A DNA stretch of 64,000 nt, from NCBI GenBank assembly GCA_004143945.1, contig SEHB01000002.1, positions 611,300 to 675,299 on the forward strand, written 5' to 3'. Shown piece by piece: positions 1-64,000 of the stretch (the stretch's first letter is position 1; every line of letters begins with the position of its first letter). The notes beneath the pieces were generated by a model that saw nothing but the letters and a program-made list of their open reading frames with translations, had not been told where the DNA came from and did no database searches. The position numbers and the translations under genes were made by a program. The DNA comes from Lysobacteraceae bacterium. GTDB lineage: Bacteria > Pseudomonadota > Gammaproteobacteria > Xanthomonadales > Rhodanobacteraceae.

Positions 1-693
1 AATCCGCGCGGCTACGTGCTGATGGTCGAGGGCGGCCGCATCGACCATGCGCATCATGCGGGCAACGCGTACCGCGCGCTCGACGAAACGATCGAATTCG
101 CCGAAGCGGTGCAGGCGGCGGTCGATGCGACCTCGGCCGACGACACGCTGATCCTCGTCACCGCCGACCACAGCCACACGCTGACGTTCGCGGGATACCC
201 CGCGCGCGGCAATCCGATCCTCGGCAAGGTCCGCGATGCGCACGGCGAACTCGCGCGCGACGCGACCGGCCTCCCTTACACGACGCTCGGCTATGCGAAC
301 GGACCCGGCCACGCGGGCGCATCGGACGTGCAGGGCGAAGGGCCCAAGCGCTACCCGCATGCACCCGGGCGCCAAGCCGCCGCGGCCGCCGGGCGCCCGG
401 ATCTCTCCGAAGTCGATACCGGCGATCCCGACTACCTGCAGGAGGCGACGATGCCGCTCGGGTCGGAAAGCCACGGCGGCGACGACGTCGCGGTCTATGC
501 GCGGGGTCCGGGCGCCGACGGCGTGCGCGGTTCGCTCGAGCAGAACGTGCTGTTCCACCTGCTGGTGCAAAGTGCGCCGGCGCTGCGCGCGGTGCTGTGC
601 GAACTCGACCGTTGCGATGCGGACGGCACGCCGGTGCGCCTGCCGGACCACGCCGCGTTGTTGCGGCGCGACGCGGGCACTGCCGCGCGCTGA
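1..693 (+). CDS. Alkaline phosphatase, C-terminal part (5' end outside window)
   Basis: The frame is open from base 1, so the gene starts upstream of the window. The visible 230 residues carry hallmarks of the PhoA-type alkaline phosphatase fold. EGGRIDHAHH near the left edge supplies the magnesium/zinc-binding Glu, Asp and His. TADHSHT at about residues 55-61 gives the Asp-His zinc pair, and SHGGDDVAVYARGPGA at about 157-172 gives the last zinc-binding His. The enzyme hydrolyses phosphate monoesters, normally in the periplasm; the signal peptide would lie outside the window. It is on the same strand as the formate dehydrogenase genes but about 90 bases upstream, and I see no functional link. 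Confidence 0.9.
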   Translation, partial: NPRGYVLMVEGGRIDHAHHAGNAYRALDETIEFAEAVQAAVDATSADDTLILVTADHSHTLTFAGYPARGNPILGKVRDAHGELARDATGLPYTTLGYANGPGHAGASDVQGEGPKRYPHAPGRQAAAAAGRPDLSEVDTGDPDYLQEATMPLGSESHGGDDVAVYARGPGADGVRGSLEQNVLFHLLVQSAPALRAVLCELDRCDADGTPVRLPDHAALLRRDAGTAAR

Positions 694-782
694 GCGGTTG
701 TCGGCACCCGCGCGCTGGTGCACAGTCGGGGCTTCGCGACGTAGACGCCGGCGACCCCGTCGCGGCGTGGAGGACCGTAGCC

Positions 783-1301
783 ATGAAGCCCGCGCAGGCG
801 TTGCCCGCGCCGCGCGCCGAGGCGCTGCCGGATGACCAGGCCGCCGCCGTGCGCGCGGCCTGCGCCGCACACCGCGAGCGTCCCGGCGCGTTGTTGCCGG
901 TGCTGCACGCGGTGCAGCACGCACTCGGCTGCGTGCCCGCCGCGGCGATCGCACTGGTCGCGCGCGAACTGAACCTGAGTCGCGCCGAGGTCCACGGCGT
1001 GGCGAGTTTCTACCCTCACTTCCGCGAGGCGCCGCCGGGTCGGCACGTGGTGCGCATCTGCCGCGCGGAAGCGTGCCAGGCGCGCGGCGCGCGCGCGCTC
1101 GAGGTGCACGCGCAGCAGGTGCTCGGCATCGGCTTCGGCGCGACCAGCGCCGATGGCGCGGTCACGCTCGAGGCCGCCTACTGCCTCGGCAACTGCGGCT
1201 GCGGCCCGGCCCTCCTCGTCGACGACGACGAGCTGCACGCGAACGTGACGCCCGCGCGCTTCGACGCATTGCTCGCGCACTGGCGCCGGGGCGCGACGTG
1301 A
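783..1301 (+). CDS. fdsG: NAD-dependent formate dehydrogenase gamma subunit (NuoE-like)
   Basis: A 172-residue protein of the NuoE / 24-kDa thioredoxin-like [2Fe-2S] family. Cys93, Cys98, Cys134 and Cys138 make the expected C-x4-C ... C-x3-C cluster ligand pattern. In soluble formate dehydrogenases this subunit relays electrons between the molybdenum subunit and the flavin/NAD subunit. The ATG at 783 was chosen because GGAGG lies about eight bases upstream and homology begins shortly after it; the frame stays open further upstream without family sequence. Its TGA overlaps the GTG start of fdsB (GTGA), so the two are probably translationally coupled. The order fdsG-fdsB-fdsA-fdhD-fdsD matches known fds operons. 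Confidence 0.92.
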   Translation: MKPAQALPAPRAEALPDDQAAAVRAACAAHRERPGALLPVLHAVQHALGCVPAAAIALVARELNLSRAEVHGVASFYPHFREAPPGRHVVRICRAEACQARGARALEVHAQQVLGIGFGATSADGAVTLEAAYCLGNCGCGPALLVDDDELHANVTPARFDALLAHWRRGAT

Positions 1302-2857
1302 AGGTCTACGTGCCGCGCGACGCGACCGCGCTCTCGCTCGGGGCGGATGCGGTCGCGCGCGCGATCGCCGCGCGCGCGGAAGCGCAGGGTGCGTCCGTGC
1401 AGGTCGTGCGCATTGGTTCGCGCGGGATGTTCTGGCTCGAGCCTCTGGTCGAAGTCGAAACACCGCGCGGGCGCATCGCGTACGGGCCGGTATCGGCGGC
1501 CGACGTGCACGGATTGTTCGAGGCGGAGTTCCTGCACGGGGGCGACCATGCATTGCGCCAGGGCCCGGTCGAGGACATCCCGTGGTTCGGGCGCCAGCAG
1601 CGACTGTGCTTCGCGCGCGTCGGCGTCGTCGATCCGCTCGACGTCGCGGACTACCTTGCGCACGACGGCTACGCGGGCCTGCGCAACGCGCTCGCGATGG
1701 CGCCGGCCGACATCGTCGCGTCGGTGACCGACTCCGGGCTGCGCGGCCGCGGCGGCGCGGCGTTCCCGACCGGCATCAAGTGGAAGACCGTCCTCGACGC
1801 TTCCGCTTCCTGCTCGTCCGAATCCGGAATCCCGAATCCCCGATCCCTGCCCCTGATCGTCTGCAACGCGGACGAAGGCGACTCGGGCACGTTCTCCGAT
1901 CGCATGCTCATGGAAGGCGATCCGTTCTGCCTGATCGAGGGCATGACGATCGCCGCGCTCGCGGTCGGCGCAGAGCAGGGTTATGTCTACCTGCGCAGCG
2001 AATACCCGCATGCGCACCGCGCGCTCGAGGCCGCGATCGCGAACGCACGCGCGACCGGCTGGCTCGGCGACGACGTCGCGCGAAGCGGGCGCCGCTTCGA
2101 CATCGAGGTGCGGCTCGGCGCGGGCGCCTACATCTGCGGCGAGGAAACCGCGCTGCTCGAGAGTCTCGAGGGGCGCCGCGGCCAGGTGCGCGCCAAGCCC
2201 CCGCTGCCCGCGATCAAGGGCTTGTTCGGGCGACCGACGATCGTCAACAACGTGATCACGTTCGCCTCGGTGCCGCTGGTGCTCGCGCGCGGCGCCGCGA
2301 CCTACCGCGACTACGGCAGCGGCCGCTCGCGCGGCACGCTGCCGCTGCAACTGGCGGGCAATCTCAGGCGCACCGGCCTCGTCGAACTCGCGTTCGGCGC
2401 GACGCTGCGCGAACTCCTGTACGACTTCGGCGGCGGATCGGCGAGCGGCCGGCCTTTGCGCACGGTGCAGGTCGGTGGTCCGCTCGGCGCCTACCTCCCC
2501 GAGTCGCTGTTCGACACGCCGCTCGACTACGAGGCGTTCGCGGCGGCCGGCGCGATGCTCGGGCATGGCGGCATCGTCGCGTTCGACGACAGCGTGGACC
2601 TGTTCGAGCAGGCGCGCTATGCGATGGCGTTCTGCGCGATCGAATCCTGCGGCAAGTGCACGCCGTGCCGGATCGGCTCGACGCGCGGCGTCGAAGTGCT
2701 CGACCGCGTGCGCGCAGGCGTCGAGCGCGAACGCAACCTCGCGCTGCTCGCGGACCTCTGCGACACGATGCGCCACGCCTCGCTGTGCGCGCTCGGCGGC
2801 CTCACGCCGGACCCGGTGCAGAGCGCGTTGCGGCATTTCCCGGAGGATTTCGCATGA
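1298..2857 (+). CDS. fdsB: NAD-dependent formate dehydrogenase beta subunit (NuoF-like)
   Basis: 519 residues: an N-terminal thioredoxin-like stretch (about 1-100) followed by the NuoF-type FMN/NAD-binding and 4Fe-4S domain. RGRGGAAFPTGIKWK (149-163) and GAYICGEETALLES (from about 276) are flavin/NADH-site motifs; ESCGKCTPCRIG (from about 449) holds the [4Fe-4S] cysteines. It passes electrons from formate to NAD+. The start is GTG inside the fdsG stop. Oddity: about 17 extra residues (167-185, containing ESGIPNPRS) lie between KWKTV and the conserved IVCNADEGDSGTF, where relatives have a short linker. This segment is encoded by GAATCCC-type repeat DNA. The frame is preserved, so the protein may still work. 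Confidence 0.92.
   Translation: MKVYVPRDATALSLGADAVARAIAARAEAQGASVQVVRIGSRGMFWLEPLVEVETPRGRIAYGPVSAADVHGLFEAEFLHGGDHALRQGPVEDIPWFGRQQRLCFARVGVVDPLDVADYLAHDGYAGLRNALAMAPADIVASVTDSGLRGRGGAAFPTGIKWKTVLDASASCSSESGIPNPRSLPLIVCNADEGDSGTFSDRMLMEGDPFCLIEGMTIAALAVGAEQGYVYLRSEYPHAHRALEAAIANARATGWLGDDVARSGRRFDIEVRLGAGAYICGEETALLESLEGRRGQVRAKPPLPAIKGLFGRPTIVNNVITFASVPLVLARGAATYRDYGSGRSRGTLPLQLAGNLRRTGLVELAFGATLRELLYDFGGGSASGRPLRTVQVGGPLGAYLPESLFDTPLDYEAFAAAGAMLGHGGIVAFDDSVDLFEQARYAMAFCAIESCGKCTPCRIGSTRGVEVLDRVRAGVERERNLALLADLCDTMRHASLCALGGLTPDPVQSALRHFPEDFA
1799..1853 (+). repeat. GAATCCC-type heptamer repeat inserted in frame in fdsB
   Basis: Bases 1820-1840 read GAATCCG-GAATCCC-GAATCCC, followed by a degenerate CGATCCC. 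The surrounding ~54 bases encode residues absent from the usual NuoF-like linker. The same heptamer forms a perfect eight-copy array at 21890-21945, so this looks like the same repeat family inside a gene. The exact insertion edges are estimated from family knowledge, not from an alignment. Confidence 0.7.
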
Positions 2858-2901
2858 TGCGCATGCACGCGATCCGCCACGCCCGGAGGTCGGGATAGGC
2901 C

Positions 2902-5808
2902 ATGCTCTCGATTGCGGAAACCGATTACGGGACACCGGCAGCGCGCACGTCCGCGCGCGTCACGCTCGAGATCGACGGGCGCGCCGTCGAGGTGCCGGCC
3001 GGCACCTCGGTGCTGCGCGCTGCGGCCGAAGCGGGCATCGACATCCCGCGCCTGTGCGCGACCGACCTGCTCGATGCGTTCGGCTCATGTCGCGTCTGCC
3101 TCGTCGAGATCGAGGGGCGCAAGGGGTTCCCGGCCTCGTGCACGACGCCGGTCGCCGACGGCATGCGCGTCGCGACGCGCGGCGCACGGCTCGATGCGCT
3201 GCGCCGCGGCGTGCTCGAGCTCTACCTCTCCGACCATCCGCTCGACGCCGACGCGGCCGCCGCGGGATTGCACAGCGAGCTCGCGAGCACGGTCGACGCG
3301 GTCGGCGTGCCCGAGGTACGCTACGCGCGCGCCGGCGCGAACCACGTCCATGCACGCCTCGCCGACGGCACCGCGAACCCGCGTTTCCGCGCACCGGATG
3401 CGTCCAATCCGTATTTCCGCTTCGACCCGGCCGCGTGCATCGTGTGCTCGCGCTGCGTGCGCGCCTGCGACGAGCGCCAGGGCACCCTCGCGCTCGCGAT
3501 CGAGGGTCGCGGCTTCGACTCGATCGTCGTCGCGAGCCAGGACGAGGCGTTCATCGCGTCCGAATGCGTGTCCTGCGGTGCCTGCGTGCAGGCTTGCCCG
3601 ACCAGTGCGCTGCTCGAAACCTCGCTGCTCGAGCACGGCCAGGCGACGTCGAGCACGGTGACGACCTGCGCCTACTGCGGCGTCGGCTGCTCGTTCCGCG
3701 CCGAGATGAAGGGCGCGACGCTGGTGCGCATGGTGCCGGACAAGGACGGCAAGGCCAACCACGGCCATTCCTGCGTCAAGGGCCGCTTCGCGACCGGCTA
3801 CGCGACGCATCCAGAGCGCATCCTCGAACCGATGCTGCGAGAACGCATCTCCGATCCGTGGCGCGTGGTCTCGTGGGACGAGGCGATCGCGCATGTCGCG
3901 TCCGAGTTCCGCCGCATCCAGGCCGCGCACGGTCGCGACGCGGTCGGCGGCATCACGTCCTCGCGTTGCACCAACGAGGAAACCTGGCTCGTGCAGAAGC
4001 TCGTGCGCGCGGCGTTCGGCAACAACAACGTCGACACCTGCGCGCGCGTGTGCCATTCGCCGACCGGTTATGGCCTCAAGAACACGCTCGGCGAATCGGC
4101 CGGCACGCAGACATTCGACTCGGTCATGCAGGCCGACGTGATCGTCGTGATCGGCGCGAACCCGACCGACGCGCACCCGGTGTTCGCCTCGCAGATGAAG
4201 CGGCGCCTGCGCCAGGACGAAGGGCGCGGCCGCGCGCGGCTGATCGTCGCCGACCCGCGCCGGATCGACCTCGTGCGTACGCCGCATGTCGAGGCGGATT
4301 TCCACCTCGCCTTGCGCCCGGGCACCAACGTCGCGTTGCTGAACGCCCTCGCGCACGTGGTCGTGACCGAGGGCCTCGTCGACGAGGCCTTCGTGCGCGA
4401 GCGCTGCGAACCCGACGCGTTCGCGCGCTGGCGCGCGTTCGTCGCCGAGCCCCGCAACGCGCCCGAGGCGCTCGAAGCCGAACTGGGCGTGCCGGCCGCG
4501 GACCTGCGCGCGGCTGCGCGGCTTTACGCGGGCGCGCCGAACGCGGCGATCTACTACGGCCTCGGCGTGACCGAGCACGCGCAGGGCTCGACCGCGGTGA
4601 TGGCGATCGCGAACCTCGCGATGGCGACCGGCAACCTCGGCCGCGAAGGCGTCGGCGTCAATCCGCTGCGCGGGCAGAACAACGTGCAGGGCTCGTGCGA
4701 CATGGGTTCGTTCCCGCACGAGTTCAGCGGCTACCGCCACGTGTCCGACGACGCGGTGCGCGCGATGTTCGAACGGGACTGGGGCGTGGCGCTGCAGTCC
4801 GAGCCCGGCCTGCGCATCCCGAACATGTTCGAGGCCGCGCTCGACGGCGTGTTCCGCGCGCTCTACATCGAGGGCGAGGACATCGCGCAGTCCGATCCGA
4901 ACACGCAGCACGTGACCGCCGCGCTGTCGGCGATGGAATGCGTCGTCGTGCAGGACCTGTTCCTCAACGAGACCGCGAAGTTCGCGCACGTGTTCCTGCC
5001 CGGGTGCACGTTCCTCGAGAAGGACGGCACCTTCACGAATGCCGAGCGCCGCATCTCGCGCGTGCGAAAGGTGATGGAACCGCGCAACGGACTCGCCGAC
5101 TGGGAGATCACGCAGCGGCTCGCGAACGCGCTCGGCTACCCGATGCACTACGCGCATCCGTCCGAGATCATGGACGAGATCGCGCGGCTCACGCCGACGT
5201 TCGAAGGCGTCAGCTTCGCGCGCATCGACGAACTCGGCAGCCTCCAGTGGCCGTGCAACGCCGCGCAGCCCGCGGGCACGCCGACGATGCACGTCGGCGA
5301 GTTCGTGCGCGGCAAGGGCCGTTTCCTCGTGACCAAGTACGTGCCGACCTCGGAGAAGGTCAATGCGCGCCATCCGCTGATCCTGACCACGGGCCGCATC
5401 CTGAGCCAGTACAACGTCGGCGCGCAGACGCGCCGCACGCCGAACACGCTCTGGCACGACGAGGACCGCCTCGAGATCCATCCGCACGACGCCGAGTCGC
5501 GCGGCATCGCCGAGGGCGACTGGGTCGGCATCGCGAGCCGCGCGGGCGAAACCGTGCTGCGCGCGCGCATCAGCGAGCGCATGCAGCCGGGCGTGGTCTA
5601 CACGACGTTCCATTTCCCTGGCTCGGGCGCGAACGTGATCACGACCGAGAACTCCGACTGGGCCACCAACTGTCCCGAATACAAGGTCACCGCGGTCGAG
5701 GTCGTGCGCGTGGCCCAACCATCCGAATGGCAGCGGCGCTTCCATGCGAGCGACCGCCGCCAGCGCGCGCTACTGCCGGACGCGGGCGATGCACGCGCGC
5801 GCGACTGA
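2902..5808 (+). CDS. fdsA: NAD-dependent formate dehydrogenase alpha subunit, molybdenum catalytic
   Basis: 968 residues. An N-terminal [2Fe-2S] ferredoxin domain (Cys52, 63, 66, 80) is followed by two 4Fe-4S motifs (CIVCSRCVRAC from 180, CVSCGACVQAC from about 222). The bis-molybdopterin guanine dinucleotide domain follows, with its own [4Fe-4S] motif (CAYCGVGC from about 256). Cys384-His385 in ARVCHSP are the expected molybdenum ligand and active-site histidine; Cys is used, not selenocysteine. The enzyme oxidises formate to CO2 (reversibly in relatives) in the cytoplasm with FdsB and FdsG. The ATG at 2902 has GGAGG upstream. The 3' end overlaps fdhD by 20 bases. Confidence 0.95.
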   Translation: MLSIAETDYGTPAARTSARVTLEIDGRAVEVPAGTSVLRAAAEAGIDIPRLCATDLLDAFGSCRVCLVEIEGRKGFPASCTTPVADGMRVATRGARLDALRRGVLELYLSDHPLDADAAAAGLHSELASTVDAVGVPEVRYARAGANHVHARLADGTANPRFRAPDASNPYFRFDPAACIVCSRCVRACDERQGTLALAIEGRGFDSIVVASQDEAFIASECVSCGACVQACPTSALLETSLLEHGQATSSTVTTCAYCGVGCSFRAEMKGATLVRMVPDKDGKANHGHSCVKGRFATGYATHPERILEPMLRERISDPWRVVSWDEAIAHVASEFRRIQAAHGRDAVGGITSSRCTNEETWLVQKLVRAAFGNNNVDTCARVCHSPTGYGLKNTLGESAGTQTFDSVMQADVIVVIGANPTDAHPVFASQMKRRLRQDEGRGRARLIVADPRRIDLVRTPHVEADFHLALRPGTNVALLNALAHVVVTEGLVDEAFVRERCEPDAFARWRAFVAEPRNAPEALEAELGVPAADLRAAARLYAGAPNAAIYYGLGVTEHAQGSTAVMAIANLAMATGNLGREGVGVNPLRGQNNVQGSCDMGSFPHEFSGYRHVSDDAVRAMFERDWGVALQSEPGLRIPNMFEAALDGVFRALYIEGEDIAQSDPNTQHVTAALSAMECVVVQDLFLNETAKFAHVFLPGCTFLEKDGTFTNAERRISRVRKVMEPRNGLADWEITQRLANALGYPMHYAHPSEIMDEIARLTPTFEGVSFARIDELGSLQWPCNAAQPAGTPTMHVGEFVRGKGRFLVTKYVPTSEKVNARHPLILTTGRILSQYNVGAQTRRTPNTLWHDEDRLEIHPHDAESRGIAEGDWVGIASRAGETVLRARISERMQPGVVYTTFHFPGSGANVITTENSDWATNCPEYKVTAVEVVRVAQPSEWQRRFHASDRRQRALLPDAGDARARD

Positions 5809-6625
5809 TCCGGCGGCGCCGGACGGCAGCGTGCTGCGCGAAGTGCGGCGCTGGCGCGACGGGCGCGTCACGCTCGAGCAGGACTGCGTGGCCGAAGAGG
5901 TGCCGGTCGCGCTCGTCTACAACGACGCGCCGCACGTCGTGATGATGGCGACGCCGCGTGACCTCGACGAGCTCGCGCTCGGCTTCTCGCTGAGCGAGGC
6001 GGTGGTGGGGCGCGTCGACGAAGTCGAGGTGCTCGATCGCCGGCAGCTGCTCGAAGGCATCGAGGTGCGCCTGCGGATCCCGCCCGCGCGCGCGGTCGCG
6101 CTGGCGCAGCGGCGGCGCAACCTCTCCGGCCGCAGCGGCTGCGGACTCTGCGGCGTCGAGGCGCTCGAGGACGCGCTGCGCCAGCCGGCGCCGGTCGCGG
6201 GCGGGCCGCGCATCGATGCCGCGATCCTGCAGCGCGCGCTCGCGGCGCTCGCACGCGGGCAGCCGCTCAACGCCGCGACCGGCGCGACGCACGCGGCTGC
6301 GTGGGCGCACGCGGACGGCAGCATCGAGCTGCTGCGCGAGGACGTCGGTCGCCACAATGCGCTGGACAAGCTGATCGGCGCACTCGCGCTCGCGGGCAGC
6401 GATCTCGAGGCGGGTTTCCTCGTCGTGACGAGTCGCGCGAGCAGCGAGATGGTGCAGAAGGCCGCGACCTTGCGCATCACCCTGCTCGCGGCGATCTCCG
6501 CACCGACCGCGCTCGCGATCCAGCTTGCGGGCAGCAGCGGGCTGACCCTGGTCGGCTTCGCACGGCCCGGCACCCACGTGGTCTACGCCCATGCGTGGCG
6601 CATCGCCGACGAGGTGCGCGCGTGA
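5789..6625 (+). CDS. fdhD: Formate dehydrogenase accessory sulfurtransferase FdhD
   Basis: 278 residues of the FdhD/FdsC family, which delivers sulfur to (and protects) the molybdenum cofactor before insertion into formate dehydrogenase. The functional Cys pair is present as C118-G-L-C121 in SGCGLCG. VGRHNALDKL and VTSRASSEMVQKA are conserved family blocks. The ATG at 5789, inside the end of fdsA, was preferred over one at 5744: the added residues look like read-through of fdsA sequence, and overlap starts are the rule in this operon. The TGA overlaps the GTG start of fdsD (GTGA). Confidence 0.93.
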   Translation: MHARATDPAAPDGSVLREVRRWRDGRVTLEQDCVAEEVPVALVYNDAPHVVMMATPRDLDELALGFSLSEAVVGRVDEVEVLDRRQLLEGIEVRLRIPPARAVALAQRRRNLSGRSGCGLCGVEALEDALRQPAPVAGGPRIDAAILQRALAALARGQPLNAATGATHAAAWAHADGSIELLREDVGRHNALDKLIGALALAGSDLEAGFLVVTSRASSEMVQKAATLRITLLAAISAPTALAIQLAGSSGLTLVGFARPGTHVVYAHAWRIADEVRA

Positions 6626-6852
6626 ACGTTCATTACCTCGTGAACATGGCCAACGACATCGCCGCGTTCTTCGCGAGCGAACCCGATCGCGAGGTCGCGA
6701 TCGACGCGATCGCGACGCACCTGCGCCGCTACTGGGCGCCACGCATGCGCGCTCAGCTGCGCGCCCACGCCGAGGGCGGAGGCGAAGGCCTCGGCGATCT
6801 CGCGCTCGCCGCGGCGTCGCGCCTCGCGCCCGCGAACCAGCGGAACGACTGA
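6622..6852 (+). CDS. fdsD: Formate dehydrogenase delta subunit
   Basis: A 76-residue protein matching the small FdsD family. The pattern LVNMANDIAAFF ... DREVAIDAIATHLRRYW ... PRMRAQL is the family signature. In characterised fds operons it is needed for a stable, active complex, though it carries no cofactor. The GTG start at 6622 overlaps the fdhD stop and gives the usual family length; upstream extension would run into fdhD. It is the last gene of the operon. No rho-independent terminator is obvious; repeat DNA follows. Confidence 0.88.
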   Translation: MNVHYLVNMANDIAAFFASEPDREVAIDAIATHLRRYWAPRMRAQLRAHAEGGGEGLGDLALAAASRLAPANQRND

Positions 6853-7056
<204 letters not shown>

Positions 7057-7947
7057 TCAAGGAACCTGCGCGAACGAGCAGAGGTTGTTCCAGATCTGCG
7101 CGAGATGGGTCTGGGTGTAGCTGTGCCCGCCGACGAACCAGCGCACGAACAATGTCTCGCGATCGCGCCAGCCGCCGGCGCGGAATCGGTCGGGGTCGCC
7201 GTCCGCGGTGTAGGGCGGCTGCATCAGCGGATCGCTGGTGCCGATGTGGATGTCGACCGGGATCTTCGGCTGCGTGCCGGCGAGGAGTGCCGCGCAGGCC
7301 GGTGGCCACGAGCCGTCGTCGGTGCACGCGAACATCTCGAGCGAACCTGCGCTGGTGCCATAGGCCGCGAACAGGTCAGTGTTGCCGAGCGCGAGCGCGT
7401 GTCCGAAATGCGCACCCGCCGAGAAGCCCCAGAGGTACACGCGACTCGTCTCCACGTTGTAGCGCGCGAGCGTGTCGTCGAGTGCGGCGCCGATCTCGGT
7501 GAGGTCGCCGCTCGCGCCCCAGCCGCCGTCGGACGCGGTGCCGACCGGCGCGAGCACGATGAAGCCCGCCGCATCGGCGCGCGCAGACCAGTCGTCGCGC
7601 ACCTGCTGCGCGTACGCCGCCATGCTCGCCGGCGGCGCCGAGCCGCGCAGCGCGAGCAGCAAGGGCGAGCTCTGCGTGGGCAAATAACCCGGTGGCACGT
7701 GCAGGTAGAACGTGCGATTGCCGAGCCCGGGCACGCTGATCGTGCGCGTGACATTGCCCGGGAAGTCGCCGCCGCTGCCGTTGCTCGGTGCGTGCGGAAC
7801 CGCTTCGCCGGCTTCGAATCCGCTGCCAAACAGGCCGTTCGACTCGGGGCACAGGGAGCCGGGCAGCCTCACCGTCCCTGCGACGGCGATCGCGGGCAGA
7901 AGCAGCAGGCAAAGCAGGGCCGGGGCCAGGCGGGGACGGGCGTGCAT
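7057..7947 (-). CDS. Secreted PHB-depolymerase/feruloyl-esterase-like alpha/beta hydrolase
   Basis: 296 residues with a signal peptide (hydrophobic run LLCLLLLPAIAVAG). The nucleophile elbow is GFSAG with Ser176; an Asp in GTSDPLM and a His in GGHSYTQTH are plausible partners of a catalytic triad. The closest family by eye is the LpqC / poly(3-hydroxybutyrate) depolymerase-like esterases; the true substrate is unknown. The ATG at 7947 was preferred to one at 7971 because it begins directly with a good signal peptide. Shortly after the signal sequence is NGLFGSGFEAGEA, which resembles the C-terminal tag of seven other exported proteins here but sits at the other end of the chain. Confidence 0.8.
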   Translation of the reverse strand: MHARPRLAPALLCLLLLPAIAVAGTVRLPGSLCPESNGLFGSGFEAGEAVPHAPSNGSGGDFPGNVTRTISVPGLGNRTFYLHVPPGYLPTQSSPLLLALRGSAPPASMAAYAQQVRDDWSARADAAGFIVLAPVGTASDGGWGASGDLTEIGAALDDTLARYNVETSRVYLWGFSAGAHFGHALALGNTDLFAAYGTSAGSLEMFACTDDGSWPPACAALLAGTQPKIPVDIHIGTSDPLMQPPYTADGDPDRFRAGGWRDRETLFVRWFVGGHSYTQTHLAQIWNNLCSFAQVP

Positions 7948-8178
7948 CCGGCCATCTTCCGGGACGCGCATGAACCGCGTCCGTCGAGGCGTCGGCAGAT
8001 TCCGACGGCGCCCGGCGCCCGTTGCGTACGCATGCGTACGCTCGCAGCTCCGGGCGGGCCACCGTACGGTGCCGTTTGCGGCAGCGCACGATGGCAACTT
8101 CGCGGAACTTGAAGCTAAGATCGTCACCAGATCGTTACGATCCCGCAAAAAAACCGTTTCGCCAAAGGAGCGCTCCAC

Positions 8179-9513
8179 ATGTTGCGTACTTCCCGTCGTT
8201 CCTGGTCCGCGCCCGCGCTGGCCGCGCTCCCGCTGGCCCTGGCCGCCGCGCTCGCCGGCCATGAGGCACACGCCGCGGGCTTCCAGCTCAAGGAAAACAG
8301 CGTGCAGGGCCTCGGTCGCGCCTACGCAGGCAGCGCCGCGGCGCCCGAGGACTGCTCCGCCGTGGTCAACAATCCGGCCGCGCTCGGCGAGCTCGGCGAC
8401 AAGAGTTGCCTGCAGGCCGACCTCAACGTCATCAATTTCAAGACCGAATTCAAGGGCGGCGGCACCGACTTCCTCGGCAGGCCGCTGACCGGTGGCGACG
8501 GCGGCGATGGTGGCCTCACCAAGCCGGTGCCGGCGGCGTACTACGCGCGTTCCGTCAACGACCAGTTCGCGATCGGCTTCGGGCTCGGCGCACCGTTCGG
8601 CTTCCAGACCGAATACAAGGATGCGTGGGTCGGCCGCTACGAGGCGCTGCTGTCCAAGGTCGAGTCGATCGACCTCACGTTCGCGGGCTCGTTCCGCATC
8701 AACGACCAGTTCTCGATCGGCGCCAACGTGTTCGCGCAGCACACCAGCGCCGAACTCACGCAGGCGATCGACTTCGGCACGATCCTCGCGGGCCCGACCA
8801 ACGGCGCGGTGCTGCCGCAGGAAGCCGACGGCTTCGGCGGCCTCGAGGGCGACGACTGGGGCTACGGCTTCGGTCTCGGCCTGCTCTGGAAGCCGACAGC
8901 TGCCGATCGCATCGGCTTCAACTACCATTCCGAGGTCAAGCACACGCTCGAAGGCGACGGCACCTTCCTCGTCCCGTCGAACATCCTGCCGCTGCTCAAT
9001 GGCGCGTTCGTCAACACCGGCGGCAAGGCGGACTTCGACACGCCGTGGTACGTGACGGCGAGCTGGTGGCATGACGTCAACGACCGTTTCAGCTTCGGCG
9101 TCGACCTGAGCTACACCAACTGGTCGAGCCTCGAACAGCTCGTCGTCGACTACGAAAACCCGGTGCAGCCCGACTCGATCGCGGAGTTCCAGTGGAACAA
9201 CACCTGGTTCTACTCGATCGGCGGTGACTACCGCCTCGACGACCGCTGGACCGTGCGTGCGGGCATCGCCTACGACGAGACCCCGACCCACGACGGCACG
9301 CGCACGCCACGCGTGCCCGACGGCAACCGCACCTGGTTGGCGATCGGTGCGAGCTACCAGTACAGCGAGCAGATGCGCATCGACGCGGGCTACGTGCGCC
9401 TGGTCGTCGACGATGGCGACATCGACCACACCTCGGCCACCTTCAGCAACCTCGAGGGCCACTTCGAGAGCTCGGGCAACGTGTTCGGCATCTCGGGCCA
9501 GTACCGCTTCTGA
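8179..9513 (+). CDS. FadL/OmpP1-family outer membrane transporter
   Basis: 444 residues. The signal peptide is followed at about residue 33 by AGFQLKENSVQGLGRAYAG, the N-terminal pattern of FadL-family barrels, then a VVNNPAAL block. These proteins form 14-strand outer membrane barrels that take up long-chain fatty acids or other hydrophobic compounds. The protein ends in aromatic Phe (SGQYRF), as expected for barrel assembly. AAAGGAG stands just upstream of the ATG at 8179. A strong rho-independent terminator follows, so this is probably a monocistronic gene. The substrate cannot be told from sequence. Confidence 0.88.
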   Translation: MLRTSRRSWSAPALAALPLALAAALAGHEAHAAGFQLKENSVQGLGRAYAGSAAAPEDCSAVVNNPAALGELGDKSCLQADLNVINFKTEFKGGGTDFLGRPLTGGDGGDGGLTKPVPAAYYARSVNDQFAIGFGLGAPFGFQTEYKDAWVGRYEALLSKVESIDLTFAGSFRINDQFSIGANVFAQHTSAELTQAIDFGTILAGPTNGAVLPQEADGFGGLEGDDWGYGFGLGLLWKPTAADRIGFNYHSEVKHTLEGDGTFLVPSNILPLLNGAFVNTGGKADFDTPWYVTASWWHDVNDRFSFGVDLSYTNWSSLEQLVVDYENPVQPDSIAEFQWNNTWFYSIGGDYRLDDRWTVRAGIAYDETPTHDGTRTPRVPDGNRTWLAIGASYQYSEQMRIDAGYVRLVVDDGDIDHTSATFSNLEGHFESSGNVFGISGQYRF

Positions 9514-9537
9514 TCCACGCGCTTCTGGGGAGGAGCG

Positions 9538-9566
9538 GCGGGCGCCTTCGGGCGCCCGCTTTTTTT
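9538..9566 (+). terminator. Rho-independent terminator after the FadL-like gene
   Basis: A perfect 9-bp stem (GCGGGCGCC / GGCGCCCGC) with a TTCG tetraloop is followed by seven T residues, 25 bases after the stop codon. Confidence 0.93.
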
Positions 9567-9589
9567 ACGCCCCCGCCAGCGGGCGGTCC

Positions 9590-11068
9590 TCAATCGAAAC
9601 CGTCGTCGAAGATGAAACCGGCGTCGATATCGAGCAGCAGATCGAGGTTCGTCACCGCGTTCGGGTAGCCCGAGGAGATGTTGAGCGTCGCGAAGCGCAG
9701 CGTATTGTCGCCATCGACGAGTTCGGACAAGGGCACGTCGATCGAGTGGTTGAAGCCGCCGGTCTGCCCGGGTTCGTCGAGCATGGCGGCTTCGCCGGGC
9801 GTGAACGCGCGCTCGTGCACCGGATGGTCATTGAGCTGGTAGCGCAGGCGCCCGGTGCCGAGGCGAATGCCGTCGACGTCGTAGCCCTGGTAGTAGCCGT
9901 TGAAGACGAGTCGCGCGCGGATCGCGTGTGCCAGCGATACCCCGGTCACCACGAGCGGGGCGCTCATCGCGCCGTTTCCGTCGGGAATCACGTATCCGAG
10001 GCTGTGGCCCTGGTGCTCGATCTCGTTGAATACGCCGGGTGGGAATTCGTCGTAGGTGGTTTCCGTCGACGGGATGCCTGCATCGGGCACTTCGTACTCG
10101 CGCGTCGTGGCCAGCACCGGACCGTCGAAGCCGATGTTGTCCCAATAGGTGTTCCATGACCGCAGCGGTCGCGGCAGTCCGCCGAACGTGATCGCGTATT
10201 TCCATGTCGCGTGGTTGTGCGCGAGCAGCGACACGTAGCCGCGCGAGAACGTCAACGGCGCGTCGAACTCGACCACCCGACGACTGGCCAGCGGCGGGAA
10301 CGTGATGCCGTCGGCCGACGGTTCGGACGTGAGGATCTCGAGCCGCTGCTGCGAAAGACGCAGCTCGACGCGGCACAGGCGTCCGCGTTGGTGCGGCACG
10401 TCGCCGGACTTGCCCGGTGCTGTCGTCATCGCATGGTCGCGCACGTCGTGCACCTCGACCGAATTGCCGAGGAACACGACCAGCAGTCCATTGCGCGGAT
10501 TCGGTCCGCGCCCGTTGATGTCCCAGCTCGGCGCGGGCGAAGGGTCCTCGCTGATCACCACGCTCGAATAGCCGAGCAGGAAATTCGACGCAAGGTCGGT
10601 ATCGAAAACGAGGGTCCCGGAGCGGCCGCCGAAGTCGAACGGCTGGCGGATGCGGTACGCGTTGCTGCCATAGTTCTGCGATCCCACCGCCGTCATCAGG
10701 TAGTGGCTTGCGATCGACGGCGCCGGATCGCACACGAGCGTGTCGCGCGAAAACGGCAGGAAGCCAATGACATCGCCGCGGCACGGCGGGGGCTCCTCGG
10801 GAATGAGTCCGAATTCGCCCTCCCAGACCCAGAACGTCTGGCCGTCGCCGGTGGAGAGCGAAGGCGCGTAACGCGTCGTGCTGAAGCGCGTGCGGCTCAA
10901 TTCGTTTCCGCGCCCGCGATCCCATCCAGGTGCTGGCCCGCCTTCGAAGGATTCGCAGAACGCGGGCTGCGCGAGGCCGCACGATTGGGCGTGCGTGACG
11001 GAGGGCACCGACGCAGCCGCCAGGACACACGCGCAGCCCGTTGCAGCCAGTCGCGCAGGCCGGCGCAT
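9590..11068 (-). CDS. Secreted protein of unknown function with C-terminal FDDGFD tag
   Basis: About 492 residues; I do not recognise the family. A signal peptide is clear (hydrophobic core then THAQS) from the ATG at 11068; another ATG at 11113 would lengthen it by 15 residues. Mature sequence begins with CGLAQPAFCESFEGG. Aromatic and Gly-rich beta-type sequence follows, suggesting a carbohydrate-binding or lamin-G-like sandwich fold, but this is only an impression. The extreme C-terminus is IFDDGFD, the motif shared by other exported proteins in this window. It is convergent with the FadL-like gene, whose terminator lies between them. Confidence 0.7.
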   Translation of the reverse strand: MRRPARLAATGCACVLAAASVPSVTHAQSCGLAQPAFCESFEGGPAPGWDRGRGNELSRTRFSTTRYAPSLSTGDGQTFWVWEGEFGLIPEEPPPCRGDVIGFLPFSRDTLVCDPAPSIASHYLMTAVGSQNYGSNAYRIRQPFDFGGRSGTLVFDTDLASNFLLGYSSVVISEDPSPAPSWDINGRGPNPRNGLLVVFLGNSVEVHDVRDHAMTTAPGKSGDVPHQRGRLCRVELRLSQQRLEILTSEPSADGITFPPLASRRVVEFDAPLTFSRGYVSLLAHNHATWKYAITFGGLPRPLRSWNTYWDNIGFDGPVLATTREYEVPDAGIPSTETTYDEFPPGVFNEIEHQGHSLGYVIPDGNGAMSAPLVVTGVSLAHAIRARLVFNGYYQGYDVDGIRLGTGRLRYQLNDHPVHERAFTPGEAAMLDEPGQTGGFNHSIDVPLSELVDGDNTLRFATLNISSGYPNAVTNLDLLLDIDAGFIFDDGFD

Positions 11069-11281
11069 CGAACGGCGACATGCGGGAACGGCGGGTGGCC
11101 CGCAACGGGTCATGCGCGAACTCCCCGACCGAGAGGATGCGGCATCGTAGGCGCGCGCGTCGTCCGCTTTGCGGGGGCAGTTCACAGTTCCGGCCGTGAG
11201 CGGGCCGGTCTGCAACCCTATCGACGGCGATCGCGGGGCGCCGCGGCGCCGGGCTGGCGGAACGGCCGGGGTTCGACGTTC

Positions 11282-11386
11282 CTACTGGCCGCGCCGACGC
11301 CGGTGGTCGGCCCAGAAGGCCATCGCGCCGCGCAGCAGCAGGGCGACCACGACGATGGCGCCGACGAACTCGAGCAATACGGCCAT
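11282..11386 (-). CDS. 34-residue single-span membrane protein
   Basis: A small frame encoding one hydrophobic helix (LLEFVGAIVVVALLLRGAMAF) followed by an Arg-rich end (DHRRRRGQ), typical of a tiny inner membrane protein with a cytoplasmic tail. The best support is the ribosome binding site: GGAGG five bases before the ATG. It lies between two secreted-protein genes on the same strand. I know no function for it. Confidence 0.5.
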   Translation of the reverse strand: MAVLLEFVGAIVVVALLLRGAMAFWADHRRRRGQ

Positions 11387-11463
11387 GCATGCCTCCGGAC
11401 GATGCGTGCGCGGCGCGCGCCGCGCATGGCGCGAGAGCGTAGCAGTTCGCCGCGCACGCCCGC

Positions 11464-12597
11464 TCAGGGCTGATCGAAGCCGTCTTCGAACAGGTCGTCC
11501 CAGGTCTGGTTCTCGTACGCGCCGACGTCGGTCGCGCCGAAGCGATCGCGCGGGTTCGCGTCGAGGTCGAGCACGCTCAGCGGGGTATTCGGAACCGGCG
11601 CGATCCCGCGGTTGACCAGGGATGAATCGTCGCGCAGGCGATAGTCGCGGTTGGGCGCATCGACGAAACCCGGATCGCCGGACAGCGGATCCGTGCTCGC
11701 GACCGGCAGGTTGCCGCCGACGGTTCCGACGAGGCTCGAGGCGGCCGCGACGCTGCCGTCGCCGATGCCGATCACCGCGCCGCCTTCGAGATTGAGGTCG
11801 GAGATCGCATTGTCTGCGAACAGGCTGTTGACGATGTCCATGTGCACGCCGCCCGCGAGTCCCGCATGCAGGCCGCAGCCGCGCGGGCCCTGGCCGGCGC
11901 AGCGGCCGCCGACGAACGTGCTGTTCGCGACCACCACCGCGTGCGCAACGCCGTCCTGGGTCGCGTTGACCGTGATCGCCGCGTGGCCGAACGCGCTGCT
12001 CGACGCGCTGTTGCCCGCGAACAGGCTGTTGGCGATGCGCACGAGGCCGTTCTTCACGTAGAGGTTCGCGCCGCCGCCGAAATAGCCCTCGTTGTCCGCG
12101 ACGATGAGGTTCTCGAGCCGGAACTCCGCGAGCGAGTCGGCGAACGAATTGAGGTCGAGGCCGCCGCCGCGCTGGAAGGCGGCGGAGTCGCCCCAGCCGT
12201 TGCGCACGCTGAGGTTGTAGACCGCGAAGCTCGCGAACGCGCTCGTGCCCGAATCCGGGAAGTATGCGATGCGCAGCACCTGGTGCTGGCCGGCGCCGTC
12301 GAGGATCGTGCGCGAGGCGTCGAGGCGCATCTGCGCGCAGTCGTTGCCGTCGACGGGGTACCAGCCGCCGGTCAGCGCGAGCCAGCCCGCATTCTGCGAG
12401 TTGTAGACGAACGAGCCGTTGAACGTCGTGTAGATGCCTTCGCGCAGCTTGATCTCGTCGTCGCCGGGCGACGCGGCCGCAGCCGTCAGCGCCTGCTGCA
12501 GTTCGTTGTGGTCGCGCACGCACCAGCTGTCCGCGCGGACCTGGGTGGCCGTCGCCAAGAGCAGTACGCCTGCAAGTCCGATGATCGCCGTACGCAT
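11464..12597 (-). CDS. Secreted parallel beta-helix protein with C-terminal LFEDGFD tag
   Basis: 377 residues with a signal peptide (IIGLAGVLLLATATQVRA). The body has short repeating turns with N-rich or G-rich corners (FRLENLIVADN, LVRIANSLFAGNSA, HMDIVNSLFADNA), the pattern of right-handed parallel beta-helix / pectate-lyase-like folds. It closes with DPGFVDAPNRDYRL ... DVGAYE, common at the end of such bacterial surface proteins, then LFEDGFDQP. Enzymatic activity is not evident. The frame remains open upstream to 12840, but that part is REP-type repeat DNA, so the ATG at 12597 followed by a signal peptide is the start. Confidence 0.78.
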   Translation of the reverse strand: MRTAIIGLAGVLLLATATQVRADSWCVRDHNELQQALTAAAASPGDDEIKLREGIYTTFNGSFVYNSQNAGWLALTGGWYPVDGNDCAQMRLDASRTILDGAGQHQVLRIAYFPDSGTSAFASFAVYNLSVRNGWGDSAAFQRGGGLDLNSFADSLAEFRLENLIVADNEGYFGGGANLYVKNGLVRIANSLFAGNSASSSAFGHAAITVNATQDGVAHAVVVANSTFVGGRCAGQGPRGCGLHAGLAGGVHMDIVNSLFADNAISDLNLEGGAVIGIGDGSVAAASSLVGTVGGNLPVASTDPLSGDPGFVDAPNRDYRLRDDSSLVNRGIAPVPNTPLSVLDLDANPRDRFGATDVGAYENQTWDDLFEDGFDQP

Positions 12598-12942
12598 GTC
12601 GTGTCCCGTTGCGGATGCCTGACCTCCCATACGCGATGCGGAGGCGAAAACCCGAACGGTTGGAAGCATCGTCATTGCGATGTGCGCGCGGACGACGCAT
12701 GAACAAGCGGCGGACCGGCTGCAGGGCGTTGCACCCGGGCCGAACAGCTCGCGGCTGAAGCCGCTTCCGCAAGGCGCGGCGGAGGTATCGGGCGGGTCGT
12801 GCTGAAGACCTTCCCACAAGGCGGCGCAGGCAGCGGCCACATGGGGTGTGGGAGGGACTTCAGTCCCGAGCCCTTCGCGCGAAAGCTGTCCAGGCTCGCG
12901 TTGCTTGCGCGCGCGCGAACCCGCGCCCGCGCGGCGTCGGAA
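12598..12942. other. Gene-free spacer rich in REP-like palindromes
   Basis: Within this spacer, GCTCGCGGCTGAAGCCGC (near 12750) and GTGTGGGAGGGACTTCAGTC (near 12845) are of the kind seen in pseudomonad and xanthomonad REP elements, with an internal TGAAGCCGC / GACTTCAGTC palindrome. I see no gene. It must also hold the promoter of the beta-helix gene, but no convincing -35/-10 pair stands out. Confidence 0.6.
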
Positions 12943-15900
12943 TCACTCCCCGAGCGTCAGCAGCGACGCATTGCCGCCCGCGGCGGTCGTGTTGATCGTC
13001 AGCGTGCGCTCGGTCGCGAAGCGAACGAGGTAGTGCGGGCCGCCGGCCTTCGGGCCGGTGCCGCTGAGGCCTTCGCCGCCGAACGGCTGCACGCCGACCA
13101 CCGCGCCGATCTGGTTGCGGTTGACGTAGCAGTTGCCGACTTTCGCGCGGCGCGCGATGTGGTCGATCGTCGCGTCGATGCGGCTGTGGATGCCGAGCGT
13201 GAGGCCGAAGCCGGTCGCGTTGATCGCGTCGATGACCTGGTCGAGCTGGTCGGATTTCCAGCGCAGCACGTGCAGCACCGGGCCGAACACCTCGTGCGTG
13301 AGCAGCGACAGTGACGGCAGTTCGTACGCGCGCGGCGCGAAGAAGGTGCCGTGCTCGCTGCCGGGCGCGGGCGTCGCCTCGGCGAGCTTGCTGGCCTCGC
13401 GGTCCATGCGCTCGCAGTGTTCGACGAGGAAGCGGCGGGACGGTTCGTCGATGACCGGCCCGACGTCGGTCGACAGCCTGCCCGGATCGCCGACCACGAG
13501 TTCGGCCATCGCGCCCTTCAGCATCTCGATGACCTTGTCCGCGATGTCGTCCTGCACGTAGAGCACGCGCGCGGCCGAGCAGCGCTGGCCGGCCGAGTCG
13601 AACGCGGACGCGAGCACGTCCTTGACGAGCTGCTCGGGCAGCGCCGAGGAATCGGCGATCAGCGCGTTCTGTCCCCCGGTCTCGGCGATCAGCGCGGCGA
13701 TCGGCGCATTGCGCGCGGCGAGCGTGCGGTTGATCGTCCATGCGGTTTCGGTGGAGCCGGTGAAGCAGACACCCGACACCTCGGGCCTGGTCAGCAGCGT
13801 GTTGCCGAGCACGGAGCCCTTGCACGGCACGAACTGCAGCGCCGCGGCGGGCACGCCCGCTTCGTGCAACAGCTTCACCGCGGCATGGCCGATCAGCGTG
13901 GTCTGGTCGGCGGGCTTGGCGATCACCGCGTTGCCCGCGGCGAGGCCGGCCGCGACCTGGCCCATGAAGATCGCGAGCGGGAAGTTCCACGGGCTGATGC
14001 AGACGAACACGCCGCGACCGCGCAGGAACAGCTGGTTCGATTCGCCGGTCGGACCGGGCAACGCTTCCGGCTGGCCGAACAGGCGCCGCGCGAGCGCCGC
14101 GTAGTAGCGGCACATGTCGGCGGCCTCGCGCACTTCGGAAATCGCCGCGGGGATCGTCTTGCCGGCCTCGCGCACGCACAGCGCGATGAATTCGCCGCGG
14201 CGCTGCTCGAGCAGGTCGGCCGCGTGTTCGAGGATCGCCGCGCGGCTCGCGGCCGGCAGCAGGTCCCACTCGGGCTGCGCCGCGACCGCGTTCGCGAGCG
14301 CGCGTTCGATCGTCGCGGCGTCCGCGTTGCGGCTGCGCCCGACGACCTCGCGGCGATCGGCCGGATTGGTCACGTCGCGCTCGGCTTCGGCACTGGCCGA
14401 GCCCGGCACCAGCGGCTGCGCGGCCCACGGCGCGCGCGACGCGTTGACCGCATCCGCGAGGGCCTTGAGTTCGTTGTCGTTGGCGAGGTTGACGCCCATC
14501 GAATTCTTCCTGGAGACGTGACCGGGGTTGTGCGCGTGCGCGGACTCCTCGCCGTACAGGCGCAGCGGCAGCGGGATGCGCGGGTGCGGGCGCGATGCGA
14601 ACGCGCGCACGGTTTCGGACGGATCGGCGACGAGGTCGCGGATCGCGACGTCCTCGTCGACGATCCGGTTCACGAACGAGGTGTTCGCGCCGTTCTCGAG
14701 CAGGCGCCTGACGAGGTAGGGCAACAGGTCCTCGTGGCTGCCCACCGGCGCGTAGACGCGGCACGGCACGTCGAGATGGTCCTCGCCGATCACCTCGGCA
14801 TAGAGGTCCGCGCCCATGCCGTGCAGGCGCTGGTATTCGAACGGGCGCCCGCGCGCGACATGGTGGATCGCCGCGATCGTGTGCGCGTTGTGTGTCGCGA
14901 ACTGCGGGTAGACGAGGTCGGCGCCCGCGTCGAACAGGCGCCGCGCGCAGGCGAGGTAGGACACGTCGGTGTTCGGCTTGCGCGTGAACACCGGATAGCC
15001 CGCGAGGCCGAGTTCCTGCGCGCGCTTGATCTCCGAATCCCAGTAGGCGCCCTTGACCAGGCGCACGCACCAGCGCCGCTGCGCCTTGCGCGCGGTCTCG
15101 GCGAGCCAGTCGATCACGAACGGCGCGCGCTTCTGGTACGCCTGCACCGCGAGGCCGAAGCCGTCCCAGCCCGCGAGCGACGCGTCCGCGAACACCGCAC
15201 CGATCACTTCGAGCGACAGTTCGAGCCGGTCCGCTTCCTCGGCGTCGACGGTCATGCCGATGCCGTTGTGCCTGGCCAGCTGCGCGAGCTCGAGCATCTT
15301 CGGCACGAGCTCGGCATGCACGCGCGCACGCTTGGCGACCTCGTAGCGCGGATGCAGCGCCGACAGCTTGACCGAGATCGATGGCGCCGCGAGCACGCTG
15401 TCAAACGGCCCGCGCCGGCCGAGCGCGGCGATCGCGTCCTTGTAGGCCTTGTGGTAGCGCTCGGCATCGGGCTGGGTCAGCGCCGCCTCGCCGAGCATGT
15501 CGTAGGAATAGCGGTAGGCCGCGTTGTCCTTGTGCGCGGAACGGTCGAGCGCTTCCTCGATCGTGCGACCCATCACGAACTGGTGGCCCATGATGCGCAT
15601 CGCCTGGCGCACCGCGAGGCGCACCACCGGCTCGCCCGCGCGCCCGACCAGGCGCTTGAGCGCGCCGCCGAAGTCGCGGCGCGTGTCCTCGGCCAGCGCG
15701 ACGAGGCGGCCGGTCAGCATCAGGCCCCAGGTCGAGGCGTTGACGAACATCGAATCGCTGCCGCCGAGATGCCTTTTCCAGTCGGCCTCGCCGAGCTTGT
15801 CGCGGATCAGCTTGTCCGCGGTGGGCGAATCGGGGATGCGCAGCAGCGCCTCGGCCACGCACATCAGCAGCACGCCTTCCTCGCTCGAGAGGTCGTACTG

Positions 15901-16125
15901 GCGCATGAAGGATTCGACCGCGCTCTGGTCCGAGGCCTTGCTGCGCACGCGCGCGACGAGTTCGGTCGCGCGCGCGAGCACGAGCTCGCGTTCGGCCGGC
16001 GGCAAGCTGGCCTGGCCGAGCAGTTCCTCGACCGCCTCGGCCTCGTCACGTGCCCACGCCGCGGTGATGCGGGCCCAGGTCGCCGTGGCGGCGGGAGGGA
16101 GCTCGGGTATCAACTGTGCGGTCAA
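12943..16125 (-). CDS. putA: Bifunctional proline dehydrogenase / delta-1-pyrroline-5-carboxylate dehydrogenase
   Basis: About 1060 residues. The N-terminal half is the FAD proline dehydrogenase barrel (RLVKGAYWDSEIKRAQ is its hallmark). The C-terminal half is an aldehyde dehydrogenase fold with Glu815 (in ETGGQNA) and catalytic Cys849 (in AGQRCSAAR). It oxidises proline to glutamate at the membrane. The N-terminal ribbon-helix-helix repressor domain of trifunctional PutA (about 1320 residues) is absent, so the protein should not autoregulate by DNA binding. The start was taken as TTG at 16125, with GAGG seven bases upstream and homology from there; the frame stays open to 16287 without family sequence. 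The gene diverges from the cox cluster. Confidence 0.93.
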   Translation of the reverse strand: MTAQLIPELPPAATATWARITAAWARDEAEAVEELLGQASLPPAERELVLARATELVARVRSKASDQSAVESFMRQYDLSSEEGVLLMCVAEALLRIPDSPTADKLIRDKLGEADWKRHLGGSDSMFVNASTWGLMLTGRLVALAEDTRRDFGGALKRLVGRAGEPVVRLAVRQAMRIMGHQFVMGRTIEEALDRSAHKDNAAYRYSYDMLGEAALTQPDAERYHKAYKDAIAALGRRGPFDSVLAAPSISVKLSALHPRYEVAKRARVHAELVPKMLELAQLARHNGIGMTVDAEEADRLELSLEVIGAVFADASLAGWDGFGLAVQAYQKRAPFVIDWLAETARKAQRRWCVRLVKGAYWDSEIKRAQELGLAGYPVFTRKPNTDVSYLACARRLFDAGADLVYPQFATHNAHTIAAIHHVARGRPFEYQRLHGMGADLYAEVIGEDHLDVPCRVYAPVGSHEDLLPYLVRRLLENGANTSFVNRIVDEDVAIRDLVADPSETVRAFASRPHPRIPLPLRLYGEESAHAHNPGHVSRKNSMGVNLANDNELKALADAVNASRAPWAAQPLVPGSASAEAERDVTNPADRREVVGRSRNADAATIERALANAVAAQPEWDLLPAASRAAILEHAADLLEQRRGEFIALCVREAGKTIPAAISEVREAADMCRYYAALARRLFGQPEALPGPTGESNQLFLRGRGVFVCISPWNFPLAIFMGQVAAGLAAGNAVIAKPADQTTLIGHAAVKLLHEAGVPAAALQFVPCKGSVLGNTLLTRPEVSGVCFTGSTETAWTINRTLAARNAPIAALIAETGGQNALIADSSALPEQLVKDVLASAFDSAGQRCSAARVLYVQDDIADKVIEMLKGAMAELVVGDPGRLSTDVGPVIDEPSRRFLVEHCERMDREASKLAEATPAPGSEHGTFFAPRAYELPSLSLLTHEVFGPVLHVLRWKSDQLDQVIDAINATGFGLTLGIHSRIDATIDHIARRAKVGNCYVNRNQIGAVVGVQPFGGEGLSGTGPKAGGPHYLVRFATERTLTINTTAAGGNASLLTLGE

Positions 16126-16263
16126 GGCGAACCTCGTCTCGGTGCCGCCGGTGCACGGCGGATGGTCCGCTAGTGTAGTGAGCGCCGGCCCCAGCGTGTA
16201 GTGACCGCGCGCGCGGGCGCGGCCCAGGACGCGGTGCAGCGCGGCTCGCACGGGCGTGGCGAG

Positions 16264-16293
16264 TTGCCGCGCGCGCTCGCGCTCCACTATGAT
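16264..16293 (+). promoter_or_regulatory. Candidate sigma70 promoter for the cox cluster
   Basis: TTGCCG (16264-16269), an 18-base spacer and TATGAT (16288-16293) lie about 110 bases before coxB, in the divergent putA-coxB spacer. The -10 is near consensus and the -35 keeps TTG. This is inferred from sequence only. Confidence 0.45.
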
Positions 16294-16400
16294 CTACCGG
16301 ATTACGCCCCGATCCGCCGAGATGTCACGGCCTGCGTCGGAGCTCGCCCGCGACAGCGGGCGATGCGGGGCGAAACCGGCCGTTCTGACAGGTGATGGCA

Positions 16401-17300
16401 ATGATTTCATCCGGGGTCCTGCGCGCCAGGCGCGCCTTCGCGGCGCTCGCGTTGCTGGCGGGAGGCGCCGCCATGGCGAATCCAGAGCCGTGGCAGCTCA
16501 ACATGACGCCCGGCGTGACGTCGATCGCGCAGCGCATCCATGGCGTGCACATGCTCGCGTTCTGGGTCTGCGTCGTGATCGGCATCATCGTGTTCGGCGC
16601 GATGATTTACGCGATGGTGCGCTTCCGCAAGTCGAAGGGCGCGGTTGCCGCGACCTGGAGCCACAACACGACGATGGAAGCGATCTGGACCGTGATCCCG
16701 ATCATCATCCTCGTGGTGATGGCGTGGCCGGCGACCAAGCTGCTGGTCGACATGGCCGACGTCGAGAATTCCGAGATGACCGTGAAGGTCACCGGCTACC
16801 AGTGGAAGTGGCGCTACGAGTACGTCAACTACTACGACCAGTCGCCCGGCATCAATTTCATCTCGAGCCTCGCCGCCGACTCCAACGTCGCGCGCCAGCC
16901 GGGTTCGAACGTCGACCCCGCCTCGATCCGCGACGGCGACTATCCGAGCTACCTGCTCGAGGTCGACAAGCCGCTGGTGCTGCCGGTCGGCGTCAAGGTG
17001 CGCTTCGTGATCACCGCCGACGACGTGATCCACGCCTGGTGGGTGCCGAGCCTCGGCTGGAAGCAGGATGCGATCCCCGGGATCATCAATTCGCGCTGGA
17101 CGCAGATCGACACGCCGGGCACCTACCGCGGCCAGTGCGCCGAGCTGTGCGGCAAGGACCACGGTTACATGCCGATCGTCGTGAAGGCGTTGCCGAAGGC
17201 GGAGTTCGAGCAGTGGCTGGCCGCGCAGCAGGCCGCGCAGGCCGCCGCGAAGGCGCCCGCCACCGTGCACGTCGCCGGCACGTCTGTCACCCAAGGCTGA
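16401..17300 (+). CDS. coxB: Cytochrome c oxidase subunit II
   Basis: 299 residues: signal sequence, two membrane helices (about 50-75 and 95-115), then the periplasmic CuA domain. The CuA ligands are complete: His in DDVIHAWW, then Cys246, Cys250 and His254 in [17 protein letters not shown] is the aromatic electron-entry stretch. It accepts electrons from cytochrome c for the aa3 oxidase. There are in-frame starts at 16392 (GTG), 16395 and 16401; I prefer 16401 because AGGTGA lies about six bases before it. There is no C-terminal cytochrome c domain. Confidence 0.93.
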
Positions 17301-17373
17301 TCGCACACCCGTTTCATCCCGCCGCCGGCCGGCCACCCGCCGCGCGGAAGGGACACCAGAGAGGTTTCAGGCC

Positions 17374-18773
17374 ATGGCCGCAGTCAATCCCGCCATCCAC
17401 CACGACGTCCACGACGACCACGACCACAAGCCGCAAGGCTTCCTGCATCGCTGGCTGTTCACGACCAACCACAAGGACATCGGTACGCTGTACCTGGTGT
17501 TCTCGCTGCTGATGTTCTTCATCGGCGGCTCGATGGCGATGGTCATCCGTGCGGAACTGTTCCAGCCCGGCCTGCAGCTCGTGCAGCCCGAGTTCTTCAA
17601 CTCGATGACCACGATGCACGCGCTGATCATGATCTTCGGCGCGGTGATGCCGGCGTTCGTCGGCCTCGGCAACTGGATGATCCCGCTGATGGTCGGCGCG
17701 CCGGACATGGCGCTGCCGCGCATGAACAACTGGTCGTTCTGGATCCTGCCGTTCGCGTTCTTCCTGCTGCTGATGACGCTGTTCCTCCCTGGCGGCGCGC
17801 CGCAGGGCGGCTGGACCATGTATCCGCCGCTGTCGCTGCAGGGCGGCAGCAACGTCGCCTTCATGATCTTCGCGGTGCACCTGATGGGCATCAGCTCGAT
17901 CATGGGCGCGATCAACATCATCGCGACGATCCTCAACATGCGCGCGCCGGGCATGGACCTGCTCAAGATGCCGGTGTTCGTGTGGAGCTGGCTGATCACC
18001 GCGTTCCTGCTGATCGCGGTGATGCCGGTGCTCGCGGGCGCGGTCACCATGCTGCTGACCGACAAGTTCTTCGGCACCAGCTTCTTCAATGCGGCCGGCG
18101 GCGGCGACCCGGTGATGTTCCAGCACATCTTCTGGTTCTTCGGGCACCCCGAGGTCTACATCATGATCCTGCCGGCGTTCGGCATCGTGTCGGAGATCAT
18201 CCCGACCTTCAGCCGCAAGCCGCGTTCGTCGTGCTGTTCACGATCGGCGGGTTCTCGGGCGTCATGTGCGCGATCGTCCCGGCCGACTTCCAGTACCAGG
18301 ACACCTACTTCGTGGTGGCGCATTTCCACTACGTGCTCGTGACCGGCGCGGTATTCGCGATCATGGGGTCGGCCTACTACTGGCTGCCGAAGTGGTGCGG
18401 GAACATGTATTCCGAGCGCTGGGGCAAGATCCATTTCTGGATGAGCACGATCTCGGTCAACGTCCTGTTCTTCCCGCAGCACTTCCTCGGCCTCGCGGGC
18501 ATGCCGCGGCGCATCCCCGACTACAACGTCGCGTTCGCGGATTTCAACATGATCTCCTCGATCGGCGGCTTCTGGTTCGGCGCGAGCCAGCTGATCTTCG
18601 TCGGCGTGGTCGTGCACGCGGTGTACTTCTCCAGGCAGCGTGCGACCAGCCAGGTCTGGGAAGGCGCGCATGGCCTGGAGTGGACGGTGCCGTCGCCGGC
18701 GCCGCACCACACGTTCACGACGCCGCCGGTGATCGACAACAGCATGCTGGCGCACGGTGACGTGAGTCATTAG
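17374..18773 (+). pseudogene. coxA: Cytochrome c oxidase subunit I, internal deletion and frameshift
   Basis: Two frames together resemble CoxA. The first (17374 to about 18222) runs from [12 protein letters not shown] through [14 protein letters not shown] to FSRKP. The second (from about 18222 to the TAG at 18773) resumes with [12 protein letters not shown] and continues through [10 protein letters not shown], the heme a and a3 histidines. Intact proteins have roughly 70 residues between these points, including WAHHMFTVG (two CuB histidines) and the K-channel lysine region; all are missing and the frame shifts at 18220-18224. A frame-1 product would stop at 18342. As written this cannot make a working oxidase subunit. 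It is either a real deletion mutant or a sequence/assembly error. All other cox genes look intact. Confidence 0.88.
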
Positions 18774-18880
18774 TTCTTGCGATCATCCATGATCGCGAGA
18801 ATCAGGAAGCAGCGATCCGTGGCTGCACTTTTCAACCAACACCCTCCCGATACGGGTATCGCGGGAGTGGCCACAGGAAG

Positions 18881-19501
18881 ATGCTGGGCACCGTGGACAC
18901 CGCGCAATCCAATGGCGGCCGGGACGAGACGGATCGACGCCACCTCGGCGTGCTGAAGGTCGGGCTGGTGGTGTGCGCGTGCGCGTTCCTGTTCGGGTTC
19001 GCGATGGTGCCGCTCTACCGCGTGGTCTGCGAGCAGGTGCTCGGGATCAAGCTCGCCGAGGTGCCGGTCGGGGCCGCGGCGGCCGAGGGCCTCGTCGAGG
19101 ACACGAGCCGCATCGTCATCGTGCAGTTCGTGGCCGGCGTCAACAGCCGCCTCCCGTGGGAGTTCGCGCCGGAGATCGCGCGCATCGAAGTGCACCCGGG
19201 CAAGCTCACCGAGGCCTGGTTCGACGCGCGCAACCTGTCGGGCGAGCCGATCGTCGGCAACGCGGTGCCGAGCGTGGCGCCGAGCGAGGCCTCGCTGTAT
19301 TTCAGCAAGACCGAATGCTTCTGCTTCACCGAGCAGGTACTGCAAGCCGGCGAATCGCGGCGCATGCCGGTGCGCTTCTTCGTCGATCCGCGGCTGCCCG
19401 CCGGCATCGGCGAGTTGACGCTGTCGTACACGTTCTACGAAAACGAAGTCGCCACGCGGCGGCTGGCCGATACCGCCTCGCCGCAACCGGCGGCCGGTTG
19501 A
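18881..19501 (+). CDS. ctaG: Cytochrome c oxidase copper chaperone Cox11/CtaG
   Basis: 206 residues with one N-terminal membrane helix (about 28-50) and the periplasmic immunoglobulin-like Cox11 domain. The copper-binding motif CFCF is present in KTECFCFTEQ. The protein inserts CuB into subunit I. It sits between coxA and coxC as in many proteobacteria. The ATG at 18881 has AGGAAG directly before it, unusually close; a GTG at 18893 would be better spaced and is a possible alternative. The 107 bases between coxA and ctaG carry no clear gene. Confidence 0.92.
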   Translation: MLGTVDTAQSNGGRDETDRRHLGVLKVGLVVCACAFLFGFAMVPLYRVVCEQVLGIKLAEVPVGAAAAEGLVEDTSRIVIVQFVAGVNSRLPWEFAPEIARIEVHPGKLTEAWFDARNLSGEPIVGNAVPSVAPSEASLYFSKTECFCFTEQVLQAGESRRMPVRFFVDPRLPAGIGELTLSYTFYENEVATRRLADTASPQPAAG

Positions 19502-19531
19502 CACTACGCACACTGAGCAGGACACGTCGCC

Positions 19532-20401
19532 ATGGCGCAAACACAAGGTGCTTACTACGTTCCCCACGGCAGCCATTGGCCGATCATCGGCTCGTTCGGC
19601 CTGCTCGCCACCGTCGGTGGCGCGGGCATGTGGCTCAACGAAACCGGGCGCCTCGGCAAGCCGATCATGTTCCTCGGCATCGCGCTGCTGATCGTCATGA
19701 TGTTCGGCTGGTTCGGCACGGTGATCCGCGAATCCGTGCGGGGCTACTACAACAACCAGGTCGACACGTCGTTCCGCATGGGAATGATGTGGTTCATCTT
19801 TTCGGAAGTGATGTTCTTCGCGGCGTTCTTCGGCGCGCTGTTCTACGCGCGCATGTATTCGATCCCGTGGCTCGGGGGCGAGGGCCATGGCGCGGAGACC
19901 AATGCGTTCCTGTGGCCGGACTTCTCCGCCGCGTGGCCGACCAACGGCCCGGGCGACGTCGGCGGCCACTACTCGACGATGTCGCCGTGGGGCATCCCGC
20001 TGCTCAACACGTTGCTGCTGCTCACCTCGGGCGTCACGATCACGATCGCGCACCATGCATTGCGCGCCGGCCATCGCACGCGCCTGCTGGTGGCGCTCGG
20101 GCTCACCGTGCTGCTCGGCGCGGTGTTCCTCGGCTTCCAGGTCTACGAGTACGTGCACGCCTACCGCGAGCTCAACCTCACGCTCGGCAGCGGCATCTAC
20201 GGCTCGACCTTCTTCATGCTGACCGGATTCCACGGCCTGCACGTGACGCTCGGCGCGATCATGCTCACGGTGATCTGGTTCCGCTGCGCCAAGGGCCATT
20301 TCACTCGCGACCAGCACTTCGGCTTCGAAGCGGTCGCGTGGTACTGGCACTTCGTCGACGTGGTGTGGCTCGGCCTGTTCCTGTTCGTGTACGTGCTGTG
20401 A
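19532..20401 (+). CDS. coxC: Cytochrome c oxidase subunit III
   Basis: 289 residues with seven predicted membrane helices. Family features include YYVPHGSHWPIIGSFGL at the N-terminus, FAAFFGALFY with its preceding acidic residue, GFHGLHVTLG, and AVAWYWHFVDVVWL at the end. It is a structural subunit that stabilises subunit I and proton uptake. It follows ctaG by 30 bases, so it is probably in the same transcript. Confidence 0.95.
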   Translation: MAQTQGAYYVPHGSHWPIIGSFGLLATVGGAGMWLNETGRLGKPIMFLGIALLIVMMFGWFGTVIRESVRGYYNNQVDTSFRMGMMWFIFSEVMFFAAFFGALFYARMYSIPWLGGEGHGAETNAFLWPDFSAAWPTNGPGDVGGHYSTMSPWGIPLLNTLLLLTSGVTITIAHHALRAGHRTRLLVALGLTVLLGAVFLGFQVYEYVHAYRELNLTLGSGIYGSTFFMLTGFHGLHVTLGAIMLTVIWFRCAKGHFTRDQHFGFEAVAWYWHFVDVVWLGLFLFVYVL

Positions 20402-20538
20402 GGCGCGCAGGGCCGAGGGCCGGGGGCTGAGGGCCGCAGCGCTCGCCGGGCCCGGGCCGGATCCGGAACGGACGTGGACATGATCATGGGTCTCGCTGGG
20501 CGACCACGCCCGGCGGCGGGTGCCGCCGGCGACGCCGC
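20402..20538. repeat. GGGCCGA/GGGCTGA heptamer-like repeat spacer
   Basis: Starting at about 20409 the spacer reads as imperfect AGGGCCG / GGGGCTG units. Related units occur at 37846-37877 and on both sides of the tsaD-folB spacer. In related species a small DUF2909 membrane protein gene may occupy this place; I see none here. Confidence 0.5.
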
Positions 20539-21258
20539 ATGAAGCGGGCCTGGCACCGGCCGCGCGCATTCGCGGTCGCGTTGACCCTTGCCGGCGTCGC
20601 CGTGTTCCTCGCGCTCGCAGCGTGGCAGTTCCGCCGCGCGCACGAGAAGGAACGCCTGTTCGACGCGCTCGCCCACGCGAGCACGCAGGGTCCGGTCTCG
20701 CTCGACGCCGCGCGCCGCGAAGCATCCGATGGCAACTATCCGGTCGTGCGCGTCGAAGGACGCTTCGATCCCCGACGCCAGTACCTGCTCGACAACGTCG
20801 TACGCGGCCCGCGCACCGGCGTGATGGTGTACGGCGTGTTCGAGCCGGCCGAGGGCGGTCCGGCACTGCTCGTCAACCGCGGATTCCTCGCGCGCGAGGC
20901 CGCCACGCTGCCCGAGCCGCCTTCACTGCCCGCATCGCAGGTCGCGATCGACGCGATCTACGCGCCGCCGCCGGGCGTCGGGTTGCGCATGGGCGGCAAC
21001 GTGCTGCCACGGCAGGCGGAGTGGCCCAAGACCGTGATCTACATCGACCTCGGCGAAATCGCAGCGGATGCAGCGCGCGAACTCGATGCACGCGTGCTGC
21101 TCGAAATCGGCGATGACGCGCGCTTCGTGCGCGACTGGACGCCTGCGGTATTCCCGCCGGTGCGCCACCTGGGCTATGCCTGGACCTGGCTCACCTTCGC
21201 CCTCGTCGCTGTCGCAACCTTCCTGATCCTGCACTGGCGCAGGCGAGAACCCACATGA
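20539..21258 (+). CDS. SURF1-family cytochrome oxidase assembly protein
   Basis: 239 residues with the SURF1 layout: an N-terminal membrane helix (about 10-27), a periplasmic domain, and a C-terminal helix (HLGYAWTWLTFALVAVATF). Typical blocks are LAAWQFRRAHEKERL, PVVRVEGRF, YLLDNVVRGPRTGVMVYG and LLVNRGFL. SURF1 proteins help place heme a in subunit I. The stop overlaps the next ATG (ATGA), so the two are translationally coupled. Confidence 0.9.
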   Translation: MKRAWHRPRAFAVALTLAGVAVFLALAAWQFRRAHEKERLFDALAHASTQGPVSLDAARREASDGNYPVVRVEGRFDPRRQYLLDNVVRGPRTGVMVYGVFEPAEGGPALLVNRGFLAREAATLPEPPSLPASQVAIDAIYAPPPGVGLRMGGNVLPRQAEWPKTVIYIDLGEIAADAARELDARVLLEIGDDARFVRDWTPAVFPPVRHLGYAWTWLTFALVAVATFLILHWRRREPT

Positions 21259-21803
21259 CTCCACGCAACCGCAAGCGTCTCGGCCTGCTCCTGCTGATCT
21301 CGCTGTTCCTCGCGCCGCTGTGTGCCGCGATCGTGCTCAATGCGATCGGTTGGCGACCCGCCGGCATGCGCAACTACGGCGAGCTCGTCGAACCGCCGCG
21401 CCCGTTGAAGGACGCGCGCTTCGTGCTCGCCGACGGCAAGCCGCTCGCGTGGGAGGACGCCGACTGGTCGTGGACGATGTTCGTGCTGACCGGCCCTGCC
21501 TGCGCCGACGCCTGCCTTGCGCGCATCGATGAACTGCGCCGCGCCCGGCTTTCGCTCGCGCAGAACGCGCACCGCGTGCGCGTGGTCGTGCTCGACCCGA
21601 CGCTGCCGGCCGACGCGATCGCGGCGATGGCGCCCGTGACGACCGCTCGCGACGCCGACGAGGCGCTCGCGTCGATGCGTCCGGCGGACGGCGAAGTCGC
21701 GGTCGCGATGGCCGATCCGCATGGATTCCTCGCGATCCACTATGCGGCCGGCTACGACGCGAGCCGCCTGCGCAAGGACCTCGTGCGGCTCGTCAAGCGA
21801 TAA
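21255..21803 (+). CDS. Oxidase-associated membrane-anchored protein, thioredoxin/SCO-like
   Basis: 182 residues: one N-terminal membrane helix ([20 protein letters not shown]) and a periplasmic domain. [22 protein letters not shown] recalls the thioredoxin-fold SCO family with a C-x3-C pair, but the usual SCO histidine is not obvious, so copper binding is uncertain. Proteins like this are regularly encoded between surf1 and heme A synthase in gammaproteobacterial cox clusters. It overlaps surf1 by four bases. Its role in oxidase assembly is inferred from position. Confidence 0.75.
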
Positions 21804-21889
21804 CCCCGGTGCGGCGCCGCCGCAGCGCCAGCGCGCGCGCTGCATCGGCGCGGGATCGTGTCCCGCGCGCCCTCCGTGGTTCAATCTTC

Positions 21890-21945
21890 GAATCCCGAAT
21901 CCCGAATCCCGAATCCCGAATCCCGAATCCCGAATCCCGAATCCC
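21890..21945. repeat. Eight perfect GAATCCC tandem heptamers
   Basis: Eight exact heptamers in 56 bases, ending ten bases before the ctaB start. Read in frame with ctaB it would encode IPNPESR units. The same heptamer is found degenerate within fdsB (1820-1840). There are no spacers, so it is not a CRISPR. Copy number is likely variable. Confidence 0.97.
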
Positions 21946-21954
21946 GGCCACCCC

Positions 21955-22863
21955 ATGCCCGCCATCGCCCGCCAATACCTCGAACTGACCAAGCCGCGCG
22001 TCGTCGCGCTGATCGTGTTCACCGCGGTGATCGGCATGTTCCTCGCGGTGCCCGGCCTGCCGCCGTTGCGCCAGTCGGTCGCGGGCTTCCTCGGCATCTG
22101 GCTCGCGGCCGCGTCCGCCGCGGCACTGAACCACCTGATCGACCAGCGCATCGACAAGCTCATGGCGCGCACCTCGCACCGGCCGCTCGCGACGGGCACG
22201 CTGACGCCGACGCAGGTCCTCGCGTTCGCGCTCGCGCTCGGTGCCGCGTCGATGGCGATCCTGATCGCGTTCGTGAATCCGCTGACCGCCGCGCTGACGT
22301 TCGCTTCCCTGATCGGCTACGCGGTCGTCTATACCGCGTACCTCAAGCGCGCGACGCCGCAGAACATCGTGATCGGCGGCGCGGCGGGCGCGGCGCCGCC
22401 GGTGCTCGGCTGGGCCGCGGTCACCGGCGAGGTGCATCCGTACGCGCTGCTGCTGTTCCTGATCATCTTCATCTGGACGCCGCCGCATTTCTGGGCGCTC
22501 GCGATCTTCCGCAAGGACGACTACTCGCGCGCACAGGTGCCGATGCTGCCGGTCACGCACGGGGTCGTCTTCACGCGCTGGCACGTGCTGTTCTACACCG
22601 TGCTGCTGGTCGTGATCACGGTGTTGCCGTACCTGACCGGCATGAGCGGGATGTTCTACCTCGGCGGCGCGCTCGTGCTCGGCGGCGGCTTCCTCTGGTA
22701 CGCGATCAGGTTGCTCGATCCACCGGACGAGTTCTTCCCGATGCGCGTGTTCAACTACTCGATCATCTACCTGATGGCGTTGTTCGCGTTCCTGCTCGTC
22801 GACCACTGGCTGCTGCCGCCGGATCCCGACGCGGGTGGACTGCTGTTCCACCGCGTCGGGTAA
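21955..22863 (+). CDS. ctaB: Protoheme IX farnesyltransferase (heme O synthase)
   Basis: 302 residues of the UbiA prenyltransferase superfamily, CtaB/CyoE branch, with about nine membrane helices. The two Asp-containing motifs are [15 protein letters not shown] and [31 protein letters not shown] is a further family block. It farnesylates heme B to heme O, the precursor of heme A. The ATG at 21955 directly follows the GAATCCC array. In many relatives ctaA (heme A synthase) lies just upstream; here that place holds only repeat DNA. A ribosome binding site is poor because of the repeat. Confidence 0.94.
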
Positions 22864-22929
22864 TCCCGGGCCTCGTGGCCACGAGGCGGAGATGGCGCTC
22901 TGGCTCCCCGCTGCGCAGGTGCGACTGCC

Positions 22930-24924
22930 CTACGGTTGCGCCGCGGTGCCGGCAGGTCGGTCGCCCTCGCCGATCAGGTGCTGTTGCCAGAACAGCATCG
23001 TCGCCGCGCGGAAGTGGTCGGCGTTCGCCTTCTTCTTGAAGCCGTGGCCCTCGTCGGGGAACTGCAGGAACCACACGTCACCGCCATTGCCGCGCACGGT
23101 CTTGACGATCTGCGCGGCTTCGCTCGCAGGCACGCGCGGGTCGTTCGCACCCTGCGCGACGAACAGCGGGATAGAGATGCGCGCGGCGTTCGCCGTCGGC
23201 GAGATCCGTTCGAGGAACGCGCGCATCGCGGGATCGCGCTCGTCGCCGTACTCGACGCGGCGCAGGTCGCGCCGATAGTCCTGCGTGTTCTCGAGGAAGG
23301 TCACGAAGTTGGAGATGCCGACGATATCGACGCCCGCCCGCAGGCGGTCGTTGTAGTGCGTCATCGCGGCGAGCACCATGTAGCCGCCGTAGGAGCCGCC
23401 GTAGACCGCGACGCGCGAGGCGTCGAGTTCGGGCTGCGTCGCGATCCAGTCGAGCAAGGCACCGATGTCCCGGACCGAGTCCTCGCGCAGCCGGCCGTTG
23501 TCGAGCTTGAGCCAGGTCTTGCCGTAACCGGCCGAACCGCGCACGTTCGGAACCAGTACCGCGATCCCGAGTTCGTTGACGAGGAACTGCGTGTCCGCGC
23601 TGAACAGCGGCCGAGCCTGGCCTTCGGGTCCGCCGTGGATGTTGATGACGACCGGCAGCTTCTTCCCCGGCGTCGACGCGGCAGGACGGTAGTAGAATGC
23701 GGGGATCGCGCGCGGCTTGCCGTCGACTTCATCGAAGCTCGGGAAACGCACGAGGCCCGGCGTCACGAACGCGGAGCGATCGAGGCCGCCGACCTCGCTT
23801 TCGGTCCAGCGCTCGAGCCTGGCCGTGCGGTCCGCTCCCAGGTCGAGCGTGTAGACATCGCTCGGCGAAGTCGCCGCGTTGATCGAGAACGCAAGCCGCC
23901 GGCCATCGGGGCTGAATTCGAGCGAGTCGATCACACCGACGGGCAACGTCGGCAACGGCAGCGCGCGACGGCTCGCGGCATCGAGCACGCGCAGCACGCT
24001 GATGCCGTCCTCGTTCGTCACGTACGCGACACGCGTGCGATCGCGCGAAAGAGCGAACAGCTCCGCGTCCCAGGCGACCGCATCGCTGACCTTCTCGAGC
24101 GTGCCGCTCGCGAAGTCGTGGTGGCGCAGGACGAGGAACTCGCTGCCCTCGTCAGAGTTGAACCAGGCCGACTTCGCGTCCTTGCCGAAGCGGATCGAAC
24201 CGAATGCGGCCTTGCCGCCGTCGACCGGGAGCATGCGCAGCCGATCGTCGGCGAGGCGCACGACGCCCGGATACACCTCGTTGACCGAGACGCCCTGTTC
24301 GACCAGCAGCTGCGTGCCGTCGGGCGAGAAGTCGGTCGGCGCCCATGCGCCGCCGCGCGTCACCACCGCGCGACGCTTGCCGCTGTCGAGGTCGAGCACC
24401 CAGACATCGGTGTCGGTGCCGTTGCGCTCGTTGCTCGTGTACGCGAGCAGCCGACCATCGGACGACCAGAGCGGATCGGCGTTGCGCGACGTGCCATCGG
24501 TGAGCAACCGCACCTCGTGCGTGGCGAGGTCGTACCAGTACAGCTGCCAGAATTCCGAGCCGCCCGCGTCACGCCCGAACACGAAGCCCGCGCGCACCGG
24601 ATTGGCGGCCACGAACGACACCGGCTCGTCGTAGAACGTGAGCTGCTCGCGCGCGCCGCCCGGCGCGCGCACGCGATGCACTTGCACCGTGTTGCCGAGG
24701 CGCGTCGTCACGAGCAGGCCGGAGCCATCGGCGAGCCAGCCGCCGAGTCCCGCGCTGCGCGTGTTCGCATAGCGCTGCAGGCGGGCCGCGAGCGTGTCGG
24801 GAATCGACGGGATGTTCTCGCTGACGCGTCCGGTCGGCGGCGCGGCGGGAACGTCGGCCGCGAAGGCCGCGACGGGTGAAGCGATGCAGGCGCACAGCGC
24901 GAACACAAGCCGGATCGGACGCAT
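22930..24924 (-). CDS. Secreted S9 prolyl oligopeptidase-family peptidase
   Basis: 664 residues: signal peptide, an N-terminal beta-propeller built of TolB/DPP-like blades (NADPLWSSDGRLLAYTSN, WAPTDFSPDGTQLLV), then the alpha/beta hydrolase domain. The likely catalytic triad is Ser511 (YGGSYGGYM), Asp595 (GANDPRVP) and His627 (DEGHGF). It is predicted to cleave peptides outside the cytoplasm; such S9C enzymes often release dipeptides or amino-acyl groups. The ATG at 24924 is preceded by GGGGAA. It diverges from the glutathione peroxidase gene. The TAG stop lies in CGTAGGGCAG, possibly another repeat-derived stop. Confidence 0.9.
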   Translation of the reverse strand: MRPIRLVFALCACIASPVAAFAADVPAAPPTGRVSENIPSIPDTLAARLQRYANTRSAGLGGWLADGSGLLVTTRLGNTVQVHRVRAPGGAREQLTFYDEPVSFVAANPVRAGFVFGRDAGGSEFWQLYWYDLATHEVRLLTDGTSRNADPLWSSDGRLLAYTSNERNGTDTDVWVLDLDSGKRRAVVTRGGAWAPTDFSPDGTQLLVEQGVSVNEVYPGVVRLADDRLRMLPVDGGKAAFGSIRFGKDAKSAWFNSDEGSEFLVLRHHDFASGTLEKVSDAVAWDAELFALSRDRTRVAYVTNEDGISVLRVLDAASRRALPLPTLPVGVIDSLEFSPDGRRLAFSINAATSPSDVYTLDLGADRTARLERWTESEVGGLDRSAFVTPGLVRFPSFDEVDGKPRAIPAFYYRPAASTPGKKLPVVINIHGGPEGQARPLFSADTQFLVNELGIAVLVPNVRGSAGYGKTWLKLDNGRLREDSVRDIGALLDWIATQPELDASRVAVYGGSYGGYMVLAAMTHYNDRLRAGVDIVGISNFVTFLENTQDYRRDLRRVEYGDERDPAMRAFLERISPTANAARISIPLFVAQGANDPRVPASEAAQIVKTVRGNGGDVWFLQFPDEGHGFKKKANADHFRAATMLFWQQHLIGEGDRPAGTAAQP

Positions 24925-25065
24925 CGATGATTCCCCTTCCCCTTGGCGATCCCGCGAGCGTAGCGCGCCCGATGCCTGCGGCGCGGGCCGGAAGTCACGC
25001 GCGCCTTCCGTTGCGGTCCGGCGCGGGCTAACGTAGCCCTCCGGACGGCAACGGCGGAGCTGGGT

Positions 25066-25557
25066 ATGGCCACGGTCACCGATTTCAGCGCAACCTCGAT
25101 CGAGGGCGACGAACAACCGCTTGCGCGTTGGGCCGGGCAGGTGATGCTGGTCGTCAACGTCGCTTCCAGGTGCGGGTTCACGCCGCAATACGAGGGCCTC
25201 GAAGCGATCTACAGAAGATACGCAGAGCGCGGCTTCGTCGTGCTCGGCTTCCCGTGCGACCAGTTCGGAAACCAGGAACCCGGCGACGAGGCCGAGATCC
25301 GCAACTTCTGCTCGCTGAACTACGACGTGAGCTTCCCGATGTTCGCGAAGATCGAGGTCAACGGCGCCGGCACGCACCCGCTGTATGCGCACCTCAAGCA
25401 CGCCGCGAAAGGCCTGCTCGGCAGCGAGGCGATCAAGTGGAACTTCACCAAGTTCCTCGTCGACCGCAGTGGTCGCGTCGTGAAGCGCTACGCGCCGACC
25501 GACACGCCCGAGAGCCTGTCGCCGGACATCGAAAAGCTGCTGCAGCCCGCGCGTTAA
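25066..25557 (+). CDS. Glutathione peroxidase-family thiol peroxidase
   Basis: 163 residues, full length for the bacterial GPx/BtuE family. Catalytic Cys36 lies in NVASRCGFTPQY (Cys replaces selenocysteine); the partners Gln in FPCDQFGNQEPG and Trp/Asn in IKWNFTKFLVD are present. It reduces hydroperoxides, probably with thioredoxin. The cysteine in FPCDQFGNQ is typical of the thioredoxin-dependent branch. No export signal is visible. Confidence 0.93.
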   Translation: MATVTDFSATSIEGDEQPLARWAGQVMLVVNVASRCGFTPQYEGLEAIYRRYAERGFVVLGFPCDQFGNQEPGDEAEIRNFCSLNYDVSFPMFAKIEVNGAGTHPLYAHLKHAAKGLLGSEAIKWNFTKFLVDRSGRVVKRYAPTDTPESLSPDIEKLLQPAR

Positions 25558-25613
25558 CGCGCGCGATACGTCGTGCGCGCGACAATGCCGCACCGATGGC
25601 GACGGAGACGATG

Positions 25614-26924
25614 ATGCACGCATCCGTGATCAAGGCGGCCGCGTTCGCCGCGATGCTCGCGTGGGCCGCGACCGACGCCGCGGCCGCGATCTACCACGTG
25701 GCGCCGCCGCCCACCGGCAACGACTCCAATCCGGGCTCCGAGGCCGCGCCGTGGGCCACCCTGCAGCATGCCGCCGGGCGCGTGCAGGCGGGCGACACGA
25801 TCCGCGTGCGCAGCGGCAACTACGTCGGCGCGCAGTTCACCACGCCAGGCACGGCGGCGCAGCCGATCGTGCTCGAAGCCGCACCAGGCGCGACACCCGC
25901 GATCACCGCCGACAACCCGCGCACGCCCGACGGCATCAACCTCGAGGGCGCCGCCTACATGACGGTGCGCGGCTTCACCGTCAACGGCCGCACGCGCGCG
26001 GGCATCCGCGCGGTGACCTGCAGCCAAGTCACGATCAGCGACAACAGGCTCGACCAGAACGGCCGCTGGGGCATCCTCACGGGCTTCTGCGACGACCTCG
26101 TGATCGAGCGCAACGTCACCTCGCGCAGCGCGATCGAGCACGGCATCTACGTCAGCAACAGCGGCGATCGCCCGGTGATCCGCCACAACACGACCTGGGG
26201 CAACCGCGCCAACGGCATCCACATGAACGGCGACGCGGAGATGGGCGGCGACGGCGTGATCAGCAACGCGGTCGTCGAGGGCAACACGATCTACGGCAAC
26301 GGCCAGGGCGGCGGTGGCTCCGGCATCAACATGGATGGCGTGCGCGACTCGCTGATCCGCAACAACCTCGTCTACGCGAGCCACGCGAGTGGCATCTCGC
26401 TCTACCGCATCGACGGCGGCGCGCCCTCGAGCGGCAACCGCGTGCTCAACAATACCGTGCTGGTCGCCTCGGACGGGCGCTGGGCGCTCAACATCCAGGA
26501 CGGCTCGAGCGGCAACATCGTGCGCAACAACATCTTCTGGAACGCGCACGCCTCGCGCGGCAGCATCGACATCAGTGCCGACTCGCTGCCGGGCTTCGAC
26601 AGCGACTACAACGTCGTGATGGACCGCCTGACGACGAACGGCGGCGACAGCGTGCTGACGCTCGCGCAATGGCGCGCGCAGACCGGGCAGGACACGCACT
26701 CGCGCGTCGCCACGCCCGCGCAGTTGTTCGTCGCGCCCGCGCAGGACGACTACCACCTCGCGCCGGCCAGCCCGGCGCTCGATACCGGCGAAATCCGCAC
26801 CGACGTGCCAGTCGACCTCGAAGGCACCTCGCGCCCGCAGGGGGCGGGCACCGACGTCGGCGCCTACGAACGCCGCGCCGCGCTCGGCGATCCGATCTTC
26901 GACGACGGATTCGAAGTCGCCTGA
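25614..26924 (+). CDS. Secreted right-handed beta-helix protein with C-terminal IFDDGFE tag
   Basis: About 436 residues with a signal peptide ending near DAAAAIYHV. DSNPGSEAAPWATLQHAAGR is the usual opening of bacterial pectate-lyase-like / DUF1565 beta-helix proteins. Repeated coils follow (ISDNRLDQNGRWGI, VIERNVTSRSAIEHGIYVSN, VVEGNTIYGNGQGG, LIRNNLVYASHASGI). It ends with DYHLAPASPALDTG, DVGAYERR and IFDDGFEVA. Polysaccharide lyase activity is possible but catalytic residues cannot be assigned. ATGs at 25596, 25611 and 25614 are in frame; GGAG at 25604-25607 fits 25614 best. Confidence 0.8.
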   Translation: MHASVIKAAAFAAMLAWAATDAAAAIYHVAPPPTGNDSNPGSEAAPWATLQHAAGRVQAGDTIRVRSGNYVGAQFTTPGTAAQPIVLEAAPGATPAITADNPRTPDGINLEGAAYMTVRGFTVNGRTRAGIRAVTCSQVTISDNRLDQNGRWGILTGFCDDLVIERNVTSRSAIEHGIYVSNSGDRPVIRHNTTWGNRANGIHMNGDAEMGGDGVISNAVVEGNTIYGNGQGGGGSGINMDGVRDSLIRNNLVYASHASGISLYRIDGGAPSSGNRVLNNTVLVASDGRWALNIQDGSSGNIVRNNIFWNAHASRGSIDISADSLPGFDSDYNVVMDRLTTNGGDSVLTLAQWRAQTGQDTHSRVATPAQLFVAPAQDDYHLAPASPALDTGEIRTDVPVDLEGTSRPQGAGTDVGAYERRAALGDPIFDDGFEVA

Positions 26925-26994
26925 AACCGCCGTGGGCACGTGCGCGCACAGCCGCTGCGTGCAGCCACGTTGCCCCCTGCGGGAGTCCCGCAGC

Positions 26995-27160
26995 CTCGAT
27001 CGACGAAGCGACGAAACCGGATGGCGCGACGAGCGTGCAACAGGACGGTCGCTCCTGCAGCGACCCGTCCAGCCGCGTTTCCCGCCGCAGGAGCCCCGCA
27101 GGCTCGATCGACGAAGCGACGAAAGCGGATCACGCGACGAGCGTGCAACAGGACGGTCGC
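26995..27160. repeat. Two 58-bp direct repeats in a 326-bp spacer
   Basis: Copies at 26995-27052 and 27103-27160 share CTCGATCGACGAAGCGACGAAA and the end GCGTGCAACAGGACGGTCGC, with four mismatches in between. The second is followed by GGCGTCGCCGCTCCTGC, which matches the REP-like unit near 6956. The spacer between the beta-helix gene and the MFS gene holds nothing else I can identify. Confidence 0.9.
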
Positions 27161-27250
27161 GGCGTCGCCGCTCCTGCGGCGACCGTGCCGAGGCGAGTCG
27201 GTCGCCGGGCGTGCTATACACGCGCCTTCGACCGCGCGCCCCCGCACCGC

Positions 27251-28561
27251 ATGAGCCCCCGCCTGCCCGACGACCGCCTGACCTGCCGCGACCTGCGCAC
27301 GCTCGGACTCGCCGCGCTCGGCGGCGCGCTCGAGTTCTACGACTTCATCATCTTCGTGTTCTTCACCGGCGCGATCGCGCAGCTGTTCTTCCCGCCCGAT
27401 ACCCCCGAGTGGCTGCGCCAGCTGCAGACGTTCGGCCTGTTCGCCGCGGGCTACCTCGCGCGTCCGCTCGGCGGCATCGTGATGGCGCACTTCGGCGATC
27501 GCGCCGGGCGCAAGCGCATGTTCCTGCTCAGCGTGCTGCTGATGGCGGTGCCGACGCTGATGATCGGCCTGTTGCCGACGTTCGCCGAGATCGGATACGC
27601 GGCGCCGCTCGCGTTGCTCGTGCTGCGCCTGATGCAGGGCGCCGCGGTCGGCGGCGAGGTGCCGGGCGCGTGGACCTTCGTCGCCGAACACGTGCCCGCG
27701 CGCCATGTCGGGTTCGCATGCGGCACGCTGACCGCCGGGCTCACTGCGGGCATCCTGCTCGGTTCGCTCGTCGCGACCGCAGTCAACACCGGGATGTCGC
27801 CGCAGCAGGTGCTCGATCATGGCTGGCGGCTGCCGTTCCTCGCCGGCGGCGCGTTCGGCCTCGGCGCGGTGTTCCTGCGCCGCATGCTCGAGGAGACGCC
27901 GGTGTTCGAGGCGCTTCGCGAACGGCGCGAACTCGCGCGCGGTTTGCCGCTGCGCATCGTGCTCGCGGGCCACGGCCGCGCGGTCGCGGTGTCGATGCTG
28001 CTGACCTGGCTGCTGACCGCGGCGATCGTGGTCGTGATCCTGATGACGCCGACGCTGATCCAGACGCTCTACGCGATCCCGGCCGCCGATGCGCTCGCGG
28101 CCAACAGCATCGCGACGCTCGCGCTGACCGTCGGCTGCGTCGTGTACGGCGTGCTCGCGGACCGCCACGGCGCCGCGCGCGTGCTCGCGACCGGCTGCGT
28201 GCTGCTGCTCGCGTCCACGCTCGCGTTGTACCTCGGACTCGCGCGCATGCCCGCGCAGTTGCCGCTGCTCTACGGCGTCGCGGGCTTCTGTGTCGGCGTG
28301 GTCGGCGTGATCCCGGTCCTGCTCGTGCGCGCGTTCCCGCCCGCGGTGCGCTTTTCGGGCATCTCGTTCGCTTACAACGTCGCGTACGCGATCTTCGGCG
28401 GCCTGACGCCGCTGGTCGTCAAGCTCATGATGCAGCGCGCGCCACTCGCGCCGGCCTGGTACGTGGCTGCAGTGTGCGTGCTCGGCGTCATCGTCGCGAA
28501 CGTGCGGGTGACGGGGCCGGCGATTGCCGCGGCACCCGGCGACGGCGCCGTGCGCGGTTGA
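27251..28561 (+). CDS. MFS transporter, metabolite:H+ symporter (MHS) family
   Basis: 436 residues with about 12 membrane helices. The N-terminus has LEFYDFIIFVFFTG, close to the FDFY-type motif of MHS/ProP-like symporters. GDRAGRKRMFLLSVLLMAVPT is the MFS loop 2-3 signature, and RLMQGAAVGGEVPGAWTFVAE is the strongly conserved MHS helix 4-5 segment. Substrates of this family are small organic acids or osmolytes such as citrate, shikimate or proline/betaine; the actual one is not clear. It precedes the CadC-like regulator by 34 bases on the same strand. Confidence 0.88.
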   Translation: MSPRLPDDRLTCRDLRTLGLAALGGALEFYDFIIFVFFTGAIAQLFFPPDTPEWLRQLQTFGLFAAGYLARPLGGIVMAHFGDRAGRKRMFLLSVLLMAVPTLMIGLLPTFAEIGYAAPLALLVLRLMQGAAVGGEVPGAWTFVAEHVPARHVGFACGTLTAGLTAGILLGSLVATAVNTGMSPQQVLDHGWRLPFLAGGAFGLGAVFLRRMLEETPVFEALRERRELARGLPLRIVLAGHGRAVAVSMLLTWLLTAAIVVVILMTPTLIQTLYAIPAADALAANSIATLALTVGCVVYGVLADRHGAARVLATGCVLLLASTLALYLGLARMPAQLPLLYGVAGFCVGVVGVIPVLLVRAFPPAVRFSGISFAYNVAYAIFGGLTPLVVKLMMQRAPLAPAWYVAAVCVLGVIVANVRVTGPAIAAAPGDGAVRG

Positions 28562-28595
28562 CGCCGCGCGCCGCCTGCCGCAACGTCACCGACCG

Positions 28596-30995
28596 ATGGA
28601 CCTGCACGCCTACCGATTCGCAGACTTCCTGCTCGATCCGGCCAAGCGCATCCTCGCGCGTTACGGCTTGCCGCTGACGCTGCAACCGAAGGCGTTCGAC
28701 GTGATCGTCTACCTCGTCGAGCAACGCGACCGCGCAGTCGGCCGCGACGAGCTGATCGCCGCGGTCTGGGGCAAGGCCGATATCAGCGACAACGCACTCG
28801 GGCAGGTCGTGCTGCAGGCGCGCCGCGCGGTCGACGACAGCGGCGGCGAGCAGCACTTCATCCGCACCGTGCCGCGATTCGGCTATCGCTGGATCGCGCC
28901 AGTCGAGCGGATCGAGTCCGCGCCGACCGAGCCGCCCAGCGTCGATGCGCCGGGGCCGACAGCGCATTCGAGTCCGGCATCGCCGCCCGCCGCGCCGCGC
29001 CGTCCATGGGCATGGGCCGCGCTGGTCGCGATCGTGCTCGCATGCGCCGGCGTGTTCTTCGCGATCGCGGAGCGACCAACGTCGCCGATCGAGCCCGCGT
29101 CGCGCGCACCCGCAGCGGCCGCGCGCGCGGCCGCGCCTGCGACCGCCGCGCTCGTCGTGCTGCCGTTCGTGGTCGACGCGCCGCCCTCGTGGAGCTGGGT
29201 GCGTCTCGGCGCGATGGACTACGCCGTGCAACGCCTGCGCAACAGCGGGCAGCCCGTGGTCCCGAGCGACGAGGTCGTCGGTCTCGCGCAGCGCCACCTC
29301 GATACCCGCGGCGTGCTCGACACGCCGGCGTTGCTGCGCACGATCGGCGCGAGCGAGGCGATCGCGCCGCAGGCGCGCCTGCGCGACGGCCGCTGGTCGG
29401 TGCGACTGGAACTTCGCGAACGCGCACTGGCTGCGGAAGGCGTCGCCGACGACCCGATCGTCGCGACGCGCGAAGCGATCGATCGCCTTGCGCGCATGCT
29501 CGGCCTGCCCGCGGCCGGCCTCGTCGACGCGCCCGACGGCCTCGCCGCGCTGCTGCAACAGGTGCGCGCTGCGATCCTGTCCGAGCAGCTCGACGACGCA
29601 CGCGCGCTGCTGCTCGGCGCGGGCCCGGGCGAGCAGGCGCAGCCGGCCGTGCGCCTGCACCTGGCCGAACTCGATTTCCGCGCGGGTCGGCTCGACGAGG
29701 CCGAGCGCGCACTGCGCGCGCTGTTGCCCGAGACGCGCGAAGGCGATGCGGCGAACCTGCATGCGCGCGTGCTCAACACGCTCGCGAACATCGCCTACCA
29801 GCGGCACGACATCGTGGCGGTCGAGGACTTCTCGCAGCAGGCGCTGCGCTGGCTCGCCGATCGCGACGACAAGGCGGAAACCGGACGCGCGCTGATCGGC
29901 CGCGCCACCGCGCATTCGGCCGCGCATCGCTACGATGACGCGCTGGCCGACTACGCGCAGGCGCGCGTCGTGCTCGAGGCCGCCGGCGATCGCCTCGCGC
30001 TCGCGCGCGTGGATGCCTACCTCGGCTTGCTCGAAGTCAATCGCGACCGCCACGCCGAAGCGGTCCCGTTGCTTGCCGATGCCGCCGCGCGGCTGCAGGC
30101 ATTCGATGCGGTGGTCGAGGAACTGCACGCGCGCGTCGGCCTCGTGCTGGCGCGGCTCGCGTTGCTCGAACCCGCTGCGGCCCTCGTCGAATGCGAACGG
30201 CTCGGTGCGCTCGCCGCGCGCGTGTCCGACCCACGCCGGCGCAGCTACGCCGATCTCGCCTGCGCGGACGCGGAACTTGCCAACGGCCACCTCGCCGCGG
30301 CGTCCACGCTGCTGCGCGGCGTCGACGCTCGCGCGCAGCCCGCGGACGCGACGCTGCTGCAGCAGTCGCGCGTGCAGCGCCATCGCATCGCGGCCGAGCT
30401 CGCGTTCGAGCTCGGGGATGCGCACGCGGCCGCGCGTGAACTCGATGCCGCACTCGCGTTGCCCGATGATTTCGATTCGGACGGAACGCACGCGCGTCTG
30501 CTGCTGCTCGCACTGCGCGCGCAGCTCGCGCTCGGGGACACCGACGGCGCCGCGCGCACGCTTGCCGCCGCGCGTGCATGGGGCGAGCGCCACGCCGATG
30601 ACGACGTGCGCATGCAGGTCGAACTCGCGATCGCAGCGCAGGCGCTCGCGGACGCCGATGCCGTCGAAGCCGACCGCGCGTTCGAGGCCGCGCTCGCGTC
30701 CGCCGACGCGAGCCGCATCCCGGCCAACCTGCTGGTCGCGGCGGTGGCCGCATCCCCGCGGCTGATCGAGGCCGGCCGACTCGACCGCGCCGCGATCGTG
30801 ATCGGCCGCGTAGCGCCATGGGCGTCGCGCCACTACGACGCGGCGCTGCTGCAGCTGCGCCTGTACCGCGCGCTCGGACAACCCGCGCCGTGGCAGGCCG
30901 CGCTCGACCAGGCCAGCGCACTCGCGGGCGAACGCGTGATCCCGCCCGCACTGCGCGTCCCGCCCTCGCCACCCCCCGCAATGCAGCGCCCGTAG
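28596..30995 (+). CDS. CadC/ToxR-like winged-helix regulator with periplasmic TPR-like domain
   Basis: 799 residues. Residues 1-100 are an OmpR-type winged helix (LTLQPKAFDVIVYLVEQRDR ... DNALGQVVLQARRAVDD ... IRTVPRFGYRWIAP) with no receiver domain. A Pro/Ala-rich linker and one membrane helix (about 137-157) follow, then a long Ala/Leu-rich helical region with repeated pairs of helices that reads as TPR-like. The layout is that of one-component membrane-bound activators such as CadC, which bind DNA while sensing outside the membrane. It may control the adjacent transporter; that is inference. The TAG stop lies inside the left arm of a REP-like palindrome. Confidence 0.82.
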   Translation: MDLHAYRFADFLLDPAKRILARYGLPLTLQPKAFDVIVYLVEQRDRAVGRDELIAAVWGKADISDNALGQVVLQARRAVDDSGGEQHFIRTVPRFGYRWIAPVERIESAPTEPPSVDAPGPTAHSSPASPPAAPRRPWAWAALVAIVLACAGVFFAIAERPTSPIEPASRAPAAAARAAAPATAALVVLPFVVDAPPSWSWVRLGAMDYAVQRLRNSGQPVVPSDEVVGLAQRHLDTRGVLDTPALLRTIGASEAIAPQARLRDGRWSVRLELRERALAAEGVADDPIVATREAIDRLARMLGLPAAGLVDAPDGLAALLQQVRAAILSEQLDDARALLLGAGPGEQAQPAVRLHLAELDFRAGRLDEAERALRALLPETREGDAANLHARVLNTLANIAYQRHDIVAVEDFSQQALRWLADRDDKAETGRALIGRATAHSAAHRYDDALADYAQARVVLEAAGDRLALARVDAYLGLLEVNRDRHAEAVPLLADAAARLQAFDAVVEELHARVGLVLARLALLEPAAALVECERLGALAARVSDPRRRSYADLACADAELANGHLAAASTLLRGVDARAQPADATLLQQSRVQRHRIAAELAFELGDAHAAARELDAALALPDDFDSDGTHARLLLLALRAQLALGDTDGAARTLAAARAWGERHADDDVRMQVELAIAAQALADADAVEADRAFEAALASADASRIPANLLVAAVAASPRLIEAGRLDRAAIVIGRVAPWASRHYDAALLQLRLYRALGQPAPWQAALDQASALAGERVIPPALRVPPSPPPAMQRP

Positions 30996-31076
30996 GCTGG
31001 ACGACCGCAGGTCGGCCGGCGCTCTTCGCTCGAATGTTGTCAAAGCGCCGGCCGCGCTGCGCGCGTCCAGCCTACG
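30991..31076. repeat. REP/BIME-like nested inverted repeat
   Basis: Outer arms CGTAGGCTGGACG (30991-31003) and CGTCCAGCCTACG (31064-31076) are perfect reverse complements, as are inner arms GGCCGGCGCT (31014-31023) and AGCGCCGGCC (31044-31053). The stop TAG of the upstream gene is bases 3-5 of the left arm. A related element is at 44347-44433. It may also act as a terminator. The rest of the spacer to 31280 shows no gene. Confidence 0.93.
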
Positions 31077-31280
31077 ACAGCGACCGCCGCGATCGTTGCT
31101 CTTGGATACACGCGCGCATCGATCGATGGGCGCTCGCGCCTTCGGCGCGGCTTCCCGCCTCGCGCCGCCACGCGTCCGGCGTTTGCAAGCGGCGCGCTCA
31201 CGCCGCACGCGCGCAACTGGAATGTGCTTCACGTCCGGTGCGTCCACGCTGCGCACTCCCGCCATCCCGAGGAGTCGCGC

Positions 31281-32486
31281 ATGCAAACCCCCGCAATTCG
31301 CCATCGCACCGGCTGGCGCCGCGCGCCGCTCCTGCTCGCGCTGGTGGTCGCGCCGCTCGTGCACGCAGGAGGGGATTTCGTCGCGACCGGCGACATGGGC
31401 ACGCCGCGCGCACTGTACGGCGTCGCGCCGCTGCAGGACGGACGCGTCCTGTTCGTCGGCGGCATCGCCGACTTCGGCGTGATCCTCGCCGAGGTCGAGG
31501 CTTACGAGCCCTGGACCGGCTCGTTCACTTCGGTCGGATTCGCGCTCGTGCCGCGCATGCGCCCGAGCGTGGTCGCGTTGCAGGATGGGCGCATCCTCAT
31601 CGCGGGCGGTCGCGGCGGCCCGAAAGCCGAAGCGCTCGCGAGCGCCGAACTGTTCGATCCGCCCGCGTTCACGTTCAGCGCGACCGGCAGCCTGACCGAG
31701 CCGCACTACGAGCCCGCCGCGGCGCTGCTCGACGACGGTCGCGTGCTGATCGCGGGCGGCTACGCGGGGCGCGATCCGATCGCGACGGCCGACGTCTACG
31801 ATCCCGCGACCGGCGTGTTCACGCCGACCGGCAACCTCAATGTCGCACGCATCCAGTCCACCGGCGTGACGCGCCTCGCCGACGGCCGCATCCTGATCGT
31901 CGGTGGCTGGGGCGCGAAGCTGCCGCTCGCGAGCGCCGAGATTTACGATCCGGCGACGGGCCAGTTCAGCCTCGCCGGCGAGATGCCCGAAGGCCGCGCG
32001 CTGCACGCGCTCGTGACGCTCGCCGATGGCCGCGTGCTCGTCGTCGGCGGCAGCGGCGAGCCGGGGTCGAACGGCTTTCCGACGTACCACGCGACCGCGC
32101 TGCTCTACGATCCCGCGACCGAAACGTTCGCGCCGACCGGTGACCTTGCCTACCCGCGCGACCAGGCCGCCGCGTCGCTGCTGCCCGATGGTCGCGTGCT
32201 CGTCGCGGGTGGCTCGCGCATCGAAGGCAATCCGGGCAGCGTCGCCGTGCCGATCGCCGAGATCTACGATCCCGCGAGCGGCACCTTCAGCGACGCGGGC
32301 ACGATGCTGACCCCGAGCTACGATGCGCATCCGGCCACGCTCCCCGACGGCAGCATCCTGCTCGCAGGCGGCTGGCAGTTCGCAGGCGACACCGTCGGCG
32401 ACATGCCGGGTGCGGGCGCGGAGCGCTTCGTGCCTAGGCAGGATGACGTGCTCTTCGCGGACGGATTCGACGTGCCGCCGCGCTGA
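31281..32486 (+). CDS. Secreted kelch-repeat protein with C-terminal LFADGFD tag
   Basis: 401 residues with a signal peptide (LLLALVVAPLVHAGG). Six or seven kelch-type blades follow, each with a DGRVL/ILIxGG strand and an AELFDP / AEIYDPATG strand, as in galactose-oxidase-like beta-propellers. No catalytic domain accompanies the propeller, so a binding or scaffold role outside the cell is likely. The protein ends VLFADGFDVPPR, one of the tag family. GAGGAG lies upstream of the ATG at 31281; the frame is open further up without a signal sequence. Confidence 0.82.
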   Translation: MQTPAIRHRTGWRRAPLLLALVVAPLVHAGGDFVATGDMGTPRALYGVAPLQDGRVLFVGGIADFGVILAEVEAYEPWTGSFTSVGFALVPRMRPSVVALQDGRILIAGGRGGPKAEALASAELFDPPAFTFSATGSLTEPHYEPAAALLDDGRVLIAGGYAGRDPIATADVYDPATGVFTPTGNLNVARIQSTGVTRLADGRILIVGGWGAKLPLASAEIYDPATGQFSLAGEMPEGRALHALVTLADGRVLVVGGSGEPGSNGFPTYHATALLYDPATETFAPTGDLAYPRDQAAASLLPDGRVLVAGGSRIEGNPGSVAVPIAEIYDPASGTFSDAGTMLTPSYDAHPATLPDGSILLAGGWQFAGDTVGDMPGAGAERFVPRQDDVLFADGFDVPPR

Positions 32487-32661
32487 GCGGGCGCATCCAG
32501 GAGGTCGGGCGCGCGACGCGATCGCGCGCCGATGCCATACCACGCGGAGTCGCTCCTCCGCGGAAGGCTCCCGGCTGAAGCCCCTCCCGCAGCGGCCTCA
32601 CGAACCGCGCGCCGCCCTGTGGTTCGTGACGGACGCAAGGACCGGCCGCCATAATGCACCG

Positions 32662-34257
32662 ATGACGACCCGTGACTGCGACGCGATCCTGATCGGCGGT
32701 GGCCACAATGGCCTCGTCTGCGCGGCTTACCTCGCGAAGGCGGGGCTCAAGGTGACGGTGCTCGAGCGGCGCGACGTGGTCGGTGGCGCGGCGGTGACCG
32801 AGGAGTTCCATCCGGGCTTCCGGAATTCCGTCGCCGCGTACACGGTGTCGCTGCTGCAACCGAAAGTCATCGCGGATCTCGAGCTCGCTCGGCATGGCCT
32901 GCGCATCGTGCAGCGCAAGCTCAACAACTTCCTGCCGCTGCCGGATGATCGCTACCTCGTCACCGGCGGCGGACGCACCACGGCGGAAGTCGCGAAGTTC
33001 TCGCGCCGCGACGCCGAGCGGCTGCCCGAGTACGAACGCCGGCTCGATGCGATCGCGGATGAGCTGCGCGCGCTCGCGCTGCAGCCGCCGCCGAACCTGA
33101 GCGAGGGCAGCTGGCTCGCCGCACTGCCGGAGCTGCTGCGCGCGGGCAGGCTCGGCAAGCGCGTGAATGCGCTCGGCGCGACGCTGCGCACGGACCTGCT
33201 CGACCTGTTCGCGATTTCCGCGGCCGAATACCTCGAGCGCTTCTTCGAGAGCGATCCGATCAAGGCCGTGCTCGGCTTCGACGGCGTGGTCGGCAACTAC
33301 GCGAGCCCGTACACGCCCGGCAGCGCCTACGTATTGCTGCACCACGTGTTCGGCGAGGTCAACGGGATCAAGGGTGCCTGGGGCCATGCGGTCGGCGGCA
33401 TGGGCGCGATCACGCAGGCGATGGCGAAGTCCGCGGCCGCCGCCGGCGTCGAGATCCGCGTCGGCGCCGGCGTGCGCGAGGTCATCGTCGAACGCGGCAA
33501 GGCGGTCGGCGTCGTCACCGACAAGGGCGAGACGCTGCGCGCACGCTGCGTCGTCGCGAACGTCAATCCGAAACTGCTCTACGAGCGCCTGCTCGATCCG
33601 GGCGCGGTGCCGGCACCGACGCGCGAGCGCATGGCGAACTGGCGCTGCGGCTCGGGTACGTTCCGCATGAACGTCGCGCTGTCGGAGTTGCCGCGTTTTC
33701 GCGCGTTGCCCGAGGCCGGCGACCATCTCACCGCGGGCATCATCCTCGCGCCGAGCCTCGACTACATGGACCGCGCGTATCTCGATGCGCGCGCGCAGGG
33801 CTGGTCGAAGGAACCGATCGTCGAATTGCTGATCCCCTCGACGCTCGACGATTCGCTCGCGCCGCCGGGGCAGCATGTCGCAAGCCTGTTCTGCCAGCAT
33901 GTCGCGCCGGTGCTGCCGGACGGGAAATCCTGGGACGACCATCGCGGCGAAGTCGCCGATCTCATGATCGACACGGTCGACCGCTGGGCGCCGGGCTTCA
34001 GGGCCTCGGTACTCGGTCGCCAGATCAAGTCGCCGCTCGACCTCGAGCGCGACTTCGGTTTGCTCGGCGGCGACATCTTCCACGGCGCCTTGAGCCTCAA
34101 CCAGCTCTTCAGCGCACGCCCGATGCTCGGACAGGCCGACTACCGCGGCGCGATTCCCGGCCTCTACCTCTGCGGTGCCGGAACCCACCCGGGCGGTGGC
34201 GTCACCGGCGCCCCCGGCCACAACGCCGCGCGCCGCATCCTCGCCGACCTTCGCTGA
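32662..34257 (+). CDS. FAD-dependent oxidoreductase, phytoene desaturase/PYROXD2-like
   Basis: 531 residues. The N-terminal dinucleotide fold DAILIGGGHNGLVCAAYLAK continues to VTVLERRDVVGGAAVTEE, the classic beta-alpha-beta plus GG motif of the phytoene-desaturase/NAD(P)-FAD family. The C-terminal GLYLCGAGTHPGGGVTGAPG is the matching FAD-contact block. The PYROXD2/COG1233 branch fits best by eye; the substrate is unknown and no carotenoid genes are nearby. The start ATG at 32662 sits after repeat-like DNA and directly before the FAD fold. Confidence 0.87.
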   Translation: MTTRDCDAILIGGGHNGLVCAAYLAKAGLKVTVLERRDVVGGAAVTEEFHPGFRNSVAAYTVSLLQPKVIADLELARHGLRIVQRKLNNFLPLPDDRYLVTGGGRTTAEVAKFSRRDAERLPEYERRLDAIADELRALALQPPPNLSEGSWLAALPELLRAGRLGKRVNALGATLRTDLLDLFAISAAEYLERFFESDPIKAVLGFDGVVGNYASPYTPGSAYVLLHHVFGEVNGIKGAWGHAVGGMGAITQAMAKSAAAAGVEIRVGAGVREVIVERGKAVGVVTDKGETLRARCVVANVNPKLLYERLLDPGAVPAPTRERMANWRCGSGTFRMNVALSELPRFRALPEAGDHLTAGIILAPSLDYMDRAYLDARAQGWSKEPIVELLIPSTLDDSLAPPGQHVASLFCQHVAPVLPDGKSWDDHRGEVADLMIDTVDRWAPGFRASVLGRQIKSPLDLERDFGLLGGDIFHGALSLNQLFSARPMLGQADYRGAIPGLYLCGAGTHPGGGVTGAPGHNAARRILADLR

Positions 34258-34299
34258 AGTGCATCCAGCGACGGGTCCGGCAACGCGTACTCAAGGATG

Positions 34300-34382
34300 A
34301 AACACGGAGCACACCGAGCACGCGGAGGAAAAGCGTCCTGATCAGTCGGCCCTTCTCGGTGTGCTCAGTGTGCTCCGTGTTT
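34300..34382. terminator. Large imperfect inverted repeat between convergent genes
   Basis: AAACACGGAGCACACCGAGCAC at the left is nearly the reverse complement of GTGCTCAGTGTGCTCCGTGTTT at the right, with about 40 bases between. The tracts read AAA outside left and TTT outside right. It sits between the oxidoreductase gene (plus) and the 54-residue gene (minus), so it could terminate both. CACGGAG/CACAC units are also a dispersed repeat type in related bacteria. Confidence 0.55.
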
Positions 34383-34396
34383 GAATCTTCCTGCTT

Positions 34397-34561
34397 TCAG
34401 TCCTGGACATCCGACGGAACCGGCGCCTGAGGCAGCGGGTTCGCGTCGGGGGACGTGCCGTCTTCCTTCGCGCGCTGCTTCTTCAGCCGCTTTTCGTCCT
34501 GCTGCTTCTTTTTCGCGAGTTCGCGCTGGCGCTTCTCGTAGCCGTAATTCGGCTTGGCCAT
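34397..34561 (-). CDS. 54-residue conserved basic protein
   Basis: Frame begins MAKPNYGYEKRQRELAKKKQ and continues Lys/Arg-rich, ending PVPSDVQD. I recall short proteins starting MAKPNYGYEKRQRE as widespread in beta- and gammaproteobacteria without a known role. AGGAGG lies four to five bases before the ATG on the minus strand, which decides the start. It is probably cytoplasmic, helical and nucleic-acid or ribosome associated given its charge, but that is a guess. It lies just past the csp terminator. Confidence 0.78.
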   Translation of the reverse strand: MAKPNYGYEKRQRELAKKKQQDEKRLKKQRAKEDGTSPDANPLPQAPVPSDVQD

Positions 34562-34584
34562 CGATTCCTCCTGGTTCCGGAAAC

Positions 34585-34612
34585 AAAAAACCCCGGGCCT
34601 TGCAGCCCGGGG
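34585..34612 (-). terminator. Rho-independent terminator after csp
   Basis: A perfect 8-bp stem (CCCCGGGC / GCCCGGGG) with a six-base loop is followed on the minus strand by six T. It stands 27 bases after the cold-shock gene stop. Confidence 0.93.
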
Positions 34613-34639
34613 TCGATATCGTGACGCGGGCCCAGCGAC

Positions 34640-34849
34640 TTACGCCGGCTGCACCTGGTCAGCCTGCATGCCCTTCTGGCCCTGCACGGCGACGAAGGTC
34701 ACGCGCTGGCCTTCGGCCAGGCTCTTGAAGCCCGAACCCTGGATCGAACGGAAATGCACGAACAGATCCGGGCCGCTTTCCGGCGTGATGAAGCCGAAAC
34801 CCTTCGCATCATTGAACCACTTGACCGTACCGCTCTGGCGATTCGCCAT
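34640..34849 (-). CDS. Cold-shock domain protein (CspA family)
   Basis: 69 residues, the usual CspA length. The RNA-binding motifs RNP1 (KGFGFI) and RNP2 (LFVHF) are both present after [10 protein letters not shown]. It is an RNA chaperone of the OB fold. GAGGAG lies about nine bases before the ATG. About 220 bases separate it from dnaG; a long untranslated leader, common for csp genes, could lie here, but I could not confirm a cold box. Confidence 0.95.
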
Positions 34850-35070
34850 GACTTTGACTCCTCAAACAACTTTTGATGGGACTTCGCGAGGCGGGCACAT
34901 CCCGCTTCGAGACTGTAGTTGGCAAGGAGAAAGCGAGGTGAGGCGGTGGCGTGGTGACGGATCACCGCGCCAGGTCACGGTTCACAGTGACCTTGGCAAG
35001 CAACAGTGCCGCGCACGATACAGGTTTCGCCGGAGAAAAGCGACGGTCAAGCTGAACATTGTGGATTCGT

Positions 35071-36888
35071 TCAGTTTCGGCCCGCGGTCCGTTCCGCGAG
35101 CAGCCCGCGCAGGCGGTCCTTGCCGGTCTCGTCGAGCTCGCCGGCCGCCTGCGCACGCAGCAGGTCGTCGATGCGCTGCTGCAGGGTCTGGCGCTCGAGC
35201 TGGCGCAGCGCATCGAGGAATTCGGTGCGGGCTTCCTGCTCGCCGCCCGGGAAATCGGCGACCGCGAGTTTCTGCAGCGCGCGGGCTTCCTCGCGTGCCG
35301 CGAAGTGCTCGAGCAGCGCGCCGGTGGTGAGGCCGGGCCGCTCGCGGCCCAGGCCGATCAGCTCGACCAGCAGCGGCACGCCGGGCTGGCGCAGCTCGGC
35401 GAATGTCCACGGCGGTTCGATGTCGGCCGCGAGCGCCGGCCGCTGCACCAGCAGCGTGATCGCGGCGCGCACGAGCGAGCGTTGCGCTGGCGCGCGGTTG
35501 GGACGCGGCCGCGCGGCCGCGTCGACCGGGGGCGCCGCGACCTGGACGCGCACGCCGGTCGCGCTGTCGAGTTCGGCCAGCATGAGGTCGCGGAACGCGC
35601 CGTCGGGCACCTGCGCCAGCAGCGGGCGCGCGCGCTCGGCGACACGTGCGCGCCCCTCGATCGACTGCAGGTTCACGTCCTTGCGAAGTTCGGCGAAGAA
35701 GAATTCGCCGAGCGGCGTCGCCTGCGCGAGCCGCTGCTCGAATCCCGCGCTGCCTTCGCTGCGCACGATCGAGTCGGGATCCTCGCCGTCCGGCAGGAAC
35801 AGGAACAACGCCTGGCGTCCATCGCGCATGCGCGGCAGCACGGATTCGACCGCGCGCCACGCCGCCTGCCGGCCCGCGCGGTCGCCATCGAAACAGAAGT
35901 AGACATCGGCCGACTGGCGGAACAGGATTTCGGCGTGATCGCGCGTGGTCGCGGTGCCGAGCGTCGCGACCGCCTGCGGCAGCCCGAACTGGTGCAGGCT
36001 GATCACGTCCATGTAGCCCTCGACGACGATCAGTCGCGGAATCTTCGCGTGCGCCTCGCGCACCTGCCACAACCCGAACAGTTCGCGCCCTTTGTGGAAC
36101 AGCGGCGTCTCGGGTGAGTTCAGGTACTTCGGGCCTTCACTTGTGCGCGCGTCCTGCGCGCGAGGATCAAGAACCGGCGATCCCTCGCCGGACTCTTCAA
36201 GTGAAGCAGGGCCCGTCCCGGGTTTCGGTGACGTCAAGATCCTGCCGCCGAAGGCGATCGTGCGCCCGCGCCGGTCGAGGATCGGGAACATCACGCGGTT
36301 GCGGAAGCGGTCGTACTTGCTGCCGCGCTCGCCGCTGGTCAGCATGCCGGCCTTCTCGAGCAGCGCGATGCGCGCGGCGCTGGTGCCGAGCGCGTTCTTC
36401 AATGCGTCCCAGGCGTCGGGCGCGTAGCCGAGGTTGAAGCGCGCGAGGATCGCATCGTCGAGGCCGCGCTCGGCGAAGTACGCACGCGCGACCGAGCTCG
36501 CCTCGAGCTGGCGCCGGAAGAACGCGGCCGAGGCGTCGAGCAGGTTGTAGAGGTCGCCCGCGTCCTCGCGCGGCGCTTGGCGTCCGCCTTCGTAGGGCAC
36601 CTCGAGGCCCGCGCGGTGCGCGAGTTCCTCGACCGCATCGGGGAATTCGAGGCGGTCGTAGTTCATGAGGAAACCGATCGCGCTGCCGTGCGCGCCGCAA
36701 CCGAAGCAGTGGTAGAACTGCTTGGCCGGGCTCACCGTGAACGACGGCGAGCGCTCGTCGTGGAACGGGCAGCGCGCCGACCAGTCGCGTCCCGCCTTCT
36801 TCAGCGGCACGCGCTCCTGGATCACGTCGACGATGTCGACGCGTGCGAGCAGGTCGTCGATGAAGCGTTCGGGGATGCGGCCGGCCAT
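35071..36888 (-). CDS. dnaG: DNA primase, with in-frame palindromic-element insert
   Basis: 605 residues. The CHC2 zinc finger (Cys40, His43, Cys61, Cys64) begins the protein. The TOPRIM domain follows (IVVEGYMDVISLHQ with its Glu; FDGDRAGRQAAWR with the Asp pair), then the C-terminal DnaB-interacting region. It makes RNA primers for replication. Between IAFGGRIL and PKYLNSPETPLFHKG, where relatives have only a few residues, there are about 33 extra residues (219-251) encoded by the palindromic element at 36131-36213. The frame is intact, so the primase is probably functional with a surface loop. The ATG lies two bases after the hicA stop. Confidence 0.93.
   Translation of the reverse strand: MAGRIPERFIDDLLARVDIVDVIQERVPLKKAGRDWSARCPFHDERSPSFTVSPAKQFYHCFGCGAHGSAIGFLMNYDRLEFPDAVEELAHRAGLEVPYEGGRQAPREDAGDLYNLLDASAAFFRRQLEASSVARAYFAERGLDDAILARFNLGYAPDAWDALKNALGTSAARIALLEKAGMLTSGERGSKYDRFRNRVMFPILDRRGRTIAFGGRILTSPKPGTGPASLEESGEGSPVLDPRAQDARTSEGPKYLNSPETPLFHKGRELFGLWQVREAHAKIPRLIVVEGYMDVISLHQFGLPQAVATLGTATTRDHAEILFRQSADVYFCFDGDRAGRQAAWRAVESVLPRMRDGRQALFLFLPDGEDPDSIVRSEGSAGFEQRLAQATPLGEFFFAELRKDVNLQSIEGRARVAERARPLLAQVPDGAFRDLMLAELDSATGVRVQVAAPPVDAAARPRPNRAPAQRSLVRAAITLLVQRPALAADIEPPWTFAELRQPGVPLLVELIGLGRERPGLTTGALLEHFAAREEARALQKLAVADFPGGEQEARTEFLDALRQLERQTLQQRIDDLLRAQAAGELDETGKDRLRGLLAERTAGRN
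36131..36213. repeat. Nested palindromic element inside dnaG
   Basis: Outer arms CTTCACTTG (36135-36143) and CAAGTGAAG (36198-36206) are perfect reverse complements and extend imperfectly through GGGCC / GGGCCC. Inside are two hairpins: CGCGCG-TCCTG-CGCGCG and CCGGCG-ATCCCT-CGCCGG. The element adds about 33 codons to dnaG in frame, like the protein-coding palindromic elements described in Rickettsia. I saw no second full copy in this window. Confidence 0.85.
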
Positions 36889-36890
36889 GG

Positions 36891-37115
36891 TCAGGCGTCG
36901 AGGAATGCATCAGGCTCGATGCCGGCCTGGCGCAGTATCGCGCGCAACGTGCCTTCGGGCAGGTCGCCAGGATGGTTGGGCAACGTGGTGTAACGGCCGT
37001 TGCGGGGATTGAACCAGATTTCGTGCGAACCCGCGGCCTGGCGGTCGAATGCGAAGCCGAGCGCCTTCAAGCGGCGGGCGACGTCGCGATAGCGGAAGCC
37101 GGCCAGTCGCCCCAC
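36891..37115 (-). CDS. hicA: HicA-family mRNA interferase toxin
   Basis: 74 residues of the HicA/YcfA double-stranded RNA-binding-like fold. GFRYRDVARRLKALGF is the N-terminal block, and AGSHEIWF carries the catalytic histidine; LPNHPGDLPEGTLRAILRQAGI completes the family pattern. HicA cleaves mRNA and tmRNA when not held by HicB. It lies four bases after hicB and two bases before the dnaG start, so toxin and primase appear to share a transcript and perhaps translational coupling. Confidence 0.88.
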   Translation of the reverse strand: MGRLAGFRYRDVARRLKALGFAFDRQAAGSHEIWFNPRNGRYTTLPNHPGDLPEGTLRAILRQAGIEPDAFLDA

Positions 37116-37119
37116 CGCA

Positions 37120-37350
37120 TCAACCGAGGATCAGCGGATAGTCGAACGATTCCGCAGTCGGCACGAGGCCAGGAGCCTGTGCATCATGTCCACCGCGTGC
37201 CTCGATCAGCTTGCGCGCGACATCGCGCGCGATCTCCAGCGTTTCGGTGATGGTCCGACCCTGCGCGACCAGGCCAGGCACCTCGTCGCTGGTGGCGAGG
37301 TACACGCCTTCCGGCAGCTTCTCGATATGCAGGTTGACGACATGTTCCAT
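37120..37350 (-). CDS. hicB: HicB-family antitoxin
   Basis: 76 residues with the HicB/UPF0150 partial RNase H fold: NLHIEKLPEGVYLATSDEVPGLVAQG then TITETLEIARDVARKLIEA. There is no C-terminal helix-turn-helix or ribbon-helix-helix DNA-binding segment, so this short HicB may neutralise the toxin but not repress a promoter by itself. The start ATG at 37350 has GAGAGG upstream; the frame extends to 37389 with unrelated residues. Order is antitoxin then toxin, inside the rpsU-yqeY-dnaG operon. Confidence 0.85.
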   Translation of the reverse strand: MEHVVNLHIEKLPEGVYLATSDEVPGLVAQGRTITETLEIARDVARKLIEARGGHDAQAPGLVPTAESFDYPLILG

Positions 37351-37385
37351 CGGATGGCCTCTCGCGCTCTCCCAGCTTAGCAGCC

Positions 37386-37832
37386 TCAACCGCCGAGCTT
37401 GTGCTTGACCAGCATCGACACCTGGCCCATGTCCGCGCGGCCCGCGACCTGCGGCTTCACGAGCGCGACGACCTTGCCCATGTCCTTCGGGCTCGCCGCG
37501 CCGGACTCCGCAACGGCCTTCGTGACGATCGCCTCGATCTCGGCGGCCGAGAGCTGCGCGGGCAGGTAGGCCTGGATCACGCCGATCTCGAAGCGCTCGA
37601 TCGCGGCAAGGTCCTCGCGGTTCGCGGCTTCGTACTGCGTAACCGAGTCCTTGCGCTGCTTGAGCATCTTCTCGAGCACGGCCAGCACCTGCGCATCGTC
37701 GAGCTCGATGCGCTCGTCGACTTCGCGCTGCTTGATCGCCGCGTTGACGAGCCGGATCACGCCGAGGCGATCCTTCTCGCCGGACTTCATCGCGGCTTTC
37801 ATGTCGTCGGTGAGGCGGGCTTTGAGGGACAT
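37386..37832 (-). CDS. yqeY: YqeY/GatB-like domain protein
   Basis: 148 residues of the GatB_YqeY family: SLKARLTDDMKAAMKSGEKD at the N-terminus, then VIRLVNAAIKQREVDER and a C-terminal helical GatB-like tail (KDMGKVVALVKPQVAGRADM). The family is tRNA-amidotransferase-like, with unknown exact role, and is typically encoded between rpsU and dnaG as here. AAAGGT precedes the ATG at 37832; the frame stays open upstream into repeat DNA. Confidence 0.92.
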   Translation of the reverse strand: MSLKARLTDDMKAAMKSGEKDRLGVIRLVNAAIKQREVDERIELDDAQVLAVLEKMLKQRKDSVTQYEAANREDLAAIERFEIGVIQAYLPAQLSAAEIEAIVTKAVAESGAASPKDMGKVVALVKPQVAGRADMGQVSMLVKHKLGG

Positions 37833-37845
37833 GGCGCTACCTTTC

Positions 37846-37877
37846 GAGGGCTGAGGGCTGAGGGCCGAGGGCCGGGC
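37846..37877. repeat. GAGGGCT/GAGGGCC heptamer repeat upstream of yqeY
   Basis: The plus strand reads GAGGGCT-GAGGGCT-GAGGGCC-GAGGGCC-GGG, four near-identical heptamers in the 5' leader of yqeY. The same unit type is found at about 20409, 39318 and, reversed, 39419. Confidence 0.85.
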
Positions 37878-37903
37878 GGGAATGCCGGGCGGGCACGAAC
37901 GAC

Positions 37904-37934
37904 AAAAAGCCGGCATCGCTTGCGCGGTGCCGGC
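37904..37934 (-). terminator. Rho-independent terminator after rpsU
   Basis: On the minus strand GCCGGCA and TGCCGGC form a 7-bp stem around a 12-base loop, followed by five T. It lies between rpsU and yqeY and may reduce read-through into yqeY-hicBA-dnaG, as the classic rpsU-dnaG internal terminator does. Confidence 0.88.
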
Positions 37935-37984
37935 CGATGAACAGCCTCATCCGGTCGGCAGGCGCGGGCGCCTGCCTCGAGCGA

Positions 37985-38200
37985 TCAGTACAGGCGCTGG
38001 CGCTTGGTCACGTCGCGCGAAACGCGGCGAAGGTGACGCTTGACCGCGGCGGCGCGCTTGCGCTTGCGCTCCTGGGTCGGCTTTTCGTAGAACTCGCGCT
38101 TGCGGACCTCGGCGAGGACGCCGGCCTTTTCGCAGGTGCGCTTGAAGCGGCGCAGGGCAAATTCGAACGGTTCGTTTTCGCGGACTTTGACGCTGGGCAT
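37985..38200 (-). CDS. rpsU: 30S ribosomal protein S21
   Basis: 71 residues, the standard S21 length, starting [20 protein letters not shown] and ending RQRLY with a very basic C-terminal half. S21 helps initiation by promoting mRNA base-pairing with 16S rRNA. It is the first gene of the rpsU-yqeY-hicBA-dnaG transcription unit and is divergent from tsaD by 58 bases. Confidence 0.97.
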
Positions 38201-38247
38201 GGAATCTCCGGGTGGCTTTCCGGCCGGGGCTGTCGGCCGAGCCGTGT

Positions 38248-38277
38248 ATTCTATCGTGATGAATGCGCCGATTGCAA
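38248..38277 (-). promoter_or_regulatory. Candidate sigma70 promoter for rpsU operon
   Basis: On the minus strand TTGCAA (38272-38277), an 18-base spacer and TAGAAT (38248-38253) lie about 48 bases before the rpsU ATG. The -35 overlaps the first codons of the divergent tsaD. On the plus strand TATTCT (38247-38252) could serve tsaD, giving an almost leaderless message. Confidence 0.45.
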
Positions 38278-39335
38278 AACCGGGTTCCGCCGCCGGCAGC
38301 GGCCGTACCGGACCCGTGCTCGGGGTCGAAACCTCCTGCGACGAGACCGGCGTGGCGGTCTACGACCCCGTCCGCGGCCTGCTCGCGCACACGCTCTACA
38401 GCCAGATCCGCATGCATGCGGACTACGGCGGCGTGGTGCCCGAACTCGCCTCGCGCGACCACGTGCGCAAGCTGCTGCCGCTTCTGCGCGAAACCCTGCG
38501 CGCCGCCGGCATCGGCCTCGCCGACCTCGGCGGGGTCGCCTATACCGCGGGCCCGGGCCTCGTCGGCGCGCTGCTGGTCGGCGCGACCACCGCGCGGTCG
38601 CTGGCCTGGGCACTCGGCGTGCCCGCGATCGGCGTCCACCACATGGAAGGGCACCTGCTCGCGCCGCTGCTCGAACCCGACCCGCCGGCGCCGCCGTTCG
38701 TCGCGCTGCTGGTCTCGGGCGGCCATTCGATGTTGATCGAGGTCGCCGCGATCGGTGACTATCGGTTGCTCGGCGACACGCTCGACGACGCGGCGGGTGA
38801 AGCGTTCGACAAGACCGCCAAACTCATGGACCTTCCGTATCCCGGCGGTCCCGCGCTCGCGGCGTTGGCCGGGCAGGGTCGCGCGGGCGCGTTCCGCTTC
38901 GCGCGACCGATGACCGACCGCCCCGGCCTCGACTTCAGCTTCTCGGGGCTCAAGACCCAGGTCATGCTCGCGTGGCAGGGCAGCGACCGCTCCGACCAGA
39001 CGCGTGCCGACATCGCGCGCGCGTTCGAGGAGGCGATCGTCGAAACGCTCGTGATCAAGTGCCGGCGCGCGCTTGCCGCGACCGGCGCGCGCACGCTCGT
39101 CGTTGCAGGCGGCGTCGGCGCCAATCGCAACCTGCGCGCGCAACTCGCCGAGGCCGGTGCACGCGAAGGCTTCCGCGCCAGCTTCCCGCGCCTCGAGTTC
39201 TGCACCGACAACGGCGCGATGATCGCGCTCGCCGGTGCACTGCGCCTCGCCGCAGGCCAGGACGAGTCGACCGCGATCGAAGTCCATCCGCGCTGGGACC
39301 TCGCTTCGCTCGAAGCGCTGAGGGCCGAGGGCTGA
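38259..39335 (+). CDS. tsaD: tRNA N6-adenosine threonylcarbamoyltransferase TsaD
   Basis: 358 residues of the Kae1/TsaD ASKHA fold. [17 protein letters not shown] opens the domain; [12 protein letters not shown] holds the metal-binding His pair; [11 protein letters not shown] and [10 protein letters not shown] are nucleotide-site blocks. It transfers threonylcarbamoyl to A37 of ANN-decoding tRNAs with TsaB/TsaE. The ATG at 38259 gives an N-terminus of about 15 extra residues before the fold. The last residues and TGA come from GAGGGCC/GAGGGCT repeat DNA (LRAEG), an apparently repeat-modified C-terminus. Confidence 0.95.
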
Positions 39336-39446
39336 GGGCTGGGCGCAGGTCGATCACGCGTCTCGCTACACTGTCCGCATCGCGCAAGCACCATGCCACC
39401 CTCGCATACGCTATTTCCCTCAGCCCCCAGCCCTCAGCCCTCCCAA
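39318..39446. repeat. GAGGGCT repeats facing each other around the tsaD-folB spacer
   Basis: The left arm (39318-39343) reads GCTGAGGGCCGAGGGCTGAG; the right arm (39419-39445) reads CCTCAGCCCCCAGCCCTCAG, the reverse complement type. The arms could pair across about 75 bases. The left arm is partly inside the tsaD coding sequence and the right arm ends at the folB ATG. Confidence 0.85.
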
Positions 39447-39805
39447 TGGACCTCGTTTTCATCGAAGACCTGCGCATCGAAACCATCATCGGGATCTACG
39501 ACTGGGAGCGCACCACGCGCCAGGTCGTCGCGCTCGACATCGAGATGGCCTTCGACAACACGCGCCCGGCCGCGAGCGACCGCATCGAGGACACGCTCGA
39601 CTACAAGGCGGTGTCCAAGCGCCTGATCGCGTTCGTCGGCGAATCGCATTTCGAACTCGTGGAGACGCTCGCGGAACGCTGCGCCGCATTGATTCGCGAG
39701 GAGTTCGGCGTCGCGTGGTTGCGCCTGAAGCTCTCCAAGCCTGGTGCGGTCACGGGTTCGCGCGCAGTCGGCGTGCTCATCGAGCGCGGCACGCGTTCGA
39801 GCTGA
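39446..39805 (+). CDS. folB: Dihydroneopterin aldolase
   Basis: 119 residues, typical FolB length. VFIEDLRIETIIGIYDWER is the N-terminal signature, DYKAVSKRLIAF and FELVETLAERCAALI follow with the substrate-binding Glu, and VRLKLSKPGAV-type sequence (LRLKLSKPGAVTGSRAVGV) ends the domain. It cleaves dihydroneopterin to 6-hydroxymethyl-dihydropterin in folate synthesis. The next gene, folK, uses its product. The ribosome binding site is obscured by CCCTCCCA repeat DNA just upstream. Confidence 0.93.
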   Translation: MDLVFIEDLRIETIIGIYDWERTTRQVVALDIEMAFDNTRPAASDRIEDTLDYKAVSKRLIAFVGESHFELVETLAERCAALIREEFGVAWLRLKLSKPGAVTGSRAVGVLIERGTRSS

Positions 39806-39860
39806 GCGCAGGCCGAAGGCCGGAGTCGAAGGGCACGCCCACGCAATCATCAGGAGCTCC

Positions 39861-40349
39861 ATGTCCCGCGCCTGGCTCAGCCTTGGTTCCAACCTCGAAC
39901 CCGAACGCCACCTGCGCGCGGCGCTCGCGGAACTGCGCGCGCAGTTCGGCGCAATCGTCGCGTCGCACGCCTACCGCTTTCCCGCGGTCGGATTCGAGGG
40001 GCCGGAGTTCATCAATCTCGCGGTCGGCATCGACACCGATCTCGAGCCACGCGCGCTCGATGCGTGGCTGCACGCGCTCGAAGACCGCCATGGCCGCCGC
40101 CGCGACGTGCCGCGTTACTCGAGTCGCACGCTCGACGTCGACATCGTGCTGTTCGACGATCGCATCGTCGATGGCCCCGGCCACCTCGAGATCCCGCGCC
40201 GCGAACTCGCCGAGGCGTTCGTGCTGAAGCCGCTCGCCGAGATCGCGCCGCAGGTCCGCGAGCCGCGCTCGCGGCGTACGCTTTCCGAACTCTGGGAGGC
40301 CTCGCGCGACCGCGCGACGCCATTCGAACGCGTCGAACTCGACGACTGA
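39861..40349 (+). CDS. folK: 6-hydroxymethyl-7,8-dihydropterin pyrophosphokinase
   Basis: 162 residues. AWLSLGSNLEPERHLRAAL, FINLAVGIDTDL and the metal/ATP motif RTLDVDIVLFDDR are FolK hallmarks; HLEIPRRELAEAFVLKPLAEI completes the C-terminal part. It pyrophosphorylates hydroxymethyl-dihydropterin after FolB. CAGGAG stands about six bases before the ATG at 39861. Convergent with the pteridine reductase-like gene, stops three bases apart. Confidence 0.95.
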   Translation: MSRAWLSLGSNLEPERHLRAALAELRAQFGAIVASHAYRFPAVGFEGPEFINLAVGIDTDLEPRALDAWLHALEDRHGRRRDVPRYSSRTLDVDIVLFDDRIVDGPGHLEIPRRELAEAFVLKPLAEIAPQVREPRSRRTLSELWEASRDRATPFERVELDD

Positions 40350-40352
40350 GCG

Positions 40353-41099
40353 CTACGACGCGATCGCGCGTCCGCCATCGACGCGCAGGATCTCGCCGGT
40401 TACGTAAGGCGCATCGCGCAGCAGCCAGAGCACCGCACCCGCGACGTCGGCGGGCGTGCCGATCCGCGCGAGCGGCGTGCGCGCCACCAGGTGCGCGCGT
40501 TCGTCTTCGTCCTTGCCGGCTTCCGGCCACAGCACCGCACCCGGCGCGACCCCGTTGACACGCACGTCGGGCGCGAGTTCGAGCGCGAGCGCGCGCGTCG
40601 CCATCGCGAGCGCGGCCTTCGCCATGCAGTACACGCTGTGCTCGCGCAGCGGGCGATCGGCGTGGATGTCGACGAGGTTCACGATCGCGCCGCCGCGCGC
40701 GGCGAGGTGCGGCGCCGCGGCCTGCGCGAGGAACAGCGGCGCGCGCGCATTCGCGGCGAACAGGTCGTCCCACTGCGACGGCGTGATCGTGCCGATCGGC
40801 GTCGGATGGAAGGCCGAGGCGTTGTTGACGAGCGCATCGAGCCGACCGAAGCGCGCGAGCGCGGCATCCACGAGCTCGGGCAGGCAGTCCGCATCGGCGA
40901 GGTCGGCCTGCAGCGTGACCGTGCTTTCGGGGCGCACGCGTTCGAGTTCCGCCGCGAGCGCATCGAGCTCGTCGCAGGAGTTGCGGCAGTGCAGGGCAAG
41001 GTCGTAGCCGCCCGCGTGCAGCGTGCGCGCGATCGTCGCGCCGATGCGCCGCGCGGCCCCGGTGACGAACGCGACCGGTCGTGGATTGGCTGGCATCAT
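40353..41099 (-). CDS. Pteridine reductase-like short-chain dehydrogenase (FolM/PTR1-like)
   Basis: 248 residues of the SDR fold. FVTGAARRIGATIARTLH has the TGxxxRxG variant typical of PTR1/FolM-type pteridine reductases; the NNAS motif and the catalytic Tyr-x3-Lys in HSVYCMAKAAL are present. Position beside folB-folK supports a role in reducing dihydrofolate or dihydromonapterin with NADPH. The double ATG (41099, 41096) follows GAGGGCCGCGAG. A general SDR of other specificity cannot be ruled out. Confidence 0.82.
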   Translation of the reverse strand: MMPANPRPVAFVTGAARRIGATIARTLHAGGYDLALHCRNSCDELDALAAELERVRPESTVTLQADLADADCLPELVDAALARFGRLDALVNNASAFHPTPIGTITPSQWDDLFAANARAPLFLAQAAAPHLAARGGAIVNLVDIHADRPLREHSVYCMAKAALAMATRALALELAPDVRVNGVAPGAVLWPEAGKDEDERAHLVARTPLARIGTPADVAGAVLWLLRDAPYVTGEILRVDGGRAIAS

Positions 41100-41237
41100 C
41101 TCGCGGCCCTCGCTTCCTTCCCATGCGCGCGCCGGCGCGGGCCGGTTCGACGCGGACCATGCACCCGCGCGCCGAGCGCCGGGTTATGCTGGCCTTCCAC
41201 TTCCGAGAGTGCCGCAGAACGCCGCGGCGGACCAGCC

Positions 41238-42410
41238 CTGAGCACCGACCTGCCCGAGCCCGATGCCGACGAACGCGCGCACAGCGCCGCCCTCGAAGCG
41301 CTGATCCGCAACGAGATCGCGGCGGCGGGGCCGATGCCGTTCGCGCGCTACATGGAGCTCGCGTTGTACGCGCCGGGGCTCGGTTACTACAGCGCCGGCC
41401 GCACCAAGTTCGGCGCGGCGGGCGACTTCGTCACCGCGCCCGAACTCGGCTCGCTGTTCGCGCGCTGCATCGCGCGCGCGCTCGCACCGACGTTGCGCGA
41501 CCTCGGCGGGCAGGCCGACTTCCTCGAGATCGGCGGCGGCAGCGGCGCGTTCGCGGTCGCGGCGCTGCGCGAACTGGCCGCGCAGGACGCGCTGCCACGA
41601 CGCTTCCTCGTGCTCGAACCCAGCGCCGACCTCGCGTCGCGCCAGCGAGAACGCGTTGCGGCCGAACTTCCGGCCGCGCTCGCCGAGCGCGTCGAATGGA
41701 TCCCGCGCCCGCCACCCGAACCCTGGCGCGGCGTGCTGTTCGCGAACGAAGTCGTCGATGCGCTGCCAACCACGCGCTTCACGCTGCGCGAAGGCGAGGT
41801 GCACGAGGAACACATCGCACACGAACGCGACCGGCTCGTGCGCGTCGATCGCCCGGCCGACCTGCTCGTGTCGAACGCGGTGCGCCACCTCGAGCGCGTG
41901 CTCGGGCGCGGGTTCGAAGACGGCTACCGCTCCGAGGTGCTGCCGCAGCTGCCGTACTGGCTGCAGGCGGTCGCTGGAACGCTCGAGCAGGGCGCGATGC
42001 TGTTCGTCGACTACGGCTATCCGCGTCGCGAGTACTACCTGCCCGAACGCAACGACGGCACGCTCGTGTGCCACTACCGCCACCGCGCGCACGGCGATCC
42101 GCTGCTGTGGCCCGGCCTCGTCGACATCACCGCGTTCGTCGATTTCACCGCGCTCGCCGAAGCCGGCGTCGGCGCGGGCTTCGATTTCGTCGGCTACGCG
42201 CCGCAGGGCCAGTTCCTGTTGTCGAGCGGGCTGCTCGACCTCGTCGATGATGCCGCCGACGGCGTCGAACGCGTGCGCCACACCGCCGAGATCAAGCGAC
42301 TGACCCTGCCCGGCGAGATGGGCGAACGCTTCCAGGCGATCGCGTTCGCGCGCGGCGCGCGCGACGTGCTGCCGGGCCTGCGCGCGTTCGACCTCTCACA
42401 CCGCCTGTAG
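41238..42410 (+). CDS. MidA/NDUFAF7-family SAM-dependent methyltransferase
   Basis: About 390 residues of the COG1565 family: MPFARYMELALYAPGLGYY, GDFVTAPELGSLFARCIARAL, the SAM-binding FLEIGGGSGAFA, and LFANEVVDALP. In mitochondria NDUFAF7 methylates an arginine of a complex I subunit; the bacterial role is less certain. Homology begins around ALIRNEI, yet no ATG, GTG or TTG is in frame before it. The CTG at 41238 is the best available start; the first ATG (41334) would remove conserved sequence. The TAG stop lies in TGTAGGAGC repeat DNA. Confidence 0.85.
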   Translation: MSTDLPEPDADERAHSAALEALIRNEIAAAGPMPFARYMELALYAPGLGYYSAGRTKFGAAGDFVTAPELGSLFARCIARALAPTLRDLGGQADFLEIGGGSGAFAVAALRELAAQDALPRRFLVLEPSADLASRQRERVAAELPAALAERVEWIPRPPPEPWRGVLFANEVVDALPTTRFTLREGEVHEEHIAHERDRLVRVDRPADLLVSNAVRHLERVLGRGFEDGYRSEVLPQLPYWLQAVAGTLEQGAMLFVDYGYPRREYYLPERNDGTLVCHYRHRAHGDPLLWPGLVDITAFVDFTALAEAGVGAGFDFVGYAPQGQFLLSSGLLDLVDDAADGVERVRHTAEIKRLTLPGEMGERFQAIAFARGARDVLPGLRAFDLSHRL

Positions 42411-42524
42411 GAGCCCGCCCTGCGGGAGATCCGTAGGAGCCCACCCTGTGGGCGATCCGCGCAGGAAACCGGTTATCCGCGGGTATTCGGATTCCCGCGA
42501 TCGCGCACAGGGTGCGCTCCTACG
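42406..42524. repeat. TGTAGGAGC-type REP cluster between two convergent genes
   Basis: Two direct units at 42406-42455 (TGTAGGAGCCCGCCCTGCGG and CGTAGGAGCCCACCCTGTGG, each ending GATCCG-like) face an inverted unit near 42497-42523 (GCGATCGCGCACAGGGTGCG then CTCCTACG). The stop TAG of the methyltransferase is in the first unit and the stop TAG of cca (minus strand) in the inverted one. Confidence 0.9.
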
Positions 42525-43749
42525 CGAGATCGCGTGGCAGCGCCGCGATCGCGCGCACGCGCGCATCGCGCATCGCGTCTCCGATCGCAGGGCCCTGCAA
42601 GCCGCGCGCAGTGAATTCGGATGCATCGATCGCACGCGCGGACGCGTGCGCCGCAGCGAGGAACGTCGCCTGTGGATAGGCGGCGTCCTCGTGACCGAGG
42701 CGACCCCGCTTGTCCGCCTCGCAGGCGAGCAGGAACCGCCGCACGCGTTCGGGTCGGCGGAACGCATCGAGCCGCTCGAGCAGTTCGAGCACGGTCTTCG
42801 GCCGTAGCTCGAGCGCGCGATGCGCCTCGAGGTGGTGGCGGCACACAAGCACCGACAGGGCCGCATGCTCGGCCGGCACACGCAGCCGCTCGTTGAGGCC
42901 GCGCAGCGGCGCGACGCCGTTGTGTTCATGGCGCAGGTGGCGCGGCAATTCGTCTTTCGGCGTCAGTGCCTTGCCGAGGTCGTGCGTGAGTGCGCACCAG
43001 CCGACGAGGTCGTCGCCCGGCGCGAGCCGCGCAGCCATGTCGAGCACCATCTCGACATGCACGCCGGTGTCGACCTCCGGGTGGTATTCGGCGCGCTGCG
43101 GCACGCCGTACAGCGCATCGACCTCGGGAAACACGATCGCGAGCGCGCCGCACGCGCGCAGCGCGCGCACGAATGCAGCCGGGGATCGCTCGCCGAGCGC
43201 GCGTCGCGTCTCCGCCCACACGCGCTCCGGCACGAGGTGGTCGACCTCGCCGTCCTCGACCATGCGCCGCATCAGCGCGACGGTCTCGTCCGCGATCGTG
43301 AACCCGAGCGGCGCGAAGCGCGCCGCGAAGCGCGCGACGCGCAGCACGCGCACCGGGTCTTCCGCGAACGCAGGGGAGACATGCCGCAGCACGCGCGCCT
43401 TGAGATCCGCACGGCCGCCGAACGGATCGACGATGGCGCCGTCCGCGGCCTCGGCCATCGCATTGATCGTGAGGTCGCGCCGCTCGAGATCCTGTTCCAG
43501 CGTGACCGAGGGATCGGCCTGGAACGCAAAGCCGTGGTAGCCGCGACCGGTCTTGCGCTCGGTGCGCGCGAGCGCGTACTCCTCGGCGCTGCCCGGATGC
43601 AGGAACACCGGAAAATCCTTGCCGACGGGCCGGTAACCGAGTGCGACCAGGTCCTCGGGACGCGCCCCGACCACGACGTGGTCGCGGTCGACGACCTCGA
43701 GGCCGAGCAGCTTGTCGCGGACCGCGCCGCCGACCAGGTAGATCTCCAT
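42520..43749 (-). CDS. cca: Multifunctional CCA tRNA nucleotidyltransferase with HD domain
   Basis: 409 residues, the E. coli-type length. The nucleotidyltransferase head has [20 protein letters not shown] and [10 protein letters not shown] with its carboxylates. The tail has an HD phosphohydrolase motif ([14 protein letters not shown]). It adds and repairs the tRNA 3' CCA and probably has phosphatase/phosphodiesterase activity. The start ATG at 43749 precedes the signature directly. The stop TAG is part of a TGTAGGAGC-type repeat arm. Confidence 0.95.
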
Positions 43750-43809
43750 CGTTTCGGCGTACCCTGTTGCGTGCGGGCATTGTGCCAGCGATCACGGGGA
43801 GGGATGGCG

Positions 43810-44280
43810 ATGCGCACGGCGACCTTCGCAACGATGCTGCTGCCGCTGCTGCTCGCGAGCGCGTGCGCGAATGCGCCGCGGACGCGCGCCCACGCGCCGC
43901 CTCCGGACGCGGCCGCTGCCGCGACCACGCTGCTCTACGACGACCTCGGCGGCACCGCCGGCATCGAACGCGTCGTCGACGCGACGCTCGCGATCGTGCA
44001 CGCCGATCCGCACATCAACCTGTTCTTCGAGAACTCCGACATCCCCGACCTGCGCCGCCTGCTCGTCGAGCAGATCTGCGCCGCGAGCGGCGGCCCCTGC
44101 GAATACACCGGCCGCACGATGGAGGAAGCGCACAGCGGCATGGGCCTCACCGACGAGGACTTCGACCGCTTCGTCGCCGATCTCGTCGCCGCGATGGACG
44201 GGCTCGCGGTGCCGAAGCCGCTGCAGCAACGCCTGCTCGCATTGCTCGGGCCGATGCGGCCGGAGATCGTGGGCCAGTAG
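43810..44280 (+). CDS. Exported group I truncated haemoglobin, probable lipoprotein
   Basis: 156 residues. A signal sequence (TATFATMLLPLLLASACANA) with a possible lipobox (ASAC) precedes a truncated globin: TLLYDDLGGTAGIERVVDATL, FFENSD, LVEQICAASGGPCEYTGRTMEEAHSGMGL (proximal His in EAHSG), DFDRFVADLVAAMD. Group I trHbs bind O2 or NO; export to the periplasm as a lipoprotein is less common. ATG 43804 is too close to the GGGGAGGG ribosome site, so 43810 was chosen. Divergent from cca. Confidence 0.85.
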   Translation: MRTATFATMLLPLLLASACANAPRTRAHAPPPDAAAAATTLLYDDLGGTAGIERVVDATLAIVHADPHINLFFENSDIPDLRRLLVEQICAASGGPCEYTGRTMEEAHSGMGLTDEDFDRFVADLVAAMDGLAVPKPLQQRLLALLGPMRPEIVGQ

Positions 44281-44346
44281 GCGCCTCTGTACTCGCGCGT
44301 TCGATGCGCCCCATCGCGCGCACCGCGAATGGCGGAGGTGAGCAGC

Positions 44347-44433
44347 GAGCCGGCCGCGCTGCGTGCGTCCAGCCTGCACGGCGGAAGGTGTGCCCCTGTA
44401 GGCTGGACGACCGACGGTCGGCCGGCGCTTTTC
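44347..44433. repeat. REP-like inverted repeat, relative of 30991-31076
   Basis: CGTCCAGCCTGCA (44366-44378) and TGTAGGCTGGACG (44397-44409) are near-perfect reverse complements; GCCGGCCGCGCT lies outside left and GGCCGGCGCTTTTC outside right. The same words occur at 30991-31076 with arms in the opposite arrangement. It lies in a 217-base spacer between convergent genes, with no gene seen. Confidence 0.9.
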
Positions 44434-44497
44434 TATCCCGCAGCACCGGACCGGCCGCGTGCTGTGCGCAGGGCGAAGACCGAGCCCGATTTGCTCC

Positions 44498-45400
44498 TCA
44501 GCCCTCGTCGGCGAGTAGCCGCGGCACCACCACCTCCATCGGCGTCGCGACGATGCCGAGCGCGCCGAGTCCGTCGCTGCGCGCGATCGAGTCGGTGCCG
44601 AGCGAGCGGAAGTTGTCGCGCGAGATCGGTTTGCCTGGCAGCCATTCGCCGACGCGCGCCTGCAGCGCGCCGAGCGGGTCGGGCAACGCGATGATCCAGC
44701 GGCGCCGATGGGTCATGCGCGCAGTCCAGCGCACAAGCTCGCCGAGCGCGATCGAGCGCGGCCCGCCGAGCTCGAACACCTGGCCCGCGGTGCGTGGATG
44801 CACGAGCGCACGCGCGAACGCCTCGGCCACGTCGCCGACGTAGACCGGCTGGAACATCGCGCCCGCGCGCGCGAGCGGTAGTACCGGCGCGATGCGCAGC
44901 AGCGACGCGAAACGGAAGAACAGGCCGTCGCCGGGCCCGAAGATCACTGACGGGCGGAAGATCGTCCACGCCAGCGGCGAGCCCTGCACGATGCGGTCCG
45001 CCTCGCCGCGCGTCCTGAGGTAATGGCTCGCGCCTTCGCCCGCGCGCAGCGCGCTCATCTGCAACAGGCGCGGCACGCCCGTCGCGATGCACGACTCAAC
45101 CAGGCTGCGCGTGAGTTCGACATGGGCCTTGCGGAAACCGCTGCCGTCGCTGCCGCGTTCGTTGAGGATGCCGACGAGGTTGATCGCCGCGTCCGCGCCG
45201 TCGAGGCGGCTGCGCAACGCGACCGGATCATGCACGTTCGCATTGACCACGCGCACGCCGGGCAGCACCGACAGTTCACGGTGCGTGTCGCGGTTGCGCG
45301 AGAGCACCGTGATCCGATGCCCGTCGCGGTGGAGGCGCGGAACCAGGTGGCGACCGACGAAACCGGTGCCGCCGAGGATCACGATGTGGCCAGGTTTCAT
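44498..45400 (-). CDS. NDUFA9-like NAD(P)-binding protein (atypical SDR)
   Basis: 300 residues. IVILGGTGFVGRHLVPRLH is the Rossmann nucleotide-binding start; INLVGILNE, FRPSVIFGPGDGLFFRFASLL and MFQPVYVGDVAEAFARAL match the complex I NDUFA9/NmrA-like subgroup of extended SDRs. No active-site YxxxK is evident. Bacterial members have no firm role; ubiquinone or respiratory assembly has been suggested for eukaryotic relatives. The ATG at 45400 begins just before the fold; the frame runs open further up. Confidence 0.85.
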   Translation of the reverse strand: MKPGHIVILGGTGFVGRHLVPRLHRDGHRITVLSRNRDTHRELSVLPGVRVVNANVHDPVALRSRLDGADAAINLVGILNERGSDGSGFRKAHVELTRSLVESCIATGVPRLLQMSALRAGEGASHYLRTRGEADRIVQGSPLAWTIFRPSVIFGPGDGLFFRFASLLRIAPVLPLARAGAMFQPVYVGDVAEAFARALVHPRTAGQVFELGGPRSIALGELVRWTARMTHRRRWIIALPDPLGALQARVGEWLPGKPISRDNFRSLGTDSIARSDGLGALGIVATPMEVVVPRLLADEG

Positions 45401-45458
45401 GCAGGACCCCGCGTCAGCGCCGCATACGCGCCGACGCGGTGCACGCATGCGGCGCGAT

Positions 45459-47552
45459 TCAATCGGCGATCGCCTCGAAGCCGTCTTCGAAGATGCCGTC
45501 GCCAGTGTACAGCCGATAGCGGAACACGCCGCCTTCGCCGCCGACCGCGATCAGCGTGTAGCCACCCGCGAGGTCCGCGGTCGCGATGCGATTGCCCTCG
45601 GCGAGGCGATCGCCGAGGTAGGCGGTTGCATGCAGGACGGCGCCGCTCGTGCCGTCGACGAGCAGCAGTCGCCCACCTGCAGCGACGAGCAGGCCGTGCA
45701 GGTCGCCATTCACCTCGAGCACTGCGGTGATCCGCACGCCCAGATCGAAGGATCGCAGCAACTCGCGTGTGCCGGCATCATGGAAGCGAAGCTCGGAGCC
45801 CTTGAACACCGCGAGCTCCCGCCCGGACACGCCGTGTCCGATGAGGCTCGCGCCGTCGACGGGTCCCGGCAGCGTCCACGCCAGCAGGTGCGTCACCGTA
45901 TCGAAGGCACGCAACGAGGCATCCATCACGGCCACGACCAAGGGGTTCGCGCCATCCGAGAAGCGGCCCGCGATGACATCGCAATGGACGCCATTGTCCG
46001 CCATGATCACCGAGGTCCACGCAAGCGTGCCGGTGGCGGCGTCGATCAGCAGCATCCGCTTGCCCGACCCGGTGTCCACGCAGGCCGCGATCATCGGCGT
46101 GCCCGCGACATCGAGCGGCGCCATCTGCAACAGGATGCGGTTGAGCAGCGCCGGTTCCACCTCGCCGTCCAGCAGCCATTGCGTCGCGTGGGTAACCGGA
46201 TCGAGCGAGATGAACCTCACGCTGTAGCTGTACGGAGCGCCCGCGACCACGAGCTGGGTGCCGCCGTTCGCGTAAATCGTGTCGCGCACCTGCATGTAGA
46301 ACGGATGCTGGTAGTCGATTGCGGCAGGCGATCGCCAGCGTTCCTGCCCGTTCGACGCATCCATCTCGGCCCAGCCGCCGTAGTTCCGGTGCGTGCCGAA
46401 TCCCCAGGCGAGGCTGAAGCCCACGGCCGTGCGCGCCATTGCGAGCGGCTGGAAACCCGGCCGCCGGTCGGCGGGCAGTTCCCAGATCGTGCTGGCGTCG
46501 GTTGCGTCGCCGAGCCGCAGCATCGGCTTGTCGTACCAGGTCGGGTCGTACGCAGCGGCCGCGACATCGGGGCCGCCGATTCCGTCGTGGTCCCACGCGA
46601 CCACGGAGGCGGGATCCATGCCACCGTGCGGTATCTCGATGCGTACCGCGAGCGACTGCCCGTCGATGATGCGGATGGCGCCCCACGATCCGTCGGCTTC
46701 GATGATCTCGTCGAAGCCATCGCCGTCGAAATCCGCCGACGCGAGTGCAGAGACATCGAACTGCTCGAGGTCCCATACCGGCGACCACGGCGCGCTCTGG
46801 AATCCGACGATCGGGCCCCAGTCCGCAGCCGCCGCAAACTCGAGCCCGCCACCGGGCTTGAACTCGCCCGCTGCGAGGAACCGGCCGAAGCCATCCTTGT
46901 AAGACCAGTCGGTCGCCTGCGTTGCGCCGTCGATCACGCGTCCAGGAACGCCCGCGAGCAGGATCTCGAGCGCCGGGTCCGCGTCGAACTGGCGCAGCAG
47001 CAGGTTGCTGCTTTCGGGCAGCGGCAGCGACCATTCCAGCTCGCCGTCGAGCAGCGTGCGCGCCTCGATCGAGGTGCTGAAATAGCCGAGCGAGTACACG
47101 AGCTCGAGCGCGCCGTCGTTGTCGATGTCGCCGACCGCCGCCGCGCCGATCTCGAGGGCCTGCATGTCGAAGCTCTGCACTTCGACGAGCGGCCATCCTG
47201 CGAAGCGCCGCACCACGCCGTGAATCGAAACCGTCACCAGGTTTGGCTCACCGCCGATGGTGGCCACTTCTGCAGCGACGAGCGTGACATCGGGGAGGAA
47301 CACGACCTGTTTGGACACGATGCCCGACGCTCCCTGTCCGAAGACCTGGAGCAGCGCGGTGCCGCTCTGCGCCGGCACCACGAGATCGTCGCGACCATCG
47401 CCGTCGAAATCCGCGACTGCGAGGCTTGCGGGTCCCGTCGTGCCATAGCCTGGTACGTGCCGGCCGAGTTCGATCAGCGCGGGCGTGCCGGCCGAGGCCA
47501 GGGAAATGAATGCGAGCATGGACGTCGCGATCGACAGTCGGATGGCGTGCAT
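45459..47552 (-). CDS. Secreted FG-GAP/VCBS-type protein, tandem paralogue 1, IFEDGFE tag
   Basis: 697 residues with a signal peptide (TSMLAFISLASAG). It is an integrin-like FG-GAP or VCBS propeller protein: calcium-type loops ADFDGDGRDDLVV, GDIDNDGALELVY and ADFDGDGFDEII recur, with PQQ-like strands later (LLIDAATGTLAWTS, LRAFDTVTHLLAWTL). It ends IFEDGFEAIAD. The product closely resembles the next two genes in order of motifs and length. The ATG at 47552 has AAGGA upstream. The role is unknown; surface adhesion or binding is plausible. Confidence 0.82.
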   Translation of the reverse strand: MHAIRLSIATSMLAFISLASAGTPALIELGRHVPGYGTTGPASLAVADFDGDGRDDLVVPAQSGTALLQVFGQGASGIVSKQVVFLPDVTLVAAEVATIGGEPNLVTVSIHGVVRRFAGWPLVEVQSFDMQALEIGAAAVGDIDNDGALELVYSLGYFSTSIEARTLLDGELEWSLPLPESSNLLLRQFDADPALEILLAGVPGRVIDGATQATDWSYKDGFGRFLAAGEFKPGGGLEFAAAADWGPIVGFQSAPWSPVWDLEQFDVSALASADFDGDGFDEIIEADGSWGAIRIIDGQSLAVRIEIPHGGMDPASVVAWDHDGIGGPDVAAAAYDPTWYDKPMLRLGDATDASTIWELPADRRPGFQPLAMARTAVGFSLAWGFGTHRNYGGWAEMDASNGQERWRSPAAIDYQHPFYMQVRDTIYANGGTQLVVAGAPYSYSVRFISLDPVTHATQWLLDGEVEPALLNRILLQMAPLDVAGTPMIAACVDTGSGKRMLLIDAATGTLAWTSVIMADNGVHCDVIAGRFSDGANPLVVAVMDASLRAFDTVTHLLAWTLPGPVDGASLIGHGVSGRELAVFKGSELRFHDAGTRELLRSFDLGVRITAVLEVNGDLHGLLVAAGGRLLLVDGTSGAVLHATAYLGDRLAEGNRIATADLAGGYTLIAVGGEGGVFRYRLYTGDGIFEDGFEAIAD

Positions 47553-47677
47553 GGCGACGAGTCCTTGGCGTGGTGCATCATCATATCGCCACGTCGTACG
47601 CGCGGCATGCGAAAACCGACTTCGTTCGCGCGCTTCGAAGCCATCGACTGTCGGCTTGCAGGAAAAACGCGCGTAAC

Positions 47678-47699
47678 CGTGTAGGAAATTTCCTACACG
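47678..47699. promoter_or_regulatory. Perfect 22-bp palindrome, candidate operator
   Basis: The core GTAGGAAATTTCCTAC extends by CGT/ACG on both sides to a perfect 22-bp palindrome. It lies 126 bases upstream of paralogue 1 and just after the stop of nothing else, in the 238-base spacer between paralogues 1 and 2. A related site lies upstream of paralogue 3. It could bind a dimeric regulator; no factor can be named. Confidence 0.55.
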
Positions 47700-47790
47700 C
47701 GCCACAGACCGCAGACGGAGGTCGTCAAGACCCCTCCACCTGGACACACCGCCTGCGAACCCGCACCGAACGCGCGCTCGAGATTGCTGG

Positions 47791-49884
47791 TCAGTCGACT
47801 GCCGCCTCGAACCCGTTCGTGAAGATCCCGTCGCCCAGCGTCACCCGCAACCGGAACACGCCTTCCTCGCTGCCCGCGCCGATCAGGAACGTGCTGCCAC
47901 CCGCGTCATGCACGGCGAGTCGGTTGCCATGCGCGAGACTCGTGCCGAAGTAGTCGGACATCGCGAGCGTCGTTCCGGTGACGCCATCGACGACCAGGAT
48001 GCGTCCGCCCGTGGCGACGGCGAGGTGATGGATGTCGGTGCCGAGCGGCGTCACGGCCGTCACGGGATCCTCGAGCGCGAACGCGCGCAGCAGGGTGCGG
48101 CTCGCTGCGTCATAGAAGCGCAGGTCCGCGCCGTAGAACACGACGATCTCGCGGTCGTTCTCGCCGTGCTCGAGCAGCGAGGCGCCGGCCGCGGGGGTCG
48201 TGAGCACCCATTCGGGCAGGTGCGTGTTCGCATTGAATGCGCGCAGCGACTCGGCGAGCACCGCGACAACGAGCGGGTCGGGTCCGCTATCGAACTGGCC
48301 AGCGATCGCGTGGCGGCAGCCTTCGAATCCTCCCATTCCGGCCGATTCCCACTGCGGCGCGCCAGTCTGCGCATCCACGATCATCAGGCGCGGGCCCTGG
48401 CCTGAATTGAGGCATGCGACGAGCGAGCGCGAACCTTCGAGCTGGACCTCCTTCACGTCGACGACCTTGCGGTCCTCGAACGACGGGATCGTGGTGTGGT
48501 CACGCGCCCACTGGATCGCGTGCGTCGCGCCATCGAGCGACACCACATGCGCGCCACGGAAGTCGGAGTTCCCCGCGAGCACCAGCCGCGAAGCTGGCGT
48601 GCCTTCGTCGAGGATCAGTGTTGCGCTGGGCTGCATCTCGAATGCGTCGTCCATGCCCGGTCCGGGCGGGGACTCCCATTGCTCGGTACCACTGAACATC
48701 GCGATCTGCGTCCAGGCGCCGCCCGTATGATTGGCGGTAGCGCTCGCACCGAACACCAGGCTCGGAGCGGCCGCGCCGAGGCGCCCCAGCGCGACCGCGG
48801 AGTAGGCACCGGGCTTGTCATTGAGGAGCTCGAGCACTGTCGAACCCGTGGTGCCGTCGACGGCGCGGAACAGCCTGTGATCGGACCAGAACACCTGCTG
48901 CGGACTGAAAGCGACCAGCGGGCTTCCGAGTGCGCCGTCGGGCCTCCATGGCGTGATCGAGGACATCGGGCCCTCGTCGGCAGGGACCACGAGGCGCGCG
49001 CTGCGCGATTGCGTATCGAACACGATCGCGGAGGACGATTCGCCGATCAGGAGTTCGTCGATGCCGTCGCCCTCGATGTCCGCGGCGCCGAGCGCATACG
49101 CGGTGAGTCCAAGCGCGTCCCACAGCGGGGACCACGGTGCGCTCCGGAAGAGCGCGAAGCGGTTGCTGTCTGCCCCGACGAACTGAGCGCCGCCTCCGGG
49201 CTGGAATTGGCCATCCACGAAGCGATAACCGAACCCGTCCTTGTAGGACCAGTCGACGGCCTGGGTCGCGCCGTCGAGTACCAGACCACCCTGCTCATAG
49301 GCGGTGACGATGATCTCGAGCGCGGGATCACCGTCCATCTGCGCAAGCAGGATCTCGTTCGCCTCGACCTGTGCGAGTTGCCACGCCAGCGCGCCCGTCG
49401 CGAGGTCGTGCGCACGCAGGCCATCGAAGAACGGCGAGGTCACCAGCTCGAGGTCGCCGTCGGCGTCGATGTCTCCGACCGCGGCCCCGCCTAGCGGCGC
49501 TTCGCCGAGGTTGATCGAGTGCGTCTCGGCGAGGGGCCATCCCGAGTACTGCCGCACCGTGCCGTCGAACCCCACGCCGACCAGGCTCGGCGCGCCCGGT
49601 GGCGGCGTCAGCAGCAGGCGTTCGAACAACCACGGCACGAACAAGGCCTGCTTGACGACCAGTGCACCGTTCTCGCGGCCGAACACCTGCAGCACGCCCG
49701 CTCCGGCCACGACGATATCTTCGAACCCGTCGCCGTCGAAATCCGCGACCAGGAGGCCAGCGTCTCCATACAAGTCGAATCCCGGCACGTCGCGCCCGAG
49801 TTCACCGAGTTCGAGCCCGCCCGCATGCGCGAGCGATCCGCACGCGACGAGGCTCGCGGCCAGCACATGGCATGTGATCTTCAT
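47791..49884 (-). CDS. Secreted FG-GAP/VCBS-type protein, tandem paralogue 2, IFTNGFE tag
   Basis: 697 residues, exactly the length of paralogue 1. Signal peptide (VLAASLVACGSLAHAGG), then ADFDGDGFEDIVV, GDIDADGDLELVT and ADIEGDGIDELL loops; the SYKDGFG and PGGGAQFV segments match the paralogues in order. LVACG is a possible but imperfect lipobox; signal peptidase I cleavage after LAHA fits better. It ends IFTNGFEAAVD. The ATG at 49884 has AAGGAA upstream. Only 64 bases separate it from paralogue 3, so those two are likely co-transcribed. Confidence 0.82.
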   Translation of the reverse strand: MKITCHVLAASLVACGSLAHAGGLELGELGRDVPGFDLYGDAGLLVADFDGDGFEDIVVAGAGVLQVFGRENGALVVKQALFVPWLFERLLLTPPPGAPSLVGVGFDGTVRQYSGWPLAETHSINLGEAPLGGAAVGDIDADGDLELVTSPFFDGLRAHDLATGALAWQLAQVEANEILLAQMDGDPALEIIVTAYEQGGLVLDGATQAVDWSYKDGFGYRFVDGQFQPGGGAQFVGADSNRFALFRSAPWSPLWDALGLTAYALGAADIEGDGIDELLIGESSSAIVFDTQSRSARLVVPADEGPMSSITPWRPDGALGSPLVAFSPQQVFWSDHRLFRAVDGTTGSTVLELLNDKPGAYSAVALGRLGAAAPSLVFGASATANHTGGAWTQIAMFSGTEQWESPPGPGMDDAFEMQPSATLILDEGTPASRLVLAGNSDFRGAHVVSLDGATHAIQWARDHTTIPSFEDRKVVDVKEVQLEGSRSLVACLNSGQGPRLMIVDAQTGAPQWESAGMGGFEGCRHAIAGQFDSGPDPLVVAVLAESLRAFNANTHLPEWVLTTPAAGASLLEHGENDREIVVFYGADLRFYDAASRTLLRAFALEDPVTAVTPLGTDIHHLAVATGGRILVVDGVTGTTLAMSDYFGTSLAHGNRLAVHDAGGSTFLIGAGSEEGVFRLRVTLGDGIFTNGFEAAVD

Positions 49885-49948
49885 CCGAGCGTTCCTTGTC
49901 GAAACCAACGTGCCGCATGAAGCGCGCGCGTCCGCGCGCGCCGCCGTG

Positions 49949-52063
49949 TCAATCCGCAATCAACTCGAACCCGTCGTCGAATATCCGCTCGTCCAGCGCG
50001 AGCCGATAACGGAACACGCCGTTCGCGCTGCCCGCGGCGACGAGGTACGTGCTGCTGCCGACCTTCTGGATCGCGAGCTCGTTGCCCTGCGCGAGCCCGT
50101 ATCCGAGGTAGTCGGAGGTCTGCAGCACGCTGCCATTCGTGCCATCGACGAGCAGCAGGTGCCCGCCCGCGGCGACCAGCAGGTGGTGGACATCGCCATC
50201 GACTTCGGACAACGCCGTCACCGGCATCCCGAGGTCGAACTGGCGCAGCAAGGTCCGGCTGGCTGCGTGGTAGAAGCGCAGCTGCGAACCCTGGAACACC
50301 ACGAGTTCGTGCCCGTCGACGCCGCCTTCGATCAGCGAAGCACCGTCGGATTCGACCGTGAAAATCCATTCGAGCAGGTGCGTGCTCGCATTGAACGCGC
50401 GGATCGATTCCGGGAACACCGCCGCGACGAGCGGATCGCCGCCGTCCTCGAAGGGTCCGGCCAGCACGTCGAGGCAACCCAGCGAATTGAATGACATCAC
50501 CACCGACTCCCACAGCGGCGCGCCCGTGTGCGCATCCATCATGAACAGCCGCGATCCATTCGTCAGGTCGTGGCAGGACACCAGCGCGAGCGAACCACCA
50601 TGGTGCACTTCCTTCACGTCCACGAGGTCACGGTATTCGAGCGCGGGCCAATCGGTGTAGTCCAGGGACCAACGCACCGCGCGCGTTGCCGCATCCAGCG
50701 ACACATAACGCACGGCATAACCCCATGCCTCGCCCGCGAGGAGCAACTGTGGCGAGGGACCGGCGGCGTCGACGATGCGCGTGACACGCGGCCTCATCGC
50801 GAACGGATGCGCCGGATCCGTCGGCGTCGGCGACTGCCAGCGCTCGGCACCCGACTCGGCGTCGAGTTGCACCCACGGACCCACGGCAGGGCCCTGCTCG
50901 AGCAGCGCATGCGCCGCGAACACGATCGATGGCATCGTGCCCCCGACAGGGCCGATCGCGAGCTGGTGGTACGGTCCGGGCCGACGGTTCGGCACTTCCC
51001 AGATCGGCGCGCCATTCATGCGGTCGTACAGGCCGACCAGCGCTTCGTCGGGGTGGTAGGCCGCCTGCGGGCTGAACACGATGTCGCCCATGCCGTCGCC
51101 GTCCGCATCCCAGTCGTCGAGTGCGTTCATGCCGGATGTCGCGCGCGGGATCGTGAACCGCACCGACTGCGTCGCGCTGTCGTAGACATGCACGTCGCCC
51201 CATTGCCCGTCGCCTGCGATGATCTCGTCGATGCCGTCGCCATCGAGGTCGACCGCATGGATCGCCGCGATATCACCGAGCTCGGCCTCCCACAGCGCCT
51301 GCCACGGCGCGGACTGGAACACCGTGAAGCGGAACCAGCTCGCCGCCACGAACTGCGCGCCGCCGCCAGGCTGGAAATGACCCGGCGCGAGGTAGGCGCC
51401 GAACTCCGCCGGCCACGACCAGTCGACCGCCTGTGTCGCGCCATCGATGACCACGCCCGGGGCCGACGCGGCGACGATCTCGAGCGCCGCATCGGCATCG
51501 AGCTGCGCGAGCATCAGGTCTTCCGCATGCACGTTCTCCAGTTCCCAGCGCAGCACGCCGGTGGCCAGCACGTGCGCGGACAGGCGCGCGGTGGCTGCGT
51601 CGGACACCACCAGCTCGAGTTGGCCGTCGTCGTCGATGTCGCCGATCGCGGCGGACCGCAGGTCCTGCGCGCCAAGATCGAGCACCTGCACCTCGGCCAG
51701 CGGCCAGCCCGCGAAGCGGCGCACGACGCCTGTGCCCGATATCGTCACGAGCTCCGGACCGCCGACACCTTCGAGCGCGAATATGCGAGTGAAGCGCGCA
51801 TCGGGCACCAGTACTGCCTGCTTCGCGAGGATTCCACCCGCATCCATGCCATACACCTGGAACAACGCGGTGACGTAACGCGAAGGCACGACGAGGTCAT
51901 CGCGACCGTCTCCATCGAAATCCGCGATCGCGTACCCGCCATCGCCAGGCTGTTCGAAGCCCGACACGAGCCGGCCGAGTTCGGAAAGCGTCGGTGTGCC
52001 TGCGGATGCAAGCGGAGTGAACGCGAGCGCGAGTGCCGCGAGCAGAGGATGAAAGGCGGGCAT
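49949..52063 (-). CDS. Secreted FG-GAP/VCBS-type protein, tandem paralogue 3, IFDDGFE tag
   Basis: 704 residues with a signal peptide (LLAALALAFTPLASAG). It shares with paralogues 1 and 2 GTPTLSELGRLVSGFE at the mature start, ADFDGDGRDDLVV, GDIDDDGQLELVV, VDLDGDGIDEIIA and WDADGDGMGDIVF loops, and the C-terminal block ending YRLALDERIFDDGFELIAD. It is the first gene of the array in transcription order. No strong ribosome binding site is seen before the ATG at 52063, but a signal peptide follows immediately. The function is unknown. Confidence 0.82.
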   Translation of the reverse strand: MPAFHPLLAALALAFTPLASAGTPTLSELGRLVSGFEQPGDGGYAIADFDGDGRDDLVVPSRYVTALFQVYGMDAGGILAKQAVLVPDARFTRIFALEGVGGPELVTISGTGVVRRFAGWPLAEVQVLDLGAQDLRSAAIGDIDDDGQLELVVSDAATARLSAHVLATGVLRWELENVHAEDLMLAQLDADAALEIVAASAPGVVIDGATQAVDWSWPAEFGAYLAPGHFQPGGGAQFVAASWFRFTVFQSAPWQALWEAELGDIAAIHAVDLDGDGIDEIIAGDGQWGDVHVYDSATQSVRFTIPRATSGMNALDDWDADGDGMGDIVFSPQAAYHPDEALVGLYDRMNGAPIWEVPNRRPGPYHQLAIGPVGGTMPSIVFAAHALLEQGPAVGPWVQLDAESGAERWQSPTPTDPAHPFAMRPRVTRIVDAAGPSPQLLLAGEAWGYAVRYVSLDAATRAVRWSLDYTDWPALEYRDLVDVKEVHHGGSLALVSCHDLTNGSRLFMMDAHTGAPLWESVVMSFNSLGCLDVLAGPFEDGGDPLVAAVFPESIRAFNASTHLLEWIFTVESDGASLIEGGVDGHELVVFQGSQLRFYHAASRTLLRQFDLGMPVTALSEVDGDVHHLLVAAGGHLLLVDGTNGSVLQTSDYLGYGLAQGNELAIQKVGSSTYLVAAGSANGVFRYRLALDERIFDDGFELIAD

Positions 52064-52251
52064 GGCGCGGAGTCCACGGGAGAAGTTCCCGAATGATAGC
52101 GCGCGGGGACGCATCGACGACGCCCGCGACAGCCACGATCGCCGAAGCCAATCACTTGCTGCAGATCCGCAACGGCACGGGCGAAACGTCGCGGGACGTA
52201 CGGGACAAAGATTAATGGATACTTGCGGAAAGCATGTCACTCAAACGAGAT

Positions 52252-52267
52252 GTAGGAATTTTCCTAC
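52252..52267. promoter_or_regulatory. GTAGGAA-TT-TTCCTAC inverted repeat, candidate operator
   Basis: Seven-base arms around TT, nearly the same as the core of the 22-bp palindrome at 47678-47699. It is in the 344-base spacer between divergent paralogue 3 and the YodC-like gene, 189 bases before the former. The remainder of the spacer shows no gene. A lone half-site (GTGTAGGAAA) appears at about 52851. Confidence 0.45.
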
Positions 52268-52407
52268 GCGATTATGCGTATTGCACCTACACAGCGCCAA
52301 GTCGATCTGCGGCATCTTCGAGTGGTCCAGACCTAGCGGGCCTGCGAGCAAGTTCAGGCTCCAAGCGTCACTCGGAACCAACACATTCGCAATGGAGAGG
52401 AGACGCA

Positions 52408-52587
52408 ATGAAGAAGGGAGATTTCGTCGGGGGAATTGAGGTAAGACCGGTAGGCGGCGGGCAAGTGATGATTCTCGGTGGCGACCCCGAAAACTGGGTC
52501 TGCACATGGGAGAGCAACGGGACAGTCCTCACACAATCATTCCAACCCGAGCAGCTGGAGCGTGTGTTATCGCCAGATCGAGCGTAA
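52408..52587 (+). CDS. Small DUF2158/YodC-like protein
   Basis: 59 residues: MKKGDFVGGIEVRPVGGGQV then VMILGGDPENWVCTWESNG and a Phe-x-x-Glu-x-Leu end (SFQPEQLERVL). The small SH3-like DUF2158/YodC proteins have this GD-V ... GG ... C-W pattern; the match is by eye and moderate. GGAGAGGAG lies about five bases before the ATG. It marks the left side of the accessory island; base composition here is less GC-biased than to the left. Function unknown. Confidence 0.65.
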   Translation: MKKGDFVGGIEVRPVGGGQVMILGGDPENWVCTWESNGTVLTQSFQPEQLERVLSPDRA

Positions 52588-53363
52588 GCGTGATCGCAGG
52601 ATCTGCAGCACGCGCAGTAGAATGTCCAGAAGGCCCGCGTACGTCATCGGCGGAGAACACTGTCGAACGTCTGCACTAGCACGAGATGAGACTGCGGTGC
52701 GTTCGCATTACGAGAAGTTGCCCGGCGTCGCTGGTGGCCTAATGGCCGGCATCCTTCCGCGTGAGTGGAGGGGCGCGTAGTCGCTGACAGCGGGCAGGAA
52801 TAGTTTCGCCCACAGTAGGACTTCGCGAAGCGGGAGAATCCTGCGTCCCGGTGTAGGAAAAAGCCGATCTTCCGCTGAGAGTCGCCTGTCCGTCGAAACC
52901 AAAATGGATTGGCCAGGCGTGTACGTCGATGGTCGCGATCGGCAGCGCTGCAACAAGACCAGAGCCCCGCCCGCGGAGCACCTGTCGATTCGAAAGAGGG
53001 CAGTTGAAGTGCTCTTGTCACGAGGAATGTAACTGCGAGAATTTTCCCCGCTGCAAGCCGCCAGTCAGCTGACAGCTGTCGCCACAGCGACTGAACACTT
53101 TCGCCAGCGAAACTGACACGCTCTCCCTCGAAGCTCTCCTGCGTTCACCCGGATTTCGCCCGGGACGGCAGGAGCTTCGACGCTCCTCCCTGCACCCTCC
53201 ATCCGGCAAAGGGGCTTAGCCCCTTGTGCAATCCCGGCCCGTCCTCCCGCCTCTCGGAATCGGATCAGAGGCAGAGAGGAAGAAAATCCTTCTGCTTGGT
53301 GCAGAGTGGTGCGTTTTTCTGCACACTTGCGCCTTGCCTACTTTCCCGGACACCACTTCGCTT
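52588..53363. other. 776-bp region without a supported gene
   Basis: Short frames exist on both strands, but none has a ribosome binding site with plausible protein sequence. Features visible are a GTGTAGGAAA half-site (about 52851), a hairpin CAAAGGGGCTTAGCCCCTTG near 53205-53224, and an inverted repeat close to the next gene. The GC content is noticeably lower than in the rest of the window. It may contain an island boundary or a decayed gene. Confidence 0.5.
53299..53324. promoter_or_regulatory. GTGCAGA / TCTGCAC inverted repeat, candidate RHH operator
   Basis: Seven-base perfect arms separated by 12 bases, ending 39 bases before the RHH-like gene. Such a site would suit autoregulation by that protein. 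Inference only. Confidence 0.3.
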
Positions 53364-53555
53364 ATGGCCTGTTTGAAACCGCCCAAGCGTTTCACGATCT
53401 CCCTCGATGCAGGGGATCATGAGGCACTGCGCAAGCTCGGCGAATCGCAGCGTCCGCCGCTGCCCCTGCAGTACGTTGTGCGCCTGGCCGTCCGGTGCTT
53501 TCTCGACCAGCCGGAAGCAACGCTGCTCCGGCCCGCCGGAGACGAGTCCCGGTGA
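53364..53555 (+). CDS. Putative ribbon-helix-helix (CopG-like) regulator
   Basis: 63 residues with the short RHH plan: strand KRFTISLD, helix AGDHEALRKLGES, helix LPLQYVVRLAVRCFLDQ. RHH proteins are DNA-binding dimers that often repress their own operon. The TGA overlaps the GTG start of the DNA methylase (GTGA), so the two are translationally coupled, and a control role over this restriction-type operon is likely. The frame stays open upstream to 53226, but the ATG at 53364 fits the fold. No family name is certain. Confidence 0.65.
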   Translation: MACLKPPKRFTISLDAGDHEALRKLGESQRPPLPLQYVVRLAVRCFLDQPEATLLRPAGDESR

Positions 53556-55828
53556 AGCGCGCAGCTGCAGACATTCGCAATGACAGTTCGGCCAGGTCTT
53601 CTCGCTGGGAAGCCTCGGTGCTCGATCCGACCCCGCAGCTCGCGTTCGCCCATCCGGACGGCGAGTCAGTCGTTTGCCTCGAACCCGGACCCGGCCCACG
53701 CGCCATCGAGGACGACGAATTCCAATTCGAGGCACTGAGCGACATCGCGGAAGTCGAGAGCTGGCGCAAAGAGATCAACCGCCCGACCACCCATATCCAT
53801 AAATGGTGGGCGCAGCGTCTGGGCACTGTGTTCCGAGCGCTGACCATCGGCGCGTTCGCTCCCTCCGGCGCGAACGTGTTCGATCTGTTCTACAAGCCTG
53901 TGCGCATTCCCAGCGGCACGGTCTTCGATCCCTTCATGGGCAGCGGCACGACATTGGCGGAGACCGTCAAGCTCGGCGCGAAGGCCATCGGTCGCGACAT
54001 CAATCCGGTCGCGCACTTTCTCGTGAAGTGCGCGCTCTCGGTCCATGACCGCAAGGCCATCCTCGAGACCTTTCGCGCCATTGAGAGCGACGTGGCCGAC
54101 GATGTTCGCAGCTACTACCGCGCCACCCTGCCGGACGGCACGCAGGCCGACGTTCTCTATATCTTCTGGGTCAAGACCGTAGATTGTCCGTCCTGCGCGG
54201 CGTCCGTGGATCTGTTCGGATCACAGATCTTCGCCCGTCACGCCTACCCGAAGAAGGTGCCGCAGGCACAAGCCGTCTGCCCGCATTGTGGCGGGATCAA
54301 CGCGGTTCACGTCGAAGACCGCGAGGCGAAGTGTTCCTCCTGCCGGAAGTCGTTCGATCCGGGCGCGGGTCCGGCGAAGGGGCAGGGCGCGACCTGTCCT
54401 TCGTGCGATCACAACTTTCCGATTGCCAAAACGATCCGGGCAAGCGGCAATCCGCCCGCGCACCGGATGTACGCGAAGCTCGTCCTGCTGCCGGACGGCA
54501 GCAAGTCGTACCACCCAATCACCGATGAAGACCGCGCGCTCTACGCAAAGGCCGAACGCGCGCTCGCCAAGCGCGAGAACGCGTATCCCGTCGTCGCCAT
54601 CGAACCCGGCTACAACACCAGTCAGGCTTTGGGGTACAACTACCGCCACTGGCACGAGATGTTCAATGCGCGCCAGCTTCTCTGCCTCTCCATCTTGGCC
54701 GAGCGCATCCGCGGCATTCCAGATCCGGTTCTGCGCGATCTCTTCACGTGTCTCTTCTCCGGCGCGCTGGAGTTCAACAACATGTTCGCCTCCTACAAGG
54801 GCGAAGGAACCGGCGCGGTGCGGCACATGTTCGCGCATCACATCCTGAAACCCGAACGCGTGCCTTTGGAGGCCAATCTCTGGGGGACGCCCAAGAGTTC
54901 GGGATCGTTCTCCACCATGTTCGAGGGCCGCATCCGCCGCGCGCTTGAGTACGCCGACGATCCGTTTGAGCTGCGCATCGCTGGCAAAGGCAGCAAGACA
55001 GAGAAGGTGTTCGGCCTCAGTGAAAGGATTGGCGCGCCCGTCGCGGAGACATATCGCGCCTTTGCCAACGGCAAGCGCGTCTATCTCTCCTGCGGGGATT
55101 CGGGATCGACCGACCTGCCGGACGGCAGTGTCGATGCGGTGATTACCGATCCGCCGTTCTTCGACAACGTGCACTACTCGCAGCTCGCCGACTTCTTTCA
55201 TGTCTGGCAGCGGCACATATTGGGTGCGGGTGGGTACAGGGAGCCGGATACGACGCGCTCGGACCGCGAAGTGCAGAACGCCGATGAAGGCGGGTTCACC
55301 GAACGGCTCGCTGCCGTGTTGCGCGAGTCGCACCGCGTCCTGAAAGAGGACGGGCTTCTCGCGTTCACCTATCACCATTCGCGGCTCGAAGGCTGGCGCT
55401 GCGTGTTGCAGGCATTGATGGAGGCCGGGTTCGGGATCAGCACCGTGCATCCGATCAAGGCCGAAATGTCGGTCGCGATGCCCAAGCTCCAAGCCAAGGA
55501 GCCGATAGACCTCGACATCATCCTCGTGTGCCGCAAGCGTTCATGCATGAAGACGCACCGCTGGAACGGCGATCTCTGGGGAACCGTCGCGCCGCCTGCG
55601 CAGGCGCAGGCCGAGCGGCTGCGCGCATCGGGCAGAAGGCTGAGCCGCAACGACGTGCGGATCATCGTGATGGCGCAGCTCCTGCGGCAGATCTCACGCT
55701 CGCCGACGATGGAGTCCGCGCTGCATCTTGTCGATACGGCGAACGGCGAGACGGAAATGCTGATCGACCGCATCCATGCGGCGGGCGGCGAAAGCAAAAG
55801 CAACGAACGCGCAACGGAGCGGACCTGA
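53552..55828 (+). CDS. Zn-ribbon-containing adenine/cytosine DNA methylase (COG1743-like)
   Basis: 758 residues. SAM motif I is D126-PFMGSGTT; catalytic motif IV is TDPPFFDNVHYS (D533), so the domain order is motif I first. Between them lie four Cys-x2-Cys pairs (CPSC from 212, then CPHC, CSSC, CPSC) forming Zn ribbons, and a helical spacer. The amino-methyltransferase fold methylates N6-adenine or N4-cytosine. The N-terminal RKEINRPTTHIHKWWAQR is the typical start of this family, which is often in defence loci. GTG start overlaps the RHH gene. The nuclease gene follows after two bases. Confidence 0.85.
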   Translation: MKRAAADIRNDSSARSSRWEASVLDPTPQLAFAHPDGESVVCLEPGPGPRAIEDDEFQFEALSDIAEVESWRKEINRPTTHIHKWWAQRLGTVFRALTIGAFAPSGANVFDLFYKPVRIPSGTVFDPFMGSGTTLAETVKLGAKAIGRDINPVAHFLVKCALSVHDRKAILETFRAIESDVADDVRSYYRATLPDGTQADVLYIFWVKTVDCPSCAASVDLFGSQIFARHAYPKKVPQAQAVCPHCGGINAVHVEDREAKCSSCRKSFDPGAGPAKGQGATCPSCDHNFPIAKTIRASGNPPAHRMYAKLVLLPDGSKSYHPITDEDRALYAKAERALAKRENAYPVVAIEPGYNTSQALGYNYRHWHEMFNARQLLCLSILAERIRGIPDPVLRDLFTCLFSGALEFNNMFASYKGEGTGAVRHMFAHHILKPERVPLEANLWGTPKSSGSFSTMFEGRIRRALEYADDPFELRIAGKGSKTEKVFGLSERIGAPVAETYRAFANGKRVYLSCGDSGSTDLPDGSVDAVITDPPFFDNVHYSQLADFFHVWQRHILGAGGYREPDTTRSDREVQNADEGGFTERLAAVLRESHRVLKEDGLLAFTYHHSRLEGWRCVLQALMEAGFGISTVHPIKAEMSVAMPKLQAKEPIDLDIILVCRKRSCMKTHRWNGDLWGTVAPPAQAQAERLRASGRRLSRNDVRIIVMAQLLRQISRSPTMESALHLVDTANGETEMLIDRIHAAGGESKSNERATERT

Positions 55829-55830
55829 TC

Positions 55831-56631
55831 GTGTCGAATGCCTCATCCCTGTTCAAAGAATGCGTGCAGGCCATCCAGCGCGGCGAGTTGATCGAGCGCG
55901 AGGGCCGCAGCGACAAGGAGTTTCATTTCCAGAACTGGTTCAAGCGGCGGCTGGAAGCGGCCGGACTGAACTTCGACTCGCCGGGCCGCAACTCCTACCC
56001 GGATTTCCGCCTCGTGCGTTTCGCCGAAGGCTTCGAGCTGAAAGGTCTTGCGTATCCGGGCCGTAAGGTCGACTACGACTGCAATTCTCAGGTCCCCTGC
56101 GGCGAGCATAACGGGCGACAGGTTTACTACGTGTTCGGACGTTATCCCGTGAACCCGGACGGCAACCGCTATCCCGTCCTCGATCTGGTTCTGTGCCACG
56201 GCAGCTTCCTCAACGCCGACAACACCTACGTCCACAAGAACAAGAGCTTCCGGGGTTTCGGCAGCTACGGCGACATCCTCGTGCGCGACCGCAAGATGTA
56301 TGTCGCGCCGACGCCGTTCGCGCTGGCCGACGGCACCGCGCACCGGCGCACGCTCATCGTTCCCGAAGGTCACGCCGTCGATGCCAACCTTGTTGAAGTC
56401 GGCACGCTCACGCGACGCGAAGTGGATCAGGTCGTCGTGGCTTACAGCTTCGATTTTCGGACCAACGAGATCGTCACCACCAACGTCGCCAATCCGAGCG
56501 CGGGCCGCGAGCATGTCTTCAAAGCCTACCGCGTCGTGGGCGATCCGGCGGACGCGGTGACATTGCGCGCCGGCAGGCGCGTGCTGGCCGAGTTGAGTGT
56601 GGCGGAAGCGGACGACGAGGAAAATGAGTAG
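55831..56631 (+). CDS. PD-(D/E)XK-type restriction endonuclease candidate
   Basis: 266 residues; family not recognised, but the active-site pattern is clear: P57-D58 in SYPDFRLV, then ten residues, then E69-L-K71 in GFELKG, as in PD-(D/E)XK nucleases. Next to a DNA methylase with a two-base gap, it is most simply the cognate restriction enzyme. An N-terminal helical segment (about 1-40) precedes the core. The GTG start at 55831 follows the methylase stop; the frame is open upstream in overlap but without family need. Mutational or biochemical proof is lacking. Confidence 0.72.
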   Translation: MSNASSLFKECVQAIQRGELIEREGRSDKEFHFQNWFKRRLEAAGLNFDSPGRNSYPDFRLVRFAEGFELKGLAYPGRKVDYDCNSQVPCGEHNGRQVYYVFGRYPVNPDGNRYPVLDLVLCHGSFLNADNTYVHKNKSFRGFGSYGDILVRDRKMYVAPTPFALADGTAHRRTLIVPEGHAVDANLVEVGTLTRREVDQVVVAYSFDFRTNEIVTTNVANPSAGREHVFKAYRVVGDPADAVTLRAGRRVLAELSVAEADDEENE

Positions 56632-56745
56632 CGGAACATCCGTTTGCTCACGCGATGGGGGCATGAACGCTCTTGCCAGACCATCGCGCGTTTTCTATAA
56701 CAGTGGTTATGCAAGTGTAAGAAGAACGAATCAGGCGAGGCGAAC

Positions 56746-59337
56746 GTGACGGTCCTCGAGGAGATTCTCCAGTGGTCGCAAGACCGCCCCGCGTGGCAGC
56801 GCGAGGCGCTGCGCCGCCTCGTGCTCAACGGAGACCTCGCCGACGAAGACATCAACGCCCTGGCCGAAATCTGCAAGAGCGGCCACGGTCTTGCAGAACA
56901 GTGCGACACCGTGCCGCTTGCGAAAGAGCATGTACCGAACCAGGCAACGGGCGCACCCGTATCGCTGGTTTCGATCTTCCATCATCGCGGCGTGAATGCG
57001 CTGGCAGAGGATCAGACTCTCAAATTCGGTCCCGGTCTTACCCTCGTCTACGGCGACAACGGCGCGGGAAAGACGGGCTACATTCGTATTCTCAAAAGCG
57101 CCTGCCGGGCGCGCGGCCCGGAGAAAATCCTGGGCAACGTGGTTTCCGGCACGACACCGCTCGCCCCTGTCGTCGCCATCAAATACAAAGTCGGCGCGGA
57201 ACCGGATCCGCGCGAGTGGGCGGGCGCTAACGAGGACGAATTCGTTTCGCGTGTGAGCGTCTTCGATACGCAATGCGCCGCCGTCTATCTCACTGAGAAG
57301 ACCGACGTTGCATTCCGGCCGTTCGGCCTGGACCTGTTCGACAAGCTCGTAAAAGCGTGCAAGGCCGTTCGCGCGAAGCTGGAATCCGAACAGCGCGCGC
57401 TTGGGATGAACGCGGTGGCTGCCGTGCAGGCAACGATTCCCGAAGGCACCGCCGTAGCGAAGTTTCTGGCGAATGTCAGTTCGCTGACCAAGCCCGAGGC
57501 AGTGCAGGCGCTCGCGCAGCTTTCTCCAGAGGAAGAGGCACGCCTCGCGCTTCTGGAAAAATCCCTGCTGGACTTGCAAGCCAACGATCCCGAGAAGCTG
57601 ATCCGGCAGCTCACCGTGCGCGCCGGACGCGTTCAGGCATTGGTTCGTCATTTGAAGGAGGTCGACGCGGCCCTATCCGATGACGCCTTGAAAGCGGTGT
57701 TCGATGCGCGGACGGAGGGACGGCGCAAAAGCGAGGAAGCCAAGCGCTTGCGCGAGGCCACGTTCCCGCAAGGGCGCCTGCCGGGAACGGGGACCGATGC
57801 GTGGACGGTGCTCTGGGAGTCGGCGCGGCGTTTCTCGCTGGAGCAGGCGTATCCGGGCAAGACGTTTCCGGTCGTCGGAGACGGCGCGCAATGCGTTCTC
57901 TGTCAGCAGGACCTCGATCACGCAGCCGCCCACAGGCTCAAGCAGTTCGAGGACTTTGTGGCCTCGACCGTCGAACGCGAACTCCGCCAGATCAGAGATA
58001 CGTTCACCCGGCAGAGAAGAGCGTTTGCCGATCTCAAGACGACAACCGAGGCGGTTGACGAAACGCTCAAGGAAGTTCGCATCGAGCACGAAGCCGTGGC
58101 CGACGCCATCAGCGCGGCGCTTGCATCCAACGAGAAACGCCGGGCCGCCGTATTATCGGCCCTCACGGAAGACAAGGACCTGGTCGGCGACTGCCCGGCC
58201 CTCGTGTCCGTCACCTCCGGAGCCGAGGGGCTGTCGGCGCAGATCGAGGAACGCATCAAGACGCTGCGCACCAGCGCGAACGACCAGACACACAAGAGCA
58301 TGACCGACGAGGCCCAGGAGCTGCGCGCCCGGAAGTTACTTGCCGCGAATCAGCAGACGGTTCTCGATGACATCGAGCGCCGGAAGAAATACGCCGCCTA
58401 CGGCCTGTGCATCGACGATACGAAGGCGCAGGCGATCACGGCCAAGAGCACAGCCGTCACCAAGACGGTTGTCTCTCAGAAGCTCAAGAAAAGCTTTCAG
58501 GACGAGCTGGTCAATCTTTCCTTCCGCCATGTCGAAGTCGAGCTGAAAGAGCTTGGCGGCGCGGATGGCGTCTTCTATCACAAGCTCGTTCTCACGCGCG
58601 CGGCCGGCGTCGAACTGCCGAAGGTCGTGAGCGAGGGCGAACAACGATGCCTTTCCATCGCCGCGTTCTTCGCCGAACTCAGCACCGCCGACGATCCCTC
58701 CGGCATCGTGTTCGACGACCCCGTGTCCTCTCTGGATTTTCAGTGGCGCAACGGCGTGGCGCGGCGGCTAGTGCAGGAGTCAAAGACGCGGCAGGTCATC
58801 GTCTTCACGCACGATGTCGTGTTCCTGCTCTCGCTCCGGCAATACGCCGAGGAGCTGGGCGTCGAACCGCTCGACCAGCATGTTCGCCACCAGTCCAAGG
58901 GCGCGGGCGTATGCGCGGAAGAGCTGCCTTGGGTGGCGCTGCCCGTGAAGAAGAAAATCGGATACCTCAATAATTGCTGGCAAGCCGCCGACAAGCTTTC
59001 CCGCGACGGGCATCAGGACGCCTACGAGAAAGAGGCCAAGTATCTTTACGGGCTGCTCCGTGAAGCGTGGGAGCGCGCGCTCGAAGAGGTGCTTCTTGGC
59101 GGTGTGGTCGAACGCTACAGGCCCGGGGTCCAAACGCAGCAGATTGCCCAGATCGCCGACATCACCGCAGACGACTGCAAAGCCGTCGAGATAGCCATGA
59201 CGAAGTGCTCTACATGGCTGCCGGGCCATGACAAAGCCGCCGCAGCCCGCGCGCCGGTGCCTACGCCGGCGGAACTCAAGGCCGATATCGAAGCGCTGGG
59301 AAGCTGGGTCACGGCGATTCGCAAGCGGCGGAGCTAG
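56746..59337 (+). CDS. RloC/PrrC-like AAA family ATPase (AAA_13) with CxxC hook
   Basis: 863 residues. Walker A is G103-DNGAGKT; the ABC signature is SEGEQR near 629; Walker B and D-loop are GIVFDDPVSSLD near 653; a switch His is in VIVFTHDVVFL. Between the halves are long helical coils with C383-VLC386, a zinc-hook-like turn. The layout is that of RloC/PrrC/Rad50-like SMC ATPases. The C-terminal LLREAWERALEEVLLGG is typical of the AAA_13 family; a nuclease centre there is not certain. PrrC-type proteins guard restriction systems and are released when those fail. GTG start at 56746, 114 bases after the nuclease. Confidence 0.82.
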   Translation: MTVLEEILQWSQDRPAWQREALRRLVLNGDLADEDINALAEICKSGHGLAEQCDTVPLAKEHVPNQATGAPVSLVSIFHHRGVNALAEDQTLKFGPGLTLVYGDNGAGKTGYIRILKSACRARGPEKILGNVVSGTTPLAPVVAIKYKVGAEPDPREWAGANEDEFVSRVSVFDTQCAAVYLTEKTDVAFRPFGLDLFDKLVKACKAVRAKLESEQRALGMNAVAAVQATIPEGTAVAKFLANVSSLTKPEAVQALAQLSPEEEARLALLEKSLLDLQANDPEKLIRQLTVRAGRVQALVRHLKEVDAALSDDALKAVFDARTEGRRKSEEAKRLREATFPQGRLPGTGTDAWTVLWESARRFSLEQAYPGKTFPVVGDGAQCVLCQQDLDHAAAHRLKQFEDFVASTVERELRQIRDTFTRQRRAFADLKTTTEAVDETLKEVRIEHEAVADAISAALASNEKRRAAVLSALTEDKDLVGDCPALVSVTSGAEGLSAQIEERIKTLRTSANDQTHKSMTDEAQELRARKLLAANQQTVLDDIERRKKYAAYGLCIDDTKAQAITAKSTAVTKTVVSQKLKKSFQDELVNLSFRHVEVELKELGGADGVFYHKLVLTRAAGVELPKVVSEGEQRCLSIAAFFAELSTADDPSGIVFDDPVSSLDFQWRNGVARRLVQESKTRQVIVFTHDVVFLLSLRQYAEELGVEPLDQHVRHQSKGAGVCAEELPWVALPVKKKIGYLNNCWQAADKLSRDGHQDAYEKEAKYLYGLLREAWERALEEVLLGGVVERYRPGVQTQQIAQIADITADDCKAVEIAMTKCSTWLPGHDKAAAARAPVPTPAELKADIEALGSWVTAIRKRRS

Positions 59338-59344
59338 GAATGAC

Positions 59345-59869
59345 GTGAGCGCGATCCCTTGGCTAGAAAAACACGCCCCCGGATTCTCCGGCCTGAGCGC
59401 TACGGAGCGCGGTCTCCTCACGGACTTCGCCTTGCTTTGGAGTCTGTTCGAAGGGGAAGTCGTGAACTCGGCAGCAAGCGTGAACACCATCGAAGAGGCT
59501 GTTCGGCGATGGGATCAAGCGGGCTTGCTGTCGCCGCAGACATTCGCGGCGGCTGCCGGCTATTTTAGGCAGCGATATTACGCAGACGGCACATTCACCT
59601 ACCGTTTCGATCATCTGCATCTTGAGCGGTCCGCAAATCCCCAGGTCGTGCGGAATGTTCTGAGCGGACAGGATTCAGCACCCTTCAGTATTGCGTCGGC
59701 ATTGCTCATCATTGTGTATCGCTACCGCAACAACCTGTTTCACGGCGAGAAATGGGCGTATCAGCTTAAAGAGCAGGAGCAGAACTTTTCGTACGCCAAC
59801 GAAGTGCTTATGCACGCTATTGAATTGAACCGAAAAGTCCAGCAGGGCGCGCCGGACCGCCCGGAATAG
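59345..59869 (+). CDS. HEPN-motif protein, putative ribonuclease
   Basis: 174 residues, mostly helical. The C-terminal half holds R128-NNLFH133-G, the R-x4-H motif of HEPN ribonuclease domains, preceded by a hydrophobic helix (ASALLIIVYRY). The N-terminal part has LLTDFALLWSLFEGEVVN. Proteins with a YRNNLFHG motif are common companions of ATPase or defence genes. GTG start at 59345 follows the ATPase stop by seven bases, with AGGAATGAC in front, so it is co-transcribed. It may be the RNA-cutting partner of the ATPase; that is inference. Confidence 0.68.
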   Translation: MSAIPWLEKHAPGFSGLSATERGLLTDFALLWSLFEGEVVNSAASVNTIEEAVRRWDQAGLLSPQTFAAAAGYFRQRYYADGTFTYRFDHLHLERSANPQVVRNVLSGQDSAPFSIASALLIIVYRYRNNLFHGEKWAYQLKEQEQNFSYANEVLMHAIELNRKVQQGAPDRPE

Positions 59870-59957
59870 AGGATCAAGAGTTGTCTATCGTTCTGAACGC
59901 CTTCCCGCTGAAAGTGCCAGAATCGGAGCTGAAGCCCGCCAGTTCCCTATGACAAGG

Positions 59958-59994
59958 AAACGCTGAACGTCTTTCGTGTAATGACCCAGCGTTT
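59958..59994 (+). terminator. Weak stem after the HEPN gene, possible terminator
   Basis: AAACGCTG and CAGCGTTT pair as an 8-bp stem with a 21-base loop, followed by TCTGCT rather than a clean T run. It lies about 90 bases after the HEPN gene and just before the IS remnant. Confidence 0.3.
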
Positions 59995-60004
59995 TCTGCT
60001 CAGG

Positions 60005-60250
60005 TCAGGCTGCTAATTTCCCGGCCGCGACACGATACGCCTCGTCCGGGGTCTGCATGCCGAGCGCCTGATGCGGGCGCCGGCTGTTGTAGAGCTGGAT
60101 CCAGTCGCCGATCACGCGCATCGCGTGCTGCTGGCTTTCGAAGCGGTGGCGGTGCACGTACTGCTCCTGCAGCGTCCGTATCACGCGCTCGACCAAGCCG
60201 TTCTGCTGCGGGCGGTGCGGCGTGATGAACTCCTGGCTCACGCCGCGTAT
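60005..60250 (-). pseudogene. IS3-family transposase (OrfB) C-terminal remnant
   Basis: About 80 residues: EFITPHRPQQNGLVERVIRT, HRHRFESQQHAMRVIGDWI and YNSRRPHQALGMQTP are the conserved end of the DDE integrase domain of IS3-family elements, including the terminal catalytic Glu (in LVERV). The upstream catalytic Asp residues and the whole OrfA are missing; sequence beyond 60250 does not continue the family. The frame may run on upstream for a few residues. No terminal inverted repeats can be assigned. It is a decayed fragment between the defence operon and hipBA. Confidence 0.85.
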
Positions 60251-60323
60251 GAACGCGCTTACATGTCAGCGTTTGATTACATGAGATAAATGTAACCGAG
60301 CGCAGACATCTGGTGATGCCCCG

Positions 60324-60352
60324 TTGTCAGCTATCGAACACATTGCTAGAAT
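60324..60352 (+). promoter_or_regulatory. Strong candidate promoter of hipBA with direct-repeat operator
   Basis: TTGTCA (60324-60329), a 17-base spacer and TAGAAT (60347-60352) make a near-consensus sigma70 promoter 31 bases before the hipB start. ATCGAAC occurs twice, at 60333-60339 inside the spacer and at 60356-60362 after the -10, where HipB could bind and repress. Confidence 0.6.
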
Positions 60353-60382
60353 GTCATCGAACGGCGACTCCGGAGGAAGCCA

Positions 60383-61030
60383 GTGCCGATCATCCAGACC
60401 GCAAAGGAACTTGGGGTCGCGATCCGCTCGCGCCGCAAGGAGCTGGGGTGGGATCAGGCCACGCTTGCAAAGCAGGTAGGGGTGACCCGGCAATGGGTCA
60501 TCGATATCGAAAAAGGCAAGCCGCGCGCGGAACTTGCCTTGGCGCTGCGTGCGCTGCGTGTGCTCGGCTTGTCATTGAACGTGGACGCGAAGCCGGAGGG
60601 AAGCACCGAGCCAGGCAACGAAACCGGAGGGCGCCACACAAGCGGAGCGACTCCGAGCCTGGACATCAATGCCATCGTCGAGAGACATCGTCTAGGTGGC
60701 GCGAGTCATTCCGCCGCGTCTCTCGGCGTGATGCCTGACTACAGGAAGCACCTGAAGGCGGCAGGGAGACTCGAACATCTGGCCAATTCCGAAGCGGCCA
60801 GGTCTGTTGCTGACATCCTTGGTGACTCAGCGGCGAGGCAACTGTCGGGCATGCTGAATCCGAAGTTGCCGAAGACGGCAGCCGACTACCTGAAGGAAAT
60901 GGGCGCGGCAGCGCGTTTGGATTCCTTGCCAAACCTCGATGCAATCAGGCGAAGTATCGATCCTCTCAGCGAAGCCATTTCAGCCAGCCGGCTAGACGAT
61001 CCCGCATTTCCGGGGTCGAGGAAGCGATGA
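60383..61030 (+). CDS. hipB: HipB-type Xre regulator with long C-terminal extension (antitoxin)
   Basis: 215 residues. The helix-turn-helix covers about 4-60 (LGVAIRSRRKELGWDQATLA ... GVTRQWVIDIEKGKPRAEL). HipB antitoxins are usually about 90 residues; here roughly 140 more residues follow, with no family I recognise (Ala-rich helices, ending PAFPGSRKR). It binds its operon and neutralises HipA. GGAGGA lies five to six bases before the GTG at 60383. The stop overlaps the hipA ATG (ATGA). Confidence 0.82.
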   Translation: MPIIQTAKELGVAIRSRRKELGWDQATLAKQVGVTRQWVIDIEKGKPRAELALALRALRVLGLSLNVDAKPEGSTEPGNETGGRHTSGATPSLDINAIVERHRLGGASHSAASLGVMPDYRKHLKAAGRLEHLANSEAARSVADILGDSAARQLSGMLNPKLPKTAADYLKEMGAAARLDSLPNLDAIRRSIDPLSEAISASRLDDPAFPGSRKR

Positions 61031-62316
61031 CGGAGCTGTTCGTCCTGATCAACGGGAGCATGGCCGGCAGAGTCTATGCCGACAGGCGTGGCCGACTTAA
61101 ATTCACGTACGACGACGACTGGCGAAACAGTCGCGATGCGATCCCGCTGTCCCTCAGCCTGCCGTTGGCGACCCAACACCATGAGTCCGAGTCGGTTGCA
61201 GCGGTGCTGTGGGGCTTCCTTCCGGACAACGAGCATATCCTCCAGCGCTGGGCTGGCCAGTTCCATGTATCGCCACGCAATCCGCTGGCGCTGCTGGGCC
61301 ATGTCGGCGAGGATTGTGCTGGTGCCGCGCAATTCGTTCGAGTGGATCGGGTGGACGCAATTCTCGACGGCGGACCGGGTGCGGTGGATTGGCTGGACGA
61401 GGCCACGGTAGCGGAGCGGTTGCGTCAGGTACGCGGCGACGCCAGTGCGACGCGACGTCAGGACGACATCGGGCAGTTCAGCCTTCCGGGTGCCCAGCCC
61501 AAGATTGCATTGCACTGGGACAACCGAAGATGGGGCATTCCGCAGGGCCGCACGCCGACGACTCACATCTTCAAGCCGCCCACCGGCGTCTACGAAGGCT
61601 ACGTCGAGAACGAGCACTTCTGCCTGATGCTGGCGCGCAGGCTGGGGTTGTCGGTATGCGAATCCACGATCCTGCACTTCGAGGACGAAATCACGATTTG
61701 CGTAAGGCGCTATGACCGCCAATACCAAGCGGGGTGTTGGTGGCGCGTCCATCAGGAGGATTTTTGCCAGGCGCTGGGCTTGATGCCGCAGCGGAAATAC
61801 CAGAACGAGGGCGGTCCGTCGCCGGCGCAGATCGGCGACGTGTTGCAGCAATATTCGACACAGCCGCAGACCGATCGGGAAAACTTCCTGCTCGTGCTTG
61901 TCTACAACTGGCTGATCGGAGGCTCCGACGCCCACGCCAAGAACTACTCCCTGCTGCTCGGCACGGGAGGTGGCGTACGGCTGGCGCCGTTCTACGATAT
62001 TTCAAGCGCCTTGCCGTATCCGCAGATCGACCGAAGAAAGCTCAAGATGGCAATGAAGGTCGGAAGCCACTACCGCTGGCACGACATCAGTTTGCGGGAC
62101 TGGCTGGCATTGGGCAACGACCTGGGTTTTTCCGAGGAGTACATCAGGGAAGTCCTGGGGCTGGTCGGCAACGCGATCGCCAACCTTGCAGCGACGGTCG
62201 CAGACGAGATGAGGCAGGAGGGGATCCGCCACACGGTCCTCGACACGCTGGTCACTGCGATTACCGGCTCCGCCGAGCGGTGTCTGAAGATGCTGAGCGC
62301 GTCGTCGGTTGACTGA
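61027..62316 (+). CDS. hipA: HipA-type Ser/Thr kinase toxin
   Basis: 429 residues, the family length. The N-terminal HipA_N region contains LPLSLSLPLATQ; GAQPK (about 156) is the phosphate-binding loop; catalytic Asp301 is in GGSDAHAKNYSLLL; metal-binding Asp is in APFYDISS. HipA phosphorylates glutamyl-tRNA synthetase (or another synthetase in relatives), causing a reversible growth arrest. It overlaps hipB by four bases. All kinase motifs are intact, so it is predicted active. Confidence 0.92.
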   Translation: MTELFVLINGSMAGRVYADRRGRLKFTYDDDWRNSRDAIPLSLSLPLATQHHESESVAAVLWGFLPDNEHILQRWAGQFHVSPRNPLALLGHVGEDCAGAAQFVRVDRVDAILDGGPGAVDWLDEATVAERLRQVRGDASATRRQDDIGQFSLPGAQPKIALHWDNRRWGIPQGRTPTTHIFKPPTGVYEGYVENEHFCLMLARRLGLSVCESTILHFEDEITICVRRYDRQYQAGCWWRVHQEDFCQALGLMPQRKYQNEGGPSPAQIGDVLQQYSTQPQTDRENFLLVLVYNWLIGGSDAHAKNYSLLLGTGGGVRLAPFYDISSALPYPQIDRRKLKMAMKVGSHYRWHDISLRDWLALGNDLGFSEEYIREVLGLVGNAIANLAATVADEMRQEGIRHTVLDTLVTAITGSAERCLKMLSASSVD

Positions 62317-62450
62317 TCTGCGTAGCGCGGAGCGGGGGAAAGAGCAGCCAGGCGGAACGGAGTGACGAACAATGCCGCGAATTGGGCGCCGGCGCGGCGG
62401 CTATCGTGTCAGGCGCGCACAACCCGCAGCCGAAGAAGCAGTTGCGCAGT

Positions 62451-63854
62451 TCAATTTGCAGACTCGGATTTGCAAGCGCGACAAGCTCTGCTGAAGAGCC
62501 TGCCATCAACAATGATCGCCCGGATGCGCCGCAAATGGCGCACACTGATTGCAGGGTCGCCGTCGAGCAGCACGAGATCGGCGCGCTTGCCGACGGCGAT
62601 GCTCCCGGCGATGTCGTCCATCCCGAGGAATCGCGCGGGCGCGAAGGTCGCGGACCGCAATGCCTCCAGGGGTGACAGGCCGGATTCGACGAGGCGCTCC
62701 AGCTCGTCGTGCAGCGAGTAGCCCGGATAGATGCGCGGCATCGGTGCGTCGGTGCCGGCAAGCAGCGTGACGCCTGCATCATGGAACATCGACACGATGG
62801 CCCGTGATCGCTGCCAGCGCAGCGTCGCAACGGGGTCGGGCTGCAGCCCGCCCAGGATGCGCTTCCAGCGCGCCTGTTCGTCGGCGCGCAGCAATGGCCA
62901 GCGTGGATCCGACTCCGGGGCATCGTGCGCCGCGACGGATTCAGCCCACGGCAGCACGAGCGTCGGTACCTGCGCCTGGCCGCTGCGTGCGAGCGCACGC
63001 GCGACGCGGGAGCAGGCGGCTGGGTCGAATGCCTCCAGCGTGCGCGGTTCCTGCGCGACGAGCAGCGCATCCATCGAATCGTTCCGCGCGAGGCGACGCT
63101 CACTGATCAGCGCGGGCTCGATCGTCGAGCAGGCCTCGTAGGCCTGCATCAGATGTTCGGCGCTGCGCTGACCGCCTTCGGCGGCTGCGAGCAGGCGAAC
63201 GCGCGCGGGCACGTGGCCGGTGACAGGCAGCGCGCGCCGCCGCGCAGCCGAAACGATGGCGCGCCATTGCGGCTCGGGCACATTCGAGAAGACCTTGACG
63301 AAATCCGCACCGGCGTCCGCGGCGGCATCGACCGCGCGCGCGGCCGCAGCGGGTGTGTCTCCGGATACCGGCATCCCGACTGCGAGGATGCGCGGCGCTT
63401 CCAGCGTGCCGTCCGCGAACGCGGTGCGCCAGCGGCGCACCACGGGCATCGAGGCAGCGTCCGCGGCCATTTCGCGCACGCCGGTGACGCCGTTGCGCAG
63501 GAACAACGGGAACGCCCAGTCGTTCGGCGCTCTCTTCGACACCGTGTTGAACAGGTGGACGTGCATGTCCACGAGACCCGGTATCAGGAACCCGCCGCGG
63601 CCATCGATGCGCACCGCGTCCGCGGGGACGCGGGCTTCATCGGGAGCGACGATCGCGGTGATGCGACCCTCATCGATCAATACCGTGCGCGGGCCAGACG
63701 AGTGGCCGTGTTCGACGTCGACGATCGCCACGTCGGTGATCGCGAGTGGAGGGCGCGGAACTGCGCCCGCGGCCTCGGCCGTGCATGCCGAGATCGCCAC
63801 GAGGGTGGCGACGATCTGCACGCGCAACGCGCACTTCCGGTTTCGGTTCGGCAT
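62451..63854 (-). CDS. Exported amidohydrolase (imidazolonepropionase-like)
   Basis: About 467 residues with a signal peptide (VQIVATLVAISACTAEAAG, perhaps lipoprotein-like SAC). The amidohydrolase barrel shows the metal-binding HVH in GLVDMHVHLF, then a Lys (FVKVFSNV), GHVP and EHLM histidines and Asp in AGTDAPMP. The C-terminal KRADLVLLDGDP is the beta-sandwich closing strand. Substrates of this group include Xaa-Pro dipeptides and acyl amino acids; the specific one is unknown. ATGs at 63863 and 63854 are possible; the hydrophobic core starts shortly after the second. Confidence 0.87.
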   Translation of the reverse strand: MPNRNRKCALRVQIVATLVAISACTAEAAGAVPRPPLAITDVAIVDVEHGHSSGPRTVLIDEGRITAIVAPDEARVPADAVRIDGRGGFLIPGLVDMHVHLFNTVSKRAPNDWAFPLFLRNGVTGVREMAADAASMPVVRRWRTAFADGTLEAPRILAVGMPVSGDTPAAAARAVDAAADAGADFVKVFSNVPEPQWRAIVSAARRRALPVTGHVPARVRLLAAAEGGQRSAEHLMQAYEACSTIEPALISERRLARNDSMDALLVAQEPRTLEAFDPAACSRVARALARSGQAQVPTLVLPWAESVAAHDAPESDPRWPLLRADEQARWKRILGGLQPDPVATLRWQRSRAIVSMFHDAGVTLLAGTDAPMPRIYPGYSLHDELERLVESGLSPLEALRSATFAPARFLGMDDIAGSIAVGKRADLVLLDGDPAISVRHLRRIRAIIVDGRLFSRACRACKSESAN

Positions 63855-63965
63855 GCGATACATCCTTCGCGCAGTGCGCTCCGTGACCATGCCCAACGTC
63901 CGGCGACGCTTGGGACGCTGCGGCCTCACGCAACGTCGAAGCAGCCAGGCGCGCCTTCTCGTCGC

Positions 63966-64000
63966 CTACCAACCCCCGCCGCCGCCACCTCCGCCACCCC
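63966..64000 (-). CDS. C-terminal end of a glycine-rich protein (mostly outside window)
   Basis: The last 35 bases read on the minus strand as eight Gly, Trp and a TAG stop (GGGGGGGGW). Such Gly-rich tails end several bacterial proteins, for example TPM-domain/YgcG-like membrane proteins. Too little is present to assign a family, and the frame is the only evidence. It runs in the same direction as the amidohydrolase. Confidence 0.35.
   Translation of the reverse strand, partial: GGGGGGGGGW

What the first reader, a model, noticed from the sequence alone, without database searches (positions are those of the whole stretch)
53364..59869. Five-gene putative defence operon: RHH regulator, Zn-ribbon methylase, PD-ExK nuclease, RloC/PrrC-like ATPase, HEPN protein
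Seen: tight same-strand spacing (4-base overlap, 2, 114 and 7 bases), intact SAM motifs (D126-PFMGSGTT, TDPPFF), a PD-x10-ELK nuclease centre, an SMC/ABC-type ATPase with CxxC hook, and R-NNLFH HEPN motif. Known: methylase plus PD-ExK nuclease is a restriction-modification arrangement; PrrC and RloC act as guards of restriction systems, and HEPN domains are common RNases in abortive defence. Inference: this is a composite system in which the ATPase and HEPN protein sense failure or phage attack and cut RNA. I do not recall a named system with exactly these five parts.
Basis: partly seen in the sequence, partly recalled or inferred. Interest (0 to 1): 0.88.

Follow-up and report, generated by a model that had tools for sequence, protein, structure and literature searches.

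The report
Restriction pair beside RloC-HEPN guard pair
Two gene pairs sit side by side in this bacterium: a DNA methylase with a predicted DNA-cutting partner, and an RloC-type ATPase with a small predicted RNA-cutting partner; they likely form a first and a self-sacrificing second line of phage defence, but the ATPase was not found beside 80 genome relatives of the first pair, so this looks like two modules combined rather than one fixed five-part system.

Summary
(1) MT+PDK: the methylase lies next to the nuclease in 77 of 80 genome loci and 4 of 4 plasmids; the nuclease has no Pfam, NCBIfam or PADLOC match and folds (pLDDT 87) most like SwaI, EcoRV and HincII. This looks like an unnamed, widespread, type II-like restriction-modification pair. 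A small RHH-like gene precedes it in some close relatives, with tandem TGGTGC repeats upstream. (2) ATP+HEPN: the ATPase has the defining sequence features of RloC (ABC head, CxxC hook, R-x3-E-x51-H; invariant in 30 rows) and is followed by a protein with a HEPN motif; the pair recurs, overlapping by 4 bases, on a Pannonibacter plasmid. The ATPase was found beside 0 of the 80 genome loci, but beside the pair on an Acidiphilium plasmid; 7 of 39 ATPase loci have restriction or BREX genes nearby. Some MT+PDK pairs carry other partners (GmrSD+HEPN, OLD-like ATPase). Best reading: a restriction core plus an exchangeable suicide guard. No activity was tested. Restriction plus an anticodon-nuclease guard is a known kind (PrrC-EcoprrI).

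The parts
53297..53312 (+). tandem repeat TGGTGC-N4-TGGTGC, possible operator of the RHH protein
   Evidence: Five of the six distinct sites in 2.58 Mb of held sequence lie upstream of this RHH gene or its relatives; in the window alone one such site (1 mismatch allowed) is not surprising; binding is inferred
53364..53555 (+). 63-aa RHH-like small protein, likely autoregulator
   Evidence: homologues upstream of the methylase in 7 of 32 methylase-first loci with 300 bases or more upstream; no family hit, RHH by eye only
53552..55828 (+). Zn-ribbon N6/N4 DNA methylase (COG1743/DUF1156-like)
   Evidence: PF01555 E 8.5e-14; partial PADLOC MTase_II, HmaB, PglX and DUF1156 hits; motif conservation and four CxxC, two of them conserved
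55831..56631 (+). predicted PD-(D/E)XK restriction endonuclease, no library family
56746..59337 (+). RloC-type ATPase with CxxC hook and C-terminal R772/E776/H828 triad
   Evidence: PADLOC PDC-S06 E 6e-232, AAA_13; invariant residues in 30 rows; SMC/Rad50 head fold
59345..59869 (+). small protein with HEPN-type R-x4-H motif, predicted RNase
   Evidence: R128 and H133 invariant in 32 rows; a homologue follows a homologous ATPase on a Pannonibacter plasmid with 4-base overlap; no family hit

Best explanation
The locus is two gene pairs side by side: a methylase and a predicted restriction nuclease that likely work as a type II-like restriction-modification system, and an RloC-type ATPase with a predicted HEPN RNase that would likely serve as its second-line, tRNA- or RNA-cutting guard. 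Step 1 (inferred): the methylase marks a site in host DNA, the nuclease cuts unmarked phage DNA at or near that site, and the RHH protein binds the TGGTGC repeats and limits expression of its own operon. Step 2 (inferred): if infection goes on, the RloC ATPase, which in studied RloC proteins is switched on by linear or broken DNA, senses DNA ends, some made by the nuclease itself, hydrolyses ATP and lets its C-terminal triad cut tRNA anticodon loops; the HEPN protein would be released or recruited to cut further RNA, stopping translation and phage growth. Shown here: gene presence, conservation, predicted nuclease fold, neighbourhoods. Not shown: any activity, target or coupling.
For: Methylase adjacent to the nuclease in 77/80 genome loci and 4/4 plasmids. 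No other family of frames of 80 aa or more is shared by more than 6 of the 80 loci, so the pair mostly stands alone. Nuclease active site and fold. RloC sequence definition met: R-x3-E-x51-H (published range x36-52), CxxC hook, 863 aa (published 658-897). Break-induced activation of RloC is published (abstract and passages of PMC3874168). The ATPase-HEPN pair recurs on a Pannonibacter plasmid with hook and triad kept; 5 of the 40 best HEPN homologues share an identical longest-contig length with a close ATPase homologue against 0.13 expected (indirect). ATPase relatives lie near restriction or BREX genes in 7 of 39 loci, including one MT+PDK pair.
Against: ATPase not found at the 80 MT+PDK loci. 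A 114-base gap separates the two pairs, so co-transcription is unproven; the crude scan found no sigma-70 promoter anywhere in 53150-60100. HEPN gene not found at 38 other ATPase loci or at L102; on plasmids it is beside this ATPase family in 1 of the 7 HEPN regions read. 7 of 39 has no matched background, and the RloC paper itself counted 8 of 72 at type I or III loci, so enrichment is not shown. Published RloC is rarely linked to restriction systems and did not need one. The C-terminal ATPase domain and the HEPN protein have no confirmed fold. No Foldseek match of the nuclease reaches E 0.001 (best 0.12), and unrelated adaptin chains are mixed in.
Confidence: 0.6

Rival explanations
1. Two unrelated defence gene sets that merely share a defence hotspot, with no functional coupling: a restriction pair and an RloC+HEPN abortive module.
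For: 0 of 80 MT+PDK loci have the ATPase; in 32 of 39 ATPase loci I saw no restriction or BREX gene as a same-strand neighbour among those examined; lower GC and no copy of the nuclease in 15 other genomes of the genus point to acquired DNA.
Against: Acidiphilium carries nuclease, methylase, small gene and RloC ATPase in a row; some other MT+PDK pairs carry other ATPase or HEPN partners next to them.
Confidence: 0.3
2. The HEPN protein is the toxin and the ATPase its sensor-antitoxin, as AriA-AriB in PARIS; the ATPase triad is only structural. (This can be true of module 2 whether or not module 1 is coupled, so it overlaps the readings above.)
For: Overlapping ATPase-HEPN genes on Pannonibacter; the best sequence match in the PDB is AriA, E 1.9e-7 over the ATPase core, with Rad50 next.
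Against: R772, E776 and H828 are invariant in 30 rows, 20 of which are loci where no HEPN gene was found; few other C-terminal columns are conserved.
Confidence: 0.2
3. One integrated five-part system.
For: Tight same-strand spacing of all five genes.
Against: Gene neighbourhoods: 0 of 80; MT+PDK without ATPase under many phylum names.
Confidence: 0.07
4. MT+PDK is modification-dependent (type IV-like) or the methylase does not protect against this nuclease.
For: None direct; site specificity is unknown.
Against: Near-constant pairing with a methylase whose motifs are conserved; realigned fold closest to site-specific type II enzymes.
Confidence: 0.08

Closest known systems
RloC anticodon nuclease (Davidov & Kaufmann 2008, PMC2610378, passages seen)
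   Same: ABC ATPase head, CxxC hook in a coiled coil, C-terminal R-x3-E-xn-H triad, size
   Different: here next to a type II-like pair and followed by a second, HEPN-motif protein; activity untested
PrrC-EcoprrI guard of a type I restriction system (passages of PMC2610378, PMC3710099, PMC3874168)
   Same: ABC-ATPase protein with the same triad, encoded beside a restriction-modification system
   Different: PrrC is shorter, lacks the hook insert and sits with hsd genes; here the neighbours are MT+PDK
Type II restriction-modification with EcoRV/SwaI/HincII-like nuclease
   Same: methylase-nuclease pair; predicted PD-(D/E)XK fold
   Different: no sequence family in the libraries searched; the 758-aa methylase with four CxxC resembles DUF1156/BREX-related enzymes
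Hma / Type-1 BREX-related systems (methylase + DUF499 ATPase + SNF2 helicase-nuclease; passages of PMC12839542 and PMC7641849)
   Same: related Zn-ribbon methylase
   Different: none of the five genes is a DUF499 ATPase or helicase; the nuclease is a separate 266-aa protein

Membership tests
RloC | C-terminal Arg-x3-Glu-x36-52-His triad | tested here: met
   R772-x3-E776-x51-H828, invariant in 30 rows
RloC | ABC ATPase split by coiled coil with CxxC zinc hook | tested here: met
RloC | length 658-897 aa | tested here: met
   863 aa
RloC | HEPN fold of the C-terminal domain | tested here: inconclusive
   helical in the model but residues 790-802 are under pLDDT 50 and no listed match covers it
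RloC | wobble-nucleotide-excising tRNase activity | not testable with these tools
   needs an assay
PrrC | 341-416 aa, no zinc-hook insert, linked to type Ic hsd genes | tested here: not met
   863 aa, CxxC present; none of the five genes is an hsd gene; definition
Type II restriction-modification | separate methylase and nuclease genes, adjacent | tested here: met
   77/80 loci and 4/4 plasmids
Type II restriction-modification | nuclease with PD-(D/E)XK fold and active site | tested here: met
   conserved residues and predicted fold; Foldseek alone weak
Type II restriction-modification | both enzymes recognise the same site | not testable with these tools
   needs methylome and digests
Hma / BREX-related (BR) | DUF499 ATPase and SNF2 helicase beside the methylase | tested here: not met
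   none of the five genes matches such a family; no third family reaches more than 6 of 80 loci
HEPN RNase | R-x4-6-H motif | tested here: met
   R128-NNLF-H133, R and H invariant in 32 rows; motif from passages of PMC3710099
HEPN RNase | HEPN fold / profile match | tested here: inconclusive
   no Pfam HEPN or PDB profile match; not folded

The most novel reading that the evidence does not exclude
MT+PDK is a new, widespread restriction core with an interchangeable suicide-guard slot: different lineages plug in RloC+HEPN, GmrSD+HEPN, or OLD-like ATPases, and the guard reads the DNA ends that the core's own nuclease makes, so that restriction itself arms translation shutdown.
Probability: 0.27. 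Interest if true: 0.75.

Novelty: new variant of a known kind. Interest (0 to 1): 0.5.

Why it matters
A restriction core found under record titles from Acidobacteria to Streptomyces but without a nuclease model in the libraries searched would add a common system to genome annotation. Its swappable ATPase/HEPN partners would let one test directly whether DNA breaks made by restriction trigger RloC-type tRNA cleavage, a link that the RloC papers seen here leave open.

Tried and rejected
Viral contigs: no relative of the nuclease (alignment query) or, with one sequence as query, of the ATPase; 11 HEPN relatives, not examined further. VIA-align rows for the ATPase list no HEPN protein, which proves nothing for residues 738-863. 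Profile searches of the PDB with the HEPN and nuclease alignments gave no usable match. The longest-contig test for nuclease-ATPase co-occurrence (5402 and 12614 shared, 0.68 expected, reached in 15% of trials) is no better than chance; only the 12614 case has matching sources and organism wording. Nuclease-HEPN: 1 shared, 1.2 expected. L070's AAA_13 ATPase does not match at the triad or hook columns, so it is not counted as RloC. The AAA ATPase two genes after a HEPN gene on an R. etli plasmid is not of this ATPase family (blastp E 0.014 over 72 residues, weak profile match). No 11- or 12-base repeats are shared by 52240-53400 and 59800-60420. No promoter by the crude scan. Searching other genomes with flanking DNA gave no clean empty site. 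Papers: the listings of searches and the passages I opened of six papers show no description of the MT+PDK pair or of an RloC gene followed by a HEPN gene; the searches are word-based, cover open papers only, and I opened no paper in full.

Full report
WHAT IS THERE. Five open + strand frames lie at the stated places with the stated spacing. I call them RHH, MT, PDK, ATP and HEPN. GC is 0.57-0.66 in the genes against 0.69 in the flanking chromosome. Own genome included, PDK is found in 1 of 16 genomes of the genus and 1 of 398 of the phylum sample at E 1e-15, ATP in 18 of 398 at E 1e-30, HEPN in 5 of 398 at E 1e-8. The cluster is therefore sporadic and likely acquired.

MODULE 1, MT+PDK. An alignment of PDK homologues scanned against one genome per species gave 181 relatives, of which the best 80 loci were kept; record titles name Proteobacteria, Acidobacteria, Planctomycetes, Chloroflexi, Verrucomicrobia, Bacteroidales, a cyanobacterium, Streptomyces and others. 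MT lies next to PDK in 77 of 80 (misses L035, L069 and L079; in L069 the locus ends just after PDK; in L018 the two are divergent). All 4 plasmid hits among 72,556 records have MT too. Both gene orders occur; the closer relatives mostly have MT first, the more distant ones PDK first. ATP and HEPN are found in 0 of the 80 by tblastn at E 1e-5; by profile over the called frames HEPN in none, ATP only weakly in L070. Loci hold up to 10 kb on each side; of 76 parsed, 58 hold at least 3 kb downstream and 63 upstream, so a distant or cut-off ATPase could be missed. Apart from MT and PDK no family of frames of 80 aa or more reaches more than 6 of 80 loci. 4191 homologues of PDK, clustered at 90%, pass E 0.001, yet PDK has no match in PADLOC, Pfam or NCBIfam, nor do 68 family members in PADLOC, nor 5 distant members in NCBIfam.

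MT. PF01555; the best PADLOC hits are partial: MTase_II, HmaB, PglX, DUF1156. Motif I D126-P-F-x-G-S-G-x-T and motif IV T532-D-P-P-x-F are kept in at least 95% of 73 sequences; the window protein has four CxxC, at 212, 243, 261 and 282, of which the second and third are kept in at least 95%. The order motif I, insert, motif IV and the DPPF motif suggest N6-adenine methylation; that is recalled, not tested. Several distant plasmid homologues at about 30% are annotated DUF1156 proteins. Passages of PMC12839542 and PMC7641849 describe related methylases with DUF499 ATPases and SNF2 helicases; neither partner is among these five genes.

RHH AND REPEATS. RHH-like genes sit upstream of MT in 7 of 32 methylase-first loci with at least 300 bases upstream (L002, L004, L005, L007, L008, L012, L015). 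TGGTGC-N4-TGGTGC occurs at 53297-53312 and upstream of the RHH genes of L002, L005, L007 and L008; in 2.58 Mb of held sequence, where 0.3 would be expected for uniform bases, there is only one other distinct site, in L054 (L171 repeats the window). L004, L012 and L015 lack the exact pattern. With one mismatch allowed the window alone would give 0.36 by chance, so it is the conservation that counts.

MODULE 2, ATP+HEPN. ATP matches PADLOC candidate PDC-S06 over its whole length (E 6e-232). In 30 rows at 23-93% identity the invariant columns include K109, C383, C386, S629, G631-E632, D657-D658, H689 and, in the C-terminal domain, R772, E776 and H828 (same in 22 rows). The RloC paper describes the family by Arg-x3-Glu-x36-52-His, a CxxC hook and 658-897 aa, and reports that replacing any triad residue abolished activity (passages of PMC2610378). 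ATP meets all three. The HEPN survey counts the RloC and PrrC nuclease domains as HEPN (passages of PMC3710099). So the ATPase likely is a nuclease itself, and the small HEPN protein a second one. HEPN has R128 and H133 invariant in 32 rows but no HEPN profile or PDB match.

IS ATP-HEPN A REAL PAIR? On a Pannonibacter plasmid ATP (34% identical; hook and triad kept) and HEPN (48%) overlap by 4 bases. Among the 40 best HEPN homologues 5 share an identical longest-contig length with a close ATP homologue, expected 0.13; over all 120 it is 6 against 0.43 (indirect). Against: HEPN was not found at 38 other ATP loci or at L102, and the 6 other HEPN plasmid regions read show other neighbours, one of them an unrelated ABC-type ATPase two genes on. 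In one genome locus, L132, a HEPN relative (29%) lies among genes that read by eye as a type I restriction locus.

GUARD CONTEXT. Of 39 ATP loci examined, 7 have restriction or BREX-type genes as same-strand neighbours: L102 Acidiphilium, PDK-MT-74-aa gene-ATP; L103, brxL with two genes between; L112 and L154 type I; L119 ResIII with N6_N4 methylase; L113 SNF2 helicase, OLD-like ATPase and DUF1156; L153 a methylase 390 bases after an ATPase split in two frames. I ran Pfam on 20 chosen neighbours only, and part of the neighbour listing was cut from view, so this is a lower bound; there is no matched background, and the RloC paper counted 8 of 72 at type I or III loci. Of 85 PDK loci (80 genomes, 4 plasmids, window) at least 11 have an ATPase- or HEPN-type partner next to the pair: GmrSD_N plus HEPN in L018, L019, L024, L065, L078 (Pfam on L019; the rest by similarity cluster) and L134 (by annotation); OLD-like AAA_15 in L008 and L133; AAA_13 in L070; RloC in L102 and the window. 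Not counted: a CBASS-type synthase (L054), a C5 methylase with a GHKL ATPase (L027), a patatin (L005), an AAA_16 protein (L043). Pfam was run on neighbours of 26 loci; many of those neighbours are housekeeping genes (tRNA synthetase, MnmE, BipA, AFOR, FtsX), which again says that the pair can stand alone.

MECHANISM. Restriction first; RloC, in published work activated by linear DNA or break inducers even without a restriction system (abstract and passages of PMC3874168), second. That PDK's cuts arm ATP, and that HEPN adds to it, is inference.

Noticed in passing
window 60383-62316 (+): HipB-like XRE regulator and HipA-like kinase frames directly downstream of the cluster, by eye.
   Followed up: no
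window 60005-60241 (-): 78-aa frame that reads like the C-terminal remnant of an integrase-type transposase, by eye; a possible trace of how the cluster arrived.
   Followed up: no
window 47791-52240 (-): Two long FG-GAP/VCBS-like repeat proteins in tandem, by eye; DNA 66-70% alike to the second lies just upstream at G000:C25:657978-660784, partly the first of the two.
   Followed up: no
L113 634-11209: RloC-family ATPase inside a SNF2 helicase + OLD-like ATPase + DUF1156 methylase gene row, perhaps guarding a BREX-related system.
   Followed up: partly
L134 (Tabrizicola piscis plasmid, 8217 bases): Small mobilisable plasmid mostly made of PDK, MT, a DUF262 protein and an annotated HEPN-like nuclease.
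   Followed up: partly
L190 1-8510: Pannonibacter ATPase-HEPN pair beside Eco57I-type methylase and 7-cyano-7-deazaguanine synthase genes on the other strand, a possible DNA-modification island.
   Followed up: no
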